From positions 9,978,068 through 10,042,067 of the forward strand of contig OZ038472.1 of assembly GCA_964036295.1 (NCBI GenBank): a stretch of 64,000 nucleotides of DNA, in the 5' to 3' direction. The number at the start of each line of letters is the position of its first letter. Positions within the stretch are counted from its first letter, which is position 1. The notes below the pieces were generated by a model, which saw only the letters and a list, made by a program, of their open reading frames with translations, was not told the DNA's origin and made no database searches. The stretch comes from Plumapathes pennacea (taxonomy: Eukaryota > Cnidaria > Anthozoa > Antipatharia > Myriopathidae). The position numbers were made by a program, and so were the translations under genes. This document shows positions 1 to 64,000 of this stretch, one piece after another.

Positions 1-258
1 ATATGAAAACCGAAGTCAACATAAGATGGTTGATTTTTTAAACAAAGCCTGACTTTATTTTTAATGGACTTGGTGTATTGCTAAATTGATGGTCTGTAAA
101 CCAGGGTTTGCCAAGGGCTAAACTGCACTTTTAGAACATGGATCCTCGTCAGTTTAAGCATGGCTATTATTTGGGACCGACAAGCATGTCTAATATTAAA
201 TATTTATTTTTAATTATATATTATATACTTTAATTTACATAATTATATAAATTTTGGG
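1..258. other. AT-rich flank, no gene seen
   Basis: No coding signal, splice-flanked exon or clear repeat was recognised. Around 190-250 the sequence is almost pure A/T, and it runs into the terminal inverted repeat that begins near 259. Confidence 0.5.
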
Positions 259-1944
259 CCTTGTTTAAGGTGGCTCGTAATAGTTTCTGGCAGTTTATAA
301 ACCAGGAAATGACCTGTTGTTTAGTTTAATCGGCATTTACTTTCTCAAAAGGGTTTTATGTCTATGGCATTGAGTTCCTACAAAGAGTGTGTTCTCATAA
401 ATGTTGAGCAAATATTGGTTACCATGGCGACACAATGTCACCTGTTGTGAGTGATATAAAAGTGGGAAAAAGTTAGTTATATTCATGCTCCTTTGGTGAA
501 TTTTTTTGAAATTTTGCACAATTGTTTTGTGTACAGAAAGCGACAAAATAAATAAATTTGGTAAAATTCTGTCAACACGTTTTGCAGAAAACCCATTTTT
601 TCTCTCATTTGGTTTTCTGTTGACAGAAATTCTTTAAAAAAGACGTTGGCTTTTCTCGGCTTCAGTCAAATGAATAAGGAAAAAATAGAGAAAATGCACC
701 GACTTGAAGTGGATTTATCCACAAAAACACGAAGGAAACCGCAAAAATTTTTAGTGTACAAGATCAGCATTTGCACATGTGCACAATACCTGCGCATAGC
801 ATTATTTTTCTCCTGAGCGGACAGTTCTTTTTCCGGTGTCTGTATCTTACGCCAAAAATGTGCCTGATTCAGTCTGAGGTTTTGTACATTAGCTAGTTTT
901 TCTTAGCTAAATGCTTTGGAAAACTATATCAAAGTGGAAACGGAAGTTAAGAATCTGTCAGCCATCATCTGTCAAAGTTTGATGCTAGGCGAGTTTGTAC
1001 AAAGCCGCCAATTTCATTCATGAATTGTCACAGTGAGGCACTCCAGCAGCTTTGAGTTTTTCCTCCGTTTTTCAGTCATTGAACAGTGAATAATCTAACC
1101 AAAACCTGTATGCGATGGGAAATATTTATTCCTGAAAGAAATCTTGGGCGTCCAACTGAGTTTATGGACGACATTGAGGACAAACTCAAGAATTAGCTAG
1201 ATATCAAATCGCATCGTGGTGCGGAAATCTAAAAGTTGTGTGGAAAAGTATTACTCTCCAATTAATTGTTTTACAATGGAAATACTACATACATGTCTGG
1301 CCTGAGAAACTACCAGCCAGATTCGTGAAAGTGTGTAATTTTTACAGCGAGTCATTTTGAGACTTTGGACTAAAGTACGCCTTGTGCACGATGAAAACAA
1401 TATGGCAGCGGGAAAAGTACACAGTATTCATCAGTAGATGTTCATTGTTTACTAACATTTTTTATCGTTTCATAAGTTGTGGTTTTCCTACCGAATTACA
1501 GTAGCAAAGTGAAGTTTATGCAATTGAGTTCACGTTCACCTGTGTTGTGCTTTTGACTCGTTTCTGGTCAGTACTGAAAACATTATGAGTCAAGAAATTG
1601 AAGGAAAAAAAATAAAAATGTCTTTACCGGGCTTGGTTGGTCAGTATAGAGAAAAACTTTGCCCTCGGCATTGATACGGACCGAGGCAACAACTATATTC
1701 GGGCACAGTTTAACACATGGGTTTCCTTTATTACAGACCTCCTGCTCATTAAATAAACTATATTTCTCGAAGGTGGGAAAAGTTTCTTGTGTTTGCCAGG
1801 TATTTGTGTCGCACATGTCCCTTGTGTGATCGATGTGTCTTTCGGAGTCAGATTTTTGATGTGGAAGACGAGTGGGCCAAGATGAAATTTCGACTTGCTA
1901 AGTGTTCGTGCGTCAAAAACTACTTTCGAGCCACCTTAAACCAA
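259..1944. mobile_element. 1.7-kb element with terminal inverted repeats, unclassified
   Basis: The left end (259-286) carries TTTAAGGTGGCTCG followed by TAATAGTTT. The right end (1915-1944) is its reverse complement with a few changes (CGAGCCACCTTAAACC). The arms pair over about 28 bases, so the segment is probably one transposable element or a deletion derivative. No transposase motif is visible inside. The only frame of note is a 77-codon minus-strand frame at 1583-1816 with a Cys-rich stretch. The superfamily cannot be assigned from the ends, and target duplications are not clear. Confidence 0.6.
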
Positions 1945-2601
1945 GACTTTTAGACCATTTTCCAAACCTTGTTTAAAAATTGGCCCAGAAAGTTTGGTTG
2001 AGATTTGTACCAATCAAATTTAAAGTTCAGTGGTCATTTTTGAATTCCCAGCCCCCAGGCACAACGGGTGGCTCAATTGTTGCATATAATGATACTAATC
2101 AAGAAGTTGTACAAGTCATGTAGCTACATCCTTCTACTAGGTACCTGTATGGGGCTAGGGTACAAATGTCACTAAAGATGTTAGTTTCTGGGGGTCCAGC
2201 AAGTTTAAGTTTCCTTGAAGAGGTTGGATCGAATTACCCGTACTCATCCATTTCACACATTTTTTTCACTGACTAAACTGTTGCAAGCCTTATAAGGCAC
2301 ATAAGGTGATCTTACATATAACAAAATAACACATTAATGTTGTTGGTAGCATATGTTGGCAAAAAAGCTTGACAAAACAGCATAATGCTAGGGTGTCACA
2401 TACAAAAGTGACAGTGGCAGTCTACTTGCTTGCACTTGGTTCAATTTGGCACACATTACACCATCAGAATAAAGAGGTGTAGCTCAGAAATTTGAATCCT
2501 GACAGTATGCTTTTCTTTGCATTTTTCAGATGCTTTTCATACCCAATTTATATTTAAAGTTATAAAGATGTTACATATTTTTTGGTGCAATCCAACCTCC
2601 T
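1945..2601. other. Non-coding stretch upstream of stomatin copy 1
   Basis: No exon with flanking splice signals was found. The missing first coding exon of the stomatin gene should end in phase 1 at a GT donor, and no convincing candidate was found here or elsewhere between 1 and 3612. Confidence 0.4.
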
Positions 2602-2809
2602 TAACCCTTTTACTCCTAAGCTCAAAATAAAGATTCTCCCAACCTTTTAAGAAGAAGATATATGAGTGATTTAGTGAGAATAGATAGGCCAATCTTTCAA
2701 CTAAACAGCAAACTATCAAAAGTCAAGTTCTCCCTACTGTATCATATTTTTCTGGTGAGAAACTCAAGGAGAAGATCAAAGTTGATCACTCTTGGGAGTG
2801 AAAGGGTTA
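2602..2809. repeat. MITE, family A (CCCTTTYACTCC ends)
   Basis: A 208-bp unit bounded by AACCCTTTTACTCC and its inverted partner GGGAGTGAAAGGGTTAA. Between the ends is a conserved interior (TTCTCCCAACCTTTTAAG ... CAAGTTCTCCCTACTGTATC). Related copies lie near 15878, 16142, 23437, 24460, 45568 and 62613. It has no coding capacity, so it is a non-autonomous inverted-repeat element. Confidence 0.8.
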
Positions 2810-3295
2810 AACACAAAACCGCTCTATAAAAGGAGCCATGCCACTGGCAATTGTCACCTTTAGTTGTCACTCACTACTGTGTAGGTGAGAGCTCCACACT
2901 GCTCCACTTGAACTATTTGAACATCCGCAACATTTTTTGGCTCTTTTTCTGCTTTAATCTCATATTTACTTCATTAAAATGAAACATGAAAATTGAAGAG
3001 ATAGTGATTTAGACTACTTTATCTTTTATTGCCATCATGTATTTATCATAAAAGGGAAACTTTACCAGAGAAAGCCGAGGTCCAACATTGTGCCATGATT
3101 GTAAATTGAGATTCAAATGTTCAAAGGTGTGAAAACAGGGTGGTCCCAGTCCTTTTAAAATTAGCACGGCTTCTGGATTAAACCATTTTTTATTCTTGAA
3201 AAAGCTGTAGGATTAGCCTGTGAAAGTTGTAGACAGTAGGATAGCTAGAAGAGTCATTTTTTTTATTATGTAGGTATGTGCCACCCCAAAGGGTA

Positions 3296-3500
3296 GTCTG
3301 AAAAATACGGTATCGGTTTTGAGCCTTTGGTCTGGAATAGGGTAGGAGATTTTGACATTTGGTCTGAAATAGGGTCAAAGATAGCAAGTTTTGGTCTAAA
3401 ATAGGGTTGACAAATGCAAGTTTTGGTCTGAAAAAGGTTAAAAATCACACAGTTTGGTAGTGAAATAGGGTTAAAAATTGCAAATCTTGGTTTGAAATAG
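3296..3500. repeat. Degenerate ~31-bp minisatellite
   Basis: Five to six diverged units centred on TTGGTCTGAAATAGGGT, each followed by an A-rich spacer. Similar arrays occur at 19790-19890 and, inverted, at 37560-37790. The array ends just before the stomatin exon at 3613 and is probably the interior of a dispersed element. Confidence 0.7.
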
Positions 3501-3612
3501 GATGTGGGTTTTCAGTCCCAGGCAGCACACTCCCATCCAAGCTTTTGGGGAGTATCCCCCTGGGGGTTGGCAAGTTGACTGTAACTAAGTAGGTCTTGGA
3601 ATCTCCTTTCAG

Positions 3613-6600
3613 AAGAGGATCAAAGCAATGAAGAACGGGGATGCTGCTACTGGGTGCTCACAGCTGTCTCATACTTCTTTTTCATCATCACTTTCCCCAT
3701 TTCAATCTGTGTTTGTTTGAAGGTAAGTGTGAATTTTTTAGTTTTAAAAGTGCAGGAGTTGTGACTTGTTTGTGCACATCCTCAGACCCCGTAGGGAGCA
3801 TTTGCTCTGCGTTTTTGGGCAAAGTTTATAAATAAATATATAAACCTTATTGGTTAATGCTGTTGAATTCCAATATAATGTAGCAGACCGAGGCCAGTGC
3901 GCTCTGTCCTTTCACCAGAGCCTTAGAAGGCCAAAGAACACAACTACCAAACACAGCTCAGACACGAGTGAATCAGAACATTTATTAATATTGCAAAACC
4001 CGAGCTTATATGGGGATCAGTGACAGTCAACTACGTCACATCTGACAGTGGCCAGGTGCATGTGTTGTGCAACACTGGAAACGAACCTTATGGGGTTTCT
4101 CTCGACACGACCGGTACAAATCATAACGACATTTCCAAGTGACTAGAATGCAGAAGAGGGTAAATTCTGGCAAACTACAAGCTCATTACAATAATATGTG
4201 CTTTATCAGGGATGTCACTAAGCGCCAGCTGCCATCAATTTTTTCTGTCTGAGAAACACCACATCTCCCTGATTAGCAAGGCACTAGTGCCAATCTAGAA
4301 GCCTTAAGACCTCAATAAAGTTTATTATCATTATCAATATTATTACTGATCACTGGCTAAAATTTGGTCTGTGATTGCCCGACAGAGGGCATTGAGGAGA
4401 CTGCCTTCTACAGACAGCGGCTGAGTTCAACTCCAAACCAGCATGCTTTTTTCTTAGCTATATCCCTGCATTATAGCTCAACATAAGATCACCATGTTTG
4501 TCAGTTTGATGTCATGCAGCTTGGCGCATCAAACTTAATTCTTATTCTTGTTGTTTTTGCTAAGTTTTAGTATACTGTAATGAACGCTGACCATTGTGTT
4601 GAGTCTAGTTAGTTAGTGATTGCATTACAGTACATGCCAGTACACAAGTCACAACTCAGATATCTTTGGAATATCCATTTAGCACAATACAGTCATGGTA
4701 CCCTGCCTTACACCACCCTGTTATTACAGCCACCCTCAATATTACGGTCACTATTTTTTTGTCCCACAGAACAAACGCCCAGTCATTTTCTTATCTGACA
4801 ACCCCATTAATAGAGCCACCCCATTAATGTGACCAGATTTTTATGTTCCCGTGATGGCCATATTAACCAGGTTCCACTGTACTTCAATATTTACTGAGAA
4901 ATAGCCCTTATTGTTGAACTTTTTTGTATTAGCCTTTGTTTTTCTGTATGACTATTTGTGTACTCGATAGACTTGCCAAGTGAGATTTCTGTGTTGCTCA
5001 TTGTGAGCAGATGTATATTAAAGTGTTCATTAGTGACCTAGTTTCTTGTGCTCCATATCCTCAGCAAATGTTACAACCTCATTTGCCTTATCTTAAAGAA
5101 GAATAAAGCACTTGTTGGCATGTTATGTTGAATTATAGATTTAAGCACTTGGAAATTTTTTGAAAGAAAATGAGAGAATGTTCTTTCAAATTCCTGCATG
5201 CTTCTACTGTACAACTCATCATAATATGCTGACACAGGCTTTTTTTCTTCAGTGGAGAACAGTCTCAAACTCTGTAGTGAAATCTCTACTTGTGCATCTA
5301 CAATCACATACTGCTTGATCCATTTTGAGATGTGGCTTATGACTTTTGAACATTTCAGTATGCTGAGCAGTATGCTCATGCCATTTAGCCAAGGGGCCAG
5401 GTCTGCAGGTGGATTTTATCTGAGGGATATGCAGTTTCTGCTTGCAGATCTGATCTGGGGGATCAAATCCACCAATGGGATGTACTGCACATGCTTGCTT
5501 CAAAACTAGGACCAGAGTTAACATAATGTTTCATTCGTAACAGGTTGTACAGGAGTATGAAAGGGCAGTTATTTTCCGTCTTGGACGACTGCTACCTGGA
5601 GGAGCCAAAGGGCCAGGTTAGTTTTAACTCTTAGCTTGAATTTTTTTTTTTTTTTTTTTTCATTTTTTGCTGGACTTCTGGTCATTTTACCTACACTGTA
5701 GTATTTACTGACAATCTTTACTGTATGCGGGATTTATTTACATGTGGGACAGTTAAACCCCATGCACACGAGCAAGTTTTCTATGACTTAAGTTTCTGTG
5801 ACAAATGATTTGCCCATGTATAATTATGGTCAAGCAACTTTTTTTTGACAATTTTTTTTTGACAAATTTTTGTTTCTTTTCCTTCTGACTTGGAATTCCA
5901 TAAACTTTTCACGTGATCTCAGAGCTTCCAGTAAGAGGCTAATTGCATTATTTGGCTAATTCAAAGACTTTGTTGTCAATGTTGTGGATGCTGCCATCTT
6001 GACCATGCGAACACGCTTGCAAATGAAGGACATGTGAACTAAAGTTTTCCAAGAAACTTTGATAAATTTTCGTGTACACAAGAAAATTTCGCATGTGACA
6101 AGTTTTCCTTGTCATAAAAAAGCTAGCACGCCAGCTTTTCAGCAAATGCATTTGTCACAAAATTTGCCCAAATTTTCTCATGTACATGAGCAAAAAAAAC
6201 TTGTCACAGAAAACGTGTCATAGAAAACTTGCTCATTTGCATGGGGCTTTAGGCTTTGTTGTATGTTTGGAGTGTACAACCTTTGCTTTGTATTATACAA
6301 GTGTACTGTAGAAACAACTACACTGTAGCAAGAAGCACCAAACAGTGCATGAGCTTGGACAAGCTATGGAAAAAGAACCAATATACAATATATTGTACAT
6401 GGTTGGACAGTTACTGGTCAGGATTAGCTGTGAGACCACAGCAGCTATCCCCCAGTACTCAATAGGAATTTGGGTAGGGAGTTTTTGCTGACTCTATAAA
6501 ACCCTGACCCTATTCAAGACACAAAGATGTAAATTTTGCTACCCTGTCCAAGACAAAGTGCTCAAATTTGTGACCCAGTTCAAGACTGGACCACAAATTA

Positions 6601-9600
6601 CCCTAAATCATGTGAAAATTATGGTGAGCACAAAAATGTGGTAGAGGGGGGAGGGGAGGAGAAGGAGATCTTCAGTAGATAACCCCCCGGGGGGGACTCC
6701 CACATAAAAATGACGGGGATACTTGTCGGGAATTTTTGTTTTGACCCCTGAGAGGTACTAAAATGGGTGTGGCTCGAGCTTGCTTTGACCCCTAAAAGGT
6801 ACCAATAATAACATGCCAAGAATTTAAATCCCCCCCCCCTCCCCAGGGAGATAACCCTTTTTAAGACATGGAAATGTAAAATTTTATACCCTGGTGGACA
6901 CCATGTAGGAAATATATGGGAGTACCCCCTGGGAGTTATCCTGGCCTCCCGTGGTGCTCAGCAATAATATACTTGCCATGTAAATACAGCACTATCAACC
7001 TTTTTAACATGTTTATTGCTTGTAGGTATGTTTCTTGTCCTGCCCTGTATTGAGAAAGTGGACCTGAGGACTGTGTCTTTTGATGTCCCACCACAGGAGG
7101 TAGGTACTGCATGCTCCATACCTTCCCCTACCCCCTAAAATAATGTGTGCTCCAACCCTACCCCTACCCCCTAAAATACTGTGTGCTCCAACCCTACCCC
7201 TACTTCTTAAAGTACTGTGTGCTCCAACCTACCCCTACCCCTAAAATACTGTGTGCTCCAACCTACCCCTACCCTCTAAGGGCCTGTGGGCAGGTAAAAC
7301 ATACTGTCTTGGGTGTCCTACCACAGGCAATAAATATTATACAGTAAGAACATTGTTCTGTGCAGTGGGTGTGAAGCAAAATGAGTATCACTGAACTGAA
7401 TATGTGAACTTTCAGATCCTGACAAAAGACAGCGTGACTGTTGCCGTGGATGCTGTTGTGTACTTCAGGATCAGCAACGCCACCATGTCTATTGCCAATG
7501 TGGAAGATGCCAATCGTTCAACTCGCCTCCTCGCACAGACAACTCTACGTAATGTGCTGGGCACCAAGAATTTGAGTGACATTCTGATGGAGCGTGAGCT
7601 CATCAGCAACACCATGCAGGTACAGCTGTAGCAGTTATTCCACGTGTCGTATTCTCCCCCAGTTGTTTTTGTTATTTTATTATTTTATTATTTTATTATT
7701 TTAATAATGGACCTTGCAGAGGGGGCTTATTAGAGCATTTAGAGTGGACAGCAGCGTTACTTGTGATGGCACGAGGTTTAGTTTGTTAGCTCCCCTCAAG
7801 ATACTGACCCTCTGACCCCTTATGCTGGGCACTCTGATCCTTTTCACAGTCAACTCTTGATGAAGCTACTGACCCTTGGGGAGTGAAAGTGGAGCGAGTT
7901 GAAGTGTAAGTACTGTATTTGATATTTGTTTATCTGGAATCATGGTGATGCAATCGAACCTGTTTAAATTTTATTCTTCATGTTCTGTTATCATAAGCTC
8001 TCAGAAAATACGTTAATTTGAAAATTGACTGTTTCGGAAATGGGAATCAAAACTTTTGTCGGTTTGATTTGAAAATGCCAAACCAACTTTTTTCCGATAC
8101 TCAATGAAGTTGACTAAAAAAATGTGTCAGCGAATTTTGATCCGTTTTGTTTTAAGGATTTTATTCTCTTTTAAAGTGCAGGGAGCGTTTCGGAACTACT
8201 TTTTTATACAAACTGTTCAGTAAAACAAGAACAACAAAAAATCAAAAATCGCTGACACAGTATTTAAGAAAAGCTCATCTTCTACACCTCACGACAATTT
8301 GAGTGATGTCAAACAAACCGCTCAAAAGTTTTAGTTCCCGAAAGGCCTAATTTTTCGCGAAAATCTTTCATCGATCTGATCTAGATCACACTCTACCTTT
8401 AAGGTGTATGAAAAATGTAATAGTAGATCTGCATTCTTCAGTCCCATACCTTTACAACGATATGTAGTACGTGTATACAGTCAACTCTCTCTAAAGCGGA
8501 CACCCTCGGGACCAAAGCTACTGTCCGCTTTAGAGAGGTGTCCGCCTTAGAGAGAGTTCATGTAACTTGATACCCGAACCTCCAAACTGAAACCAGGGCT
8601 TTATTACAGTGTTCAATGATCACATGACGGACCGGTTGCGTCTCTTTTAGCCGTCCTAACGGAACCCAACACAGCTCATACGAACTTTGAACGTTTGTGA
8701 ATTAGCCTTAAAACAAAACTAGTTTTTGTCGCTTATTATTTAACTTGGGTACGGGGTTCATAACCTCCCTTCATTACGAAAAAAACTTTGTAATGCTGCA
8801 CTGTTGTTGCGTTGCAAGTCTGGCATCTTGCAGGCGCTGTGATATCTTCATTAAACTAGTCACCATATCACCATCCTTGAGCTTCGAAGAGGCAAAGAGC
8901 TGCAAGTCGGCCACAATCTTCATCGCTTCTGCAGTCGACTGGATGGTACTCTCGACTGGTTCGATGTCTACTTCTTCCTGGTCACTATCTTCTACTACGG
9001 CCTCTTTAGAAGCTGGCTCATCTGCTTCGGCGGCACAAAGAGCAAGTGCCTCGTCGCGAAGAACTTCCCGCCAACCATCTCTAGAAGTGTCTACTGGGGT
9101 GCTGATATTGGAACTTCTTCATCTGCAGAGATATACTGCTCCGCCGAAATCCCGTCGATACCACCGATACGTTGAACAAGGTTTGCGAATTCCTCAAACA
9201 ATGCAGTGTCGTTGCTAACCTCTGACTCACAAACGGATGGCGAAAATCCACACTTGTGAAAACACTTCCTGATCATTTCTTGAGGAACTTCTTCCACAGG
9301 CTTGCTTAACCCACCTTATTGCTTGCATCACATCAACCGTATTCACGATTTCGGCAGCGGTGGACCGACTGTTAACACGTGAAACCACAAACTTCAGAAG
9401 TAGTTTTCTGTAGCGGACCTTAAAGTTCTTGATTATTCCCGCATCGAGTGGCTGAAGGCGTGATGTCGTGTTAGGTGGCAAGAACACTATCTTGATGTTG
9501 GAACACGAACCTTGTACATCGCTCGGATGACAGCCAGCATTGTCGAGAAATAGAATGATATGCCTCCCTTGGTTTCGCATTTTCCTGTTCAGTTTGTTCA

Positions 9601-12600
9601 ATAGCTCTTTCATTATTTCTGAATTCATCCAGGATTTGGGATTCGAGAAATATTTTACATGCGGAGGCCGTTTCCCTGGCAAATTATTGAAGCATCTCGG
9701 ATTAAGGCTCCTCCAAATAACAACGGGCTCCTCTTTGTCACCATTGGCATTTGTAAAAAGTGCCACGGTCATACGTAGCTTGGACTTCTTACCACCTTTG
9801 CACCTCCGCCCTTCCTCGGCTAGGCTTCTCTCTGGTAGTGCCCGGAAGAAACACCCTGTTTCATCTTCGTTCCATATGTCTTCAGGATTGTAGCCTTTTC
9901 AAAGCTCCCTCAACCTCTCCATCCACGATTCAACTGCCTCCTTTTGAACCTGGCCAGATTCACCCTCTACAGCCCTCTGTTTAATGCCATATCGATTCTT
10001 CCAGCATTCTAGCCAGCCGCTCGACGCCTTGAAGTCAGAATACTTCCCCAGTCTTGCGGCTATTGCCGATGCTTCCTCCTGTAGCATAGGACCATTTATC
10101 GGAACCATCGAGTCCCTTGCCAGACAGTACCACTTATATACTGCTTCGTTAATCTCTTCGTACTTCCCTTCTCGTGCTCTCTTGTAGCCGGATTGGCCCA
10201 TGCTTTCATAACGAGCTCGGATACTGGTTTCATCTTTAAATATAGCAGAAATCTGGGTTTTGCCCACTCCGAAAATCTCAGCTATTTTTCGACAACCATG
10301 TTTAGGGTTTCCTTTAGCGTGGTCGAGAACAGCTATTGGTTCTTCTAGAGTGAGCGTTTTGTGTTTTACACGAGCACTTTTTGAGAGCGACATTTTGTAC
10401 TGCAAACTTGCCACACCTCACAGCATGGATCGCTCTGTATGGCAGCTGGCCTGGAATTTCCGGCCAATTAAAGTTTATGAATGGGTGCATTGTAATCTGG
10501 AGTTTTCTTACAATTGGTTGGGGAAAAGATGAGCGGAGTGCAAGATATTCTCGTGTGATTCGTTCATTCGTGGGCACCATGTATATAAAGACGACTGGAC
10601 CCCTACTCTGGGAGAAATTTTGGAGTGCAAACGAGAGCCACAAAACGAGAAAGACCCGCACGCTGTTGCCGTAACCAGAAATGGAAAAATTGTCGGCCAT
10701 GTGCCATTGATCTACAGCCGCTATGTCAGTCGGTTCCTGGAACTTGAACCAAGTAGCGCCTCTTGTGAAGTTACAGGAGAAAGATTAAACCGTGGGGGTG
10801 GCTATGGGCTTGAAGTCCCATGCAAGTACAAGCTACAAGGTGTTCCAGAGGCCGTGGCCTGGGTGGCAAAATGCATGGACAAAGAAACTGGGAAGATTAA
10901 GACTGCCATTGAACGAAACCAAGACACGAAAAAGCGAAAGAAGAATGCAAGTGACTCTAGTAAAAGGATGCGTAAATGAGTCTTTTTGCCTGTGAAGTGT
11001 AAAAAAATGACGGAAAAAGGGACGATGTATGCATTGATTATCCCCTACTGTCATGTCTGGTATATTTTATTAAATCCAGAGACGTACCTGTCATCAAATT
11101 GCGCTATTTTCAGGTCTGTTATAAATTTGCGTAAACATCCGGTGTCCGTTTTGAGAGGTTTTTCGAACCAAAATTTTGAAAAAAAGTGTCCGCTGTCCGC
11201 CTTAGAGAGGTGTCCGCCTTAGAGAGAGTTCAGTTACAGAGAGACAAGTGAAATTCGGCAGGGACCAAATTTGCTGTCCGCCTTAGAGAGGTGTCCGCTT
11301 TAGAGAGTGTCCGCTTAGAGAGAGTTGACTGTATATCTTAAATAGCAACGCTACAATGAGGGACGCGCGAACCTTTATCGAGATCTTAATAGGGTTTCCT
11401 CTTAAGAGTTCCGTCCTATTATACATCCTTGCAAATGCATCATGTCACTTTAGGCAGCCCTGTAGCGGACACCTTCTATTTAGTGGACAGTTGCCAAAGT
11501 CCTGAATACCTACTCAGAAGATACTTTATTAATCGGACATGTGCACTTTATACGTACACTCCAACGAGTGATTTTTATTGTTTTCACTTTCCTGAATTGA
11601 CATATATTTTCCTGCCCTGCTAGAAATGTCTAAGGAAAGTGCTCGAAACTCGGGCTAAAATAGTTGTACTGCAAATGATTACCTAGACTTGCCACAGTTC
11701 AACTTACTCGTCCGTGACAAACTTTGGATCATAACTTTTTTGGCTTTTATGCGATTCCTATTAAATTTTGAGGAACGTTGCAGCTATCATTCAGCAATAA
11801 TATGATAGAATTCGATTTAACTGGGGAAAAGTATTTGTAGTAATATTATAGCTTAAGTGGACAGCACTTTGAACAAAATCGCACCCAGTGAAAAATTTTG
11901 CTGGTGTATTTTGTTAAATTTCTGGAATCAGTTTATATTGACTTACTACATATCTTAACCAAGTTTCAGAAAAATTGTCGGAGCAGAAAAGGGGAGGTAA
12001 TAAAACTATCAAAATTTCGCCATGAATTTCTCTTCTGCTCCGACGATTTTGCTGAAACTAAGGTATATGTATTCTGTTAATATAAGCTGATTCTAGGAAT
12101 TTAACAAAAATATACCAGCAGAATTTTTCACTGGGTGCGATTTTGTTAAAAAAGTACTGTCCACTTAAGCTATAATATCACTAAAAATATTTTTCCCCAG
12201 TTAAATCGAATTTTATCATATTTAATATTGCTGAATGATAGCTGCAACGTTCCTCAAAATTTTATAGGAATCGCGTAAAAGCCAAAAAAGTTATGATCCA
12301 AAGTTTGTCATGGACGAGTGCGCCAGATGAAACTCCGGAGTGACCTTAAGGTGACTCCATTGTAATTTTTGGCTCTCTAAAATATAATTTCTTGCCTTGA
12401 AAAACAGCTTCCAGTAGAACAACTAACGATTAAAATGTTCTTTATATGTTCTTTACATGTCTTATCACAACAATCACATTTCTTAAATACAGGAGTGCTG
12501 GTTCCACGGTTAAAAGAAAGAACGGTTCTCGCGAGCCCTCCAAAATCTGTGGAAGTCTATGCTGCTTAATATTGGCTTTCTGAAAATAAAACTTTTTCGC

Positions 12601-13812
12601 TGTCCTTTTACTTACGAGTGAGCCAGGAAAATAGTGGGTTCGAACCCCTTGAACCCACCCCCCCCCCCCCCCCGGATCTGCCCAAGATATGTGGAACCTT
12701 CCTTATTATTATTACTATTATTATTATTATTATTATTATTATTATGGTATACATCATGGCTGAATGCCAAGAAGCTAATAGGTGAAGAAATGACGGGAGT
12801 TTTGCCGACTTGTAGTCCAGACTTGTGCGAACATTGTGTTCACTTTGTCTGTCTCTACACTGCAGGAAGGATGTGCGCCTTCCACAACAGCTGCAGAGAG
12901 CCATGGCTGCTGAAGCTGAGGCGGCTCGTGAGGCTAGGGCCAAGGTAAAAATGTCTCAGTGGAACCTTGCTGTTGTTCATACACAGCATTCATTTCTTGT
13001 CTTATATTTTATTACTATTTTACAAGTATATATGTATATATTTGACAGTGACAGTGATGTTCATAGTTCGATCCCGTTGAAGCCTTTCTCTTTTCTTTCT
13101 TTCTGTTTTTTTTTTTTTGTTTTGTTTTGTTTGTTTGTTTGTTTTTTTTTTTTTGGGGGGGGGGGGGGGGGGGCTAGCTTCACATGTTAATAAATCCACA
13201 AATACTAAGGCCCTATTTTACATGGAAGGAGGGACACCCTCCCTGGGTGGGGGGAGGAGGGGGGGGGGGGGGGGGGTGGGGTTTGTGTAGGGGTACCCGC
13301 GGTTACTATCTTATATCTCAAGAGTGCGCGATGCCTTTCAGACCTTGACGAGATAGCCTTGTGGATAGCGCTTGGCATGTAAAGGGGGGCTATCTTCTGA
13401 CCCTTCTAGGAGGGTCACCCTCCTTCCACGTAATCGGAGCCTAAAACTTTTTGAGTTCTGAACACGAAAGCTCTTTGAAAATGCCCAGAGGCCAAAGTTG
13501 TATAGCCCCAAAATCTCTTCAGTGACACCATTTTTAGAGAAGATTGTTACTTTGTATCTCTTGGTATAAGTGCTTTACATGTTTTCTGTCATCTAAATTT
13601 TGTACAATTCTTTGCAGGTGATTGCAGCTGAGGGTGAGATGAACGCCTCACGATCCCTGAAGGAGGCAGCAGACATCATCTCTGAAACTCCACAAGCGCT
13701 GCAGCTGCGCTACCTGCAGACACTTACCACCATCTCTGCTGAGAAAAACTCCACCATCATCTTCCCGCTGCCTATGGACTTCCTCTCCAAGCTTCTGCCA
13801 GGAGAGAAATGA
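3613..13812 (+). CDS. STOM: Stomatin-like SPFH membrane protein, tandem copy 1 (first exon not found)
   Basis: Seven exons: 3613-3722, 5544-5616, 7026-7099, 7416-7619, 7850-7905, 12866-12944, 13618-13812. All are flanked by AG and GT, phases agree throughout, and the stop is TGA at 13810. Stomatins are cholesterol-binding scaffold proteins of the inner membrane face that oligomerise and modulate ion channels. The first listed exon encodes the hydrophobic hairpin with the family proline ([18 protein letters not shown]). Then come [15 protein letters not shown], the SPFH core with [18 protein letters not shown], the [10 protein letters not shown] coiled-coil helix, and the [14 protein letters not shown]-terminus. 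Oddities: no matching 5' coding exon between 1 and 3612 (exon 3613 is entered in phase 1), and the third exon lacks nine bases, so [10 protein letters not shown] of copy 2 reads LPCIEKV. The 4.96-kb fifth intron holds a pogo transposon and a large palindrome. It may be functional or becoming a pseudogene. Confidence 0.92.
4690..4882. repeat. Dispersed intronic repeat (CCAGGTTCCACTGTAC end)
   Basis: Inside the first visible intron of stomatin copy 1. The stretch has repeated phrases such as CCACCCCATTAATGTGACC and ATTACAGCCACCC and ends in TTAACCAGGTTCCACTGT. It looks like a non-coding dispersed repeat. The rest of intron 3723-5543 shows nothing recognisable. Confidence 0.4.
6680..6950. repeat. 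Dispersed repeat with CCCCGGGGGGGACTCCC-type ends
   Basis: In intron 5617-7025. GGGGGGACTCCCACAT near 6690 and GGGAGTACCCCCTGGGAG near 6918 give partly inverted ends around a unit repeating TTTGACCCCTRARAGGTAC. Related pieces lie near 3540 and 20480. No protein is encoded. Confidence 0.5.
7103..7277. repeat. 34-bp minisatellite just downstream of a stomatin donor
   Basis: About five units of TGTGCTCCAACCCTACCCC plus TACCCCCTAAAATAC, starting four bases after the exon end at 7099. The paralogous intron of copy 2 has the same array at 23037-23140 with fewer units, so the array predates the gene duplication or was moved by gene conversion. Confidence 0.85.
7668..7706. repeat. (TTATT)n microsatellite
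   Basis: Simple pentanucleotide run in the short intron between exons 7416-7619 and 7850-7905 of stomatin copy 1. Confidence 0.8.
8774..10414 (-). pseudogene. pogo-like transposase, inactivated
   Basis: Starting at the ATG ending at 10414, the first 171 codons give a CENP-B N-terminal psq-type helix-turn-helix (about residues 17-65, [20 protein letters not shown]) and a second CENPB-type DNA-binding domain (about 80-150, with [12 protein letters not shown]). An in-frame TGA at 9899-9901 interrupts it. The same frame then continues through the DDE domain: first Asp in [15 protein letters not shown], second in [11 protein letters not shown], third in [18 protein letters not shown] frameshift near 9295 leads into [17 protein letters not shown], and another near 9107 into an acidic tail. 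The tail ends [10 protein letters not shown] at the stop 8774-8776, which fits the PIP box Q-x-x-I-x-x-F-F. PCNA binding through such motifs is reported for pogo transposases. One stop and two shifts make this copy non-autonomous. Confidence 0.93.
10533..10979 (+). CDS. HIRAN-domain-like accessory protein of the pogo element
   Basis: An uninterrupted 148-codon frame, divergent from the transposase and about 120 bases from its start. Visible core: [18 protein letters not shown], then [18 protein letters not shown] and GKIVGHVP. This is the pattern of HIRAN domains (L-x-R-E/D-P-x-N-x-x-D-x-x-A-V, then V-G-H), which in HLTF/Rad5-type proteins bind DNA ends at stalled forks. After SCEVTGER the protein ends in a Lys/Arg-rich tail ([16 protein letters not shown]), a likely nuclear localisation signal. 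The start is uncertain: there is no ATG between the TGA at 10530 and the HIRAN core, while an ATG at 10529 is one base out of frame. A 5' exon or one indel could explain this. The family call rests on pattern recognition only. Confidence 0.6.
   Translation, partial: AECKIFSCDSFIRGHHVYKDDWTPTLGEILECKREPQNEKDPHAVAVTRNGKIVGHVPLIYSRYVSRFLELEPSSASCEVTGERLNRGGGYGLEVPCKYKLQGVPEAVAWVAKCMDKETGKIKTAIERNQDTKKRKKNASDSSKRMRK
11706..12319. repeat. 614-bp imperfect palindrome (foldback element)
   Basis: The left arm begins ACTCGTCCGTGACAAACTTT and the right arm ends with its complement AAAGTTTGTCATGGACGAGT. The arms stay complementary for about 280-300 bases each, for example AATCGCACCCAGTGAAAAAT against ATTTTTCACTGGGTGCGATT, down to GTCGGAGCAGAA / TTCTGCTCCGAC around a ~40-base loop near 12010. 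It has no coding capacity. It lies in the fifth intron of stomatin copy 1 downstream of the pogo element and would form a very long hairpin in the pre-mRNA. Confidence 0.9.
12655..12745. repeat. Poly-C run and (TTA)n microsatellite
   Basis: A run of about 20 C near 12656-12674 is followed by about 14 TTA/ATT repeats at 12700-12744, ~120 bases before the exon at 12866. Open frames across it on either strand are low-complexity artefacts. Confidence 0.85.
13084..13276. repeat. T-rich, poly-G simple sequence
   Basis: A TTTG/T-rich stretch (13100-13155) runs into a G tract (13155-13173), with a second G-rich tract at 13230-13276. Both lie in the last intron of stomatin copy 1 and are not coding. 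Confidence 0.8.
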
Positions 13813-13935
13813 CTATATGGCCGGCGAGATACAGCTGACATGACAGTGCGGGACACATCTCCGCTGGCTGAAGTCAGCTCCTAACAAAATGTGTGTTGTA
13901 ATGCTCTTCATGTCTCCATATTTGTGGTGTAGTGT

Positions 13936-14160
13936 TTAAAGCTGGTGTTACACTGGTCGATTTCAACGCCGATTTGCTCCAAATTCACGCAACGGTGTTG
14001 CAAGTTTTTGAATCGCTTTCAAAAACTTGCAACGCGTTGCAGCACTGCAATCATTGCGAAAAACTGTTCGCAGTGGGGTGTTGAACCTGAACGATTTTTA
14101 GTGCAACATCGTATCGTTGCACATCGTCGTTGCAAATCGACCTGTGTAACACCACCTTAA
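13936..14160. repeat. MITE, GGTGTTACAC ends
   Basis: The left end TTAAAGCTGGTGTTACACTG matches the complement of the right end, which reads TGTGTAACACCACCTTAA. The interior is built from GTTGCAAG/CTTGCAAC motifs (for example AAACTTGCAACGCGTTGCA). It begins 124 bases after the stomatin stop. A related unit is at 36609-36797. Confidence 0.82.
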
Positions 14161-14715
14161 TATACTGTAGAGTTATTTGAATGTATTAGTGTACTTTGAT
14201 CACGGCAAAGACAGTTGTAGAGTTTGGACAAACGCAAAAATAAGACTCACCACTAGAAAAGAGCTACTGAATTTTCAGATCGGCTTAGGGCTCGGTAACT
14301 GTATCACAGAAAAGCGACTTTTCTCGAACGTTTTGTAGCAACGCACCGACATATTCACTTCGGTATGTGTCAATCAGAAAAGTTGTCCATTATCTAATTC
14401 CAGTGGTGTGTGTTAATTTGGTGTTTAGCCAAGCCTTACGCGAACTCTCATTAACGTGACAAAGATCCGTTGATAAACCAAGTGAACATGTTCATCATAA
14501 ATGCAAAAATCTGAGATTCAGAATGTAACATACATTATACACACAGATATTCCTTTATTTTGTGAGGATTAATTTCAGTGTGTAATTAATTGGTTCTTTT
14601 TCAGATTTGTTGAGACTTTTTTGACCAGCAAACTGGATTTGAATTAAGGTTAAATGTGCAATACCTTTCATTGTATGAAAAGTTTTTATTGTTAACTCGC
14701 GGTTATTGTCCTGGA

Positions 14716-15300
14716 CCCGGTTGTTCAATGTTCTGGATTTGGTTCAAACTTACGTCGTTTTTAGGCCCGAAAATGAGACGGTTTTGCTCACAATTCGATT
14801 TCCTCGCTATGATTTGAGTTTCAGCAACAACTTCTTTGGCTGCTCTCTGATCACAACCCCTCAATTTCTTGGCCAAGTTGAAAATTGACTGTTTCGGAAA
14901 CGGAGCTCGAAACCTTTGTCGGTTTTATTCGAAAATGCTTAAACAACTTTTTCGATACTCAATGAAGTAAAATACCTTGTCAGCGAATTTTGATTTGTTT
15001 TTTGTTTATAAGGATTTTATTCCCTTTTAAAAGTGGAGGGAGCGTTTCGAACCCGTTTTTTGTAAAAGTGGTTTAATAAAACAGGAACGGAAAAAAAAAA
15101 AAACGGAAATCGCTGACATGGCATTTGAGAAAAGCTGGTCTTCTACACCTCGCGAAAATTTGAGTGATGTCGACCAAACCGCTCAAAAGTTTTAGTTCCC
15201 GAAAGATTTAACTTTTTGCCACAATGACTTTTTTCCGATGTGATTTTGAGGGGACACGCGAACCTTAATTGAGACCTTAGTCAGGCTTTGAACAACCCGG
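14716..15300. mobile_element. Non-autonomous element with CCCGGTTGTTCAA ends
   Basis: A 585-bp unit with left end CCCGGTTGTTCAATG and right end CTTTGAACAACCCGG. The interior matches the split copy at 8022-8475 and 11336-11400. It lies between the two stomatin genes and encodes no protein. The shorter elements at 37908-38053 and 41567-41796 share the end motif. Confidence 0.75.
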
Positions 15301-15877
15301 CTCAGTGCCAGGCTTTTCAGGTGAAAGATAACTCAGTTATCTTCTATCAGTTTCCGAGTCGGAAATGGTTTTCACTGATTTAATGTGGTGTACACAATCC
15401 ATTGGTGCGTTTTGCAGATTGCAATGCACAGTTTTCATTAAAGTGCACTGTATATAACGAATCACTACTTCAGGGTGAAGAGACCCCTTCACGGTATTGA
15501 ATGCATGACTGGTAATGAAGGCAAGAACAAAGAAACATGGCGACGACGCGTGCGAGAAGTCTGGGTTTAATAGTAAATCGTTCACAATCAGAACCACTGA
15601 AAGCTTGCAAATGACAATTTGGAATATTTCGAAGTTCCTCCAATCAAAAAAACGAATGCATATGCAGCTTCTTATTTGCCCTGATTACCCATCGTGCATT
15701 TGTTGATCGGGTTTCTATGTTGCATGTGTTGAGGGGGGCCTATTTTTGTCATTTGATTTTTTGCTTGAACGGTTTTCGATTGTCTGCCAAAAGTGTGGTA
15801 GCTTTGGGTTTGGTCGTCCAAACTATTTTATGAGGCACCGCGGGACAAATCGACGTTTTGGTTTAGTAGTAGTTTGA

Positions 15878-16352
15878 GATGCAGATTTTCCCAACCTTTT
15901 AAGAGTAAAATGTGTGAGTAATGTAGTGAGAATTGATAGTTTAATCAGCTGTCATCTGAGCAAGGTATCAAAAGCCAAGTTCTCCTTACTGTATCAAACT
16001 GAAGGAGAAAATCGAAGTGGATTATTAGTGGGAGTGAAAGCGACAGGGGGTGGAACGATCGCTCTGTCGGATCCAAAGGTTTACTTGCGACCAACAATTG
16101 CTCACTTATCAAGTCTTCCCGCTGACTTTCGATCGATTCGTTGACCCTTTCACTCCCAAGAGTGATCAACTTCAATTTTCTCTTTTCAATCTCCCACCAT
16201 AGATATATGATGGTAAGGTATGGACAATTTGGCATTTGATACCTTGCTCACATGACAGCTGATTAAAACATAAATTCTCTTTTCATCACTCATACATTTT
16301 CTTACTTTATGGTTGGGAGAATCTGCATTTTGAACTTGGGGGTGAAAGGGTT
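15878..16352. repeat. Two family A MITEs in opposite orientation
   Basis: The first copy (15878-16042, 5' end truncated) reads CAGATTTTCCCAACCTTTTA ... GTGGGAGTGAAAG. The second (16142-16352) runs the other way, from CCCTTTCACTCCCAAG to GGGTGAAAGGGTTAA. About 100 bases of unrelated sequence separate them. Confidence 0.8.
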
Positions 16353-18779
16353 AAGAAGTGGTTGGGGGCCGAGAGCTAGCAAAAGCTTCACACTGACAAG
16401 ACACTCCCCCCTTATTAGAGAACCGTGCGATTAGAATGTTAAAACCACTTGACCCTCCCCCCTTTCGCAAAATGAAGTTCCCCCCCTGCCCCGCCCTTTA
16501 TCCCTTTAGTGGCAATGGGTTAGCTTGCAGTTCGAGGATGACGCTTCTGTCACTTTGATGGTCATTTCAGAGTAGTTTGTACTTGTGTGCACTGTAAACT
16601 ATGCTCGATATTGATTTGACTCGAAGAGAAAAAGAAAGCTATATAATATATGAATAGATAAACAAGACCGATGTCATCCATATTTTACGGAGGTCCCGCT
16701 AGTTCCCTTATTAGATAACCTCCTCCAGCATAGCATAGCACGCGATTAGAGGTGTATGTTTTCTTATCTCTAGCACAGAAGCATTGATTGTACATACAGT
16801 GGAGGTCTAGGCTTTTGAAATGGGGATCAGGAGACTGAGGAAATGCAAACGCCCTACGGCGGGAGCTGATAGTGAAGATCCGGGGCATGCTCTGACGTTT
16901 TGAAAGATATGGTCTCTGAAAAGTGCATCTTGAGACCAGAGCACAGAAAAAGTATTAGCGCTTCCCTCGCGAAGTGGTTTTATTTTGTGGCCTATCCCAT
17001 TTGGCTTGTTAAAAAGTCTTTGACCCACCCCTTTAGCAAAGGGACCACTGTATTTTGAAGTAGCCCCCCTCCTTTCTTCAGACTACATCAAACAAAATGA
17101 TCATTGATAAAAAACACCACATCTGCCAGGAATTCCACAGTTTTTACTTGGGCACAGGCAGGACCCTAAAGAGATGATGTGTTACTGATTAGAGCGATGG
17201 GGGTTCGAGGGCATGCTCCCCCGGAAAAAGAAACCGAAATATAGTTTCTCTGAAAAGTGGCATTACTTTTGAGCTAAGTCAAATTCGTTGTCTCCCACTC
17301 AATATGAAGTCTGTTGTTCAGAACTATGTTGTCTTTTGAGGTAAAGGCAAACTCACCAACATCACGTATCGGTGTGAACACCCTAGGGGGTCCGAGTGCA
17401 TGCTCCCCCGGATATTTTTTAAAAGTATGGCCAGTGATGCATTTTTGGAGCCCAAGTCCCGGGCGACAGACGCGCTTGGGTCGACTTGTTGCTCTTGTTG
17501 ATGTTTTTTCTGCTGTTGTTGTTGTTGTTTTTTTTTTTGTTTTGTTTTGTTTTTTTCGAACATCAATTAGTTGTCTTGTACCGCGGACCTAGCTAGATTA
17601 GCTTTTTAATTATTTCTAAGGTTGACCAATACCTGTATGTACTCTTTCCTCTTATTACTATCATTCTGTTTTTGTATGTAAGGTATGAATAAAGCGGTTC
17701 TTCTTATTGAGGGCAGAGGAGAGGACTTACATTTCAGGCTAAATGTTACGTTTGGAACAATTTTGAGCAAAAATATATAAATCCTGTCTTATTGCATGTT
17801 TACAGTTTTATTTCCGTCCACACTACGCTGATATTTTCGGTTAAGAAAACGCTCTCTAGTATGGAATATTTTGAAAACGCAAATTTTCGGTGTTGCGGTG
17901 TGGACGGACTGGCGCCTGTTCCAGCTCGACCCCTCCCCCAGAAATTCAGTGGCGCAAATTATACGCATGCACTTTCAGGCATAAAAAGAAAAAAGAATAA
18001 ACAATCACTGCCCTCAATTAACATCAAGATTCTAAAAACTTCCGTCCGTTCTGAGCATACGCCAAATGAAAGTACATGGTTCTTGGCATAACATACGGAG
18101 GAATTCTCATAAATTCTCACATTGTGGATGGGACCTGAAATCAGCACCCCATCTTTCCACGAACAATAGAATATAACGTCGCTGGGTTGTTGCCCCGAGA
18201 TAAAATCAAGAAATATGGACATTTTTAATAAGGCTCTGTGGGTGGTGCCTAGTGTTGTTCAGTGACTTTGAAAATTTAATTAACGGCTCTCTGACAGACT
18301 TTAGAAATTTACATAGGTGGAAAATAGTATATTTTGTTCAGATCTCATCATGTAGTCAAAATTCACCCATAAAGAAAACCAAAGCTTCTTTTTTTTTATG
18401 TATGTGTTTCATATTTCAAACCAAAAGAGTGTCATCTTTGTGACAAAATTGTACGGTTTCAAGGTTCGGATGATTAGACACATGGCGAATACTGACAGGA
18501 TTGTATTATTTCGTGCATCCACAGAACACTTATACTAGCCAAAGTTGAGAAAAAAGTGTGTACCTAATATTCCCTTCAAATTTTCCGTCGCCTCTTTCGG
18601 AGATTTCCACTGTCACAAGATGACAGTCCGCTCGAGTGATTGGTGGTATTTTTTAGGGCTTTGTGAGTTTTCCTTTTTTAATTTTCAGGTCATTAATTGT
18701 GTCATCGAGCCGGTACAGGTGTTTTTTTTTTCTCCCCAAGCGGGCGTGGTCACGTGACACTCGGATTTCATGCACAAAG
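16353..18779. other. Spacer between the stomatin paralogues
   Basis: No gene recognised. It contains C-rich tracts (16400-16500), a GTTGTTGTTGTT/T-rich stretch (17505-17555), and GGCGCAAATT and GCGGTGTGGACGGA phrases (17800-17960) resembling the CCGTCCACACTA MITE at 33764. The last few hundred bases before the ATG at 18780 should hold the promoter of the second stomatin gene, but no TATA box or start site can be named with confidence. Confidence 0.45.
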
Positions 18780-21700
18780 ATGGCCGGTCACAAAGACGAG
18801 TTCAATCTGGCTGGACCAGAAGCAGGTGAGAGCTTTTTATTTAACAGGGTGTTTAGCCGTGGTTTTACCTTTGTATAAACTGAATTTAAAGGTGTCAAAA
18901 TTTGGGTGTAAGGTAAAACTCATATTGCTAAACTGTCGCATGAAATCTTGGTTGTTTGTCAATTGGGTGGTGCATTGGTTGTCAGCGCTGCACGTTGCAA
19001 GCTTGGTGTTTCCCCGTTAAAGAGTACAAAGAAAAACAGTGTATAAGTAGTACCTTGGAAGTTGTACTTACCAGGAGTCGTGGGTTTTGCGAATTTACGA
19101 TCGCTGTGTTTTCCGTGTTCATGCGGCAATTAAAATGTTTCCGAATAAATACGACCATCTTGTAGAAACGTTTACGAAATTCTCTAGCCTACTTTTTACG
19201 TATATACAGACTAAAATGAGACTGTTTTTCTTTACAAGAACATTGCAAAATAAGCGTTACAGTTACTAAATTTAAAAACGATCTGTTCCTAGATAAGATA
19301 GCAAGTTATATTTGCGTTGTGCCTACAACATGTCTGCTGTGTTGTATGCCTACTGTACAATACACATGAACGGTAAATTTGACTGGAAATTGTTTTCTTT
19401 AAAAGTTATTTCTTTTGCTTATTTGCCACAGAAAATGAGTGCCTGATAACCGGAAATTTTATACATGTAAATAATTATAAATTGTGACCTTCGGACGTAC
19501 TTGTAATTGTTGTGAATTTTTACTACTGGCGTGTCACTTTAGATTGGAAAGAGACCAGTATTTAATTCCCCAACAATATTTCACCTGCTAAATACACACA
19601 CCCTTCAAAATGCTCTTCAATTTTTAATACCCAGAAAATGTTACTCTGACTTGCATAAATTTGTTGACTAATATATTGGAGTTTTATGAAATAATCCGGG
19701 AGTGGGAGAGGGCACTCCCATATATAAGCCATATACGTATGTTCCGCCCCAAAAGGTATCCTTTTCATACATTTTAGTCTGAACAGAGTATTGATTTTGT
19801 GTCTTTTGTCTGAAATAGGGTGCAAATTTTGTAGTACAGGTCTGAACTAAAGTAAAAAATTGTAATCTTGGTCTGAAATCACTAAATTTTTTCTGCAGCT
19901 TTCACACCCAGGTCCACCCAGTCTGTCTGCACTTGTCATTTTGCATCCATGTGACTTTTTTGTTGACCAAAGGAAAAACATCAAGCTTATCCATGTTCAG
20001 TGAGAAATGTGGCTACATGTAATTTTTATGGATACTGTTTTTCTAAATTCAACCTTTTCTAAATTCATATTGTCACAAGGAATATAAAAATATATGAATA
20101 CAAGCTGACTGATTTCCTCTGTATACTGATGTTTGAAAAAAATGTTACTAGATTCTGTAAAACTGATACCTACTCTGTGTAAATGTATGTTTGAGTTTGA
20201 CCCTTTTCACAACTAGTGCTGGTGCTATATTTCTGTGGCTAGCTCCCGAGTTGGGCACTTGAAGAATTTCTATAAGGGGAGGCTCCACTCAGGCTTTCAA
20301 CCCCTTACCTTTTCATATACCATTCTAGAGTCAAAATCAGGTGACCCTTTTATATACCTTAAGTAAAAATATGCACCCTCTTTATACCTTTGAAAAGCGA
20401 TGCTTTGATTCGATAACCTCTTTATACCTGAGAAAAGGGACCTTGTTTGTGCAGAGCATACCTGTATAATCTATCACAGGGAGTACCCCCTCCCCTGGGG
20501 GCATCTTGGAGAAACTTTACCTTTTCCAAAACATTCAAAACACCTGCTGTGGAGTGGCTTCTGAGTTTAATACAAACACTGGAAAGTTAATATAAATAAA
20601 AGGTTAATTTGAATTTAAATAAGTTGCTCTGGCAATCATACATATAGGTACCAGTAAAGCTATTGCTATGCATTAAATAAGACAGTGAGAACTTGAACAA
20701 GAAAATGCATCATTTTTTCTCAATATTGTAGTGGCCACCATTCAAATTAAAGTATAAGTCAAGCATATTTCAACCTCACACAAACTTGTTGAGCACTGAC
20801 ATCCTCTGTTCTGGGATTGTCATCTGAGTGTTGTTGAAGGTGGAAACAGAGTGAATAATACAGTGGGATTCAACAATTTGGCTAAGCTTCTAGTTCACAT
20901 AATATTGTGACTAGATAAATAATCATATAGCTGGCTTTGCCCTTTGTTTGAGCTGTAGCATAATTTATGGTTGTAATAATGTTGTAATAATATGATAATT
21001 ATTGTCCTGTGTTTGTGTACTATATTTGACCACCTAAATACCTAAGTTCAATTCAGCAGGAGGTTTGAAAGTAATAATATTGTGATCATGAAGAGATGCA
21101 TATGAAAGATGCTAATCAATATGAAGAGGAGGGGTTTGAAGTCATACCCAATTTGTTTAGTGCAGTCATTCTATAATCCTGGGCCATGCCTGTACATACA
21201 AGCCCAAATTCAATTCCATTCATTTGTTCTGATAAGAAGCCTCTGGAAATACAAGGTTGGGGTAATTTGGGAAGGAAAAACATTCACAGAATGCAACTGT
21301 TCTGTGTTAGAATGTTTTGAATTCCTCTTTACAATAGTCTATACAAACATTCTTTTTTCAAACCATTACTGTACAGTTGGGCAGGCATAAAGTTGACAAT
21401 TGTTTGTCTTTTCTCTCATCAGGAGGTGAAAGTGCTGGAGATGAAAGAGGAATCTTCCACATATTGCTGACAGTAGTTTCCTACTTTTTCTTCATTGTGA
21501 CTTTCCCTATTTCAATCTTCTTCTGTTTAAAGGTAGGTATTGTTAAGCCCTGGCCAAATGGACTTCCAAGTTGAGCTAACTCAAACCAAGTTTGCAAAAT
21601 CACTGAATTTGCATGCAGGTGGCACAACACGGTATTCCGGTTGAGCCAAGTCACAAGGAAATTATTCAAATGCAGTAACAAATTAAGCTTATGCAACCAC

Positions 21701-24700
21701 CTTGCATAGACCTTTGATTGAATAGGCTCGACTTGGCTTGGGCAGCCAAAGTCAACCCAAGTTGAACCAAATAGGTGGCTAAACGATGCCCAAGTCAAAC
21801 CCAAGTTGAAACTGGCTTGAGTTGGCTACTGCTAGACTTGGGGGTCTGATCAGGGCTTTAGAAGGGCAATAGGTTGTCACATGTTTTCGTAACATAGCCA
21901 CAGTAAAATAGTTCAGGAATGTAGTGTATGTTTATGTAGTGACTGGAACTTGTTGTAGAAGGTTCAATGTGAGGGGCGGCAAATGGTAAAATCAGAGACT
22001 CGCTGAGACCCTGTTTAAAAATCTGAGAAAAAGACTTTATCCACTCCGAGACGGAAAAAAAAAACAAAAAGAAACAAGACTCCGAGACTCATCGAAAAGG
22101 CTGCCAAGATTCCAAGATCGGACCAAAACTTTCTGAGACCCACGATTTTCTAGGTAGCATTCACCACCCCAAGTGGGAGGAATGACCAAAGATTTTGTCA
22201 AATCTTATGATTTCTTCAAATTTCCTATGTACAGCAACATTTCAAAACTGGCCTACAACAGACAAAAGGGTTGGTCAGTGCAGCTTTTCTATGGGCAGTT
22301 CAACTTCATGTTCATGTACATTTATTTTGATCCTGGGCAGGTTGTACAGGAGTATGAAAGGGCAGTTATTTTCCGTCTCGGACGGCTGTTGCCTGGAGGA
22401 GCTAAAGGGCCAGGTTAGTGTACAGTGGTTTGTACAGCACAGGGACATAGCTTTGTTTATGCATATATGTACATGACTGGGTACTTGTGAAATTCGAACT
22501 TTTTTAAACTTGACTCTCTTTCATAATATTAACTGATGCAATGGGTGCTGGTTTATAGAGATGCAAATGATCCTGAAAATCATGTACATCAATTTCATAA
22601 TGTGTACAAGTCATAACCACCTTGATAGTGTCTTTCTGTCAATGCTAAGGCTCATTAAACATAACTTTTAAATTAACGATAATTCCTGTCAGTGCAAACT
22701 ATTTGCATACACTGTATGCATATAGCTTAATGGTAACCCTTAATTTCACAAATGTTCTACACACAAACTTGCATTAGTTTGCATTTTAAGTAATGCATGT
22801 GTTAATAATATTATTGGTAAATCAGCACTAACTTGGATTGTTTTGGCACAAGTTTGATGATTAGGATTTTTTCTGAAGAAATGATCCCATGCTTTCCATA
22901 CCCTATGACTGAGTTGTAAATTCACACAACTCTTTTTATTTCCAAAGGTATGTTTCTTGTCCTGCCCTGTATTGACTCCTACCAGAAAGTGGACTTGAGG
23001 ACTGTGTCTTTTGATGTCCCACCACAGGAGGTAGGTACTGCATGCTCCACCCTACCCCTACCCCCTAAAATACTGTGTGCTCCAACCCTACCCCTACCCC
23101 CTAAAGTAAGCTCCAACCTTACCCCTACCCCTAAGTTTGCAGTAAGCCACACCCTTGGCTTTATTAGGACTGCATAATTTACTTGAAGTTTTGTTCTTCA
23201 GATCCTGACAAAAGACAGTGTGACAGTTGCAGTGGATGCCGTTGTGTACTTCAGGATATACAATGCCACCATGTCCATCACCAATGTGGAGAATGCAAAT
23301 CGTTCAACCCGTCTCCTCGCACAGACAACTCTGCGTAATGTGCTGGGAACCAAGAACTTGAGCGACATTCTGATGGAGCGTGAGAACATCAGCAACACCA
23401 TGCAGGTATGGTTTTGGTTTGTCTGTTGCACTTAACTCCTTCACTCGCAAGCTCAAAATAAGGTTATCTCAGCATTTTAAGAATAAAATGTACGAGGAAT
23501 GTAGTGAAAATTGATTGTTCAATCAGCTTTTATTTGAGCAGTCAGAACAGTCTCTCACCAGTATCTCTGGTGAGAGACTGTAAGAGAATATTGAAGCTGG
23601 TCTTGAGAATGAAGTGTACCGTATGTGGATTGGTTCATGTTATCACGTGATATGCAATGACCTAATTGACTTCGCAAAATAACTCGAGATGTGGCCAGTG
23701 AATTGCTCATTATACTTGTGTATAAAAGTTAACTGCATCCTAACCAAACTCAAGACCATTGGGCTTTGTGGAACATGCATGGATAAAGTGGATTTTAGGG
23801 AACGATTTTGGCTTGCGTTCTTAAGTTCACCACAGAAGCTTTGAGAATAGCCGTAAACAGATGTTTGATGGATACTGCTGGGGGATTGCAAATATCTCTG
23901 TCACCGCTAGATATTTAGTCCCGACGAAACTTTCTGTGGCGACACAAAATACTTCTGGGAAGAAAACAGGCCGAAAACAGAAACCAAAGCAACAATGAGC
24001 TTTAGCCGCAAAACAATGGCGATTTATGCTTTACTCTGTACATGACATCTGTTGCCTCATAAAATTCTTCTGCTTATCGTACATTGCCTGTTGAAATGTT
24101 TCTTTCATTTGATCATGTAGCCTTTGTTTTGCAATGGTCATTGTATAGGTCGGAAATGAAAAATACACCGAAATAGTCCTGAGCATTGATTTTGCAGTCA
24201 CAAATGGACTGAACACACTGTGAACAAAACCGCAATAATATTGTAAACGTGTCTGTGTTACATTCCTCACTTTCAATTTTATATTTGTTACAGAGCACGA
24301 ATACTCGAAAGCCTGATAGAAGAAACATATTCAGTTAATAAAAGAAAACACAAGTATTAAAGCTAAGGCTGGATTAATCGTGGTCTCTGATTCGAAATAA
24401 GAGTTGAAGTCAAACTGTCAAAATTGATTGTGCATAAAAAGGGATGTCACGCATTCTCAAAATGCAGGGTCGCTCAACCTTTAAGAAGCAAGTGTATGAG
24501 TGTTGTAATGATAATTTATAGTTTAATCAGGTTTAATTTGAGCAAGGTGTCAAAAGCCAAGCTCTATATACTGTGTGATATTTTTCTGGTGAGAAACTGG
24601 AAGTCTCTCTTGGGAGTTCCACTCTTGTCCTTACTTTCCATTTTAGTAGAATTATTCTGGTCTCAACGCAACTCATGCCGCGAGCTCACTCAGGCAACGC

Positions 24701-26351
24701 CAGTCTAGTTTTATTTAACGTCGGTAGTTCCGTCAGCTCTGAAGGCTGTTATCAATGGAAGCTGACAATGCACCCTCCCCTCCCCACACCTTTTTCTGTC
24801 TGAGCTCTGTATTGAAGGTATTTAAAGCTCAAGCTACACAGAAGAGAAAGGAGTCAAAACAAATGTTGAGGTCACCGAGGATCGAACAGTGAAGCTCCTG
24901 CTCAGAAGGTCGCTTACTACGGACTGAACCAAGCCTGCTTCTCTCTTTTTCTTCTCCAATCTTCTCAGTTCATAAAGTACTGTAGATCAATTTTAATGAA
25001 AAATATTTTCAATGTTTACAGGCTTCCCTTGATGAAGCCACTGATCCCTGGGGCATGAAAGTGGAGCGAGTTGAAGTGTGAGTACCATATTTGATATCAA
25101 CCCTTAAGTGTCCACTTTCAATCTTATTTTTGCTACAAAGAAATTCATCATAATATTATACCAGAGATTTTATACCCAGACAAATTTTCATGTGGAGGAC
25201 TCAGGGCCCCACTTGGTCAAGGGGGAGTGAGCGACAATGTGTGGATGCAGGGGCTAGCAGGCCTTATATTATATCTGCCAATATTTTTCGATTCCAAGGC
25301 CTGTCAGGTTTTAACAGAATTGCCTGAAAGGTTGCAAGCTTCTGGGAGGATCCGGGAGCATGTTTCCCCAGAAAATTTTAAAATCTAGTCTCCCTGAAGT
25401 GGCATTTGCTTCATTCTTGCAGTAGTTTTGAGCCAGAATTAAGCGGTTTTAATTAACTATTTGAGGAGCATTAGAACATGAGAACTTAGTTTGTAGGCGT
25501 GAGGTTGAAGTTGTCATCCTGCAGGCTTGCATATATATATGTGTGTGTGTGTGATATCTCAGGAAACCTTGTGTTCACTTTGTCTGTCTCTACACTGCAG
25601 GAAGGATGTGCGCCTTCCACAACAGCTGCAGAGAGCCATGGCTGCTGAAGCTGAGGCAGCTCGTGAGGCCAGGGCAAAGGTAAAATGTCTTCAACTCAGA
25701 GAAACATCACTCAATGCATGATTATTGATAAACTGGACTAGCATAATATATGGGGAAGCTTCTTTAGTGTTTTGTTAACAAATATGAGTTTAATTACTTA
25801 TTTTTTACCTGCAATGTGTTCATACAAATATATAGACATTGGCAAACTTACCAAACAAATTGCAAACACTTGGTTGCATTGGCTCCATGTCCAAGAGAAT
25901 TCAAGACCACATGTTCTTTCTAGTCAGAATGATTTCTGATGATTTTAGATTGCTTGTCAATGGAAATGCCAAATGATTTATCTTGTTCTTTTCTTCTTCT
26001 TTTTTTTAACCACACTTAGAGATACCACCTTGAATTTTTATGAGGAGGGGGTCTGAAAAAGAGTGTTACATGTGAGCACATGCATGCACAGAGCAGCAAT
26101 ACTTTATTGGATCCTTCAAAACTAATATTGTATACCTTTTGCACAATTCTTTGCAGGTGATTGCAGCTGAGGGTGAGATGAACGCCTCACGATCCCTGAA
26201 GGAGGCAGCAGACATCATCTCTGAAACTCCACAAGCGCTGCAGCTGCGCTACCTACAGACACTCACCACAATCTCTGCTGAGAAAAACTCCACCATCCTC
26301 TTCCCCCTTCCTATGGACTTTCTGTCTAGGTTTCTGCCAGAAAGCAAATGA
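18780..26351 (+). CDS. STOM: Stomatin-like SPFH membrane protein, tandem copy 2 (complete)
   Basis: Eight exons: 18780-18825, 21423-21532, 22341-22413, 22948-23030, 23202-23405, 25022-25077, 25601-25679, 26157-26351. They total 846 bases, 281 residues plus TGA, close to human stomatin. The start is the ATG at 18780 ([17 protein letters not shown]). A short cytosolic N-terminus precedes the membrane hairpin (about residues 28-50, with the proline of FPIS and a Cys before the basic [12 protein letters not shown]). The SPFH domain follows (about 50-210), then the coiled-coil [17 protein letters not shown] and the C-terminal [19 protein letters not shown] / FPLPMDF signature. Role by family: a cholesterol-binding scaffold at the plasma membrane that regulates channels and transporters. 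Every junction is GT-AG and in phase with copy 1. Exon parts near-identical to copy 1, beside unalignable introns, suggest gene conversion. Confidence 0.96.
18826..21422. other. First intron of stomatin copy 2
   Basis: A 2.6-kb intron with no second gene seen. It holds a GGTCTGAAATAGGGT array (19790-19890), a dispersed repeat rich in CTTTTNATACC phrases with CCCCCTCCCCTGGGGG (about 20260-20500), and otherwise AT-rich unique-looking DNA. Confidence 0.5.
21590..21835. repeat. Repeat built from AACCCAAGTTGA / TCAACTTGG motifs
   Basis: In the second intron of stomatin copy 2. Variants of CAACCCAAGTTGAACC and GACTTGGCTTGGGC recur in both orientations, suggesting a small inverted-repeat element. 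The boundaries are not sharp. Confidence 0.4.
23037..23140. repeat. 34-bp minisatellite in stomatin copy 2
   Basis: Two to three units of CTACCCCTACCCCCTAAAAT with GTGTGCTCCAACC, starting directly after the donor at 23031. This is the counterpart of the longer array at 7103-7277. Confidence 0.85.
23437..23960. repeat. Family A MITE followed by dispersed repeat B
   Basis: At 23437-23600 is a degenerate family A MITE (CTTCACTCGCAAGCTCAAAA ...). At 23630-23960 is repeat B, marked by TTGGTTCATGTTATCACGTG, GAACGATTTTGGCTTGCGTT and TTTCTGTGGCGACACAAAAT. Further copies of B lie at 50720-51010 and 61690-61910. Both sit in the long intron 23406-25021. Confidence 0.7.
24460..24625. repeat. Family A MITE, truncated
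   Basis: Recognised from TTAATCAGGTTTAATTTGAG, GCAAGGTGTCAAAAGCCAAG and TTTTTCTGGTGAGAAACT, which match the interior of the copy at 2602-2809. The ends are eroded. Confidence 0.6.
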
Positions 26352-28289
26352 CTATATGGCCGTAAAGATGGAAAAAAAGATGAGCCACGTGACCCCTCTC
26401 CACTGATTGAAGTCAGTGTATTGTAAATGAAGAAAATGTATGTTATCTTCAGTCTTAAAGGGCTTAAGGGTGGCATACAGATTTTGTCAAACAAAGCAAT
26501 GTTGCAAGTGTAGTAAATAATTTATGAGCACTGTGTTGTCGTGAATGGTTTAGTAGTTCACAGCATCTATAATTTTGCAAATGCTGGGAAAGAAACTTTT
26601 TAGTGGAACTTCTTTATATCAGTGATTATAGAATCAGTTGCCATGGCAATGAAAATGTTTAACCTATGTTGTACTTTAAGCTGTAATTGCTAAATTAATC
26701 TTTCTTTTTACCTAATACTTGGTGAACTTGGTTTTTATTACATAACCACTTTTATTTTTGACAAATAGGGCCACCGTAGTCCCTTTTTTTACAGTTTGTG
26801 ATTTGGCAATGAGGTAAAAATTGGTAATAACATATTAAAGTGTTTACCATTAGTTCTGAAGTTATTAGCCACGGTTCAATAAAAGAATGGGTGTGATCAC
26901 TTTTAGCATTACTCTGACAACTGGTTCTAACATCTTCAAAACAATTTGTTATATAAAAAGTTTCATAACAGTTTCCCATCAGCATCTAGCCAAATGCTCT
27001 CAAGATAGCAACTCATATGAACTTGTGTGGGACTCTGTTACATGTTATATGGAAACCTGCCATAGCTAGTTCCACTCTTGTTTTAGGTGTTACAACTTTA
27101 CGTTGTTGAGTATATAATTTAATTATGTATTGGACTATACTGTGTATATAATAATTTATTAATAATTTTATTATTGATTATTCTCTCGTTCATGTATGTG
27201 GGCATTATGTATGACTTCATAATGATTATATTTATCGTGAAGGTTATTTGACTGTAGTGTATTCTTTCATGTGAGTGAAATAATTTTGCTGTTTCTTGTA
27301 AAGTTATTTGCTCTGGTGTTGAGGAGTTGGTTTGAGCATATTATTGCTTCAACATTAATGGTTGCCCACTATGCCCAGGGCAACCAAAAAGTTTGATTGG
27401 GCAGGTAAATTCAGTGCTGGTCTACCAGAAATATTATGAAACATCCAATATTATCGCTTGAAGTCAATCTACAAGTACAGCTTGAAGGGCAACCCCCCTG
27501 AAACCTTAATGTTAAGCACTGTTATTATAGCATGAAAGCTAGTCAGCATTAGTACAGAGATTTAGCACATTTGTCTTAAGGCAAAGGTGAAATAAAATTC
27601 ATGTGTAAAGTGTCTCGTCCCTGATATTTGCAGTTATAATGAGGGAAGGATCAGGATGGGGTGGGGCTCCCCCAGGGATCAGGGGTACAGTTAAACTGGG
27701 ACACATACATGTATATTTAAACTTCAGCATGTTGTTCATGTTTGTTTGAAATATCTTGGATTAAATAACACTTTATTCTCTAATGGGAAGAATTAGTTCT
27801 CCTTGATTTTTTTGTTTGGCTAAACAGTACATAGTTTGAATAAGAAATTTCTAAAAGAATGCCTGAAAGAAAGAGAAGAGCTGAACACATTTGACCAACA
27901 GAGTATTTCTATGCTAAGAGAGATGATTAAAGAAAAATCAAATTAGTAAACACCTATGGACATTACTTGTCCCCAGCCCTCCTCACTCTGGCTTGATATT
28001 GATGCCGTACTATTGTGTTTGCCCCCAGTCCCACCTCCTTCCTGGTATTAATGGGCGTTATTTTTCTGCCCCTCAGGTTTTGATGGACACCTTCATTGCC
28101 CTCCCCCTCCTCAAGTTTAATATTGACCCATCCCCTTCCTAATATCGATGGGCACTATCGAACCTTGGTTTGGACTTTTGGGCAGCACGTCTGTAAAAGG
28201 GTATGAAAGTCAGAAATTAGTGGTAGGGGTGGGAGAGAAACCTCGGTAGCATTTAGGCTTGAAAATCGACACAAGTGACTCAAGAGAGA

Positions 28290-28316
28290 CCCCCCCCCCC
28301 CCCCCCCCCCCCCCCT
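28290..28316. repeat. Poly-C tract
   Basis: An uninterrupted C run about 450 bases upstream of the STKLD1 start. Proline- or glycine-rich frames across it are artefacts. Confidence 0.9.
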
Positions 28317-28579
28317 CCAGTTATATTTTGAATACATTCAGAATCTTGCAATTTATCCAGATCTTTACTTTTCCTTATGCATTTCGTTATGATTTTCTGT
28401 TGCGCAACAACGGTCACAAGAGCCTGGACCGCCTTTGGAGAAACCAAAAAGTTCAGACCCAAGTTCACGCGCACGTGTTCCACGCACACCCGCCGAACCC
28501 ACCCCCTCTCTCCGTGTGCATACCTTGAGCAGAGCGCAGGAGGCAGGGGATTCAAACTCCAATAAAGAAAATCACACAC

Positions 28580-28612
28580 ACAACAACAACAACAACAACA
28601 ACAAAAACAACA
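28580..28612. repeat. (AAC)n microsatellite
   Basis: About ten CAA/AAC repeats 150 bases upstream of the STKLD1 ATG. Confidence 0.9.
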
Positions 28613-28765
28613 ATCGGTAAACACTCTGAATCAAATGACCAACAAACGACAAACTTATGAAACGGCGCCACTCTTTGACAGCCGCGAGAGATCTCGGCCC
28701 CACTAGGCTTTTAATTAATAACAAATATTCATTAACTTTCAACTTGACTGAATAACTTCTGCAAC

Positions 28766-31700
28766 ATGGAGAACTACAAGGTGGGTAATCGGCGCTCTTA
28801 AGTAACAAGGAACTGTTGTGGTCGTAATTTCCTCTCTTCTCCTGCTTAGCTCCACCAGAGACTCGGCAAAGGCGCCCAAGGAGCGGTGTTTCTCGTGGAA
28901 GATAAACACGACAAGAACAAATACGTACTGAAGAAGGTAGACGACATCGTTGTTAAGTTGTTAAGGAGGTATTTTATGTGATGTATTTCTAAAACACTGC
29001 AGCAGCAATGTCGCAGATGTTTCTGTACATTTACATCAGTGATAACTTGACGCGGTCAAGTGAAGTGTAATGATCAAGTCTTCTGGATCAATGCGTGTGT
29101 GTTGTCATGACCCGCCCCAGAAATTTAGTACTTCACCGGTCCGGTTTTTGTAATCCTAGTTCCCTACACAGATTTATTATGATGCGGAGGAGTTTGGTCA
29201 GTGATTACAACGCGTTATAATGTTGTTGACTCTCCCTTTGGTAATATATTAGCTAATAAAACGCGCGCCTTTTACAAGTTCACGTCGCGAAGTGAAGTTA
29301 AAAGTAAACAAACAGTTCTATCCACAAGATTAATTTATCAGTTTTGATGCACGCTAGAAAACTGCAGCGAATTCGTCAATTTGCCATGTCAAAGTTCAAG
29401 GAAAAAGACTTCCAATGAAGTTGCTCAGCAAGGACTCTCAAGCGGGTTTGTCGCGGGTTCTCCACAAAATGCACTTCTGAAAAATAAAATATCGATTGGT
29501 GTTTATAGTGGCAGGGGCTTTTACCTCTCAAAAATGATCGACTTAAATTTTGTCTTTCATTTTCTCGCTGTAATTTGTACAGTTTGGAGAGCTTGGCTTT
29601 TGATACCTTGATCAAGCTGCAGATTAACCTGTCAATTCTCCCAACGTCATCTTTTTACTTGAATGGTTGCGACAATCTGCATCATGCTCTTGAGGATAGG
29701 GTTGACTTCCACAGTCCCTGTATTAGCAGCTCCTTCATTCTCTTTCCAAGCAATATTTGTTGTGTGTGTGTGTGTGTGGGTGGGGGGAATACTGGATATG
29801 GAAGGGTTTTCATGGCTCTCCTTTGCTGGTTTTTAAAAATTTGCTGAAGGATCTTGTGATGTCCATGCAGATGCCTAACACAAAAGCAAACAGAATACCT
29901 GTTGTGAACTAATTCATTGTTTGCTTGCAGGTTGAATGTAATGATGAAAGTGAAGCCAACAAAGCATTTAAAGAGGTATTGTATTTATTAGCAACTTGCC
30001 TCTGAGGCCTAAACTACTCAGTGGGAGAAAAAATGCATGGGTGCAGGAGAGCAATGGCTAGCCTGCATAGTAATGATGCAAAAAAAAAGGGAGGGTGGGA
30101 GAAGGCAGGAGGGAGCTGGGGGTGGGGAAAGCAGGAGGTCCTACGCAGGCTAAGCAATGGCAAGTCTGGATGCAGGAGTTGCCAGACATTCGCTAAGCAG
30201 CCATACTCACGGAATAATTAACATTGTACTGTACTGTGGACATTTATGTTTTAAAACAAATGACAGACTTGTTTTAGCGGCAGTGTGCAGTGTATACTGT
30301 AAATTATGTTTCTTTGTTTTTGCAGGCCATGGCTTTGCAGGAACTCAGACACCCATTTGTTTGTGGTTATAAGGAATTCTTTGTCACTTGGGATAAGGAG
30401 GTAATGTAGTGCTTCTCATTTCTTGGGATGGACTTTAATGTGGCTCAAAGGAGTTGAAGGGAATAGGACCCCACCTGCAATAATATGATAACACAATCTA
30501 TTAAACTTGGCATCTGAAGGTACATGTATCCATAATAATTGGCTCTTTGTTAACCAAGGAGGCCGGGTTCAATATGAGTGATGTACCTACATTATGTGTA
30601 ACTGCAGCTGGGGATTAACACTCAGAAGCATTGAGATATAGTGAATCAAATCTTGTGAGGCTTTTTGATGAAAGTAGTTGATGTAACAATAATATTGCAA
30701 TGAAAGTGTTACCAGATTAAATTCAAGGCTCAAAATAATAGTAATGGTAACAGTATTTATAGAATAGATATACATATTTTTAGTTTGTTATGGTAAGATT
30801 CCATAAATAAACCTCCCATACCTCTCATTCGTAAATATGCCCTCTTAAAATTTAGCCCCCACCCACAACATCATTTTACTCCCTCCGATAATTAGCTCCC
30901 ATGTTCTCACCAATCCTATACCTCCAAATATAAGCCCATGGGCTTAATATATAAGATTTGCACCCAAATACCAATGGCACATACTGTACCTTGTATCCCC
31001 CTGTCTTGAAAATAAGCCTAAGAATAGTCCCTTAGAACAAATATAAGCACAGGGCTTTAATATTAACAGAATTTAATGGTATTACATCTCAGCCCAAGCT
31101 CAGTTTTTTATTTTCTTTCAACTTTTCAAATTCCATTTATATCTATATCTCATTTCAACAGGAGGCAGCAATGTTTGTTTGCATTGTTATGGAGTACTAC
31201 AAACTAGGTGTGTCATTAGTGATAATGTGGCTGTTTCATGTTGTATCAATATATATTATTTCTTTTTATTATATAGACACGAGTGTTTTACTGGAAAATA
31301 TACCATGTGTAAAATCCATATGAAACTACATCCGGGACCCAAGTGGTGTATTTTCCATATCCTCACTAGTGAGGATATCGTTGGCATCATTTCCCACTTT
31401 TGCACGGTTGTTTGTGCAATTTCTCGTAAAACACTTGTGTCTAATATAATAAGAAGAAAATTACACGGCAGCTTGAAGATTCACTCGCGAAGCAGTCGTT
31501 CGTAAAATATTGTTTTTACCACTCGAAAATAAAACTCATATCTTCACGCCACCGTGTTATATCCTCTATATATTAAGAAAATATGTTCTTGTGCCATCTA
31601 TGGACTCTTTTATAGCCATTTGGGAACAATATACCAGAACACTCTACTTCTCACCTCAGATGCTGTTCTTTTATGGGTGTCATTCTTTTCTTGTGCATGA

Positions 31701-34700
31701 CACAATACCAGAAATCCTTGAATAAATGCCCCCTTGAATAAGCTGTGCCACTCCTCTCAGACAAAATTTGAAACAAGCGCCCCCTCCCGTCTCCCTTTGT
31801 TTTGTTGTTTTTGGACAAATGGTTAATTAACAAGGCGCCCCCCTTAAATAAGCACCCCTCCTTATCCTAAATTTGAAAGTAGATCTACAGTAACTTGGAA
31901 TGTTGAAAAGCAATTATTTTGATTAATCACTCTTCTGCATCTGAGGCTCATCTCATGTGAGCGCACCTCAATTTCCTGCATCACCTCCACCCTAGCCAGT
32001 GCGTGCAGACGTCCTGTATCTCACCGTATCACGCAGGCTACTCCACACCCCAGTCTCCCACAAACTCACTTTGATCTTCGTCTGTAAAGAGCTACTTAGA
32101 ACTTGTCCTTTTCTATTATCATGCTTTTTCTGCAGGAGATCTGAGCAAAGCACTAAAGCAGAAGAGAGTAAACAAGCAATCTGTAGATGAAATTGTATGT
32201 AACTATTTATTGCTTCCCCTGAGAGTTCGAGATATTATTGAATAGTTAATTTTAAAATGTAATTTCCTTCTGATCCTGAACTGTGCCAGTCCTTAACATT
32301 TGATGTTTTCACCAATTATTAAAACAGATTGTGAAGAAGTGGTTTGGTCAGATGATAGAAGCTCTAAAGTTTGTACACAATAAACAAGTGATTCACAGGT
32401 GAGGGTAAACTTCTTGTGTTTTTGTTACAACTGGTTTTTATTTGACTGTTGGTGTGATTTTTTGATTGGTTAAAAACCATCGTCATTCTATCCTTCGTTA
32501 AAACTGTGCATACAATATACACAACAAGACGACTTTTGGCGAGGAAATTATGCAAAGAAAATTATCCGAGTTTTTTATTTTATTTTAATAACATGCGATT
32601 TTTTTGTTGAAAGTGTAATTCACGCTTTAAATCACGCTTTGTCACGCTTTTAATCATGCTTTGTAAAGTATGAAAAAAGCGTGATAAAGCGTGAAAAAAA
32701 AGCGCGAATCGCGCTAGTTAAATCACCCTTAAAAAATTAATAAGCGTAAATCACGCTGTAAATCACGCTTTGTCACTTTTTTGAGAAGTGTGATAGAAGC
32801 GTGAAAAAAGACGTGAATCACGCTATTTAAAATTTTAATCACGCTTTTTTTTTTGCTCTTTAAATCATGCTTTATCACACTTCTGAGAAGTATGATAGAA
32901 GCACGAAAAAGAATATAAAAAGAAGCGTGGTCGAATCACACTTTAAGAACACTTCATGAGACATACAAAAATGTGAAAAAGGTGGCAGAATTAGCCAGTT
33001 GCGGTTAGTTGAGAGCGCAAAACAAATCACTCGGTGACTGAAAAGCACCAACAGACTGAACATGACATTAACTGGGACTCTGCTGAATGCGTCAGCCACA
33101 CTAGGAAGCTGGTACACAGACTTAGAACGGAAACCTCTCAACAGATGCCAACAATTACCTGCACCTTACAAACGACTGATAGATGACATCAAACGAAACC
33201 GATCGAACAATAGGCAAATCGACAGGACAACAAAATCAACCGACCAATAACGAAACAAAACCGAGTCAACTCGACCAACCATAAAACGACAAAACGGACC
33301 AATCACATCAACGACCAGAGACAAAAATACCGCCATCTGACGAAACATATCACTTGACTCTGAAGATGACTTCTACTCAGGGAGTCGAAACGTTAGTCTC
33401 CAACAACAGTCCTCCTGAAGAGTTCATACTCCTGGGTTCAAACCATTTTTCACAGAGAAAACTGTGTTCGGATATTATCAATAACTAGCGACAGTTTGCC
33501 AGGCGGGGGTTATCGAATGAATCACTAGTATTATACAAACATGGAATACAAAAATTTCTAAATACACATTAAAGGTGTACAATAAAACAAAGAACTTACT
33601 TACTTATTTAGTTATTATAACAATGTATTGATATAAGTTGATGAATGAGGGATTCTCTAGTAGCGGGGTTGATCGAGAGAGTCCCTCTGCATCTCATTAT
33701 TGACAGTTGGTCCTGTGGGAAATTGCTCTGTATTTATAATTGTTTAAGTGTAATACCAGCTCTTAAGGCCCCGTCCACACTAATCCGGATGAATTTGAAA
33801 ACAGAGTTTTCATACGAAAAACGCATCGAAAGTTTTCCGTCCACACTATCGTTTTCGAATCGTTTTCGCTGTCCACACTAATACGCTGGACTGACCAAAA
33901 ACGCTAAATGCCCGAATTGAGCATGCACACAGAGATCACTGACATCATAAAGTCATGCATGCGTTTTCGAAAATATCCGTTTTCGGTCACCGAAAACGCG
34001 TCTTAGTGTGGACGGGAGGCCAAAACGGATAAATAAATATCCGTTTTCAAATTTATCCGGATTAGTGTGGACGGGGCCTAAGAGAACCAGGTTGACTGCG
34101 TCGGCGTGGCGGAAGACAAACTGGTGTATCAACTGTGTGTTGACGAGGGTAATGGAACGCCGTGAAAGAGACAATAGCTGACATTTCGAGCGCTAGCCCT
34201 TCGTCAGAGCGAATTTATAATTGTTGCTGCACGTCGCCATTTGCTTATGGCCACCTGCGATGTGCAGTACCATTCCATTGGATTTGTGCGCCTTGAAATT
34301 GCCCTCTGTCAACTGTCTTGATGATTTCAAGGAGGCCATCTTATTATTGACAGTTGGTCATGTGGAAATTGCTCTGTACGCTGTTAGGTACAGTATTTGG
34401 CCAGTTCTTATCTTCAGCCCTTGAGGAAGTTGCATTCTCTGGAGTAGAGACCAGTTTTGTTACTGTACGTAACCATTTGCCTATGGCCACCTGCGATGTG
34501 CAGTGCCATTGGATTTTCCCGCCTTGTAATTGGATCCTCTGTCTGTCTTGATAGTTTTGAGGAGGCCATGTCGGCCGAACATTAACTTTAGACATATGAT
34601 ATTCTTGCTCGTGATAGGTGCTCTAAGAATCTCTACAAGTGTGGAGTCACCTGAGGGTAGTGGGCCAAGGAGGTCGCTTGCCAGACCTGTTTGCACTTTA

Positions 34701-37700
34701 TTGTCCAATCATTACCCACTGTTTATGCACTCCTTTATTTCGACCAGTTCCTTGTTTTCGCCAGAGACTTTTTCAACTCCTTGGATGATCATTAACCCTA
34801 TAATGGTTGCAGCTACAGACACGAATCTCGCGTACTGTACCATAGTCCCGTACCTGTTCTGTTCTGGGTTTATGGTTCCAGGTTTCTCCTTTAGGAGGCG
34901 TGAGAGTGGGTCAGCAAGTCTTTTTGGTCCTGAAATCTGTACTTGACCCAAAATGTGTACACTTCAAATCTAAATACCCATTTCTCAATGCAGGTGCAAC
35001 GTTTGGTGCGTAAATGAACTCCAGTCATGCCAGGGTTGTAACGCACCCCCCAACTCATCAATTCCCATGCCCATACCAATGTGAGACTCTCCTTTTTGGT
35101 CTGCGAGTATCATTTCTCTGCTTTATTCAGAGTTACGACTTACACAGCTGATGATTCCTGGTCCGTTGCTTTATCCTTGAACAGTGGAACGTCCTGTAAG
35201 CGACCAGGCTTTGTTCGGCTTTAAGTGGTCACTTTTGGGAGATGGTCGCTTACGGGAATTTCACACCATGGGAGGCCTTTGTTAGATCCAGCTTTAAGCC
35301 ACAACCAGTGTCAAATAATGCAGTTTTAATGAGTGAATAACACCTTGAGTTTTAAGGAATCAACCTTGTGTCCTGTTTCACATTACATATGTTAGTGTTT
35401 TGTACGGTCCAGTTTTTGCAAGGACGTTAGTCCTTGCTCAGAAAATTGCTGTTTGGGAGCATAGAATGGTCGCTTACCGGAGGTAAAAAGCAATAGAAAA
35501 ACTCGACCGGTCAGCCTCAAAGTGGTCGCGGCCGCTAACGAGATGTGGTCTCTTACGAGAGGTTTCACTAATAGCAATTTGACTGAGCGACCATTTGATC
35601 ATTTTGTTCGCTTACGGAAGGTGGTCGCTCAGGGACGTTCTACTGTCCCATCTCTCAATGCAGGCGCAACGTTTGGTGCGTAAATGAGCTCTAGTCAGGC
35701 CTGTAAGGCATTGGTCACAAAGCTTTCCACATGCCCATACCAATGTGAGGCCCTCCTCGGTTTGCGAGTAGCATTTCTCTGCTTCAGTCAGAGTTATGGC
35801 TTGCGCATCTGATGATTCTTGGTGCGTTGCTTTGTTCTTGTATCGTAATTGCTCCAGCAAGTCCAGCAGGGCTGGCATCTGCGATTTAATGGTCAAAGGC
35901 AGGTCTTTCTGTTATTCAGCACTTGCACCACTTTGTCGTAGTTGGGCATTGGTTCTTGTTTGGAATCGTTAAGAATATCTCTGAGCTCTTCTGCTTTGTA
36001 TTTCTCTTTACCGGCCTCCAGGGACCGCGGAAACACGTTTTTCGGCCGTGCTTTTGAGCCAGCGGTTATTGCACAAAGCCGTGGATTCAAGTGAAGATTT
36101 TGCAGTGAATTGTAACGCTCGTAAAACCTCAAGACTTAGCCAAGAAACTCAAAACTAGGACTTGATACTCAACTCTAAGTTAGTTCAATGCATTTCTACA
36201 CCATAATTTGTGCACAAGAAAAACGAGGCTTGCACACGATGTGAATTGTGAGAAGTTAGATAACCATGGCGACGAACGTTGACAACGGAAGTGACGTCAA
36301 GAACGTATTTCCGCGGTTTTCGCTTCCAGGGTCTTTTGTTGTCAGTGTAGAGTTCGAACGACGCTGTGCAATTTTCTCAGCAACTCTCGCAACGGTTGAA
36401 AAAGTGTCGTTGCAGTTGCGGAGGTGGAGTGTTACACTCCAACGCGATCTCAGCAACTTGCAACGATTTATGTTGAGGAACGTTGGGGAGAAATTGTGAT
36501 TGGTGTGCTGTAAATCCTAGACGTCAACACGGCGGAATTTGAATCATTATAAAGAAGTGCATATGCGCTCTTGATAGCGCTAGGGCAAAAATTGCGAGAC
36601 AAGTTGCTGGAGGGGTGTTACACTGTGCAATGGCGTTGCAAGTTGCTGCAACGCGTTGCGAAAAGTAGAACTGAGTTCTACTTCGTGCAACGTTGCGCGC
36701 AACAAAAAGAATTGCGACACAAGCCATGTTACACTGTACAATTCTTTAGCAACTTGTCTCGCAACGCTGAGAAAATTGCAAGGTGTAACAGGGCCTTTTG
36801 GAATCAAATATTTTTATTCCCCAGGCACATTCCTCCGATGTATTTCAGTATGTCCTCGTCTCCACTTTAACTTATTTACCGTAATCGCTTTTAGAGATTG
36901 AACAACTAAAATACAACTCCCACTTTCGCACATCCAAATACGGATCTCGGGTCCAAATACAGTAAACGGTACCGATTGTATATGTAATAGGACTACATGC
37001 TGTCCAATTTGGAAATAATTGGATGAGAAAAATTCCGAGGGCTGTCAAATTTGGCAGTCAGAGGAATTTTCCGAATTCAATTAATTCCAAATTGGACAGC
37101 ATGTAGTCCTGTTACGTGTTAATTATACTGTACACGAGGAAATGAATAATTGCTGTTGTTTATATAGACATTTATTGTATTTTTCAAACTGTCCAAATAA
37201 TCCTTAATTGGACAGTTTGACAAATTAAGAAATAATACAGTGGTTGCTTGTATGGGGTTTCGAGTGTACTATATAATTACAATGATTATTCTACTGATCT
37301 GTTTGTCATTTTGTGTGTTTATGCAGAGACCTTAAGCCAAGCAATATCTTTCTGGCTGACAGTGGAAACATTTCAATAGGTAAATTGAAATCTGGTACTT
37401 GGCATATGTTATACTGGCAGAATTTGTTTCTAACAGAGACTTGTGGTCAACAGTAGAGTGATCCATTGGTCAACAAAGAGATCACAACGCAAAACTAAAG
37501 TCCCCGTCGGGGGGGGGGGGGGGGGGTACTCAGGTATATTAGTGATGGGGAGGTCAGATTTTTTTAAGCCAAAAAAGGACCAACGGCCCAGAACGTAGTT
37601 TGACATAAATTCAAGAATGCAAGGCACACTTTTTATCAACCCTAAAAAAAAGACCTGCCAAAGTATTTCAACTAAAAATGAACACCACAAAATTTCTAAC

Positions 37701-40700
37701 CCAAAATAGGTCCACACAAACATTTCCAACCCAAAAAAGGACCAAAAAATGCAAATTTCAAACCCAAAAAAGACCGTCGCACCTCCCCGTCACTGATATA
37801 CCTGAATCCCCCCTCCCCTCCCCCCCTTGGGACCAAAACAAATAATAAAGTATTTCTTTGTGCTTGGTATAGGGTTAGGTTTTGGATTAGTGTAAAAAGA
37901 TAAAGCTGGGCCCGGTTGTTCAAAGAGTGTATAGCGCTGTTCGCCGGATAAATCGCTATCTGGTGGATATTATTTACCATTAAGGTTAATTCAGTCAACT
38001 GGAGCAGGATTTATCCTGTGGATACCGCTATCCACTCTTTGAGCAACCGGCCCTGCAGTTTAAATATTGGAAAAAATCACTCTTTCTTGTATAAAGTTGT
38101 GGTGGCATTTGGCGAAAGGCACTATTATTTCATTTCAAATTGCTTGTGTAGGTGACTTTGGTGTGGCAACCATCATGGACGACGCGCGCACAAGAACAAG
38201 AACAACTGTGGGTGAGTAAATGGCAACTTGCATTTTTTGTGAAACCTTGGGTTTCTAGATGAGTTCTCTATTCTGATTGGCGCATTCACGTCACGTGAAC
38301 CAGACGAGGCATTTTGTGTAGTTTTTGAAAGTTCATTAAAGAGTGAACCTGTAATGAGCGAGTGTGAGGTGCGAAATGCCCTCTGGGAGCAACAATTGAA
38401 AATCTCAGATATAGTACCATGTCTCGGGTCAGGTTTAAAATTTGAACCTGATTACCAGGTTCTCTATTTTGATTGGTGGAATCACTTCACGTGAATCCAG
38501 TCACAAACCCGTTTTACGTGTTTGAGACTATTTGCACCTATAGCAGGTTCTTTCATCCCTCAAGCCTGCTTGAAACTTCAGTGAACAATTATCTGAGACC
38601 AACAAAGATCCTCTGATGTCATGATCAGAGTAGAACAACTGTAGGGGAGACTTGCACACGATGTGAAATTTTACCTCAAGCTAGAAGAAGTTCATAGATA
38701 GCCATGGCAACAAACGCTGACCAACGGAAGTGACGTCATGAACGTATTTTCCGCGGTGTCGTTCTGAACAAAAAATGACGCGTTTGTAAACTTTGGTTGC
38801 GAAATTGGTCACGTAAGCTATTAAACCAGTTGATCTGGCTCCTGACGAGTGCAATGCGCTCCTATATTTGCACTCGTTTTGGCCCGTATTTGCACTCGAA
38901 AATGTGAAGTCGCGTAATAAATGTAAAGTAATCACCTCATTATATCTCGCAGGCACTATGAATTGGATGGCACCAGAAGTTCTTGAACGACCGTATCCAA
39001 CTTTATCTTTATCTGGTTCATCTGCCTGTATTTTATGGCAGCAAATTGAGCTAATACTTGATCTGGTAAACAAATCCCTCCTAATATAGAAGAATACTCA
39101 TACTGAATGTAGCTGTGTTGCTATTATACTGATACAGATGATTAGTTTTTAATGGAAATTTAGTGGGAGAACTAGTTTTCGACTGCGACGGCGTGGAGAA
39201 AGACACATGATGAATCGACTACAACCTCGTTCCCAGGCTCTTTCATCTCTCGGTGAAAGAGCCTGGGAACGAGGTTGAATCGACTAATGGCCTGGGTAAA
39301 ACGAGGACACATTGTTACGGCGACAATGTGTCCTTCGATGTTTCTGGGATGGCAAGACGTGCGGCAGAATTGTTGCGCTCAGTGCGGACACAACAACTGT
39401 TTCTGAAGTTTTTCAGAAACTTTTTTTTTTTTGCGTCCAGGACTCAAATTTGTGTCCACAACAAATGTTTCGCGCGTGGCGAAGTGGGGTAAGAAATATG
39501 CTTGCGCTAGTAATGCGGCCGCCACAATGCGGTCCTCGTTTTGCCAGGCCATAAGGGCCGATACGTGAAAACTGGATACTGTTAAGAAATTTGAGCTGAC
39601 GTTTTGAGCGTTAGCCCTTCGCCTGCTCCAATGTTTTTAACTGCGTCCAGTTTTAACGCATTCAGTTTAGCTAATGCCATCAGAAGTTCCAATGTCTAAG
39701 TGACATATTCATTTAGTCACCGTTTTTAGGAAAATGCTGTGACGATGACAACAATGACTATTATAACGAACAAATATGTAACAAGTTAGCATGTAGTGTT
39801 ATGCTGGGTGCGCATTTTAAGACCTTAACTCAGCTTAATAGGTACGATGAACGCAGTGATGTCTGGTCCTTGGGCTGTATTCTCCTTGAAATGGTTACAT
39901 GTGGTTTCATGGATGTAAGTGCAAGTGACTGCATGTAATGCGTGTGGATCGACTAGGTCCTTAACACCTGCAGTGTATAACACCAAGTGCAAACAGTTGG
40001 AGTAACATTTGTGATCGAATTGGCCTTCTTTTTTAGTCTCCCACGCCCTCAACTTTTAAACAGTTCTTGTGAAGAAAGATTGAGTGACAGACTCCTTGAG
40101 ATAAATTCTGCTGCTGACACTTGCTGCAGTCATGCTTGTTCTAGCCGTTACTTCTCCTCTTTTACAGTCGGCCACGGTCAGCCAGTGACACTGCAGAAAC
40201 ACGTTTTTTGGTGACCGCGCAGTACTGTTAAGTTAGCGTCCATGGCGTTCAAGTGCAGATTTTGTAACTCAGTGTAATATGCTCGTAAAACCTCAAAGCT
40301 AGCGAAAAAAACTCAATATTCAATGTATTTTCTGACATGGTTACAAGTGCACAAGAAAAGGGGACTTGCGGACGAGGTGACAGTTTTCCTTGAGTTACTT
40401 AGACCGCGTTATAGAGTAGATAGAGGATATTTTACATGGCCGTGCGAAGATACGAATTTTATCTTCGAGAGATATTATCAACACGAAAATATCAACGTCG
40501 TATCTCCAAGCGGCCATGTGATGTTCTGTTTATTGATATTGATGAAGCGTCCAGAACAAACATACACCACAGCCTTTACTTCCTGTCAGAACTTGCTGTC
40601 TTCAAGAATTGCGCGTACAGTGAACACATCATTTTTATCCTTCACGTGTGAAGATATCGCACGGGATGAAAATATCAGTTTTTTAGAATTAGAGAAATCA

Positions 40701-43700
40701 TGGTATTTCATCGATATCTGTATTATATTATAGTTTACATAGTAATGGCGCACGAACGCTGGACAACGAAAGTGCATTTCTGCGGTGCACACTTCGTCAT
40801 TTTCGGGAATAGCATACCATGGCAACAGTCCGTAATCCATCAAAATAACGATTGGGCACTACCTTCTTTTCCAAGATTCCTTTCTGTGTCTAGTCTTTAT
40901 TTCTAACGTTTTTGTTTGTGTTACGTAGGTATCTGAGATCTCATCGGCATTGTTTCAAATCAAGCAATCACCACAGTTTTTGGAGGAAATACTGGAAAAT
41001 GTTGGCAAGGTAATTAGGCATATGACATTGTTGCCATAGCTTGACATGAAGCTGTTTAGTCAACAATAAAGTAATATGTTTTATATATGCGTGCTTTGTT
41101 ATATTAATATATAAATAATAATAGGTTTTTGTCTTGCATTTGTGTGAACTACAGTACTTGTATATAATTTATTGTGGCATTATTTATGTTCAGTACATAA
41201 AAGCACATATATATTAAAGAGAACCTCTCACCGTAGATGCTTTGAGCGCCGAGTGACCACTTTCATGCGAAAATGGCGGATTCTCGTGTTTTTCTACGTT
41301 TAACGCAAAATAAATCAGCACAAACTTAGAAAGTGTATTGAATATGGCAAGCAGCGACAGTCAGATCGATCAGTCATAACGTGGGCGCCTCAGGAAAGTC
41401 AAGCTCCGGATGTAAATATAAACATGGGCGGGCAAAGCATCTACGGTGAGAGGGTCTCTTTTACTACGTATAGAGAGTGAGAGTAAAAGTGATCGTTAAC
41501 TTGTAACTGTTTAAAAGCAGTGGCAATGACAGCCCTGAAAGTGCAGTCCCGAAAATCGACTCCCCAGGGCCCGGTTTTTCAAAGCACGATTAGGCCAATC
41601 CTGGATTAGGTCTAACCTTTGGTCTCATTTTTGGACCTGCGAATGTGAAGGTATCGACTTCCTTGAAACGTTTTCATTTGGAACAGACTTTTGAATCCAT
41701 CTTCGAACAAAACCCTGCAGTTTATTGCCAAAGAGTTCGAGAGAACGAATTTCGTTAATCCTGGATTAGCTTGATGGGCTTCAAACAACCGGGCCTATAC
41801 TGCAAACTCTACTTGTGTTAAGCGGACACTTCACAATTCCCCAAGGGTGTCCGCTTAATACAGGTTTGACTGTATCAGGGTTCAACGAGATATGAATCCA
41901 TAACCTCCACGATGTGCTGGTACGACGCAATTTGTTACAGTAGAATCCCGCTGTCTCAAAGTCGGTTATTATCCCCTTTCTGGTAAAATTTGATCAAACA
42001 AAAATATTGTACAAAGTACTATCAAAAGATGACTGTCACTTACTGTTACACTTGTGTTTGTTTTATACTTTCAGAAATACTCAAATGATATGTGTCAGGT
42101 CATCCGGCTGATGCTGCGGCGGAATTTCCAGCAACGACCTTCGGCTGAGTGAGTATTAAATGTGCTTGACTTTAGACCAGCTGTTATCTCAGGTTACGGA
42201 TGCAAGATGCAAAACATATATTTATAAGAGTTGATATAATATATTTTCCATAGTCCTTAAGTTTATCATGTCGGCTTTAAAAAGGTTTGTTTTTATGCAA
42301 TTGTTGATATATTCTCCATATTTCTTAAGTTTATATCGACTTTAAAAAAAGTTTGTTTTTAAAGAAGAAAGTGCAATTTTTTAAAAGGACGATTTCAAAA
42401 TGCCCAAAGCCGAAAGTATGGCCTTTGAAAGTTGTGAAAACTTGTTGGTGCTCATTTTTATGTTGTGATCGATAGCTTTTGAGCCATGCACTATACTGCT
42501 CGGCCAATCAGAACTGAGCATGTTTTCTTCCTCTATATTCTCAACTATTAGTGAATCCATAGTTCCTGCGAGGGTTACTAATCGGGACACTCGCGTTTTG
42601 AAGCCTGATGCCGGGCGTTGAAGCCGACCTATGCCCGCACCAAGTATCTGGGAGTCATCTTATGCCAACAATTCGAACACTCTGCGAATTTGTACAGACA
42701 TGCATCTATAAAGATAATGATTTAAATGCCAGCGCTCCTGTTTAAATGATTTAAACAGGAGCTGTGAACAAGCATTTTGAGTTTGGGAGTGAAAGGTTTA
42801 AAATAGTTTTATTATGGTTTGTGCAATTTGCACAAACGTATTCACAAAAGCAAGGACACTGCAATCCAGTTATATTTTGTTTTCGATATCTGCGAAAATC
42901 GTATTTCGTTAAAAATGAGGACAATTTCTGGCCTGCAAAAGAAAACTAGCTGTGCCAAATAATGGGCATATAAAAAGTACAGTTTTACTCATCAGCTGTA
43001 GTTATGGTTAACTGTTCACTATTCACTGTCAGGGAACTATGTGAGCTTCCATTTGTCAAGTCCTGTGTAGCTCTGGCAAGTGGCAACACAAAGGCTAGTG
43101 CAGGTGCAGCAAAGACCAAGACTCAAGGTAAGGTTTGATTGACGAGAAAGAAAACAAGAAGGTATATAAACAATAAACTACTTTTGGCGAGGAAATATGC
43201 ACTGATAATTGTCCGAGGATATTATCTGTTCCGAGAAGCGAACAATTGCCCGACAGCGAAGCTCGAGGGCAACTGTGAGCTTCGAGGAACAGATAATGTC
43301 CAAGGACAATTATCCGTGCATATTTCCGAAGCCAAAAGTAGTTTATTGTCTTTATTATCCTTCAAATATTTCCTCTCGCAGCGCAAATAACGGCGCGGAA
43401 ACTGTGAAGCTTTTTAGTGCTTTCTGGAACTGCATTTTTGACCAATAAATTGATGTCCTCCTCAGTAGTCGTCTTGTAATGATTTTTGTGACTGAATAAA
43501 TAGAACTGTGTTCGGATATTGTCAATAAACAGCGTTAGTTCGCCAGGCGTGGGTTATTCGCTGATAACGTCCGCTCACGAGCGGACGTTATTCGGTTACG
43601 TGTCACGATTCTACCAATCACGCGCGGGGGGAAATATTTGATGGGTTATAAAAAAAAATAATGTACATGAGTCAACTATTCCTCTAAGACGGACACCCTC

Positions 43701-44745
43701 GGGACCAGCTCCAGCTGTCCGTTTTAAAGAGGTGTCCGTCTTAAAGAGAGCTTAGAGTAAATGACTGAAGAAAATACAGGGACCGCTCCCACACCAGGTG
43801 TCCGTCTTAAAGGGGTGTCCGTTAAGAGGGAGTCGACTGTACTGTCAAGAGAATTTATTCCATGTGGTTCGCTGTTGACCCTTTAAGCCCCAAATTCTCC
43901 CAACCTGCCTTGGACAATTGTGTGAATAACACTGGGTGAATTTATAACCTGATCAGCTCGAGCCATCTCTCGTGGCTGACGTTGTATTAAAGGCCGAGAA
44001 CTTCTCCTAATCAGTCAAAGTCGTACACTATTATGGTGACTTGTGAGGTTGAACAATAATTGTTCAACTGTTGAACAGTCTGTTGTACAGTGTATTAACA
44101 ATCTATTGCCCCGTGCCTATGCACATTATTCCAGTAATAAAGCCAGGCACACTTTTACACAAGAATTGGAAGTAGATCATTACATACATTTGTCAAAACA
44201 TTTACACGTGTATTTTACAAGTCGGACCATTATTCAAACACCACTAAACACCACTAAACGGACTCAAGCAAAAGTCTGCAAAATTTTACTCGTACCGGTC
44301 TTACATGCGTGACCGTAGCAGTTTTTGGCCATGGTATTGGATTAAAGTGTGTTTTAACGTGCAGAGTAATTGGTCCAACTTGTAAAATACACTTGTAAAG
44401 GCTTTATTGAATTGGCCCCTGGTCTACATAATCCTAACTTTAAACTGTTTTCTTGTTTTGCATGTTTGCTGTTTGAATAATAGGAACAAAGAAAACAGGT
44501 AAAATGTTCACTTACATTCCCATTTTACTTTCAAGTCTCTTCAAGTAGTGTGGAATATAATATTCCGTGTTGGTTGTGTGTTTGTGTGTGCTCCTTTTTT
44601 TTTTTTTTTTCGAATTCGAAGTGTGACAATTGTCACTTTTGTCAAACCTGTTTTACCTCTAATACAGTGTGGAGAGGGGTGAGGGTGCTCACAGTTCAGT
44701 TCTGCAAAACCAACATTGTCATAGTGCGGTTTCGTTTTTTGTTTT

Positions 44746-44777
<32 letters not shown>

Positions 44778-47700
44778 TTTTTTTTTCGTTTGCTTCTCCC
44801 GCACTGCGATTGGTGACTCTCTCCTTCATAGTAAAACCAAACCTAAATTACTTTGGTTTCTGATTGGTTGAAAGTGTTTTCTTACAGCCTCTGGTTAGCG
44901 CTGTAATTAGTTTGTTTCCTTCAAGTTCAGAGTTCAATAAATGTTGCAGGTTTTAGTGGTTCATTCTTGCCTAAAATGTATACTTTATGTGTAGTGACAT
45001 TAACGCATTTGTCATGCATTCTACTTCGTAGTTAAGCCAGTACCGAAAGGAAAAGGCATTGCTGCTGTTCTAAGTAAGTAGTCTGTAGTCTGACAAAGTG
45101 TGTCTGACTAAAATTTAGCAGTTAACTTACTAGTATCAACCTGAATCATACGTTTTTACTTTAGAGTACATGGAAGGGAACATGGATGATTCAGCATGCC
45201 AAGTAGGTGACCCATATTCATGGGAGTTTGCACTAAGTGTAATGCATACGGGCGCTTATTTAATTTTGGGACCTGGAAGGAGGACGCTTATTCGAGAGAG
45301 AGTGCTCATTTAGTTTTCAACACTTTTAACAGAAACATTGTGGTACAACACTTTAACAGTAAACTGTCACAAAGATAAAAACTGCAACTCAGCCTACATG
45401 TAGTCGGTATAGTCATAAAAGTTCACTCAATATAAACGATTTTTTCTAGTGTGGGTAGCAATTTTGAGATCGCAATATCGAAGATTGCGCGCTTGCAAGG
45501 GGTTGGTAAATTTATGGTAAATATTGGTAATTTATGTATAAAATCGTGGCAAAGTAGACTACAATAACCTTTCACTCCCAAGGGTGATCAACTTCAATTT
45601 TCTCCTTCAGTTTCTCACTATAAATATATATATTACAGTAAGGAGAACTTGGCTTTTGATAGATTGCTCAGATGGTAGCTGATTAAACTATGAATTCTCA
45701 CTACATCACTAATATATTTCTTAAAGGCTGTGAGAATCTGCATTTTGAGCTTGGGAGTGAAAGGGTTAACATCAAGGGATGTTTTTTCCTTCGAAAAGGC
45801 GGGAAAGTTTGAGGAGGGCATTTAGTCAAATACCACTTGGGTCGCTTTTGAACTGACCTCTTTAGTTGTTGTGTTCCACACATTAATTTTCATGCACATC
45901 ATGTATTTAACTTTACTTTTACAAATGATTTACAGGCAGAAGCTCTCAAGTATCTGAAGGAGCTTACGAGTAAAGGTGTGAATACTGTTTGCAAATTGAA
46001 GTTGCATTACTGCACAGTTACTAATTCACAATAGTAGTGGTGATATGCAAGAAATTTGGATATCCAGTTTGTTTGAGGGTTTGGCCTCCCTTTATTCACA
46101 GATGTATTGATGAATGCCACAGCAAAGAAAACTGTTGCAAAAGCAATGCAAAGTCATAAAGGTGTCAAACAAGTACAACTACTTGGATGTAAGATATTTG
46201 TCAACTTGCTGAAAGACGGTGAGTACATTATACATGTAGATAAATATTATGACGACACTGCTTTTTTTGCACTCGAATGTTGTGCTGCATTTTTTTTACA
46301 TTTTCCACTTTGTTAGTTTTGACAAGTTCTAGTACTTTATGATGAGGCTTTGTTACTCCGCATTGAAGTAATTATATGTAAATATGGCAAAGGGGAAACA
46401 GCAGAAATTGAACAATGTCATTTATGTCATTTCAGCTGGTGAAGATGATATCATGTACACCAAGGATATCATTCATCCCATTTTACTGGCCATGAGGGTA
46501 AGTTCACTTCTTTGTGTCTGGTATCAGGCCTTTTACTGAAAACTAGCGCTGGCGAAAGTGCACTTTTTCACAGACTTTCCCTAGTACGTACATGAAAGTT
46601 CTTTTTGGCATAATAGCACAACTGACAGTTATGTCCTATTGGCAATGCTTAAATCGTTTATTTACTTTCTGGCATAGCACAGTTTGTGTTTAGTACAGTT
46701 AGGGAAAGAGCACCAAGAATAGCTAGAGAGTCACCGCGGCAGTACGTTTTTCAGCCGTGCGGTCACCTTGCTTTTGAGTCAGCGGTTGTTGCACAAAACC
46801 GTGAACTCAAATGCAGATTTTGTATTTAAATGTAACGCTCGTGAACCTCCAGACTTGCCCAAGAAACTCAATACTTGTTATCGATACTCAACTATAAGTT
46901 AGTTCAATGCATTTTCTGTAACATAAGTTGTGCACGTGGAATTCGAGGCTTGCACACGATGTGAAATTTCACCTCGAATTATGAGAAGTTAGATAGCCAT
47001 GGCGACGAACGCTGACCAACGGAAGTGACGTCACGAACGTATTTCCGCGGTGTCAGCTAGAACCAAAGTACTCTTGTCGTGGCATAGTCAATTTCTATAT
47101 GATTCAGTATGAAGAAAATGGCATGTATCTCTTGCTCAGACTTAACACTACTCATTCAGTTGGTTCAGGGTAAAAAATGTCGGACCTTATACCCTGTTCA
47201 CACCAACTAAACCTGTTTAATTAAACCAAGTCACAAGACTGCGTTTTCTAAATCCTGTTTTGATTTTGTGTCAATTACACAACATTTTACACCACCTCGC
47301 ACAGGTTGTTTAGTTGGACTGGTATTAGACCAGTTTAGTTTTGCCGTGCGTGCATTGCGAACGGCAGACCTAACTAAACAAGTTTTATTAAACACCTTTT
47401 AAACAGGTTTAAGCATTGGTGTGAACGAGGTATTAGAATACAATGTTTCGACATACATTATATGGTGATACTAGCGTTAGACATTGTCTGATTGATGTCC
47501 ATACTCCTTTGATTTTTAGTCACATGCAGACCCTGGCTCTTCAGAACTCCACAAAAACGCATGTGCATTGTTGATGGCCTTCTCAGCTGATGGTGAGTGT
47601 GTGTGCGAGATACTAGCCTCCCCCCCCCCCCCCCCCCCCTGTACCATGGTTCACACAGAATGGGCACAAAATTTCATAACATTTCCAGGACTTTTAAAAT

Positions 47701-50700
47701 ATTCCCATGGCCTTCGAACAACGAGTAAAATACCCTGGCAGCCAAAAATTTTGATGCTTGATACGAAGGTCAAAACTAAACAGGTAAAAATCGGGAATTT
47801 TCCTAAAAATCCACGACTTTTCCCGGCCTGGAATACAAATTTTAGATTCCATGGCTGTACATTATTGACAGCTTCACCCTGGTCATTTTGTGTAAGAATT
47901 GTGAGAATAGATTACAGTTGGGTATTCTTTATTCACCACCTTAAAGAAGCGGCCCTCTAACCCACATCCCTTTGCGCGCCGAAATCCTTGATCCGTCATT
48001 TTTAGGGCCTCGAAAGATGAATAGTAATCCACTTCCATCCGACTCGTTTGAGCAGAATATTACTTTCTTTTGACCTAAAAGTGCTACTTGCCTATTTTAC
48101 TTTTGATTTATTACGTTATTTTGTGTTGGAAACCAAATTCAGCCAAGTACATTTCTGGATGTAAACAAAAACATTGAATTGGTTGAGATGGCCCCTTTAA
48201 TACTTTTATTCTTTCGTGATACACAGAAACTGCAGCTGAAGTGATTGGCAGACTGGGTGGGGTTCAGGATGTGTTGTCAGCTTTGCGCGCCTTTTCTGAC
48301 AACCCGGATATTGCTTCTAACTGCTGCAATGCATTGTGGGGTCTATCGGTAAATGGTAAGTAACTTAAAAACTACCGTTCTTGAGCTTTGTATAGTCGCC
48401 TTAATTTTTTGCGCTTTTTAACACTCACAAAGGCTTTCTTAGTAAATCGGCGGCAATAATAATAATCTTGAAGAATTCTACTCTATCAACTGAAAAAATA
48501 AATTCACTTTTCCGTTCACTGCTTTTCGTGTTGTCAGCTGATTTCCAAGTTTGAGTTTGACTGTCGTATAAAGTTGTGTTTGTCATAAAAAAAAATGCTG
48601 AATAACTAGTTATTTTATTCTTTAGAAAAGAATTGCAAAATCGTGACCGAGGAACGAGGACTTCAAGACATTTGTTCAGCGCTGGTAAATCACTTTGATG
48701 TGGTGCAGTTGGTGGAGGCAGCTTGCTCAGCAATCTGGTCCTTGTCAATGGAAGGTTAGAAATAAGTGCTCACAGTCCCGACCAGCTTTCATAAATAATA
48801 TTACTGCAAGTGTGTCAAAATGAATACAAAATTATGCAGGAAACCAGCAATTGCTGAGGAATGGAACTCAGAATATGGGAGGTTAATGCACACATTTCAT
48901 ATTTGTTTGGATCACTCATAAGCTCCACTACTTACAACAAGCTGGTCACACTTTGTAAGGGCATTTCTTTTTTGCTTGAGCCACAATAGGACACATTGCC
49001 CTGAAGTACTAAGCATGCTTATTCTATAAGACTACTGGTGCTTTCCGTGCTAATGTTCTAACATATAACCTCCTTAACTAGTTTAGCAATGTTTCAGCTT
49101 CATAAACAAGAATTTCTAAAACGGAGAACCCGAAAAGTTCACAAACAATAAAACTGACATATTTTTGTCTTTAAAGTTTGGAAGGGTCCCATACCAGTCC
49201 CCTGAGTTATCACCTATATATGGTTATTAACAAACACCTGGAAAATTAACGTGTCTTACAGAGGAAAACATAGAACCCATGCCTGACCTTGACATCGTTC
49301 AGTTGCTGATGGAAGCCCTGGAGAAGCACAAAAAGGTATAGTTTCTATTCTATTTTTGGAATGACTGCTTGTCTTGTCTTTTTCTTGATGTACTGTACTC
49401 CAAATAACTTTAGTTTACTTTCTGCCGCCTAGTGGTCTTTTTGCTGAGAGTGTGGGAGCTGTCGGAGGCCTTTTTGATAGGTTTCGTATGTGTAGCAGCA
49501 CCATTGTTTTTAGGGTTAGGTTATTGCTTGGAGTGTTTAACCTGTAGATCAACTTCTCAGCTATTCTGGGTATCTTTAGCAGAGACCAGTCGATCTTCCA
49601 ATATTCTGTGCTATAGCAATTTTTGTTGATAAAAAAAACGTAGACTTATGTTGTATTGCTGACTAATGGTACGAAACCTTACCAGTTTTATCGTCAGTTG
49701 TGTGGAAAGTGTGTTGTTGGTGTATGGTCGTAGTCTAATCCATAGCATGCATATAAATTGTCTCTCTGTCTAACATTTATCATTTGCAAATTTAGGAAGC
49801 AAAAGTTGCAAAGAATGCTTGTATGGCTCTGGCCAGTATCGTGGAGGCCAATGGTATGTCATCTTCATGCCCTCATTTATGACACCGAAATTAAACGTAT
49901 TTAACACCGAATTAAACTTATGCTACTTACCATATTTCCTCGAATAAGCACCCTGGGGGCTTATTTCAAATTTCGTGGTCAAAGGGGGCGCTTAATCGAG
50001 GATGGCCGCTTGATACAAAAACGTGATTTGAAATATTTTCATTGTGCGAGATAACTATTCAAAATAAAAAAAAAAGTTATAAAGACATTTGCAGTAGCGT
50101 TTTTCACAGCCTGGATTGCTTTTGTATTGGTTTTGCTCGTACAGTACTTCCAATTGGTCGAACGTGTTTTTGCTCGCCTCATTGATTGGCTCGGTGATTG
50201 CCTTGGTTTTGGTTTTCGACAGTCATCCAAAAAGCGCTCTAAACATCCGAAAGTGGTTCTATTGGACTGACCATTGTATTGTCTTCTTTTTTCAGAGACC
50301 TGCGCGTTTCAGCTTCTTCACTACAATGACTACACTGGGCTCAAGTTGCTGGTTACTGTTTACAAGTTAGTTAAATAGATTGACATGTGTGTATTTGTTG
50401 ATTGATTTATTTTGTCTCAGTTTCTCTCATCGATGACTGTTTTTTCTACTTTTTCAAGCAATTTGAAGGAGAATGAAGAAGTGGCTGAAAACGTGTGCCT
50501 CCTATTTTCAGAACTTGTGGAGTATGGTTAGTATCTTGGTAAATGCAATGGCACTTTGTAGATGCCCAAATGCACTTATGAGTGTTTTATTAGTTTGGTT
50601 AAAATTGTAGTGCAAACAAAATCAGTATAATCAACACTGAATGAGGATTTTAGGAATGCTTATTGCTTGTGGCTACACAAGCTTTAAAATACAGCGTGTC

Positions 50701-53700
50701 TTTTAATTTTATTTTTCTGGGTTACGAATCAGCAGATGGTGATTGGTTCATATTATCACGTGATTTGCGATGACGTTAGGTAATTGACTTTCCTCGCGAG
50801 CGACTTGAGATGTCGGCGATTGAAGCAAGAGAGTGAAATTGAGTTGTGTTAAAATTAACCGATGTTCAGTTCGGATGGGATACAGGCTGGCTCTGTGGAT
50901 GCACGGAAGTCATATTTTAAGAACGATTTTGGCTTCCATTGCTTTGAAGCGTCGGAAGATTTGACACAAGCTTTATGTATTACCAGCGGGACCCCCGTAA
51001 AGTACGAAAGGTTGTGTTTTTGCAATTTCTAATGAATTTGCTCTGGTTTTTCTGATATTGGTTATGTTTCACCCTGCTGTGTTTTGCGTTGTTATTGCGA
51101 CATTTTGGCGTGGTGCCATAAAAGGTCATATATATATATTATTATTATTATTATTATTATTATAAAAATGCCAAAAATATCCATTTCCGGTGAATGTTTA
51201 CAAGTTCATACAGTATGCAAATTAGTCAGGTATTGCATGTGACGTCATAAAAAAGCCATCTCAAAAGTAACGTATCCTATAAGTCCAATACACTAATATG
51301 TTCAAGACTATTGTGCCTTAAGACTAAGCAGAATTCTGAGTCGATACAAAATATCTATTGGGAGCTATGGAAGTTTGCATACCGTGACAACAAAGTAGTG
51401 TGACACGCCCGTGGCCGACTAAAATCGGTGCTTGTGTCTGAATTATAAAGTTTTCCTTCACGAAACATTTTAAAATTGGCACTGCGAAAGATGTGAACTA
51501 ACATAACCAAGCTAAGTCGCAGATCAGCTTCATTTCGTGTTCCAATTCCACTAACATGGCGGCCGCATACAAACTCTTAATCAAATCTCCAAAAAACGGA
51601 TTGCTACTGCTTCCCCAAAATGAAGCCTAGACAATCCAAAATTGGCATCTGGACTAATTCAGGCATGCTCTTGTTAGTTCTGGAGTCAAAAAGGTACAAT
51701 CTGTTATTTTGAAGGTTGCTGCGGCCGCGTGACCCGTGAAAACTGCGTTGTTGCAAACGAAGAATATTCCCACGGGGCCTTCGATAATTGTTTTCTCCTA
51801 ATTATTATAAAACTCTTTTTCGTGAATTAATGTTTGACCGAAATTAGAACAAAAGAGGGCAAGAAAAATAAAGGGAGCTCTTGAATCCGCCACGTGCAAA
51901 GTTCCTCTGTCGGGACCCCGCGTGTCTCTATTCATTGTACTAATGACGCCACAAGCGCACTGGCCACGGGCCTGTCTTGTGTGAAATTTCACTGTACGTT
52001 GGTTGTGATTGTCCGGGTTAGAGTAGTATCAAGGAAGACTGTTGTTGGAGAGTGACGGAGCTGAAGTCATCTTCAGAGTCAAGTGAAGAGGTTTGTCAGA
52101 TGGTGGTAATCTTGAATCTTGGATCTTGGGAAGACGGCCGATTCATTATTTAATTGTTTGATTATTATTATTTTTTAATTTTAATAATTAAACTCATTAA
52201 TTAATTAACTAATTAATTGACTATTACCCACGACTTGTTTCGGCACCCACGACTTTATACCCACACCCACGACTACCTACACCCACTACCCACTACCCAC
52301 TACCCACGACTTGTACCCACGACCCACGACTCACGACCATTAGTCAAACTCGTATTTATACCTCTGGTCTTTCATGTGATTGGTCCGTTTTGTCGTCATA
52401 TGGTTGGTCGAGTTGACTCGGTTGTGTTTCGTTATTGATCGGTTGACGTTCTGTTGTCCTCTCGATTTGTCTATTCTTCGTTCGGTTACGTCTGATGTCA
52501 TGTATCAGTCGTTTTGTAAGGTGCCGGTAATTGTTGACATCTGTTGAGAGATTTTCTAAGTTTGTGCACCAGCTTTCTAGTGTAAGTCGAAGAATGGGGC
52601 ATTTCTATGTTGGAAAACATGTTTAAATCAGATTAAAGCGTTATAGTTTTCTACTTGGTCATTATTCTCATGTTTTGGTTATTTCCTGTAGAGGAAATCC
52701 GAGACTGGATGAAAAAAATGCCGGAAATAACACAGGCATTGGATGAGGCCAAAAGGAAATTTTCTTCAAATGAGGTGAGGTGCAATTTTGACCCATTTTT
52801 AAAGTTTGATTGAAACATTTCAAAAACCACAGGCACAAAGGTCCCTCCAAGCATCTCTTGAAAGCATTTTCAAATATATTGCTTCACTGAGAGAACGGAG
52901 CGAATTTATGTCATGAACGTCCTTTGATCGAGCAATATACAATGGAATTTCCTGTGTGTAAAGCATAGTGAAAAAAAGGCCCTGTCAAAAAATCACTAAA
53001 CCCTTGGATACAGTGGCTGCATACGTGACTGCGTGCACTTGTAGATTGAGATGATTAATTCCTGAGACACACTAAAAAAAAACTTAAGCCTACTATGACT
53101 CACCCAAATATAATCAGAATACTGCACAATGTGCTGGTAAGCTGAAGCCACAGATTAGGGCACAAAGGCCACAGTGGTAGCGGGCATTACCCCTTGATCT
53201 ACCAAATAAAAAAAAATTGTGAGCCCAAGTAATAGCAGCCATGTACAGCTGTTTCGGCCTTTTTGGGCCTCGTCAGCATGGCATAGCTATACTTGGGCTA
53301 GGGTTCCCACATTCAGGTAACAAGCTGTAAAATCGTAAGGCTTGTGGGATGTGGCTTAATTACATAATCAGAATACTGCACAATGTGCTGGTAAGCTGAA
53401 GCCACAGATTAGGGCACAAAGGCCACAGTGGTAGCGGGCATTACCCCTTGATCTACCAAATAAAAAATAAAAAAATTGTGAGCCTAAGTAATAGCAGCCA
53501 TGGACAGCTGTTTCGGCCTTTTTGGGCCTCGTCAGCGTGGCATAGATATGCTTGGGCTCGGGTTCCCACATTCAGGTAACAAGCTGTAAAATGGTAAGGC
53601 TTGTGGGATGTGGCTTAATTACATTACGATTTCACCCAAATATAGTTTAGTTTTCCTTTCTAATGGCAAAACGAGGGCACAGATGTGGCGGCAGCGATGT

Positions 53701-54038
53701 TAGCCCGCGCATGTTTCCTAAATATTGCACCGGAACATTTTTGCGAACACAAATTTGTGTCCTGGACACAAAAAATGTTTCAAAAACATTTGTTGTGTCT
53801 GCGCGAAGCGCATTATTGTTGCCGCTAGAAATATCGAACGACACAACGTTTGCCGCCACAATGTGTCCTCATTTTGCCAGGCCTGAACAGGGAATTCATG
53901 GAATTGCTGCTTGTGTCATGACAGGATCTAATGACAGTAGCTGCCAGTGCACTAGCGTTACTTGGCGGTGGCAGTAGGTCTGGCAGACGGAACAGCTCTG
54001 CACGTTCACGACCGCGCAGTGCAGCAGCAAAGAAGTGA
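28766..54038 (+). CDS. STKLD1: STKLD1-like protein: kinase domain plus ARM/HEAT-like repeats
   Basis: 29 exons, all GT-AG, totalling 1986 bases (661 residues plus TGA): 28766-28780, 28850-28936, 29931-29975, 30326-30400, 31162-31207, 32136-32194, 32328-32398, 37327-37379, 38152-38211, 38953-38992, 39842-39914, 40929-41009, 42075-42148, 43033-43127, 44484-44498, 45032-45073, 45165-45202, 45936-45975, 46102-46218, 46436-46497, 47520-47592, 48227-48355, 48626-48754, 49262-49335, 49796-49853, 50296-50365, 50459-50526, 52692-52774, 53925-54038. Residues 1-270 form a NEK-like kinase: GKGAQG loop (11-16), Lys in YVLKK, HRDLKPSN (132-139), DFG (152-154), APE (177-179), SDVWSLG. A Lys-rich linker (KGKG) follows, then helical repeats with the CNALWGLSVN and ACSAIWSLSME pattern of armadillo folds. 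The tail is Arg/Ser-rich. Length and domain order match vertebrate STKLD1, whose function is poorly known. All catalytic residues are present, so activity is plausible. Confidence 0.94.
30780..31080. repeat. Dispersed repeat with AATATAAGCCCATGGGCTT phrases
   Basis: In STKLD1 intron 4. Variants of ATAAGCCCANGGGCTTNAATAT and CCTCCNATAATTAGC recur, ending in AATTTAATGGTATTAC. It is a non-coding dispersed repeat. The rest of the intron (30401-31161) shows nothing recognisable. Confidence 0.5.
31276..31870. repeat. Two adjacent dispersed repeats
   Basis: At 31276-31580 is a unit with TATCCTCACTAGTGAGGATA (a perfect 20-bp palindrome near 31360) and ACATCCGGGACCCAAGTGG. At 31700-31870 is a second unit of GAATAAATGCCCCCTTGAAT, GCGCCCCCTCCC and TTAAATAAGCACCCCTCC, related to pieces near 45240 and 49930. 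Both lie in STKLD1 intron 5. Confidence 0.55.
32617..32945. repeat. Cluster of AATCACGCTTT motifs in both orientations
   Basis: More than a dozen copies of (A)ATCACGCTTT, TGTCACGCTTTT and their complements (AAAAGCGTGA, AAGCGTGATA) in ~330 bases of STKLD1 intron 7. Spacing is irregular, so it is not a simple tandem array. Neighbouring copies can pair. Confidence 0.75.
33060..33440 (+). mobile_element. 3' end of a dispersed retroelement (possibly Penelope-like)
   Basis: The segment matches, in reverse complement, 52017-52590 in a later STKLD1 intron. Shared phrases include ACCTCTCAACAGATGCCAAC, CGAGTCAACTCGACCAACCA and CTTGACTCTGAAGATGACTT. It carries a 62-codon frame (33062-33250) rich in Arg/Asn with no family motif. 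It ends in TCTGAAGATGACTTC ... GTCGAAACGTTAGTC, a hammerhead-like arrangement often seen at Penelope-like ends. No RT or GIY-YIG motif is in this fragment, so the class is inferred. Confidence 0.55.
33350..33400 (+). ncRNA. Hammerhead-like motif, sense strand of STKLD1 intron 7
   Basis: Core CUGAAGA (33360-33366) fits CUGANGA. One extra U precedes a short stem II (GACU/AGUC, with a further weak pair possible), then GAAA (33387-33390). The minimal palindromic stem III is ACGU, followed by U at the cleavage position (33394). Stem I pairs GACU (33356-33359) with AGUC (33395-33398). The extra base before stem II and the short stems make activity doubtful. The related copy near 52060 has lost GAAA. 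Confidence 0.4.
33764..34081. repeat. MITE, CCCCGTCCACACTAATCCGG ends
   Basis: A 318-bp unit with near-perfect terminal inverted repeats. The left starts AAGGCCCCGTCCACACTAAT and the right ends ATTAGTGTGGACGGGGCCTA, extending inward through ATCCGGAT and GTTTTC. Its insertion splits one copy of the duplicated Gypsy integrase segment. A degenerate relative lies near 17810. Confidence 0.9.
34178..34207 (-). ncRNA. Degenerate hammerhead-like end motif
   Basis: On the minus strand: CUGACGA (34201-34207), an imperfect stem II (one unpaired A, then GGGC/GCUC), GAAA (34183-34186) and UGUC. A related, more damaged motif lies at 39595-39632. Phrases of this kind mark ends of Penelope-like elements. 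Activity is unlikely. Confidence 0.3.
35180..35648. repeat. MITE, ACAGTRGAACGTCC ends
   Basis: Left end ACAGTGGAACGTCCTGTAAG and right end GGTCGCTCAGGGACGTTCTA followed by CTGT pair over about 25 bases. Subterminal AGTGGTCGCTTACGG-like motifs repeat several times (GGTCGCTTACGGGA, TGGTCGCTTACCGG, GGTCTCTTACGAGA). It separates the two copies of the Gypsy RNase H segment. Confidence 0.88.
36024..36320. repeat. MITE, family C (ACCGCGGAAATACGTT ends)
   Basis: Left end GACCGCGGAAACACGTTTTT and right end GAACGTATTTCCGCGGTTTT. The interior has GCTTGCACACGATGTGAA and GATAACCATGGCGACGAACG with AACGGAAGTGACGTCA. Other copies: 46733-47065 (best ends), 38648-38760 (right half), 40190-40800 (interrupted) and 62230-62345 (inverted, partial). 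An apparent minus-strand frame of 79 codons is not a gene. Confidence 0.85.
36609..36797. repeat. MITE, GTGTTACAC ends, GTTGCAA-rich
   Basis: Left GGGTGTTACACTGTGCAATG, right ATTGCAAGGTGTAACAGGGC. The interior is dense in CAACGCGTTGCGAAAAG-type motifs. It resembles the unit at 13936-14160. Neighbouring 36350-36500 holds a further, rearranged piece (GGAGTGTTACACTCC). Confidence 0.78.
36984..37116. repeat. 133-bp inverted repeat
   Basis: TAATAGGACTACATGCTGTC at the left and GACAGCATGTAGTCCTGTTA at the right, with the arms continuing through CAATTTGGAA. A perfect short foldback element in STKLD1 intron 7. Confidence 0.88.
37500..37815. repeat. Poly-G run and inverted GGTCTGAAATAGGGT-type minisatellite
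   Basis: A G tract at 37508-37526 is followed by units of AACCCAAAAAAGGACCAAA separated by ~40 bases, closing with CCCCTCCCCCCC. The GTACTCAGGTATATTAGTGA and TCACTGATATACCTGAATCC ends are inverted, so the whole is one small element with an internal array. Confidence 0.7.
37908..38053. repeat. MITE, GGGCCCGGTTGTTCAAAG ends
   Basis: Left GGGCCCGGTTGTTCAAAGAG, right CTCTTTGAGCAACCGGCCCT; the interior has inverted GGATAAATCGCTATC/TATCCACTC phrases. It lies just before the kinase DFG exon. Confidence 0.85.
39225..39278. repeat. Perfect hairpin, CCTCGTTCCCAGGCTCTTTC
   Basis: AACCTCGTTCCCAGGCTCTT and AAGAGCCTGGGAACGAGGTT form a 20+ bp perfect stem around a ~13-base loop. It sits directly upstream of the element at 39287. 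Confidence 0.9.
39287..39548. repeat. MITE, TGGCCTGGNAAAACGAGGAC ends
   Basis: Left AAAACGAGGACACATTGT, right ACAATGCGGTCCTCGTTTTG; the interior has a second inverted pair (GTTTCTGAAG/TTTTTCAGAAAC). A second member is at 53656-53885 in the last STKLD1 intron. Confidence 0.83.
40190..40800. repeat. Family C MITE interrupted by another repeat
   Basis: The left half (40190-40387) has GTTCAAGTGCAGATTTTGTA and GACTTGCGGACGAGGTGA. The right half (40738-40790) has AATGGCGCACGAACGCTGGA. Between them, 40388-40737 is a different unit whose ends pair loosely (GATATTTTACATGGCCGTGC and GCACGGGATGAAAATATC). The 136-codon plus-strand frame across it has no protein features. Confidence 0.7.
41215..41464. 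repeat. MITE, CTCTCACCGTAGATGCTTTG ends
   Basis: Left GAGAACCTCTCACCGTAGAT with GCTTTG, right CAAAGCATCTACGGTGAGAG with GGTCTCTTTTA. It is 250 bp, non-coding, in the STKLD1 intron after exon 40929-41009. Confidence 0.92.
41567..41796. repeat. MITE, GGGCCCGGTTTTTCAAA ends
   Basis: Left GGGCCCGGTTTTTCAAAGCA, right TTCAAACAACCGGGCC; ATCCTGGATTAG occurs near both ends. It is the same end type as 37908-38053. Confidence 0.85.
41815..41875. repeat. Short pogo-end hairpin
   Basis: TTAAGCGGACACTTCACAAT and AGGGTGTCCGCTTAATACAG, followed by TTTGACTGTA. The pieces are the TGTCCGCTTA subterminal motif and end of the pogo family at 8478-11331, reduced to about 60 bases. Confidence 0.65.
43168..43352. 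repeat. Foldback repeat (ATAAACTACTTTTGGCGAGG)
   Basis: Left arm CAATAAACTACTTTTGGCGA through ATAATTGTCC, right arm GGACAATTATCCGTGCATAT through AGTAGTTTATTG. The inner part pairs again (TATTATCTGTTCC / GGAACAGATAATGTCC). Related flanks occur at 32490-32560 and 33455-33515, and again at 43500-43570 (GTGTTCGGATATTNTCAATA). Confidence 0.8.
43666..43839. repeat. 174-bp MITE derived from the pogo family
   Basis: Has GGACACCCTCGGGACCAGCT and TGTCCGTTTTAAAGAGGTGT, near-identical in layout to the left end of the pogo element at 8478, and ends GGGAGTCGACTG. TA lies on both sides (43664-43665 and 43840-43841). It is an internal-deletion derivative that the pogo transposase could have moved. Confidence 0.85.
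44590..44790. repeat. T-rich simple sequence
   Basis: T tracts at 44597-44612 and TTTTG/T arrays at 44734-44787. Open frames on both strands here are low-complexity artefacts. Confidence 0.8.
45568..45769. repeat. Family A MITE
   Basis: CCTTTCACTCCCAAGGGTGA at the left and TGGGAGTGAAAGGGTTAAC at the right. The interior reads ATTACAGTAAGGAGAACTTG in the orientation opposite to the copy at 2602. Confidence 0.85.
46733..47065. repeat. Family C MITE, best-preserved copy
   Basis: Left end TCACCGCGGCAGTACGTTTT, right end AACGTATTTCCGCGGTGTCA. The interior has GAGTCAGCGGTTGTTGCACA, GCTTGCACACGATGTGAAAT and AACGGAAGTGACGTCACG. Confidence 0.87.
47188..47435. repeat. MITE, ACCNNGTTCACACCAA ends
   Basis: Left TATACCCTGTTCACACCAAC with TAAACCTGTTTA, right TTTTAAACAGGTTTAAGCAT with TGGTGTGAACGAGGTATTA. 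The interior repeats GGTTTAGTT/AACTAAACA motifs. Confidence 0.88.
50720..51010. repeat. Dispersed repeat B
   Basis: Marked by GTTACGAATCAGCAGATGGT, TATTATCACGTGATTTGCGA and AAGAACGATTTTGGCTTCCA. It is the same family as 23630-23960 and 61690-61910, in intron 27 of STKLD1. Confidence 0.7.
51138..51166. repeat. (ATT)n microsatellite
   Basis: A short (TA)n followed by about eight ATT units in STKLD1 intron 27. Confidence 0.85.
52017..52590 (-). mobile_element. Inverted second copy of the retroelement at 33060-33440
   Basis: The reverse complement of 52360-52590 aligns with 33100-33330 (GGTTGGTCGAGTTGACTCGG, GACATCTGTTGAGAGATTTT). The end near 52040-52090 corresponds to the hammerhead-like end at 33350-33400 but has lost its GAAA. 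A 10-bp ACCCACGACT minisatellite (52225-52335) is inserted or expanded inside. Confidence 0.6.
52225..52335. repeat. ACCCACGACT / ACCCACT minisatellite
   Basis: About twelve short units, CCCACGACTT, CACCCACGACT and three tandem CACTACC, in 110 bases. It lies in STKLD1 intron 27. Confidence 0.85.
53222..53299 (-). ncRNA. Hammerhead ribozyme, type I (unit 1)
   Basis: Minus strand: stem I 5' strand (53277-53299), core CUGACGA (53270-53276), stem II GGCC-CAAAAA-GGCC (53256-53269), GAAA (53252-53255). Stem III is the minimal palindrome ACAGCUGU (53245-53252), and A17 is at 53244. The stem I 3' strand (53222-53243) pairs as CAUGGC/GCCAUG, then an internal loop, then UAGC/GCUA and a long outer stem (AGCCCAAGU/ACUUGGGCU). 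All invariant core positions are present. Predicted cleavage is between 53244 and 53243. Confidence 0.8.
53481..53558 (-). ncRNA. Hammerhead ribozyme, type I (unit 2)
   Basis: Same core as unit 1: CUGACGA (53529-53535), GGCC stem II with the same loop, GAAAC, ACAGCUGU (53504-53511), and C at position 17 (53503), the preferred cleavage base. Stem I has a C-A mismatch next to the core (GCCACG against CAUGGC) and a few more changes, so it may be weaker than unit 1. Predicted cleavage is between 53503 and 53502. Confidence 0.68.
53656..53885. repeat. MITE, second member of the family at 39287
   Basis: TGGCAAAACGAGGGCACAGA at the left and ATGTGTCCTCATTTTGCCAG at the right. The interior has inverted ACAAATTTGTGTCC and TTTCAAAAACATTTG phrases. 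It ends about 40 bases before the final STKLD1 exon. Confidence 0.8.
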
Positions 54039-54449
54039 TTTCATTTGTGCGGAGGAACATTGTACTATCGCCAGTTTAAAATAGTAATGCAACCAGGCTT
54101 TTGAATATTAGAAGGTAGACCAAGCAGAAATCTCTTCGGAGGTTCGATTCAGTTCTTTGAAAGTACATTTCTTTACCTTGCTACTATGAACACTACTTTA
54201 TCACCCTGATGTGCTGTGAGTTTACAGTGATTGTTTATAGTACTTCTGCTTCCATTGAAAACACAATAGTCTCAATTTGCATACTTTATAGTCTTAGCAT
54301 TTATCCCGAAAGGTCTACTGTACATACGTATATTTCGTGATGTAAATGATATTGGCATCAGTACAAATATATTTTTAGTTGCAATACGTCTATCTATCCT
54401 CGTTATTAATCAAGCTTTTATGCACTAAAATAGCGAAACGTATTGTCTA

Positions 54450-54633
54450 CTGAGGGTGTTTCTTTTTAGGATCCAAATCCGGATCACGGATCCAAAAACA
54501 GATTATCTGTTTCTTTACTGAAATCCAAATCCGGATAAAGAATCCGTGTGATCCACACTTAGGACGGATTCACTGGATCATATCCAAAATTGGATACTTT
54601 AGATCATGGATCCATTAAAGAAACGCACCCTGA
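54450..54633. repeat. MITE, AGGGTGTTTCTTTTTAGGAT ends
   Basis: Left CTGAGGGTGTTTCTTTTTAG, right TTAAAGAAACGCACCCTGA. The interior is dense in GGATCC / ATCCGGAT motifs (AATCCGGATCACGGATCC, ATCCAAATCCGGATAAAG). Confidence 0.88.
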
Positions 54634-54892
54634 ATATTGAAGTCCATCGTTCCAAACAATCCAACAGTCCTCATCTTCCTTGCAACGCGGCTTCTGTTCA
54701 AACATCCATAATGACGCAGTTTCTCGAGGATTCAAAATATCAAAAGCCTTTTTTAGGTCGAGAAAGAGTATCACGTTAAGTTTACCGTCATCGATATTGA
54801 GAAACCAGTCGTTAGTTGCATCGTGACAGTCGAGGGAAGCGGCCTGAAACTTGATTGTAATTTGTACAGTACATTGTTAGTCGTTAGATAAC

Positions 54893-55745
54893 TCATCACC
54901 AGAAATTTGAGACATTTTGCGTCCCCGATCTTTCCAGTCTTTTCCAGCAGCTTTCGGTGTGATCATGCGCTGTTCGTATATCCAACATGGCGTCAAGTAA
55001 CGTCAGCTCCTGCGCGCCAGCGCGTTTTCCCGCCAAAGTTACATGCTGTGTTTTGCTGAAATAACACAATCACGCTATATTTTTGTATCTTTTCCAATAT
55101 TAGACCACCATATTTGATGCAATTTCACCTATGCGGAAGGCGGATCATGAAAATGAGCTTTCGCTCGCTGCAATTTCCATTTAACTTGGAGCTTTTTGGC
55201 CAAAGTTATTAACCCCTAAAGTGAGGACATTTTACTGGATTTGCGACATACGACAACACAGCACAGCAATCGCCACGGCTGATCGTGCTCAATCACAAAA
55301 TGTATACATCAAATTTGACTTTGGGGACTTACGGAGGTATTGCATGAAATGCTTAACTCTTCGTTAATAACATCTCGGTTGCACATTTTTTCCCGAACTC
55401 GACGTTCGTCTATAAAATGCAATTTACCGAGTGCTACTGGCCACTTTTTTCGACTTTTTTTCCCATTTCCCTATGTAATCCCTTATGGCGTCGAACGAAA
55501 CGGTTTTTTGCAATTTGTATACATCAAATTTTACCGGAGGAAAATAAGTTTTCCACTGTTGTGAAAAGTAAGCTTTGCTCTTCAACAGGCCGGTTGCACA
55601 TTTTTACAAACACGCTTCGATAAGGAGAAAAACACGATTTATTATCTGGTCCCATACATTTCTTTATAGAAAGCGGCACGGCTTGGACGTTGGCGTCAGC
55701 TTACATAAAGTATAAATCGGATGTCTCAAATTTCTGGCGACGTGT
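54893..55745. mobile_element. ~850-bp element with CCAGAAATTTGAGACAT ends
   Basis: CATCACCAGAAATTTGAGAC (54893-54912) and GTCTCAAATTTCTGGCGACG (55722-55741) are inverted. Inside, GGTTGCACATTTTT occurs twice in the same direction (55378 and 55593), each ahead of a similar stretch. No transposase motif is seen. Confidence 0.6.
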
Positions 55746-56439
55746 CATACATTTGTTTGAAAACAATTTGTTCGAAAACAATTTGTTCGATTTGTTTTGA
55801 GTATGAACAAATTTTGGCTTCTTTCCAGTCACTTGGAAAATACCTATTGTCATAGGTTGACTTGTGCTAGCGAGCTTGAGATTACTCGAGCCGCTTCCTT
55901 TAGAAGTTTTGCCGAAGTACAGGTTCTGGTTTTGACCCCGCTGTATGTGTGTATCATTGACGCCACGAGCTGACTGGCTACCAGTCTTGTTTCTCTATAC
56001 GAATAAACTGGGCCGATGGGGCCCTGGGTCCATGATACCCACAAAGCCTTGCAGCTCGCATAATAAACATGGCGGAAGCGAAGACGTTTAATAGACAATA
56101 AAGAGGCGGCTAAAGTGACCCCCTGGCATGGTAGAAGGTATTTAACTAATTGGACTTGATTTTTATCTTTAACCTGCACATTTTTCCTGCCAACCCGCAG
56201 AATGTCCCCTATTTTTACCGGGTACAAAGGCCACAAGACGTGCAGGGATTTCTGTACAGTCTCCCTGCCAGAGAGTTATCTCACGATTCTAATAATCAGG
56301 AAACAAGGGGCAGATAAGAAATGAATTACTCCCTGTTTCTTCCTTGTAAGAAGAAATCGTAATACCTTAATAGTTCTTAACACAATCCCACTAGTATCAT
56401 TTGTATGGGAGTTATATAAAGATCTTTATTATACAAGTC

Positions 56440-56502
56440 CCTTAGTAACGTACAAATACAGCATAGTAACGTACAAATAACCCCATAGTAACGTACAAAA
56501 TA
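56440..56502. repeat. Three tandem TAGTAACGTACAAATA units
   Basis: Units begin near 56443, 56464 and 56486, spaced 21-22 bases, with CATAGTAACGTACAAA as the common part. Confidence 0.85.
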
Positions 56503-56596
56503 TACAGCCGTATTGGACGTTGCTAAGGAAAAACCTGTTTTCTTGATTCGCTGCCGTTAATTCTTTTCTTTTGCTTTGCTTTGTGTCACTTTGTAC

Positions 56597-58100
56597 ACAG
56601 CTGGTATTTACATCACTTCCAGAGATTATTAAGCAAAGAAAGAAGCATAGAATATAAACTGACCTGGCGTACTTTCCGTCCTGCAAAATCGAGCACGGAG
56701 TCGCTTCTTCGTCAGAAAAACAACTGAATTTGCCGCAACATAACTAATTTTCCGTTCCACAAAATGTCAGATCACACATCACAGTTCGGTTATCAGGCCA
56801 TAGTGTTTCCAGCCAGATCAATATTTCTGAGAGCAGTTCAAGAATCCCGGTCAATCTCGAGACGATATCTTGTCGGCATTCAACACGGCAGCCCACTTGG
56901 ATTTGCCTCATCGTGCACTAATTCCAGTCCAAGATCTACCACGACTTACAACAACAGTCAGTGATTACCTCTATTAAGAAACAATTTGTATGGGAACTGA
57001 ACCACTACTGCTCACAAGAAGAAGTCCTCTTCATACTTCACAAGCGAGGAGAAGTGGCTGTTTGTTGATTTATCGCACTCGGCACTGAACATGTTGACAC
57101 GTCTCGTTTGTCCAAATTGTTCTGTTTAAGATAACATTATGTGGTGTAGTTGTCGAAGTGATCTCCCCGCAAAGCTTGTTCAAAAGTACCTCTTCCAGCT
57201 TCAGTGTTTCTCGGCTCAAAAATCTAGAAGTACTAAAAGTACTGCAAGTACAAAATTCGCGCTTGCTTACACTGCACACGGCACTAAACTTGATTGACAT
57301 ATTGCGCGCGGAAAACATGTCACTTTGGTCACACAACGTACCGCGATTTAAAAATAATTTACATCTTTTACTAAGGTAGTTGTATAATAAACAACTTATT
57401 AAACATTTGAGCTTGTAGTACGATGTATATTTTTACTCGTCGTTGTAGTGGTTCAGTTCCCTGTCAATTCTCGAAACGATTTATCTTGTCGGCATTCAAC
57501 ACGGCAGCCGTTGGATTTGCCTCAACGCGTAATAATTCGAGTCCAAGATATACCACGACTTACAACAACAGGCAATGATAACCTCTATCGAAAAAGTCAC
57601 CCTGTGCAGAGCTGGTACTTACATCACTTCCAGAGATTATTAAGCAAAGAAAGAACTAAAACAAATGTCAGACCACACATCACATTTCGGTTATCAGGCC
57701 ATAGTGTTCTCAGCCAGATCAATATTTCTGAAAGCAGTTTAAGGAGAAGGCGAGAACCGGATGTTTGTTGATTCATGGCACTCGACGAAAATAAAAATGT
57801 TGACATGTCAAGTCTGTCCAATTTGTTCTCTCCTCTCTCTCTCTCTCTCCCCAGTCTATTAGGACGAGAGAAAAAATAGCAGAAAAATAAGCCTGATACT
57901 CAGGTTAACGTTCGGCATGCAATTTGTTCTGTTTAAGACGACATTATGTGATGTAGTTATCTATCTCCCCGCAAACTTTGTTTAAAAGTACCTCTTCCAG
58001 CTTCGATGTTTCTCGGCGCAGGAAACAACGACTAGACGTACTGCAAGTACAGAAATCCGCGCGGGGAGATCTGCTTGTCTGGATCAGTACCCAGCAGACG
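56597..58100. repeat. Diverged, rearranged ~0.7-kb duplication
   Basis: Blocks shared by the two halves: TTACATCACTTCCAGAGATT (56608 and 57617), CGGTTATCAGGCCATAGTGT (56785 and 57687), CTTGTCGGCATTCAACACGG (56870 and 57484), AAAAGTACCTCTTCCAGCTT (57181 and 57984). The order of blocks differs between halves, so inversions or deletions followed the duplication. The minus-strand frames in the last block stay partly alike (KLEEVLLNKxCGEI), but no gene is recognised. A (CT)n run lies at 57830-57853. Confidence 0.75.
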
Positions 58101-58756
58101 GAAACATGCAATTTAGTAACTATCTTCCATGAAGACATATTTCTTTTTGTAATTCCCTTATGTTAGGGGAGGAGTGGCATCAACACCTCAGGCTTAGTGA
58201 TTATCTTCCATTAACACACTAATCTCCTGGCACCATGAAATAGATAATAGATTTTACCTTCTTGATCTTGCCACGTACGTATGCACTTATAGCTCGGCGT
58301 TTGTACCAAAGTACTAATTGGTGACCACAACTGCTCGATTTTGCAAACACCTGAGGAAAATATATATTTTATTCACGCGATTGACTGAGTTTAGCTTGAA
58401 TTTTTGAATTACAAGCCAAAAAGGTGCCGGTTTTTGGTACAGCGAAACAATTCACGCGGTAAATTCATCTTGCACGAGCGCCTTCTTCTTCTGATAAGCG
58501 ATTTCCAACTCAAAATAGCAGAATTCTATTTGCTTTAAGCGTTGTACCAATAACATACGATCACATATTCAAACCTCTTGATTCAAGCAAAGAAAATATT
58601 CAAGAAACTACAATATTTCGTATCTCAACAGTCGGCACAGAAAATTGCGTAAATCAAAAACTTTATCAATTTCTCAACGGAAAGATAAGTTCCTTCACTC
58701 AAGTCTTCATAGATGTTGAAATGAAAAGTTGTTCACACTTTAAAATGCGATACTTA

Positions 58757-58779
58757 GTAATAATAATAATAATATTAAT

Positions 58780-58826
<47 letters not shown>
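58757..58826. repeat. (TAA)n microsatellite
   Basis: About 22 TAA/AAT units with two interruptions (ATTAATATT). Confidence 0.92.
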
Positions 58827-58827
<1 letters not shown>

Positions 58828-59559
58828 GATTTATTGACAGTGTTTCCACGAGGTGGCTCTTCACCTGTCAACTATTCTAAAACTAAGCTAATTATACAAA
58901 AAGTGAAGACCTAAACAATGATCTACCTGAAACAAAATAAATAGTTTCAGCAGTTTGAAATAACTCCGCTTGCACCCGCGTGACAAATAATCTGTCCACT
59001 CGGCAACAGTTCAATGAGACGGTTTTAATCACTCTTTGATTGAAGTTTGCTGTTCCTTTCACGTTGCTTTAAGTGTTAAGCACGCAGTGCAAGATGTGAA
59101 CGGTGCTTCGCAAGTTCGAAACCAGGACTCCCAGAAGACCCCACTGTCCGGCAGCGCGTGGGGTATGTCTCGTTCGTATTCATGCTGATGTGTCATGTGC
59201 CAGGTGCGCTCCACTGTCTGAAAAATACGAACGATTATGGAACCATTACTGCAGGCTCGTGTGGTGTAATATTGAGTCAGTTTCGTCTCATTAATATAAA
59301 GACGAAAAGTTGTCGTTCCTCCGTGATATAGTACCTTGAATTGTAAGAAAGAATCTTTCCTGGGAAAGTATTATCTTTGCTTGATACCGCAGTTGTTCTT
59401 GTGACGCTTGCTGGTTGATTTGCTGCTGTTCTTCTTGTTACACGATAGTATTTTGACTGAGCCGCTTTAGCTCTTAAGCACGACTCCTGTATAAATAAAT
59501 AGCGGATTGTTTTATTGTTGTCACTTCGCAACGGACTCCCAGAAGAACCCGCGGTTCGG

Positions 59560-59825
59560 GAGGTCGCCCCGAGAATGACATTGAAAAATTGAGACAGTAT
59601 TCAAATTAGTACTCGAGTGGTGGGTAGCCTGAAAATACAGCTGACTCCCGTCGGGCGACGGGAGACGGCTGTATTCGCAGGCTAGAGCGTGTAGAAAACA
59701 CGAGATTCTGTTCCGAGGTTCTACCTAGCAAGCCCCGCTGCTGCTGCGCGGGGAGGTCGCCCTGTGAACGACATTCAAAAACGATATAGTGTGTGTTCCG
59801 ACTAGTACCCGCAGGACGTGGGAAT
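59560..59825. repeat. Two diverged GAGGTCGCCC repeats around a GC-rich hairpin
   Basis: GAGGTCGCCCCGAGAATGAC (59560) and GAGGTCGCCCTGTGAACGAC (59753) start similar ~65-bp stretches that end in TAGTACYCG. Between them, 59631-59686 folds into a hairpin: TAGCCTG outer stem, then ATACAGC / GCTGTAT, then CTCCCGTCGGGCGACGGGAG. Confidence 0.75.
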
Positions 59826-60849
59826 AATTTCAGCCCAACAAGCTAACGCGGTGTTCTTGCAGCAAAACAGAATTTAACATTCAGACGAAAATGACTTCTG
59901 CGGCCAAGGAGATGAAAAAAAAATCCATTCGCATATTCTGGAGAAAGCCAAACCCCAGTATGTTCACACGCTTACCAATCGCGACTGGCAACGACGAAAG
60001 CTCACGATCAGCTTTCTTTATGGTGTGTTGTTCAGATATCATACTGTAGTTTGCGAGTAATTTATGTCCTAAAATAGAAAATATACAACGCGCGCTCTGA
60101 TTGGTTTCTAACCGTGTTTGCATTAGCTATATAACATGGAAAGTTTCGTAGACTCGTTTATTCGTGATGTGCAACTAAACGATTTACGATAAAGTAAGAA
60201 AACTTTATTTTTTACTCATCTTGAAAAGGAGATCTTGAGGTTAGCCTTATAAGAAACCTATGAATAATAACGTATCTAAAATTACTTCACTCATTTAAAT
60301 CTAATTCTAAATTGAAAAAGTATCTGAGAAACTAGCTTTAAATGAGATGGTGTATAGAATAAAATCACTATAAAAAGTGTTATATCGGTCAGAGATTGCG
60401 CAGTGGGACAAATATTTGGACTGCTCGAATTTAATGAAGTTCCCGATATTTCACTTCACTTGAGTTTACGGGGAAAACAAGAAATTATAAGCCTTTAGCA
60501 AAGAGAGAAATGGCAACGGTGGTTGTGGCAAAAGGAATGATTGATTGATATTTAGCGGTCGGCAGACACAGTTTGATAACACTCGAGTTTCTTTTGAAAC
60601 AACAGCGGAAAGGATAAGTTCATTGAATTGTTAAACTGGGCAACAAGCAACAATGAACATTAAAAACAGGGAACGATAATTTACAAAGCATTTGTACAAT
60701 CAGTTGTGATCTAGCTTGCTCGTGACCCACTAAATACAATTCATTGGGAATGCGTCACACCACAAACGCAAATAAATACAGTAAGTATTGGTTTATCAAA
60801 ACACAGTCCCCCATTCAGGAATTTATGTTTAAAATATGCGTATAGTAAT

Positions 60850-61090
60850 TTACAAGGTACAGGTGCGGGCTGCTCAAAATTTCGCACGAAAATCCGCCGA
60901 CAAGAGCGAAGTTTCGATGTCCTCAACGAAATTTCGCCGACAAGAGCGAAATTTCGTTCGAAACTTCGAACGTGTGAAAACAATAGCGGTGCGAAAATTT
61001 GCCGAAATTTTGTTTCTTTCGAAATTTCATTTTTGTTTTTGCAATTTTTCGAGAATTTTCGTCGAATTTCGCTCTCATAACTTTTGCACA
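60850..61090. repeat. Cluster of CGAAATTTCG / GCGAAATTTC motifs
   Basis: CCGACAAGAGCGAARTTTCG occurs twice at 60897-60950. AAATTTCG and its complement recur to about 61075 (TCGAATTTCGCTCTCATAAC), giving many possible pairings. Probably a decayed palindromic element. Confidence 0.55.
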
Positions 61091-61689
61091 GTAGTGTACG
61101 TGATATCTGTGTTCAACTCAGTCCGGAAAAAGAAGCAACCTGATTTCTCAAAAGGTCTTGTAAAAGACCAACTACTTGCACAATACCAAAATTAGTTTCT
61201 GGACGAGACGTCGGGCAAGTCAAGCAGAAAGTAATCATAGCAAAGTAGCTTCCCAAACGAATGCCAGAAAGTCTACATTTAGTGCAGTTTATATCGATCA
61301 CTAGCATCACTTCAACTCTGTTCTGGATACTACGGAAGCTAAATGATTTATTTGGCCTTAATAAAGTTTCGGATTTTAAGTTCATTTACCAAATCTCGGT
61401 GGAAACATGTATAATACCTACCTTCACCTCCAAATCACGGTGCTTGCCATGATAACTTAATAAAAGGTTTCAGGTTACAAAAGCAACCTTTGGCGTTTTA
61501 ACCAAAATGACACAGAAACCGGTTATTTTGAGCATGAAGTGTTATCATTTCTTCTAGTAAACCCAAGTAAAGGATTGTCGCTTTTGAATGTAGGTTTACA
61601 TCAACCTTAACTGAATTAGAGGCACAAAACCGTACAATTGCTTGTGCGCATGCGCAAAGCTTAAGAATGCAAACTGAATTTTCATGTTT

Positions 61690-61910
61690 TCCTCTGAGTT
61701 ACGAATCAGCACACGGTGAGTGACAATCACATTGATGACGTGATTTGCAATGTGTACTCGCGAGCAACTGTTGTCTAAAGTTGGCTCCGTGGAGCGTCTG
61801 TGCATGGATGCAACTGATCACGGATAAGTCGGACTTTGAGGAACGACTTTTGGCTTGCGTTGTTGAGTCAGCGTCGAAAGCTTTGAAAGTAGCCGTAAAG
61901 AAAGCGGAAA
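61690..61910. repeat. Dispersed repeat B, third copy
   Basis: GTTACGAATCAGCACACGGT, GATGACGTGATTTGCAATGT and GGAACGACTTTTGGCTTGCG align with 50720-51010 and 23630-23960. Confidence 0.7.
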
Positions 61911-62229
61911 ACAAAACTTGATGGAATACATCCTGTACATAATATCCGGGTTATCTCATTACTGTAGCTGTTTGTTAAGCTTTGTGCCAAAATTATATCG
62001 GTTTTTTGTCCCGAAAGAAACAAAAATTATCTATTCCCGGTCGCAAAAAGGAATTCCATTGCGCTTGTAGTGATCAGTTTTGAATATCTGTTAGCCTCGC
62101 TACGGAACAGTGTCGCAATATCTCTCGCGCCGCTAAATTGGTGTTGAGTAAATTTTGTGTGGCGACACAGAAGAGCTCTTTGGCACACCACTTATCTTAT
62201 AGAAAATACATTGAACTAACTTATTTGTG

Positions 62230-62345
62230 AGTATCGACACCTAGTATTGAGTTTCTTGGCTTTGAGGCCTACAAGCTGAACTACAATCCACATTTGTGCA
62301 ATATCCGCTGACTCAAAAAACATATTTCCGCGGTATCATCCGCCC
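62230..62345. repeat. Family C MITE fragment, inverted
   Basis: AGTATTGAGTTTCTTGGCTT and CATATTTCCGCGGTATCATC are reverse-oriented parts of the family at 46733-47065. It lies directly beyond the glycosyltransferase stop codon. Confidence 0.65.
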
Positions 62346-62369
62346 ACTCAGTGCACGTGCAAATAACTT

Positions 62370-64000
62370 TTACGATCTATCCCACATGCCTCTTTTTGGG
62401 TGATAAAAGTGGTAGAAACCGGGAATTTTGAGTCGCTCAGATTCCAGTCCAACGCGAAGCATGCGATCGAGCAAGTCCCAGTCCTCGCCTCCCCAGTGCG
62501 TCGTAAATCCATCGATATTCATTCCTGAAAGACAATATTATAACGAACAAATTTATTGTGCGGGCCTTGACCAATTTTGAGAGGTATAGGATGTCGGTAA
62601 ATGCTTGCTGACTTTAACCCTTTTACTTTGAGAGTGATCAACTTCAATGTTCTCTTTTAGTCATGTTTCACCATGGATCTATCATGCAGTATGAAGAATT
62701 TGCCACTTGATAATTTTCTCAAACAAAGCTGGTTTGACAATTAATTCTCACTACATCACCCGTACATACTGATTTGTGTTTTGAGCTTTGGTACGAAACG
62801 GCTTAATACAAACATTAAACAGGAGCTACCTTTAAAACGTTCCCAATCCGACTTGTAAACAGCCACCAATCCACTTCCATACATTTCCCAGTATCCTTTG
62901 GGCTCGACCGGCGAGCTTCCTGGGCTCAAACGTGCAACAATCGGCAAGAAAACGGTCTTATTCTCAATAGTGTGCTGAAAACGGAAAATTATGAATAAAT
63001 TTCCTGTCTCAAGACTTGTGAATTAAAGAAGTTCTGACACCCAGGACTCCAACCCCTAAATGGCTTGTTATGTTTGTAACTATGTGAAAGGATAGAGTTA
63101 AACTGACAGAAACCAGAAAACGTTTTAAACCAAAGTATTTACATATAATCGCAGTGATTATCGATTTATCGCACTCCGGCTCTGGCTTGCGCAACAATGT
63201 CCGCTTGCAAGTGAATAACAGCGATCCACATCAATTAATTATTAATGCCTTGTCATCTGTCATGGTGACTGACCAATCACAAAGCTTTCCCGAACTGGGT
63301 CATCTCCCTTGGGCATTTATCGCACCTCGGCTCTGGCTTGCGCAACGAAATATTTTCCCTATGGTCGCTGGCATTTATAGCACGAACGCCCGCTACCAGT
63401 ATCGGGTAATTTGGCGAATAGAGAAATTTTCTCTAGGCCAAGACCCTGCGGGGGCAAAAACTGTCCGAAAATATCGTTAATGTTGGATAATTTGAAAACA
63501 TTAGAAGTAGTACTCTGGTTACTAGCACGAGATTTTGAGTAGACAATACACTTATTTATGTTATAATAACCTCTTCATGAGTTGCAGTCTGAGTAGCGGC
63601 GTATTAGGGAAGGGATAGAAGGGGTGGGGAAAGTGGAAAGGGTGTCTTCCCACACCATCCCCATTCCCTTTTGCGCCGCTACGCAGCCTACGCGAGTTTA
63701 AGTGCGTCCAACGCGGCCTGTGTTTTGGAAGGAATGTGATTACTAGTGCACTTCTTACCTTTCTTATACAATCCAAAAGAGTTATGGGTACAGTAATGTG
63801 CAAATCCATCAAAAATATAATGCTCTCAGGGTCACTAACTGACTTCACAGCATGCTGTATAGCGGCAGTCTTGTGAAACGGCCCCGACATCTTTAGCAGA
63901 GTGCATCTCAGAGCAAGAGAGCTGTTTTTCAGGATTTCATTGATGTCTTCGTCGGTGCTATTGAAGTCAACGACAACCAGGTGAAAGTTTTCGTCCCTGG
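62370..64000 (-). CDS. B4GALNT3: Beta-1,4-N-acetylgalactosaminyltransferase, B4GALNT3/4 type (3' part)
   Basis: Three exons on the minus strand: 64000-63759 (runs off the window), 62974-62830, 62524-62370. Introns are GT-AG and the stop is TAA at 62370-62372. The product is the catalytic C-terminus of a type II Golgi enzyme that adds GalNAc in beta-1,4 linkage to GlcNAc (LacdiNAc) in animals. Motifs in order: [40 protein letters not shown] (donor/metal site, DxH in place of DxD); [39 protein letters not shown] (the acceptor/catalytic WGGEDWD loop); and [12 protein letters not shown] just before the stop. The N-terminal anchor and stem would lie outside. It could also be called a chondroitin-GalNAc-transferase-like protein, but the [11 protein letters not shown] and HPKRGMW pattern favours B4GALNT3/4. 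Its convergent neighbour is STKLD1. Confidence 0.9.
62613..62806. repeat. Family A MITE in a glycosyltransferase intron
   Basis: TTAACCCTTTTACTTTGAGA at the left. The interior TGATCAACTTCAATGTTCTC and ATTCTCACTACATCACCCGT match the family; the right end is degenerate. Confidence 0.75.
62975..63758. other. Glycosyltransferase intron with a repeated 31-bp phrase
   Basis: TTTATCGCACTCCGGCTCTG GCTTGCGCAAC occurs at about 63163-63194 and again, with one change, at 63318-63348. Nothing else is recognised; the plus-strand frame at 63154-63480 spans both and has no motif. Confidence 0.55.

What the first reader, a model, noticed from the sequence alone, without database searches (positions are those of the whole stretch)
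53111..53624. Tandem hammerhead retrozyme antisense in the last STKLD1 intron
Seen: two direct ~255-bp units, each with every invariant hammerhead base on the minus strand (CUGACGA, a closed GGCC stem II, GAAA, a U-H cleavage position) and a stem I whose two strands pair over about 20 bases. Known: small tandem type I hammerhead repeats in animals (retrozymes) give circular RNAs. Inferred: the two cuts (53503/53502 and 53244/53243) would release a 259-nt RNA that could be ligated into a circle.
Basis: partly seen in the sequence, partly recalled or inferred. Interest (0 to 1): 0.87.

Follow-up and report, generated by a model that had tools for sequence, protein, structure and literature searches.

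The report
Hammerhead retrozyme with Penelope-type insertion scars
A short repeat carrying a self-cutting RNA sits here as a double copy and belongs to a family scattered through this genome; the scars at its insertion sites resemble those of Penelope-type jumping genes, which suggests what copies it into DNA, a question that the reviews we saw leave open.

Summary
Window 53110-53624 is a tandem dimer (259-nt period) with two type I hammerheads on the minus strand, both over the Rfam cut-off (37.9 and 35.8 bits), flanked by a perfect 13-bp target-site duplication (TSD). It is a non-LTR retrozyme. The STKLD1 placement is not confirmed, and this copy looks decayed (stem I of copy 1 is weakened).

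What is new comes from the family. The genome holds 153 ribozyme cores within 3 mismatches and 397 matches to the 3' segment. I mapped 113 insertions, after dropping 32 hitch-hikers and 5 duplicates. Copies start at two places inside the RNA, A (median u138) and B (median u176). In 38 insertions a second copy runs inverted from the other side of the break; of the 33 with both outer ends at A or B, 32 have one of each. TSDs, commonly 13-14 bp, were found in 70 of 111 (0 of 444 in mismatched controls). This is like the "tail" signature published for Penelope-like elements, which are present here in many nearly identical copies.

Best reading: a small RNA, probably circular, copied in trans by a Penelope enzyme through double-sided target priming. 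The kind is known; the link to its mobiliser is new evidence. No RNA or enzyme was tested.

The parts
53100..53112 (.). target-site duplication, 3' side of the element (TCACCCAAATATA on +)
   Evidence: perfect 13-bp repeat of 53632-53644; the same method finds TSDs in 70 of 111 family insertions and in 0 of 444 mismatched controls
53632..53644 (.). target-site duplication, 5' side of the element
53113..53631 (-). retrozyme insertion, dimer, 519 nt between the TSDs
   Evidence: most family matches end near this 3' end or about 38 nt further on in the next unit
53366..53624 (-). unit copy 1 (5' unit on the minus strand)
53110..53365 (-). unit copy 2 (3' unit on the minus strand; its last 3 bases are shared with the TSD)
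53497..53541 (-). type I hammerhead, copy 1; cut after GUC between 53503 and 53502
   Evidence: RF00163 37.9 bits; stem I weakened by mismatches
53238..53282 (-). type I hammerhead, copy 2; cut after GUA between 53244 and 53243
   Evidence: RF00163 35.8 bits; stem I intact
53244..53502 (-). 259-nt RNA expected between the two cuts (u1-u259 of this report)
   Evidence: RNA itself not observed
53362..53371 (-). reverse-transcription start site A in the internal unit (about u132-141)
   Evidence: 89 outer ends of family insertions, median u138; u136-145 predicted unpaired 0.96-0.99, u132-134 paired
53325..53334 (-). reverse-transcription start site B in the internal unit (about u169-178)
   Evidence: 55 outer ends, median u176; u171-177 predicted unpaired 0.82-0.95
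33034..33416 (+). 3' fragment of a Penelope-like element (context, not part of the insertion)
   Evidence: tblastn with L160, best piece 89% identity; DNA identity to the 52 kb fragment 87% over 236 nt and 74% over 95 nt
52032..52629 (-). second 3' fragment of a Penelope-like element, about 480 bp from the retrozyme

Best explanation
The element is a dimeric genomic copy of an animal-type non-LTR retrozyme. Transcripts with two or more units are cut by their hammerheads into 259-nt RNAs, most probably closed into circles (inferred). A Penelope-like element (PLE) protein of the same genome binds the RNA and cuts the target on both strands, commonly 13-14 bp apart. It uses the two exposed 3' ends as primers, one at site A (about u138) and the other at site B (about u176), helped by about 3 nt of base matching between target and RNA. 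One strand gives the direct copy, running back round the RNA for a fraction of a unit up to about three units. In about a third of mapped cases (38 of 113) the second strand survives as an inverted 5' piece. Shown from sequence: ribozymes, TSDs, the two start sites, their one-of-each use, microhomology, reading across the ribozyme cut, and PLEs in the genome. Inferred: circularity, the PLE protein as the enzyme, a dimeric complex. The copy in the window is probably a fossil.
For: Two Rfam hammerheads over the cut-off. Family: 153 cores within 3 mismatches, 397 matches to the u110-133 segment. Of 150 mapped loci I dropped 32 that share one insertion inside a larger repeat and 5 duplicates, leaving 113. 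TSD score >=10 in 70 of 111 (2 more reached the edge of the fetched stretch), median 13.5 bp, against 0 of 444 mismatched pairings. Of 151 outer ends 89 lie at A (median u138), 55 at B (median u176) and 7 elsewhere (the class limits, A u123-155 and B u156-192, were drawn after seeing the ends). Of 38 insertions with an inverted 5' piece, 33 have both outer ends at A or B: 32 one of each, 1 A/A, 0 B/B; P 3e-12 with direct-only frequencies A 53 / B 20, Fisher 1.2e-7. Microhomology at the 3' junction averages 3.1 nt (70 insertions) against 0.44 in permuted pairs, and 3.2 (32 insertions) against 0.34 at the inverted junction, 0 of 5000 permutations each. The published PLE hallmark is alike: reverse transcription from two adjacent internal sites, both strands cut and extended, a 30-40 bp 'tail' (PMC11167929, parts 1-2 of 4 read). 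PLEs with RT and GIY-YIG domains are here, 81 matches scored out of 1293 candidates, many 97-99% identical, reading frames up to 841 aa, several head to head. Units of one direct piece share subfamily markers in 44 of 45 comparisons, about 45% discordance expected at random.
Against: No RNA, ribozyme activity or enzyme was tested. In vitro the PLE start site was reported as not homologous to the cut DNA, whereas these insertions show about 3 nt of matching. 41 of 111 insertions have no TSD at the threshold; 5 of 38 inverted cases have an end elsewhere or not readable. After microhomology correction the A starts (median 135) lie at the border of a predicted helix. Sister units of one insertion are no more alike than units of different insertions (94% both, only 3 within-pairs). 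In an HHR-independent sample of 41 loci, 8 have 5' ends within 9 nt of the ribozyme cut, so some templates may be cleaved linear RNA.
Confidence: 0.78

Rival explanations
1. The family is moved by a LINE-type (APE or restriction-like endonuclease) machinery; the inverted pieces are ordinary twin priming on a linear RNA, and the fixed 3' ends are where that RNA happens to end or be primed.
For: 5' truncation, TSDs of 10-15 bp, inverted 5' pieces and microhomology are also known from LINE-mediated insertions (general knowledge; the listing shows L1 twin-priming papers, not read). A LINE-like reverse-transcriptase piece lies at 54607-54962, recalled from its motif; no Pfam hit.
Against: Two internal start sites used one at each end in 32 of 33 cases is not what ordinary twin priming predicts. 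No regular A-tail or 3' simple repeat: 3 of 113 3' flanks begin with a short run, of G or T. The tail signature is described as unique to PLEs (abstract of PMC11167929).
Confidence: 0.12
2. The template is not a circle but an uncut multimeric transcript of genomic tandem copies; the ribozyme plays no part in mobility.
For: For an Anolis PLE the hammerhead was not needed for insertion in vitro and unprocessed RNA was called the dominant substrate. A multimer also allows reading across the cut.
Against: Among the 113 kept insertions an all-against-all comparison of 120-nt flanks found one pair, L012/L013, with both flanks alike, so new copies do not carry flanking DNA of a source locus. 108 of 113 direct parts are shorter than two units, and linear templates could only shorten arrays, yet 48 of 113 have 259 nt or more, up to 778 nt. 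Units within a piece are subfamily-concordant, 44 of 45.
Confidence: 0.27
3. The tandem repeat is satellite DNA made by replication slippage or unequal crossing-over, and the ribozyme is incidental.
For: Tandem arrangement; one shared insertion site where one of 32 copies (L031) has a dimer and the others a monomer shows that unit number can change after insertion.
Against: Dispersed insertions with TSDs (70 of 111, control 0 of 444), fixed 3' ends and inverted 5' pieces.
Confidence: 0.03
4. The copy in the window is a functional ribozyme gene acting antisense in the host gene (for example making a circRNA that controls it).
For: Ribozyme cores of both copies are intact and the element lies in a region with gene-like pieces.
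Against: Six of the seven substitutions between units fall in the ribozyme and stem I, and copy 1's stem I is broken; it is one of many dispersed copies; host gene and intron are not established.
Confidence: 0.04

Closest known systems
Animal non-LTR retrozymes (Cervera and de la Pena 2020, PMC7229834; parts 1-4 of 6 read)
   Same: Type I hammerhead, monomer in the 170-400 nt range, tandem dimers and partial copies, G+C under 50% (45.4%), TSD longer than 4 bp, PLEs in the same genome, stem III palindromic and short (ACAGCUGU).
   Different: Sequence not compared with any published retrozyme (none was at hand). Copies seen are fragments to dimers, up to about three units, not long arrays. The two-site, opposite-end insertion signature is not described in what I read; the 2020 review says metazoan retrozymes show no conserved motif that would reveal their mobiliser (PMC7761336, passages).
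Penelope-like elements, e.g. Poseidon of Anolis (Frangieh et al. 2024, PMC11167929; parts 1-2 of 4 read)
   Same: Two adjacent internal start sites, 'tail' of 30-40 nt (here 38-39), both target strands cut and extended, hammerhead in the element.
   Different: The retrozyme has no ORF, RT or GIY-YIG domain and is 259 nt; it has a full type I hammerhead. Start points here match the target by about 3 nt on average, whereas the Anolis start site was called non-homologous.
Adineta vaga Penelope families (PMC3846280; passages)
   Different: Autonomous elements; that paper proposed self-priming on antisense template for the inversions, whereas here both outer ends lie at RNA start sites next to the TSDs.
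Plant LTR retrozymes (PMC4918200, search listing only; features from PMC7229834 and PMC7761336)
   Same: Hammerhead-bounded RNA unit moved by other elements.
   Different: Type III hammerheads, LTRs with PBS and PPT, 4-bp TSD, Gypsy-type mobiliser.

Membership tests
Animal non-LTR retrozyme | type I hammerhead | tested here: met
   RF00163 hits over the cut-off in both units
Animal non-LTR retrozyme | tandem units of about 150-450 bp, dispersed in many copies | tested here: met
   259-nt period; 153 ribozyme cores within 3 mismatches; 397 matches to the 3' segment
Animal non-LTR retrozyme | G+C under 50% | tested here: met
   45.4%
Animal non-LTR retrozyme | TSD longer than the 4 bp of plant retrozymes | tested here: met
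   13 bp here; median 13.5 bp in the 70 of 111 insertions with a TSD
Animal non-LTR retrozyme | no protein coding | tested here: inconclusive
   stop-to-stop frames of at most 67 aa inside the element; no family search was made on them
Animal non-LTR retrozyme | self-cleavage and expression as linear and circular RNA | not testable with these tools
   no RNA data; fold predictions only
Mobilised by PLE machinery | two adjacent internal RT start sites 30-40 nt apart | tested here: met
   A median u138 (89 ends), B median u176 (55 ends), 7 of 151 ends elsewhere; spacing 38, or 39 after microhomology correction
Mobilised by PLE machinery | both target strands cut and extended, tail at one end only | tested here: met
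   38 of 113 with an inverted 5' piece; 32 of 33 classifiable have one A and one B end
Mobilised by PLE machinery | AT-rich target | tested here: inconclusive
   TSD ends AT-rich with a weak symmetric motif AAGC|TA...TA|GYY, partly confounded with microhomology
Mobilised by PLE machinery | start site not homologous to the cut DNA | tested here: not met
   mean 3.1 nt shared against 0.44 control; a short match, so this may be a difference of degree
Mobilised by PLE machinery | autonomous PLE with the same scars in the genome | tested here: inconclusive
Penelope-like element (autonomous) | RT plus GIY-YIG ORF | tested here: not met
   519-nt element with no frame of 70 aa or more; it is not itself a PLE
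LINE/SINE pair | A-tail or 3' simple repeat at the 3' end | tested here: not met
   3 of 113 3' flanks begin with a short run; the listed ends show none in common (by eye)
Plant-type LTR retrozyme | type III hammerhead, 4-bp TSD | tested here: not met
   type I model over the whole length, 13-bp TSD

The most novel reading that the evidence does not exclude
Animal retrozymes are obligate partners of Penelope-like elements, as Alu is of L1, but moving as an RNA circle. One two-headed PLE complex holds one circle and starts both DNA strands at once, one at each of two neighbouring sites, so each insertion bears exactly one 'tail'. The one-A-one-B rule would then be a genomic footprint of a dimeric reverse transcriptase acting on a single RNA.
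Probability: 0.5. Interest if true: 0.82.

Novelty: new member of a known kind. Interest (0 to 1): 0.66.

Why it matters
What copies animal retrozymes into DNA has, in the papers I saw, been argued from co-occurrence: a 2020 review states that the repeats show no motif to deduce the mobiliser (PMC7761336), and a 2024 review still names LINEs or PLEs (PMC11722881). Reading insertion scars across one genome gives a specific, testable answer (PLE, two start sites, one per strand). It also supplies a 259-nt natural substrate for the little-understood PLE reaction and a simple count that can be repeated in axolotl, coral and mussel genomes.

Tried and rejected
Rejected: satellite origin (TSDs, fixed 3' ends); plant-type retrozyme (wrong hammerhead type and TSD); chance hammerhead (E 5.7e-6 and 2.8e-5 for the window, and many genomic copies). 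A degenerate hammerhead pattern with up to 2 mismatches found nothing in the window; the pattern did not fit these ribozymes and the result is not evidence. An exact core scan of viral contigs found nothing. A second genome search with RF00163 at E up to 10 added only 4 weak matches, and at that threshold 11 of 14 control genomes also ring, none over the cut-off; at the default 0 of 14 ring. Within- against between-insertion unit identity was uninformative (3 pairs). Subfamily concordance (44 of 45 within direct pieces, 45 of 49 between direct and inverted pieces) fits one RNA per event but could also come from subfamilies active at different times.

The drop from 270 (u1-24) to 209 (across the cut) first suggested linear templates. 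The HHR-independent sample is 41 loci: the exact u110-133 matches of C1 and of C2 up to 12.35 Mb (44 loci, 3 duplicates left out). 23 crossed the cut, 8 ended at u251-u6, 8 ended short of it and 2 could not be classified. The script printed 24/8/7/2; I moved L151 by hand, because its T run is expanded and it starts at u13. Of the 8 ends, 5 lie 3-9 nt past the cut, 2 at u1-u2 and 1 at u6, so stalling in the folded ribozyme is at least as likely as run-off. The excess of ends there has P 7e-5, against 9 ends in u7-u109 counted by hand (one of them, L149, is a locus whose other end is cut off). Structure prediction and structure search were not used: the element has no protein.

Seven literature searches were made; the closest are retrozyme with Penelope (14 papers listed) and retrozyme with target-primed or twin priming (44 papers with at least two of three terms, 10 listed). 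No title or abstract start that I saw reports start sites, tails or inverted pieces for retrozymes, but most of these papers were not opened and supplements could not be read.
Full report
What is there. On the minus strand of window 53113-53631 lies a 519-nt insertion made of two copies of one unit (259-nt period, 2.0 copies, 95% matches). It is bounded by a perfect 13-bp direct repeat, 53100-53112 and 53632-53644. Each unit carries a type I hammerhead over Rfam's cut-off (37.9 and 35.8 bits, cut-off 34). The predicted cuts, 53503/53502 and 53244/53243, release 259 nt. I number that unit u1-u259, u1 being the first base after the cut. Stem III is the palindrome ACAGCUGU, so a dimeric ribozyme like the one described for amphibian retrozymes (PMC7229834, part 3) is plausible. 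In both copies the simple minimum-energy fold prefers a GCUG/CAGC helix to the three-way junction. Copy 2 has an intact stem I; in copy 1 it is broken by mismatches (hammerhead-constrained -19.0 against -27.4 kcal/mol). Six of the seven substitutions between the copies fall in the ribozyme and stem I. This copy is probably decayed.

The family. The window lies in a 290-Mb assembly of 24 contigs (G000, unnamed). That it is an animal is my inference, not a result. It holds 37 scored Hammerhead_1 matches, 34 over the cut-off, from only 74 scored of 41,234 candidates, with 0 of 14 control genomes ringing. There are 153 places within 3 mismatches of the 33-base core, 98 within one mismatch of the TAATAA-loop subfamily, and 397 places within 2 mismatches of the u110-133 segment; the reversed-pattern control counts of these calls are zero. 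These counts include hitch-hikers and, a variant ribozyme of another repeat (L019 type). Of 159 loci then held I left out 7 second views of the same place and 2 of the L019 type, and mapped 150 on the circular unit. Thirty-two share identical flanks: one retrozyme insertion with its own 12-bp TSD inside a larger repeat that was copied along. In one of them, L031, the insertion is a dimer, in the others a monomer. Five more are duplicates by shared flanks. These 37 were dropped, leaving 113 insertions. A later all-against-all comparison of 120-nt flanks found one further pair, L012/L013, with both flanks 91-94% alike but different ends; both were kept. Sampling is not random: 94 of the 113 were found by ribozyme or DNA similarity, 19 by the 3' segment alone.

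Insertion scars. TSDs with a score of at least 10 were found in 70 of 111 insertions (two more reached the edge of the fetched stretch), median 13.5 bp, 39 of the 70 being 13 or 14 bp. The same procedure on left and right flanks of different loci found 0 in 444 trials. Copies end at two places on the RNA: of 151 outer ends, 89 lie at A, median u138, 55 at B, median u176, and 7 elsewhere. The class limits (A u123-155, B u156-192) were drawn after seeing the ends; the 10th to 90th percentiles are u133-143 and u170-183. After taking away bases shared by target and RNA the right-end medians are 135 and 174. In a circular fold of the window unit, u136-145 (0.96-0.99) and u171-177 (0.82-0.95) are unpaired, while u132-134, at the near edge of A, are paired. 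Seven full units were cut out of the loci, the window's own among them, and six could be scored: the mean for A (10 bases) is 0.26-0.60 against 0.42-0.49 overall, and for B (12 bases) 0.64-0.79, so B is steadier than A.

Double-sided priming. In 38 of 113 insertions an inverted piece lies 5' of the direct one. Its outer end, next to the TSD, is usually also a start site. Of the 33 with both outer ends at A or B, 22 are B left and A right, 10 are A left and B right, 1 is A/A and none is B/B. With the frequencies of the 75 direct-only insertions (53 A, 20 B, 2 other) the chance of 32 or more mixed pairs is 3e-12; Fisher's test on the table gives 1.2e-7. The other five are L028 and L081 (left end at u100), L099 (u44), L044 (right end u111) and L152 (cut by the edge of the fetched stretch). 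Target and RNA share 3.1 nt on average at the 3' junction (70 insertions; control 0.44) and 3.2 nt at the outer end of the inverted piece (32 insertions; control 0.34), with 0 of 5000 permutations as high in each; direct 5' ends (38 insertions) share 1.2 nt (control 0.33). TSDs were chosen as the longest match, which may inflate the overlap a little; with only those whose core outside both overlaps is at least 8 bp (41 of 70), the 3' overlap is still 2.2 nt. The nick sites show a weak symmetric motif, AAGC|TA at one side and TA|GYY at the other.

What this resembles. Frangieh et al. 2024 (PMC11167929, parts 1 and 2 of 4 read) purified a Penelope-like element protein of Anolis. It cut and extended both strands and started reverse transcription at two adjacent internal sites; [quoted passage not shown] The Adineta paper (PMC3846280, passages; [quoted passage not shown] The retrozyme insertions show the same arrangement with a 38-39 nt spacing. 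One reported point differs: the Anolis start site is said not to be homologous to the cut DNA, while these insertions show a short match.

The candidate enzyme. The genome holds 30 GIY-YIG matches (150 of 275 candidates scored). One locus, L160, has a 536-aa open stretch with RVT_1 (E 3.3e-8) and GIY-YIG (E 4.2e-6), the Penelope combination, and an inverted piece of its own at its 5' side. Eighty-one relatives were scored out of 1293 candidates, many 97-99% identical, frames up to 841 aa, with several pairs lying head to head, for example C1:16410476-16411990:- and C1:16411991-16413259:+. Two 3' fragments of such elements lie in the window itself, 33034-33416 and 52629-52032, the second about 480 bp from the retrozyme. 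The direct comparison of scars is therefore missing.

Template. Starts at A or B lie in mid-unit. In the HHR-independent sample of 41 loci, 23 crossed the ribozyme cut, 8 ended at u251-u6, 8 stopped short and 2 were not classifiable (L151 moved by hand). So at least those 23 templates were joined at the cut: circles or uncut multimers. Ends at the ribozyme are more frequent than expected (P 7e-5); 5 of the 8 lie 3-9 nt past the cut, which fits stalling in the folded ribozyme, and 2 lie at u1-u2, which fits cleaved templates. Direct parts range from 34 to 778 nt, 48 of 113 being 259 nt or longer and 108 shorter than two units. Repeated subfamily markers within one direct piece agree in 44 of 45 cases, and between direct and inverted pieces in 45 of 49, where random drawing would give about 45% disagreement. 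A circle explains all this most simply, but subfamilies active at different times could also give the agreement, and no RNA was seen.

Verdict. A member of a known kind, the animal-type non-LTR retrozyme, here as a probably decayed dimer. The larger result is that its insertions bear the two-site, one-per-end scar of Penelope-like elements. The papers I saw leave the mobiliser open: PMC7761336 (passages) says no motif reveals it, and PMC11722881 (passages) names LINEs or PLEs. In the literature searches I saw no report of start sites or tails for retrozymes; this covers listings and abstract starts of an open-access library, and the papers named above as far as read.

Noticed in passing
L031, L053, L078-L080 and 27 further loci (32 in all): One retrozyme insertion (TSD gcataaaaactg) hitch-hikes in a larger amplified repeat; L031 holds a dimer at that site, the other 31 a monomer, so unit number changed after insertion.
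   Followed up: partly
L019, L020 (C1:13769935-13772982, C1:22456802-22459849): A variant hammerhead (38.5 bits, 11 equal-scoring places listed) sits as a single motif inside a repeat of about 3 kb or more that is 98.6% identical between these two loci; only about 50 nt resemble the retrozyme. Weak zinc-finger-like matches below cut-off.
   Followed up: partly
L012 and L013: Two copies at the same spot of a repeated target (flanks 91-94% alike) but with different ends: L012 double-sided A/B, L013 direct ending at A. Repeat insertion at one site or remodelling of one insertion.
   Followed up: no
window 33360-33373 (+) and 52063-52076 (-): Near the 3' ends of both Penelope fragments lies CTGAAGATGACTTC; at 33 kb it is followed by GGAGTCGAAACGTTAGTC, which looks like the minimal hammerhead of PLEs (resemblance recalled, not an Rfam hit).
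   Followed up: no
L140-L159: Short copies often begin inside the palindrome ACAGCTGT or at the ribozyme cut (8 of 41 loci of the HHR-independent sample end at u251-u6); L145 is a head-to-head pair whose junction lies in that palindrome.
   Followed up: partly
window 53366-53624 against 53110-53365: Six of seven substitutions between the two units fall in the ribozyme and stem I region, about a third of the length.
   Followed up: no
window 9227-10417 (-): Tc5/pogo-type transposon: DDE_1 (5.5e-31) and HTH_Tnp_Tc5 (1.4e-17) in two adjoining open frames.
   Followed up: no
window 10533-10979 (+): Open frame with a HIRAN domain, E 3.4e-9.
   Followed up: no
window 62373-63998 (-): Exon-like pieces of a chondroitin/beta-1,4-GalNAc-type glycosyltransferase (Glyco_transf_7C 1.9e-9; CHGN below cut-off).
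   Followed up: no
window 54607-54962 (-): LINE-like reverse-transcriptase piece (FLDLKKAFD) by eye; no Pfam match.
   Followed up: partly
L033/L036, L051/L058, L083/L084, L026/L067, L141/L146: Pairs of copies with the same flanks, about 5 to 300 kb apart in four pairs and about 15 Mb in the last: duplicated stretches that carry retrozymes.
   Followed up: no
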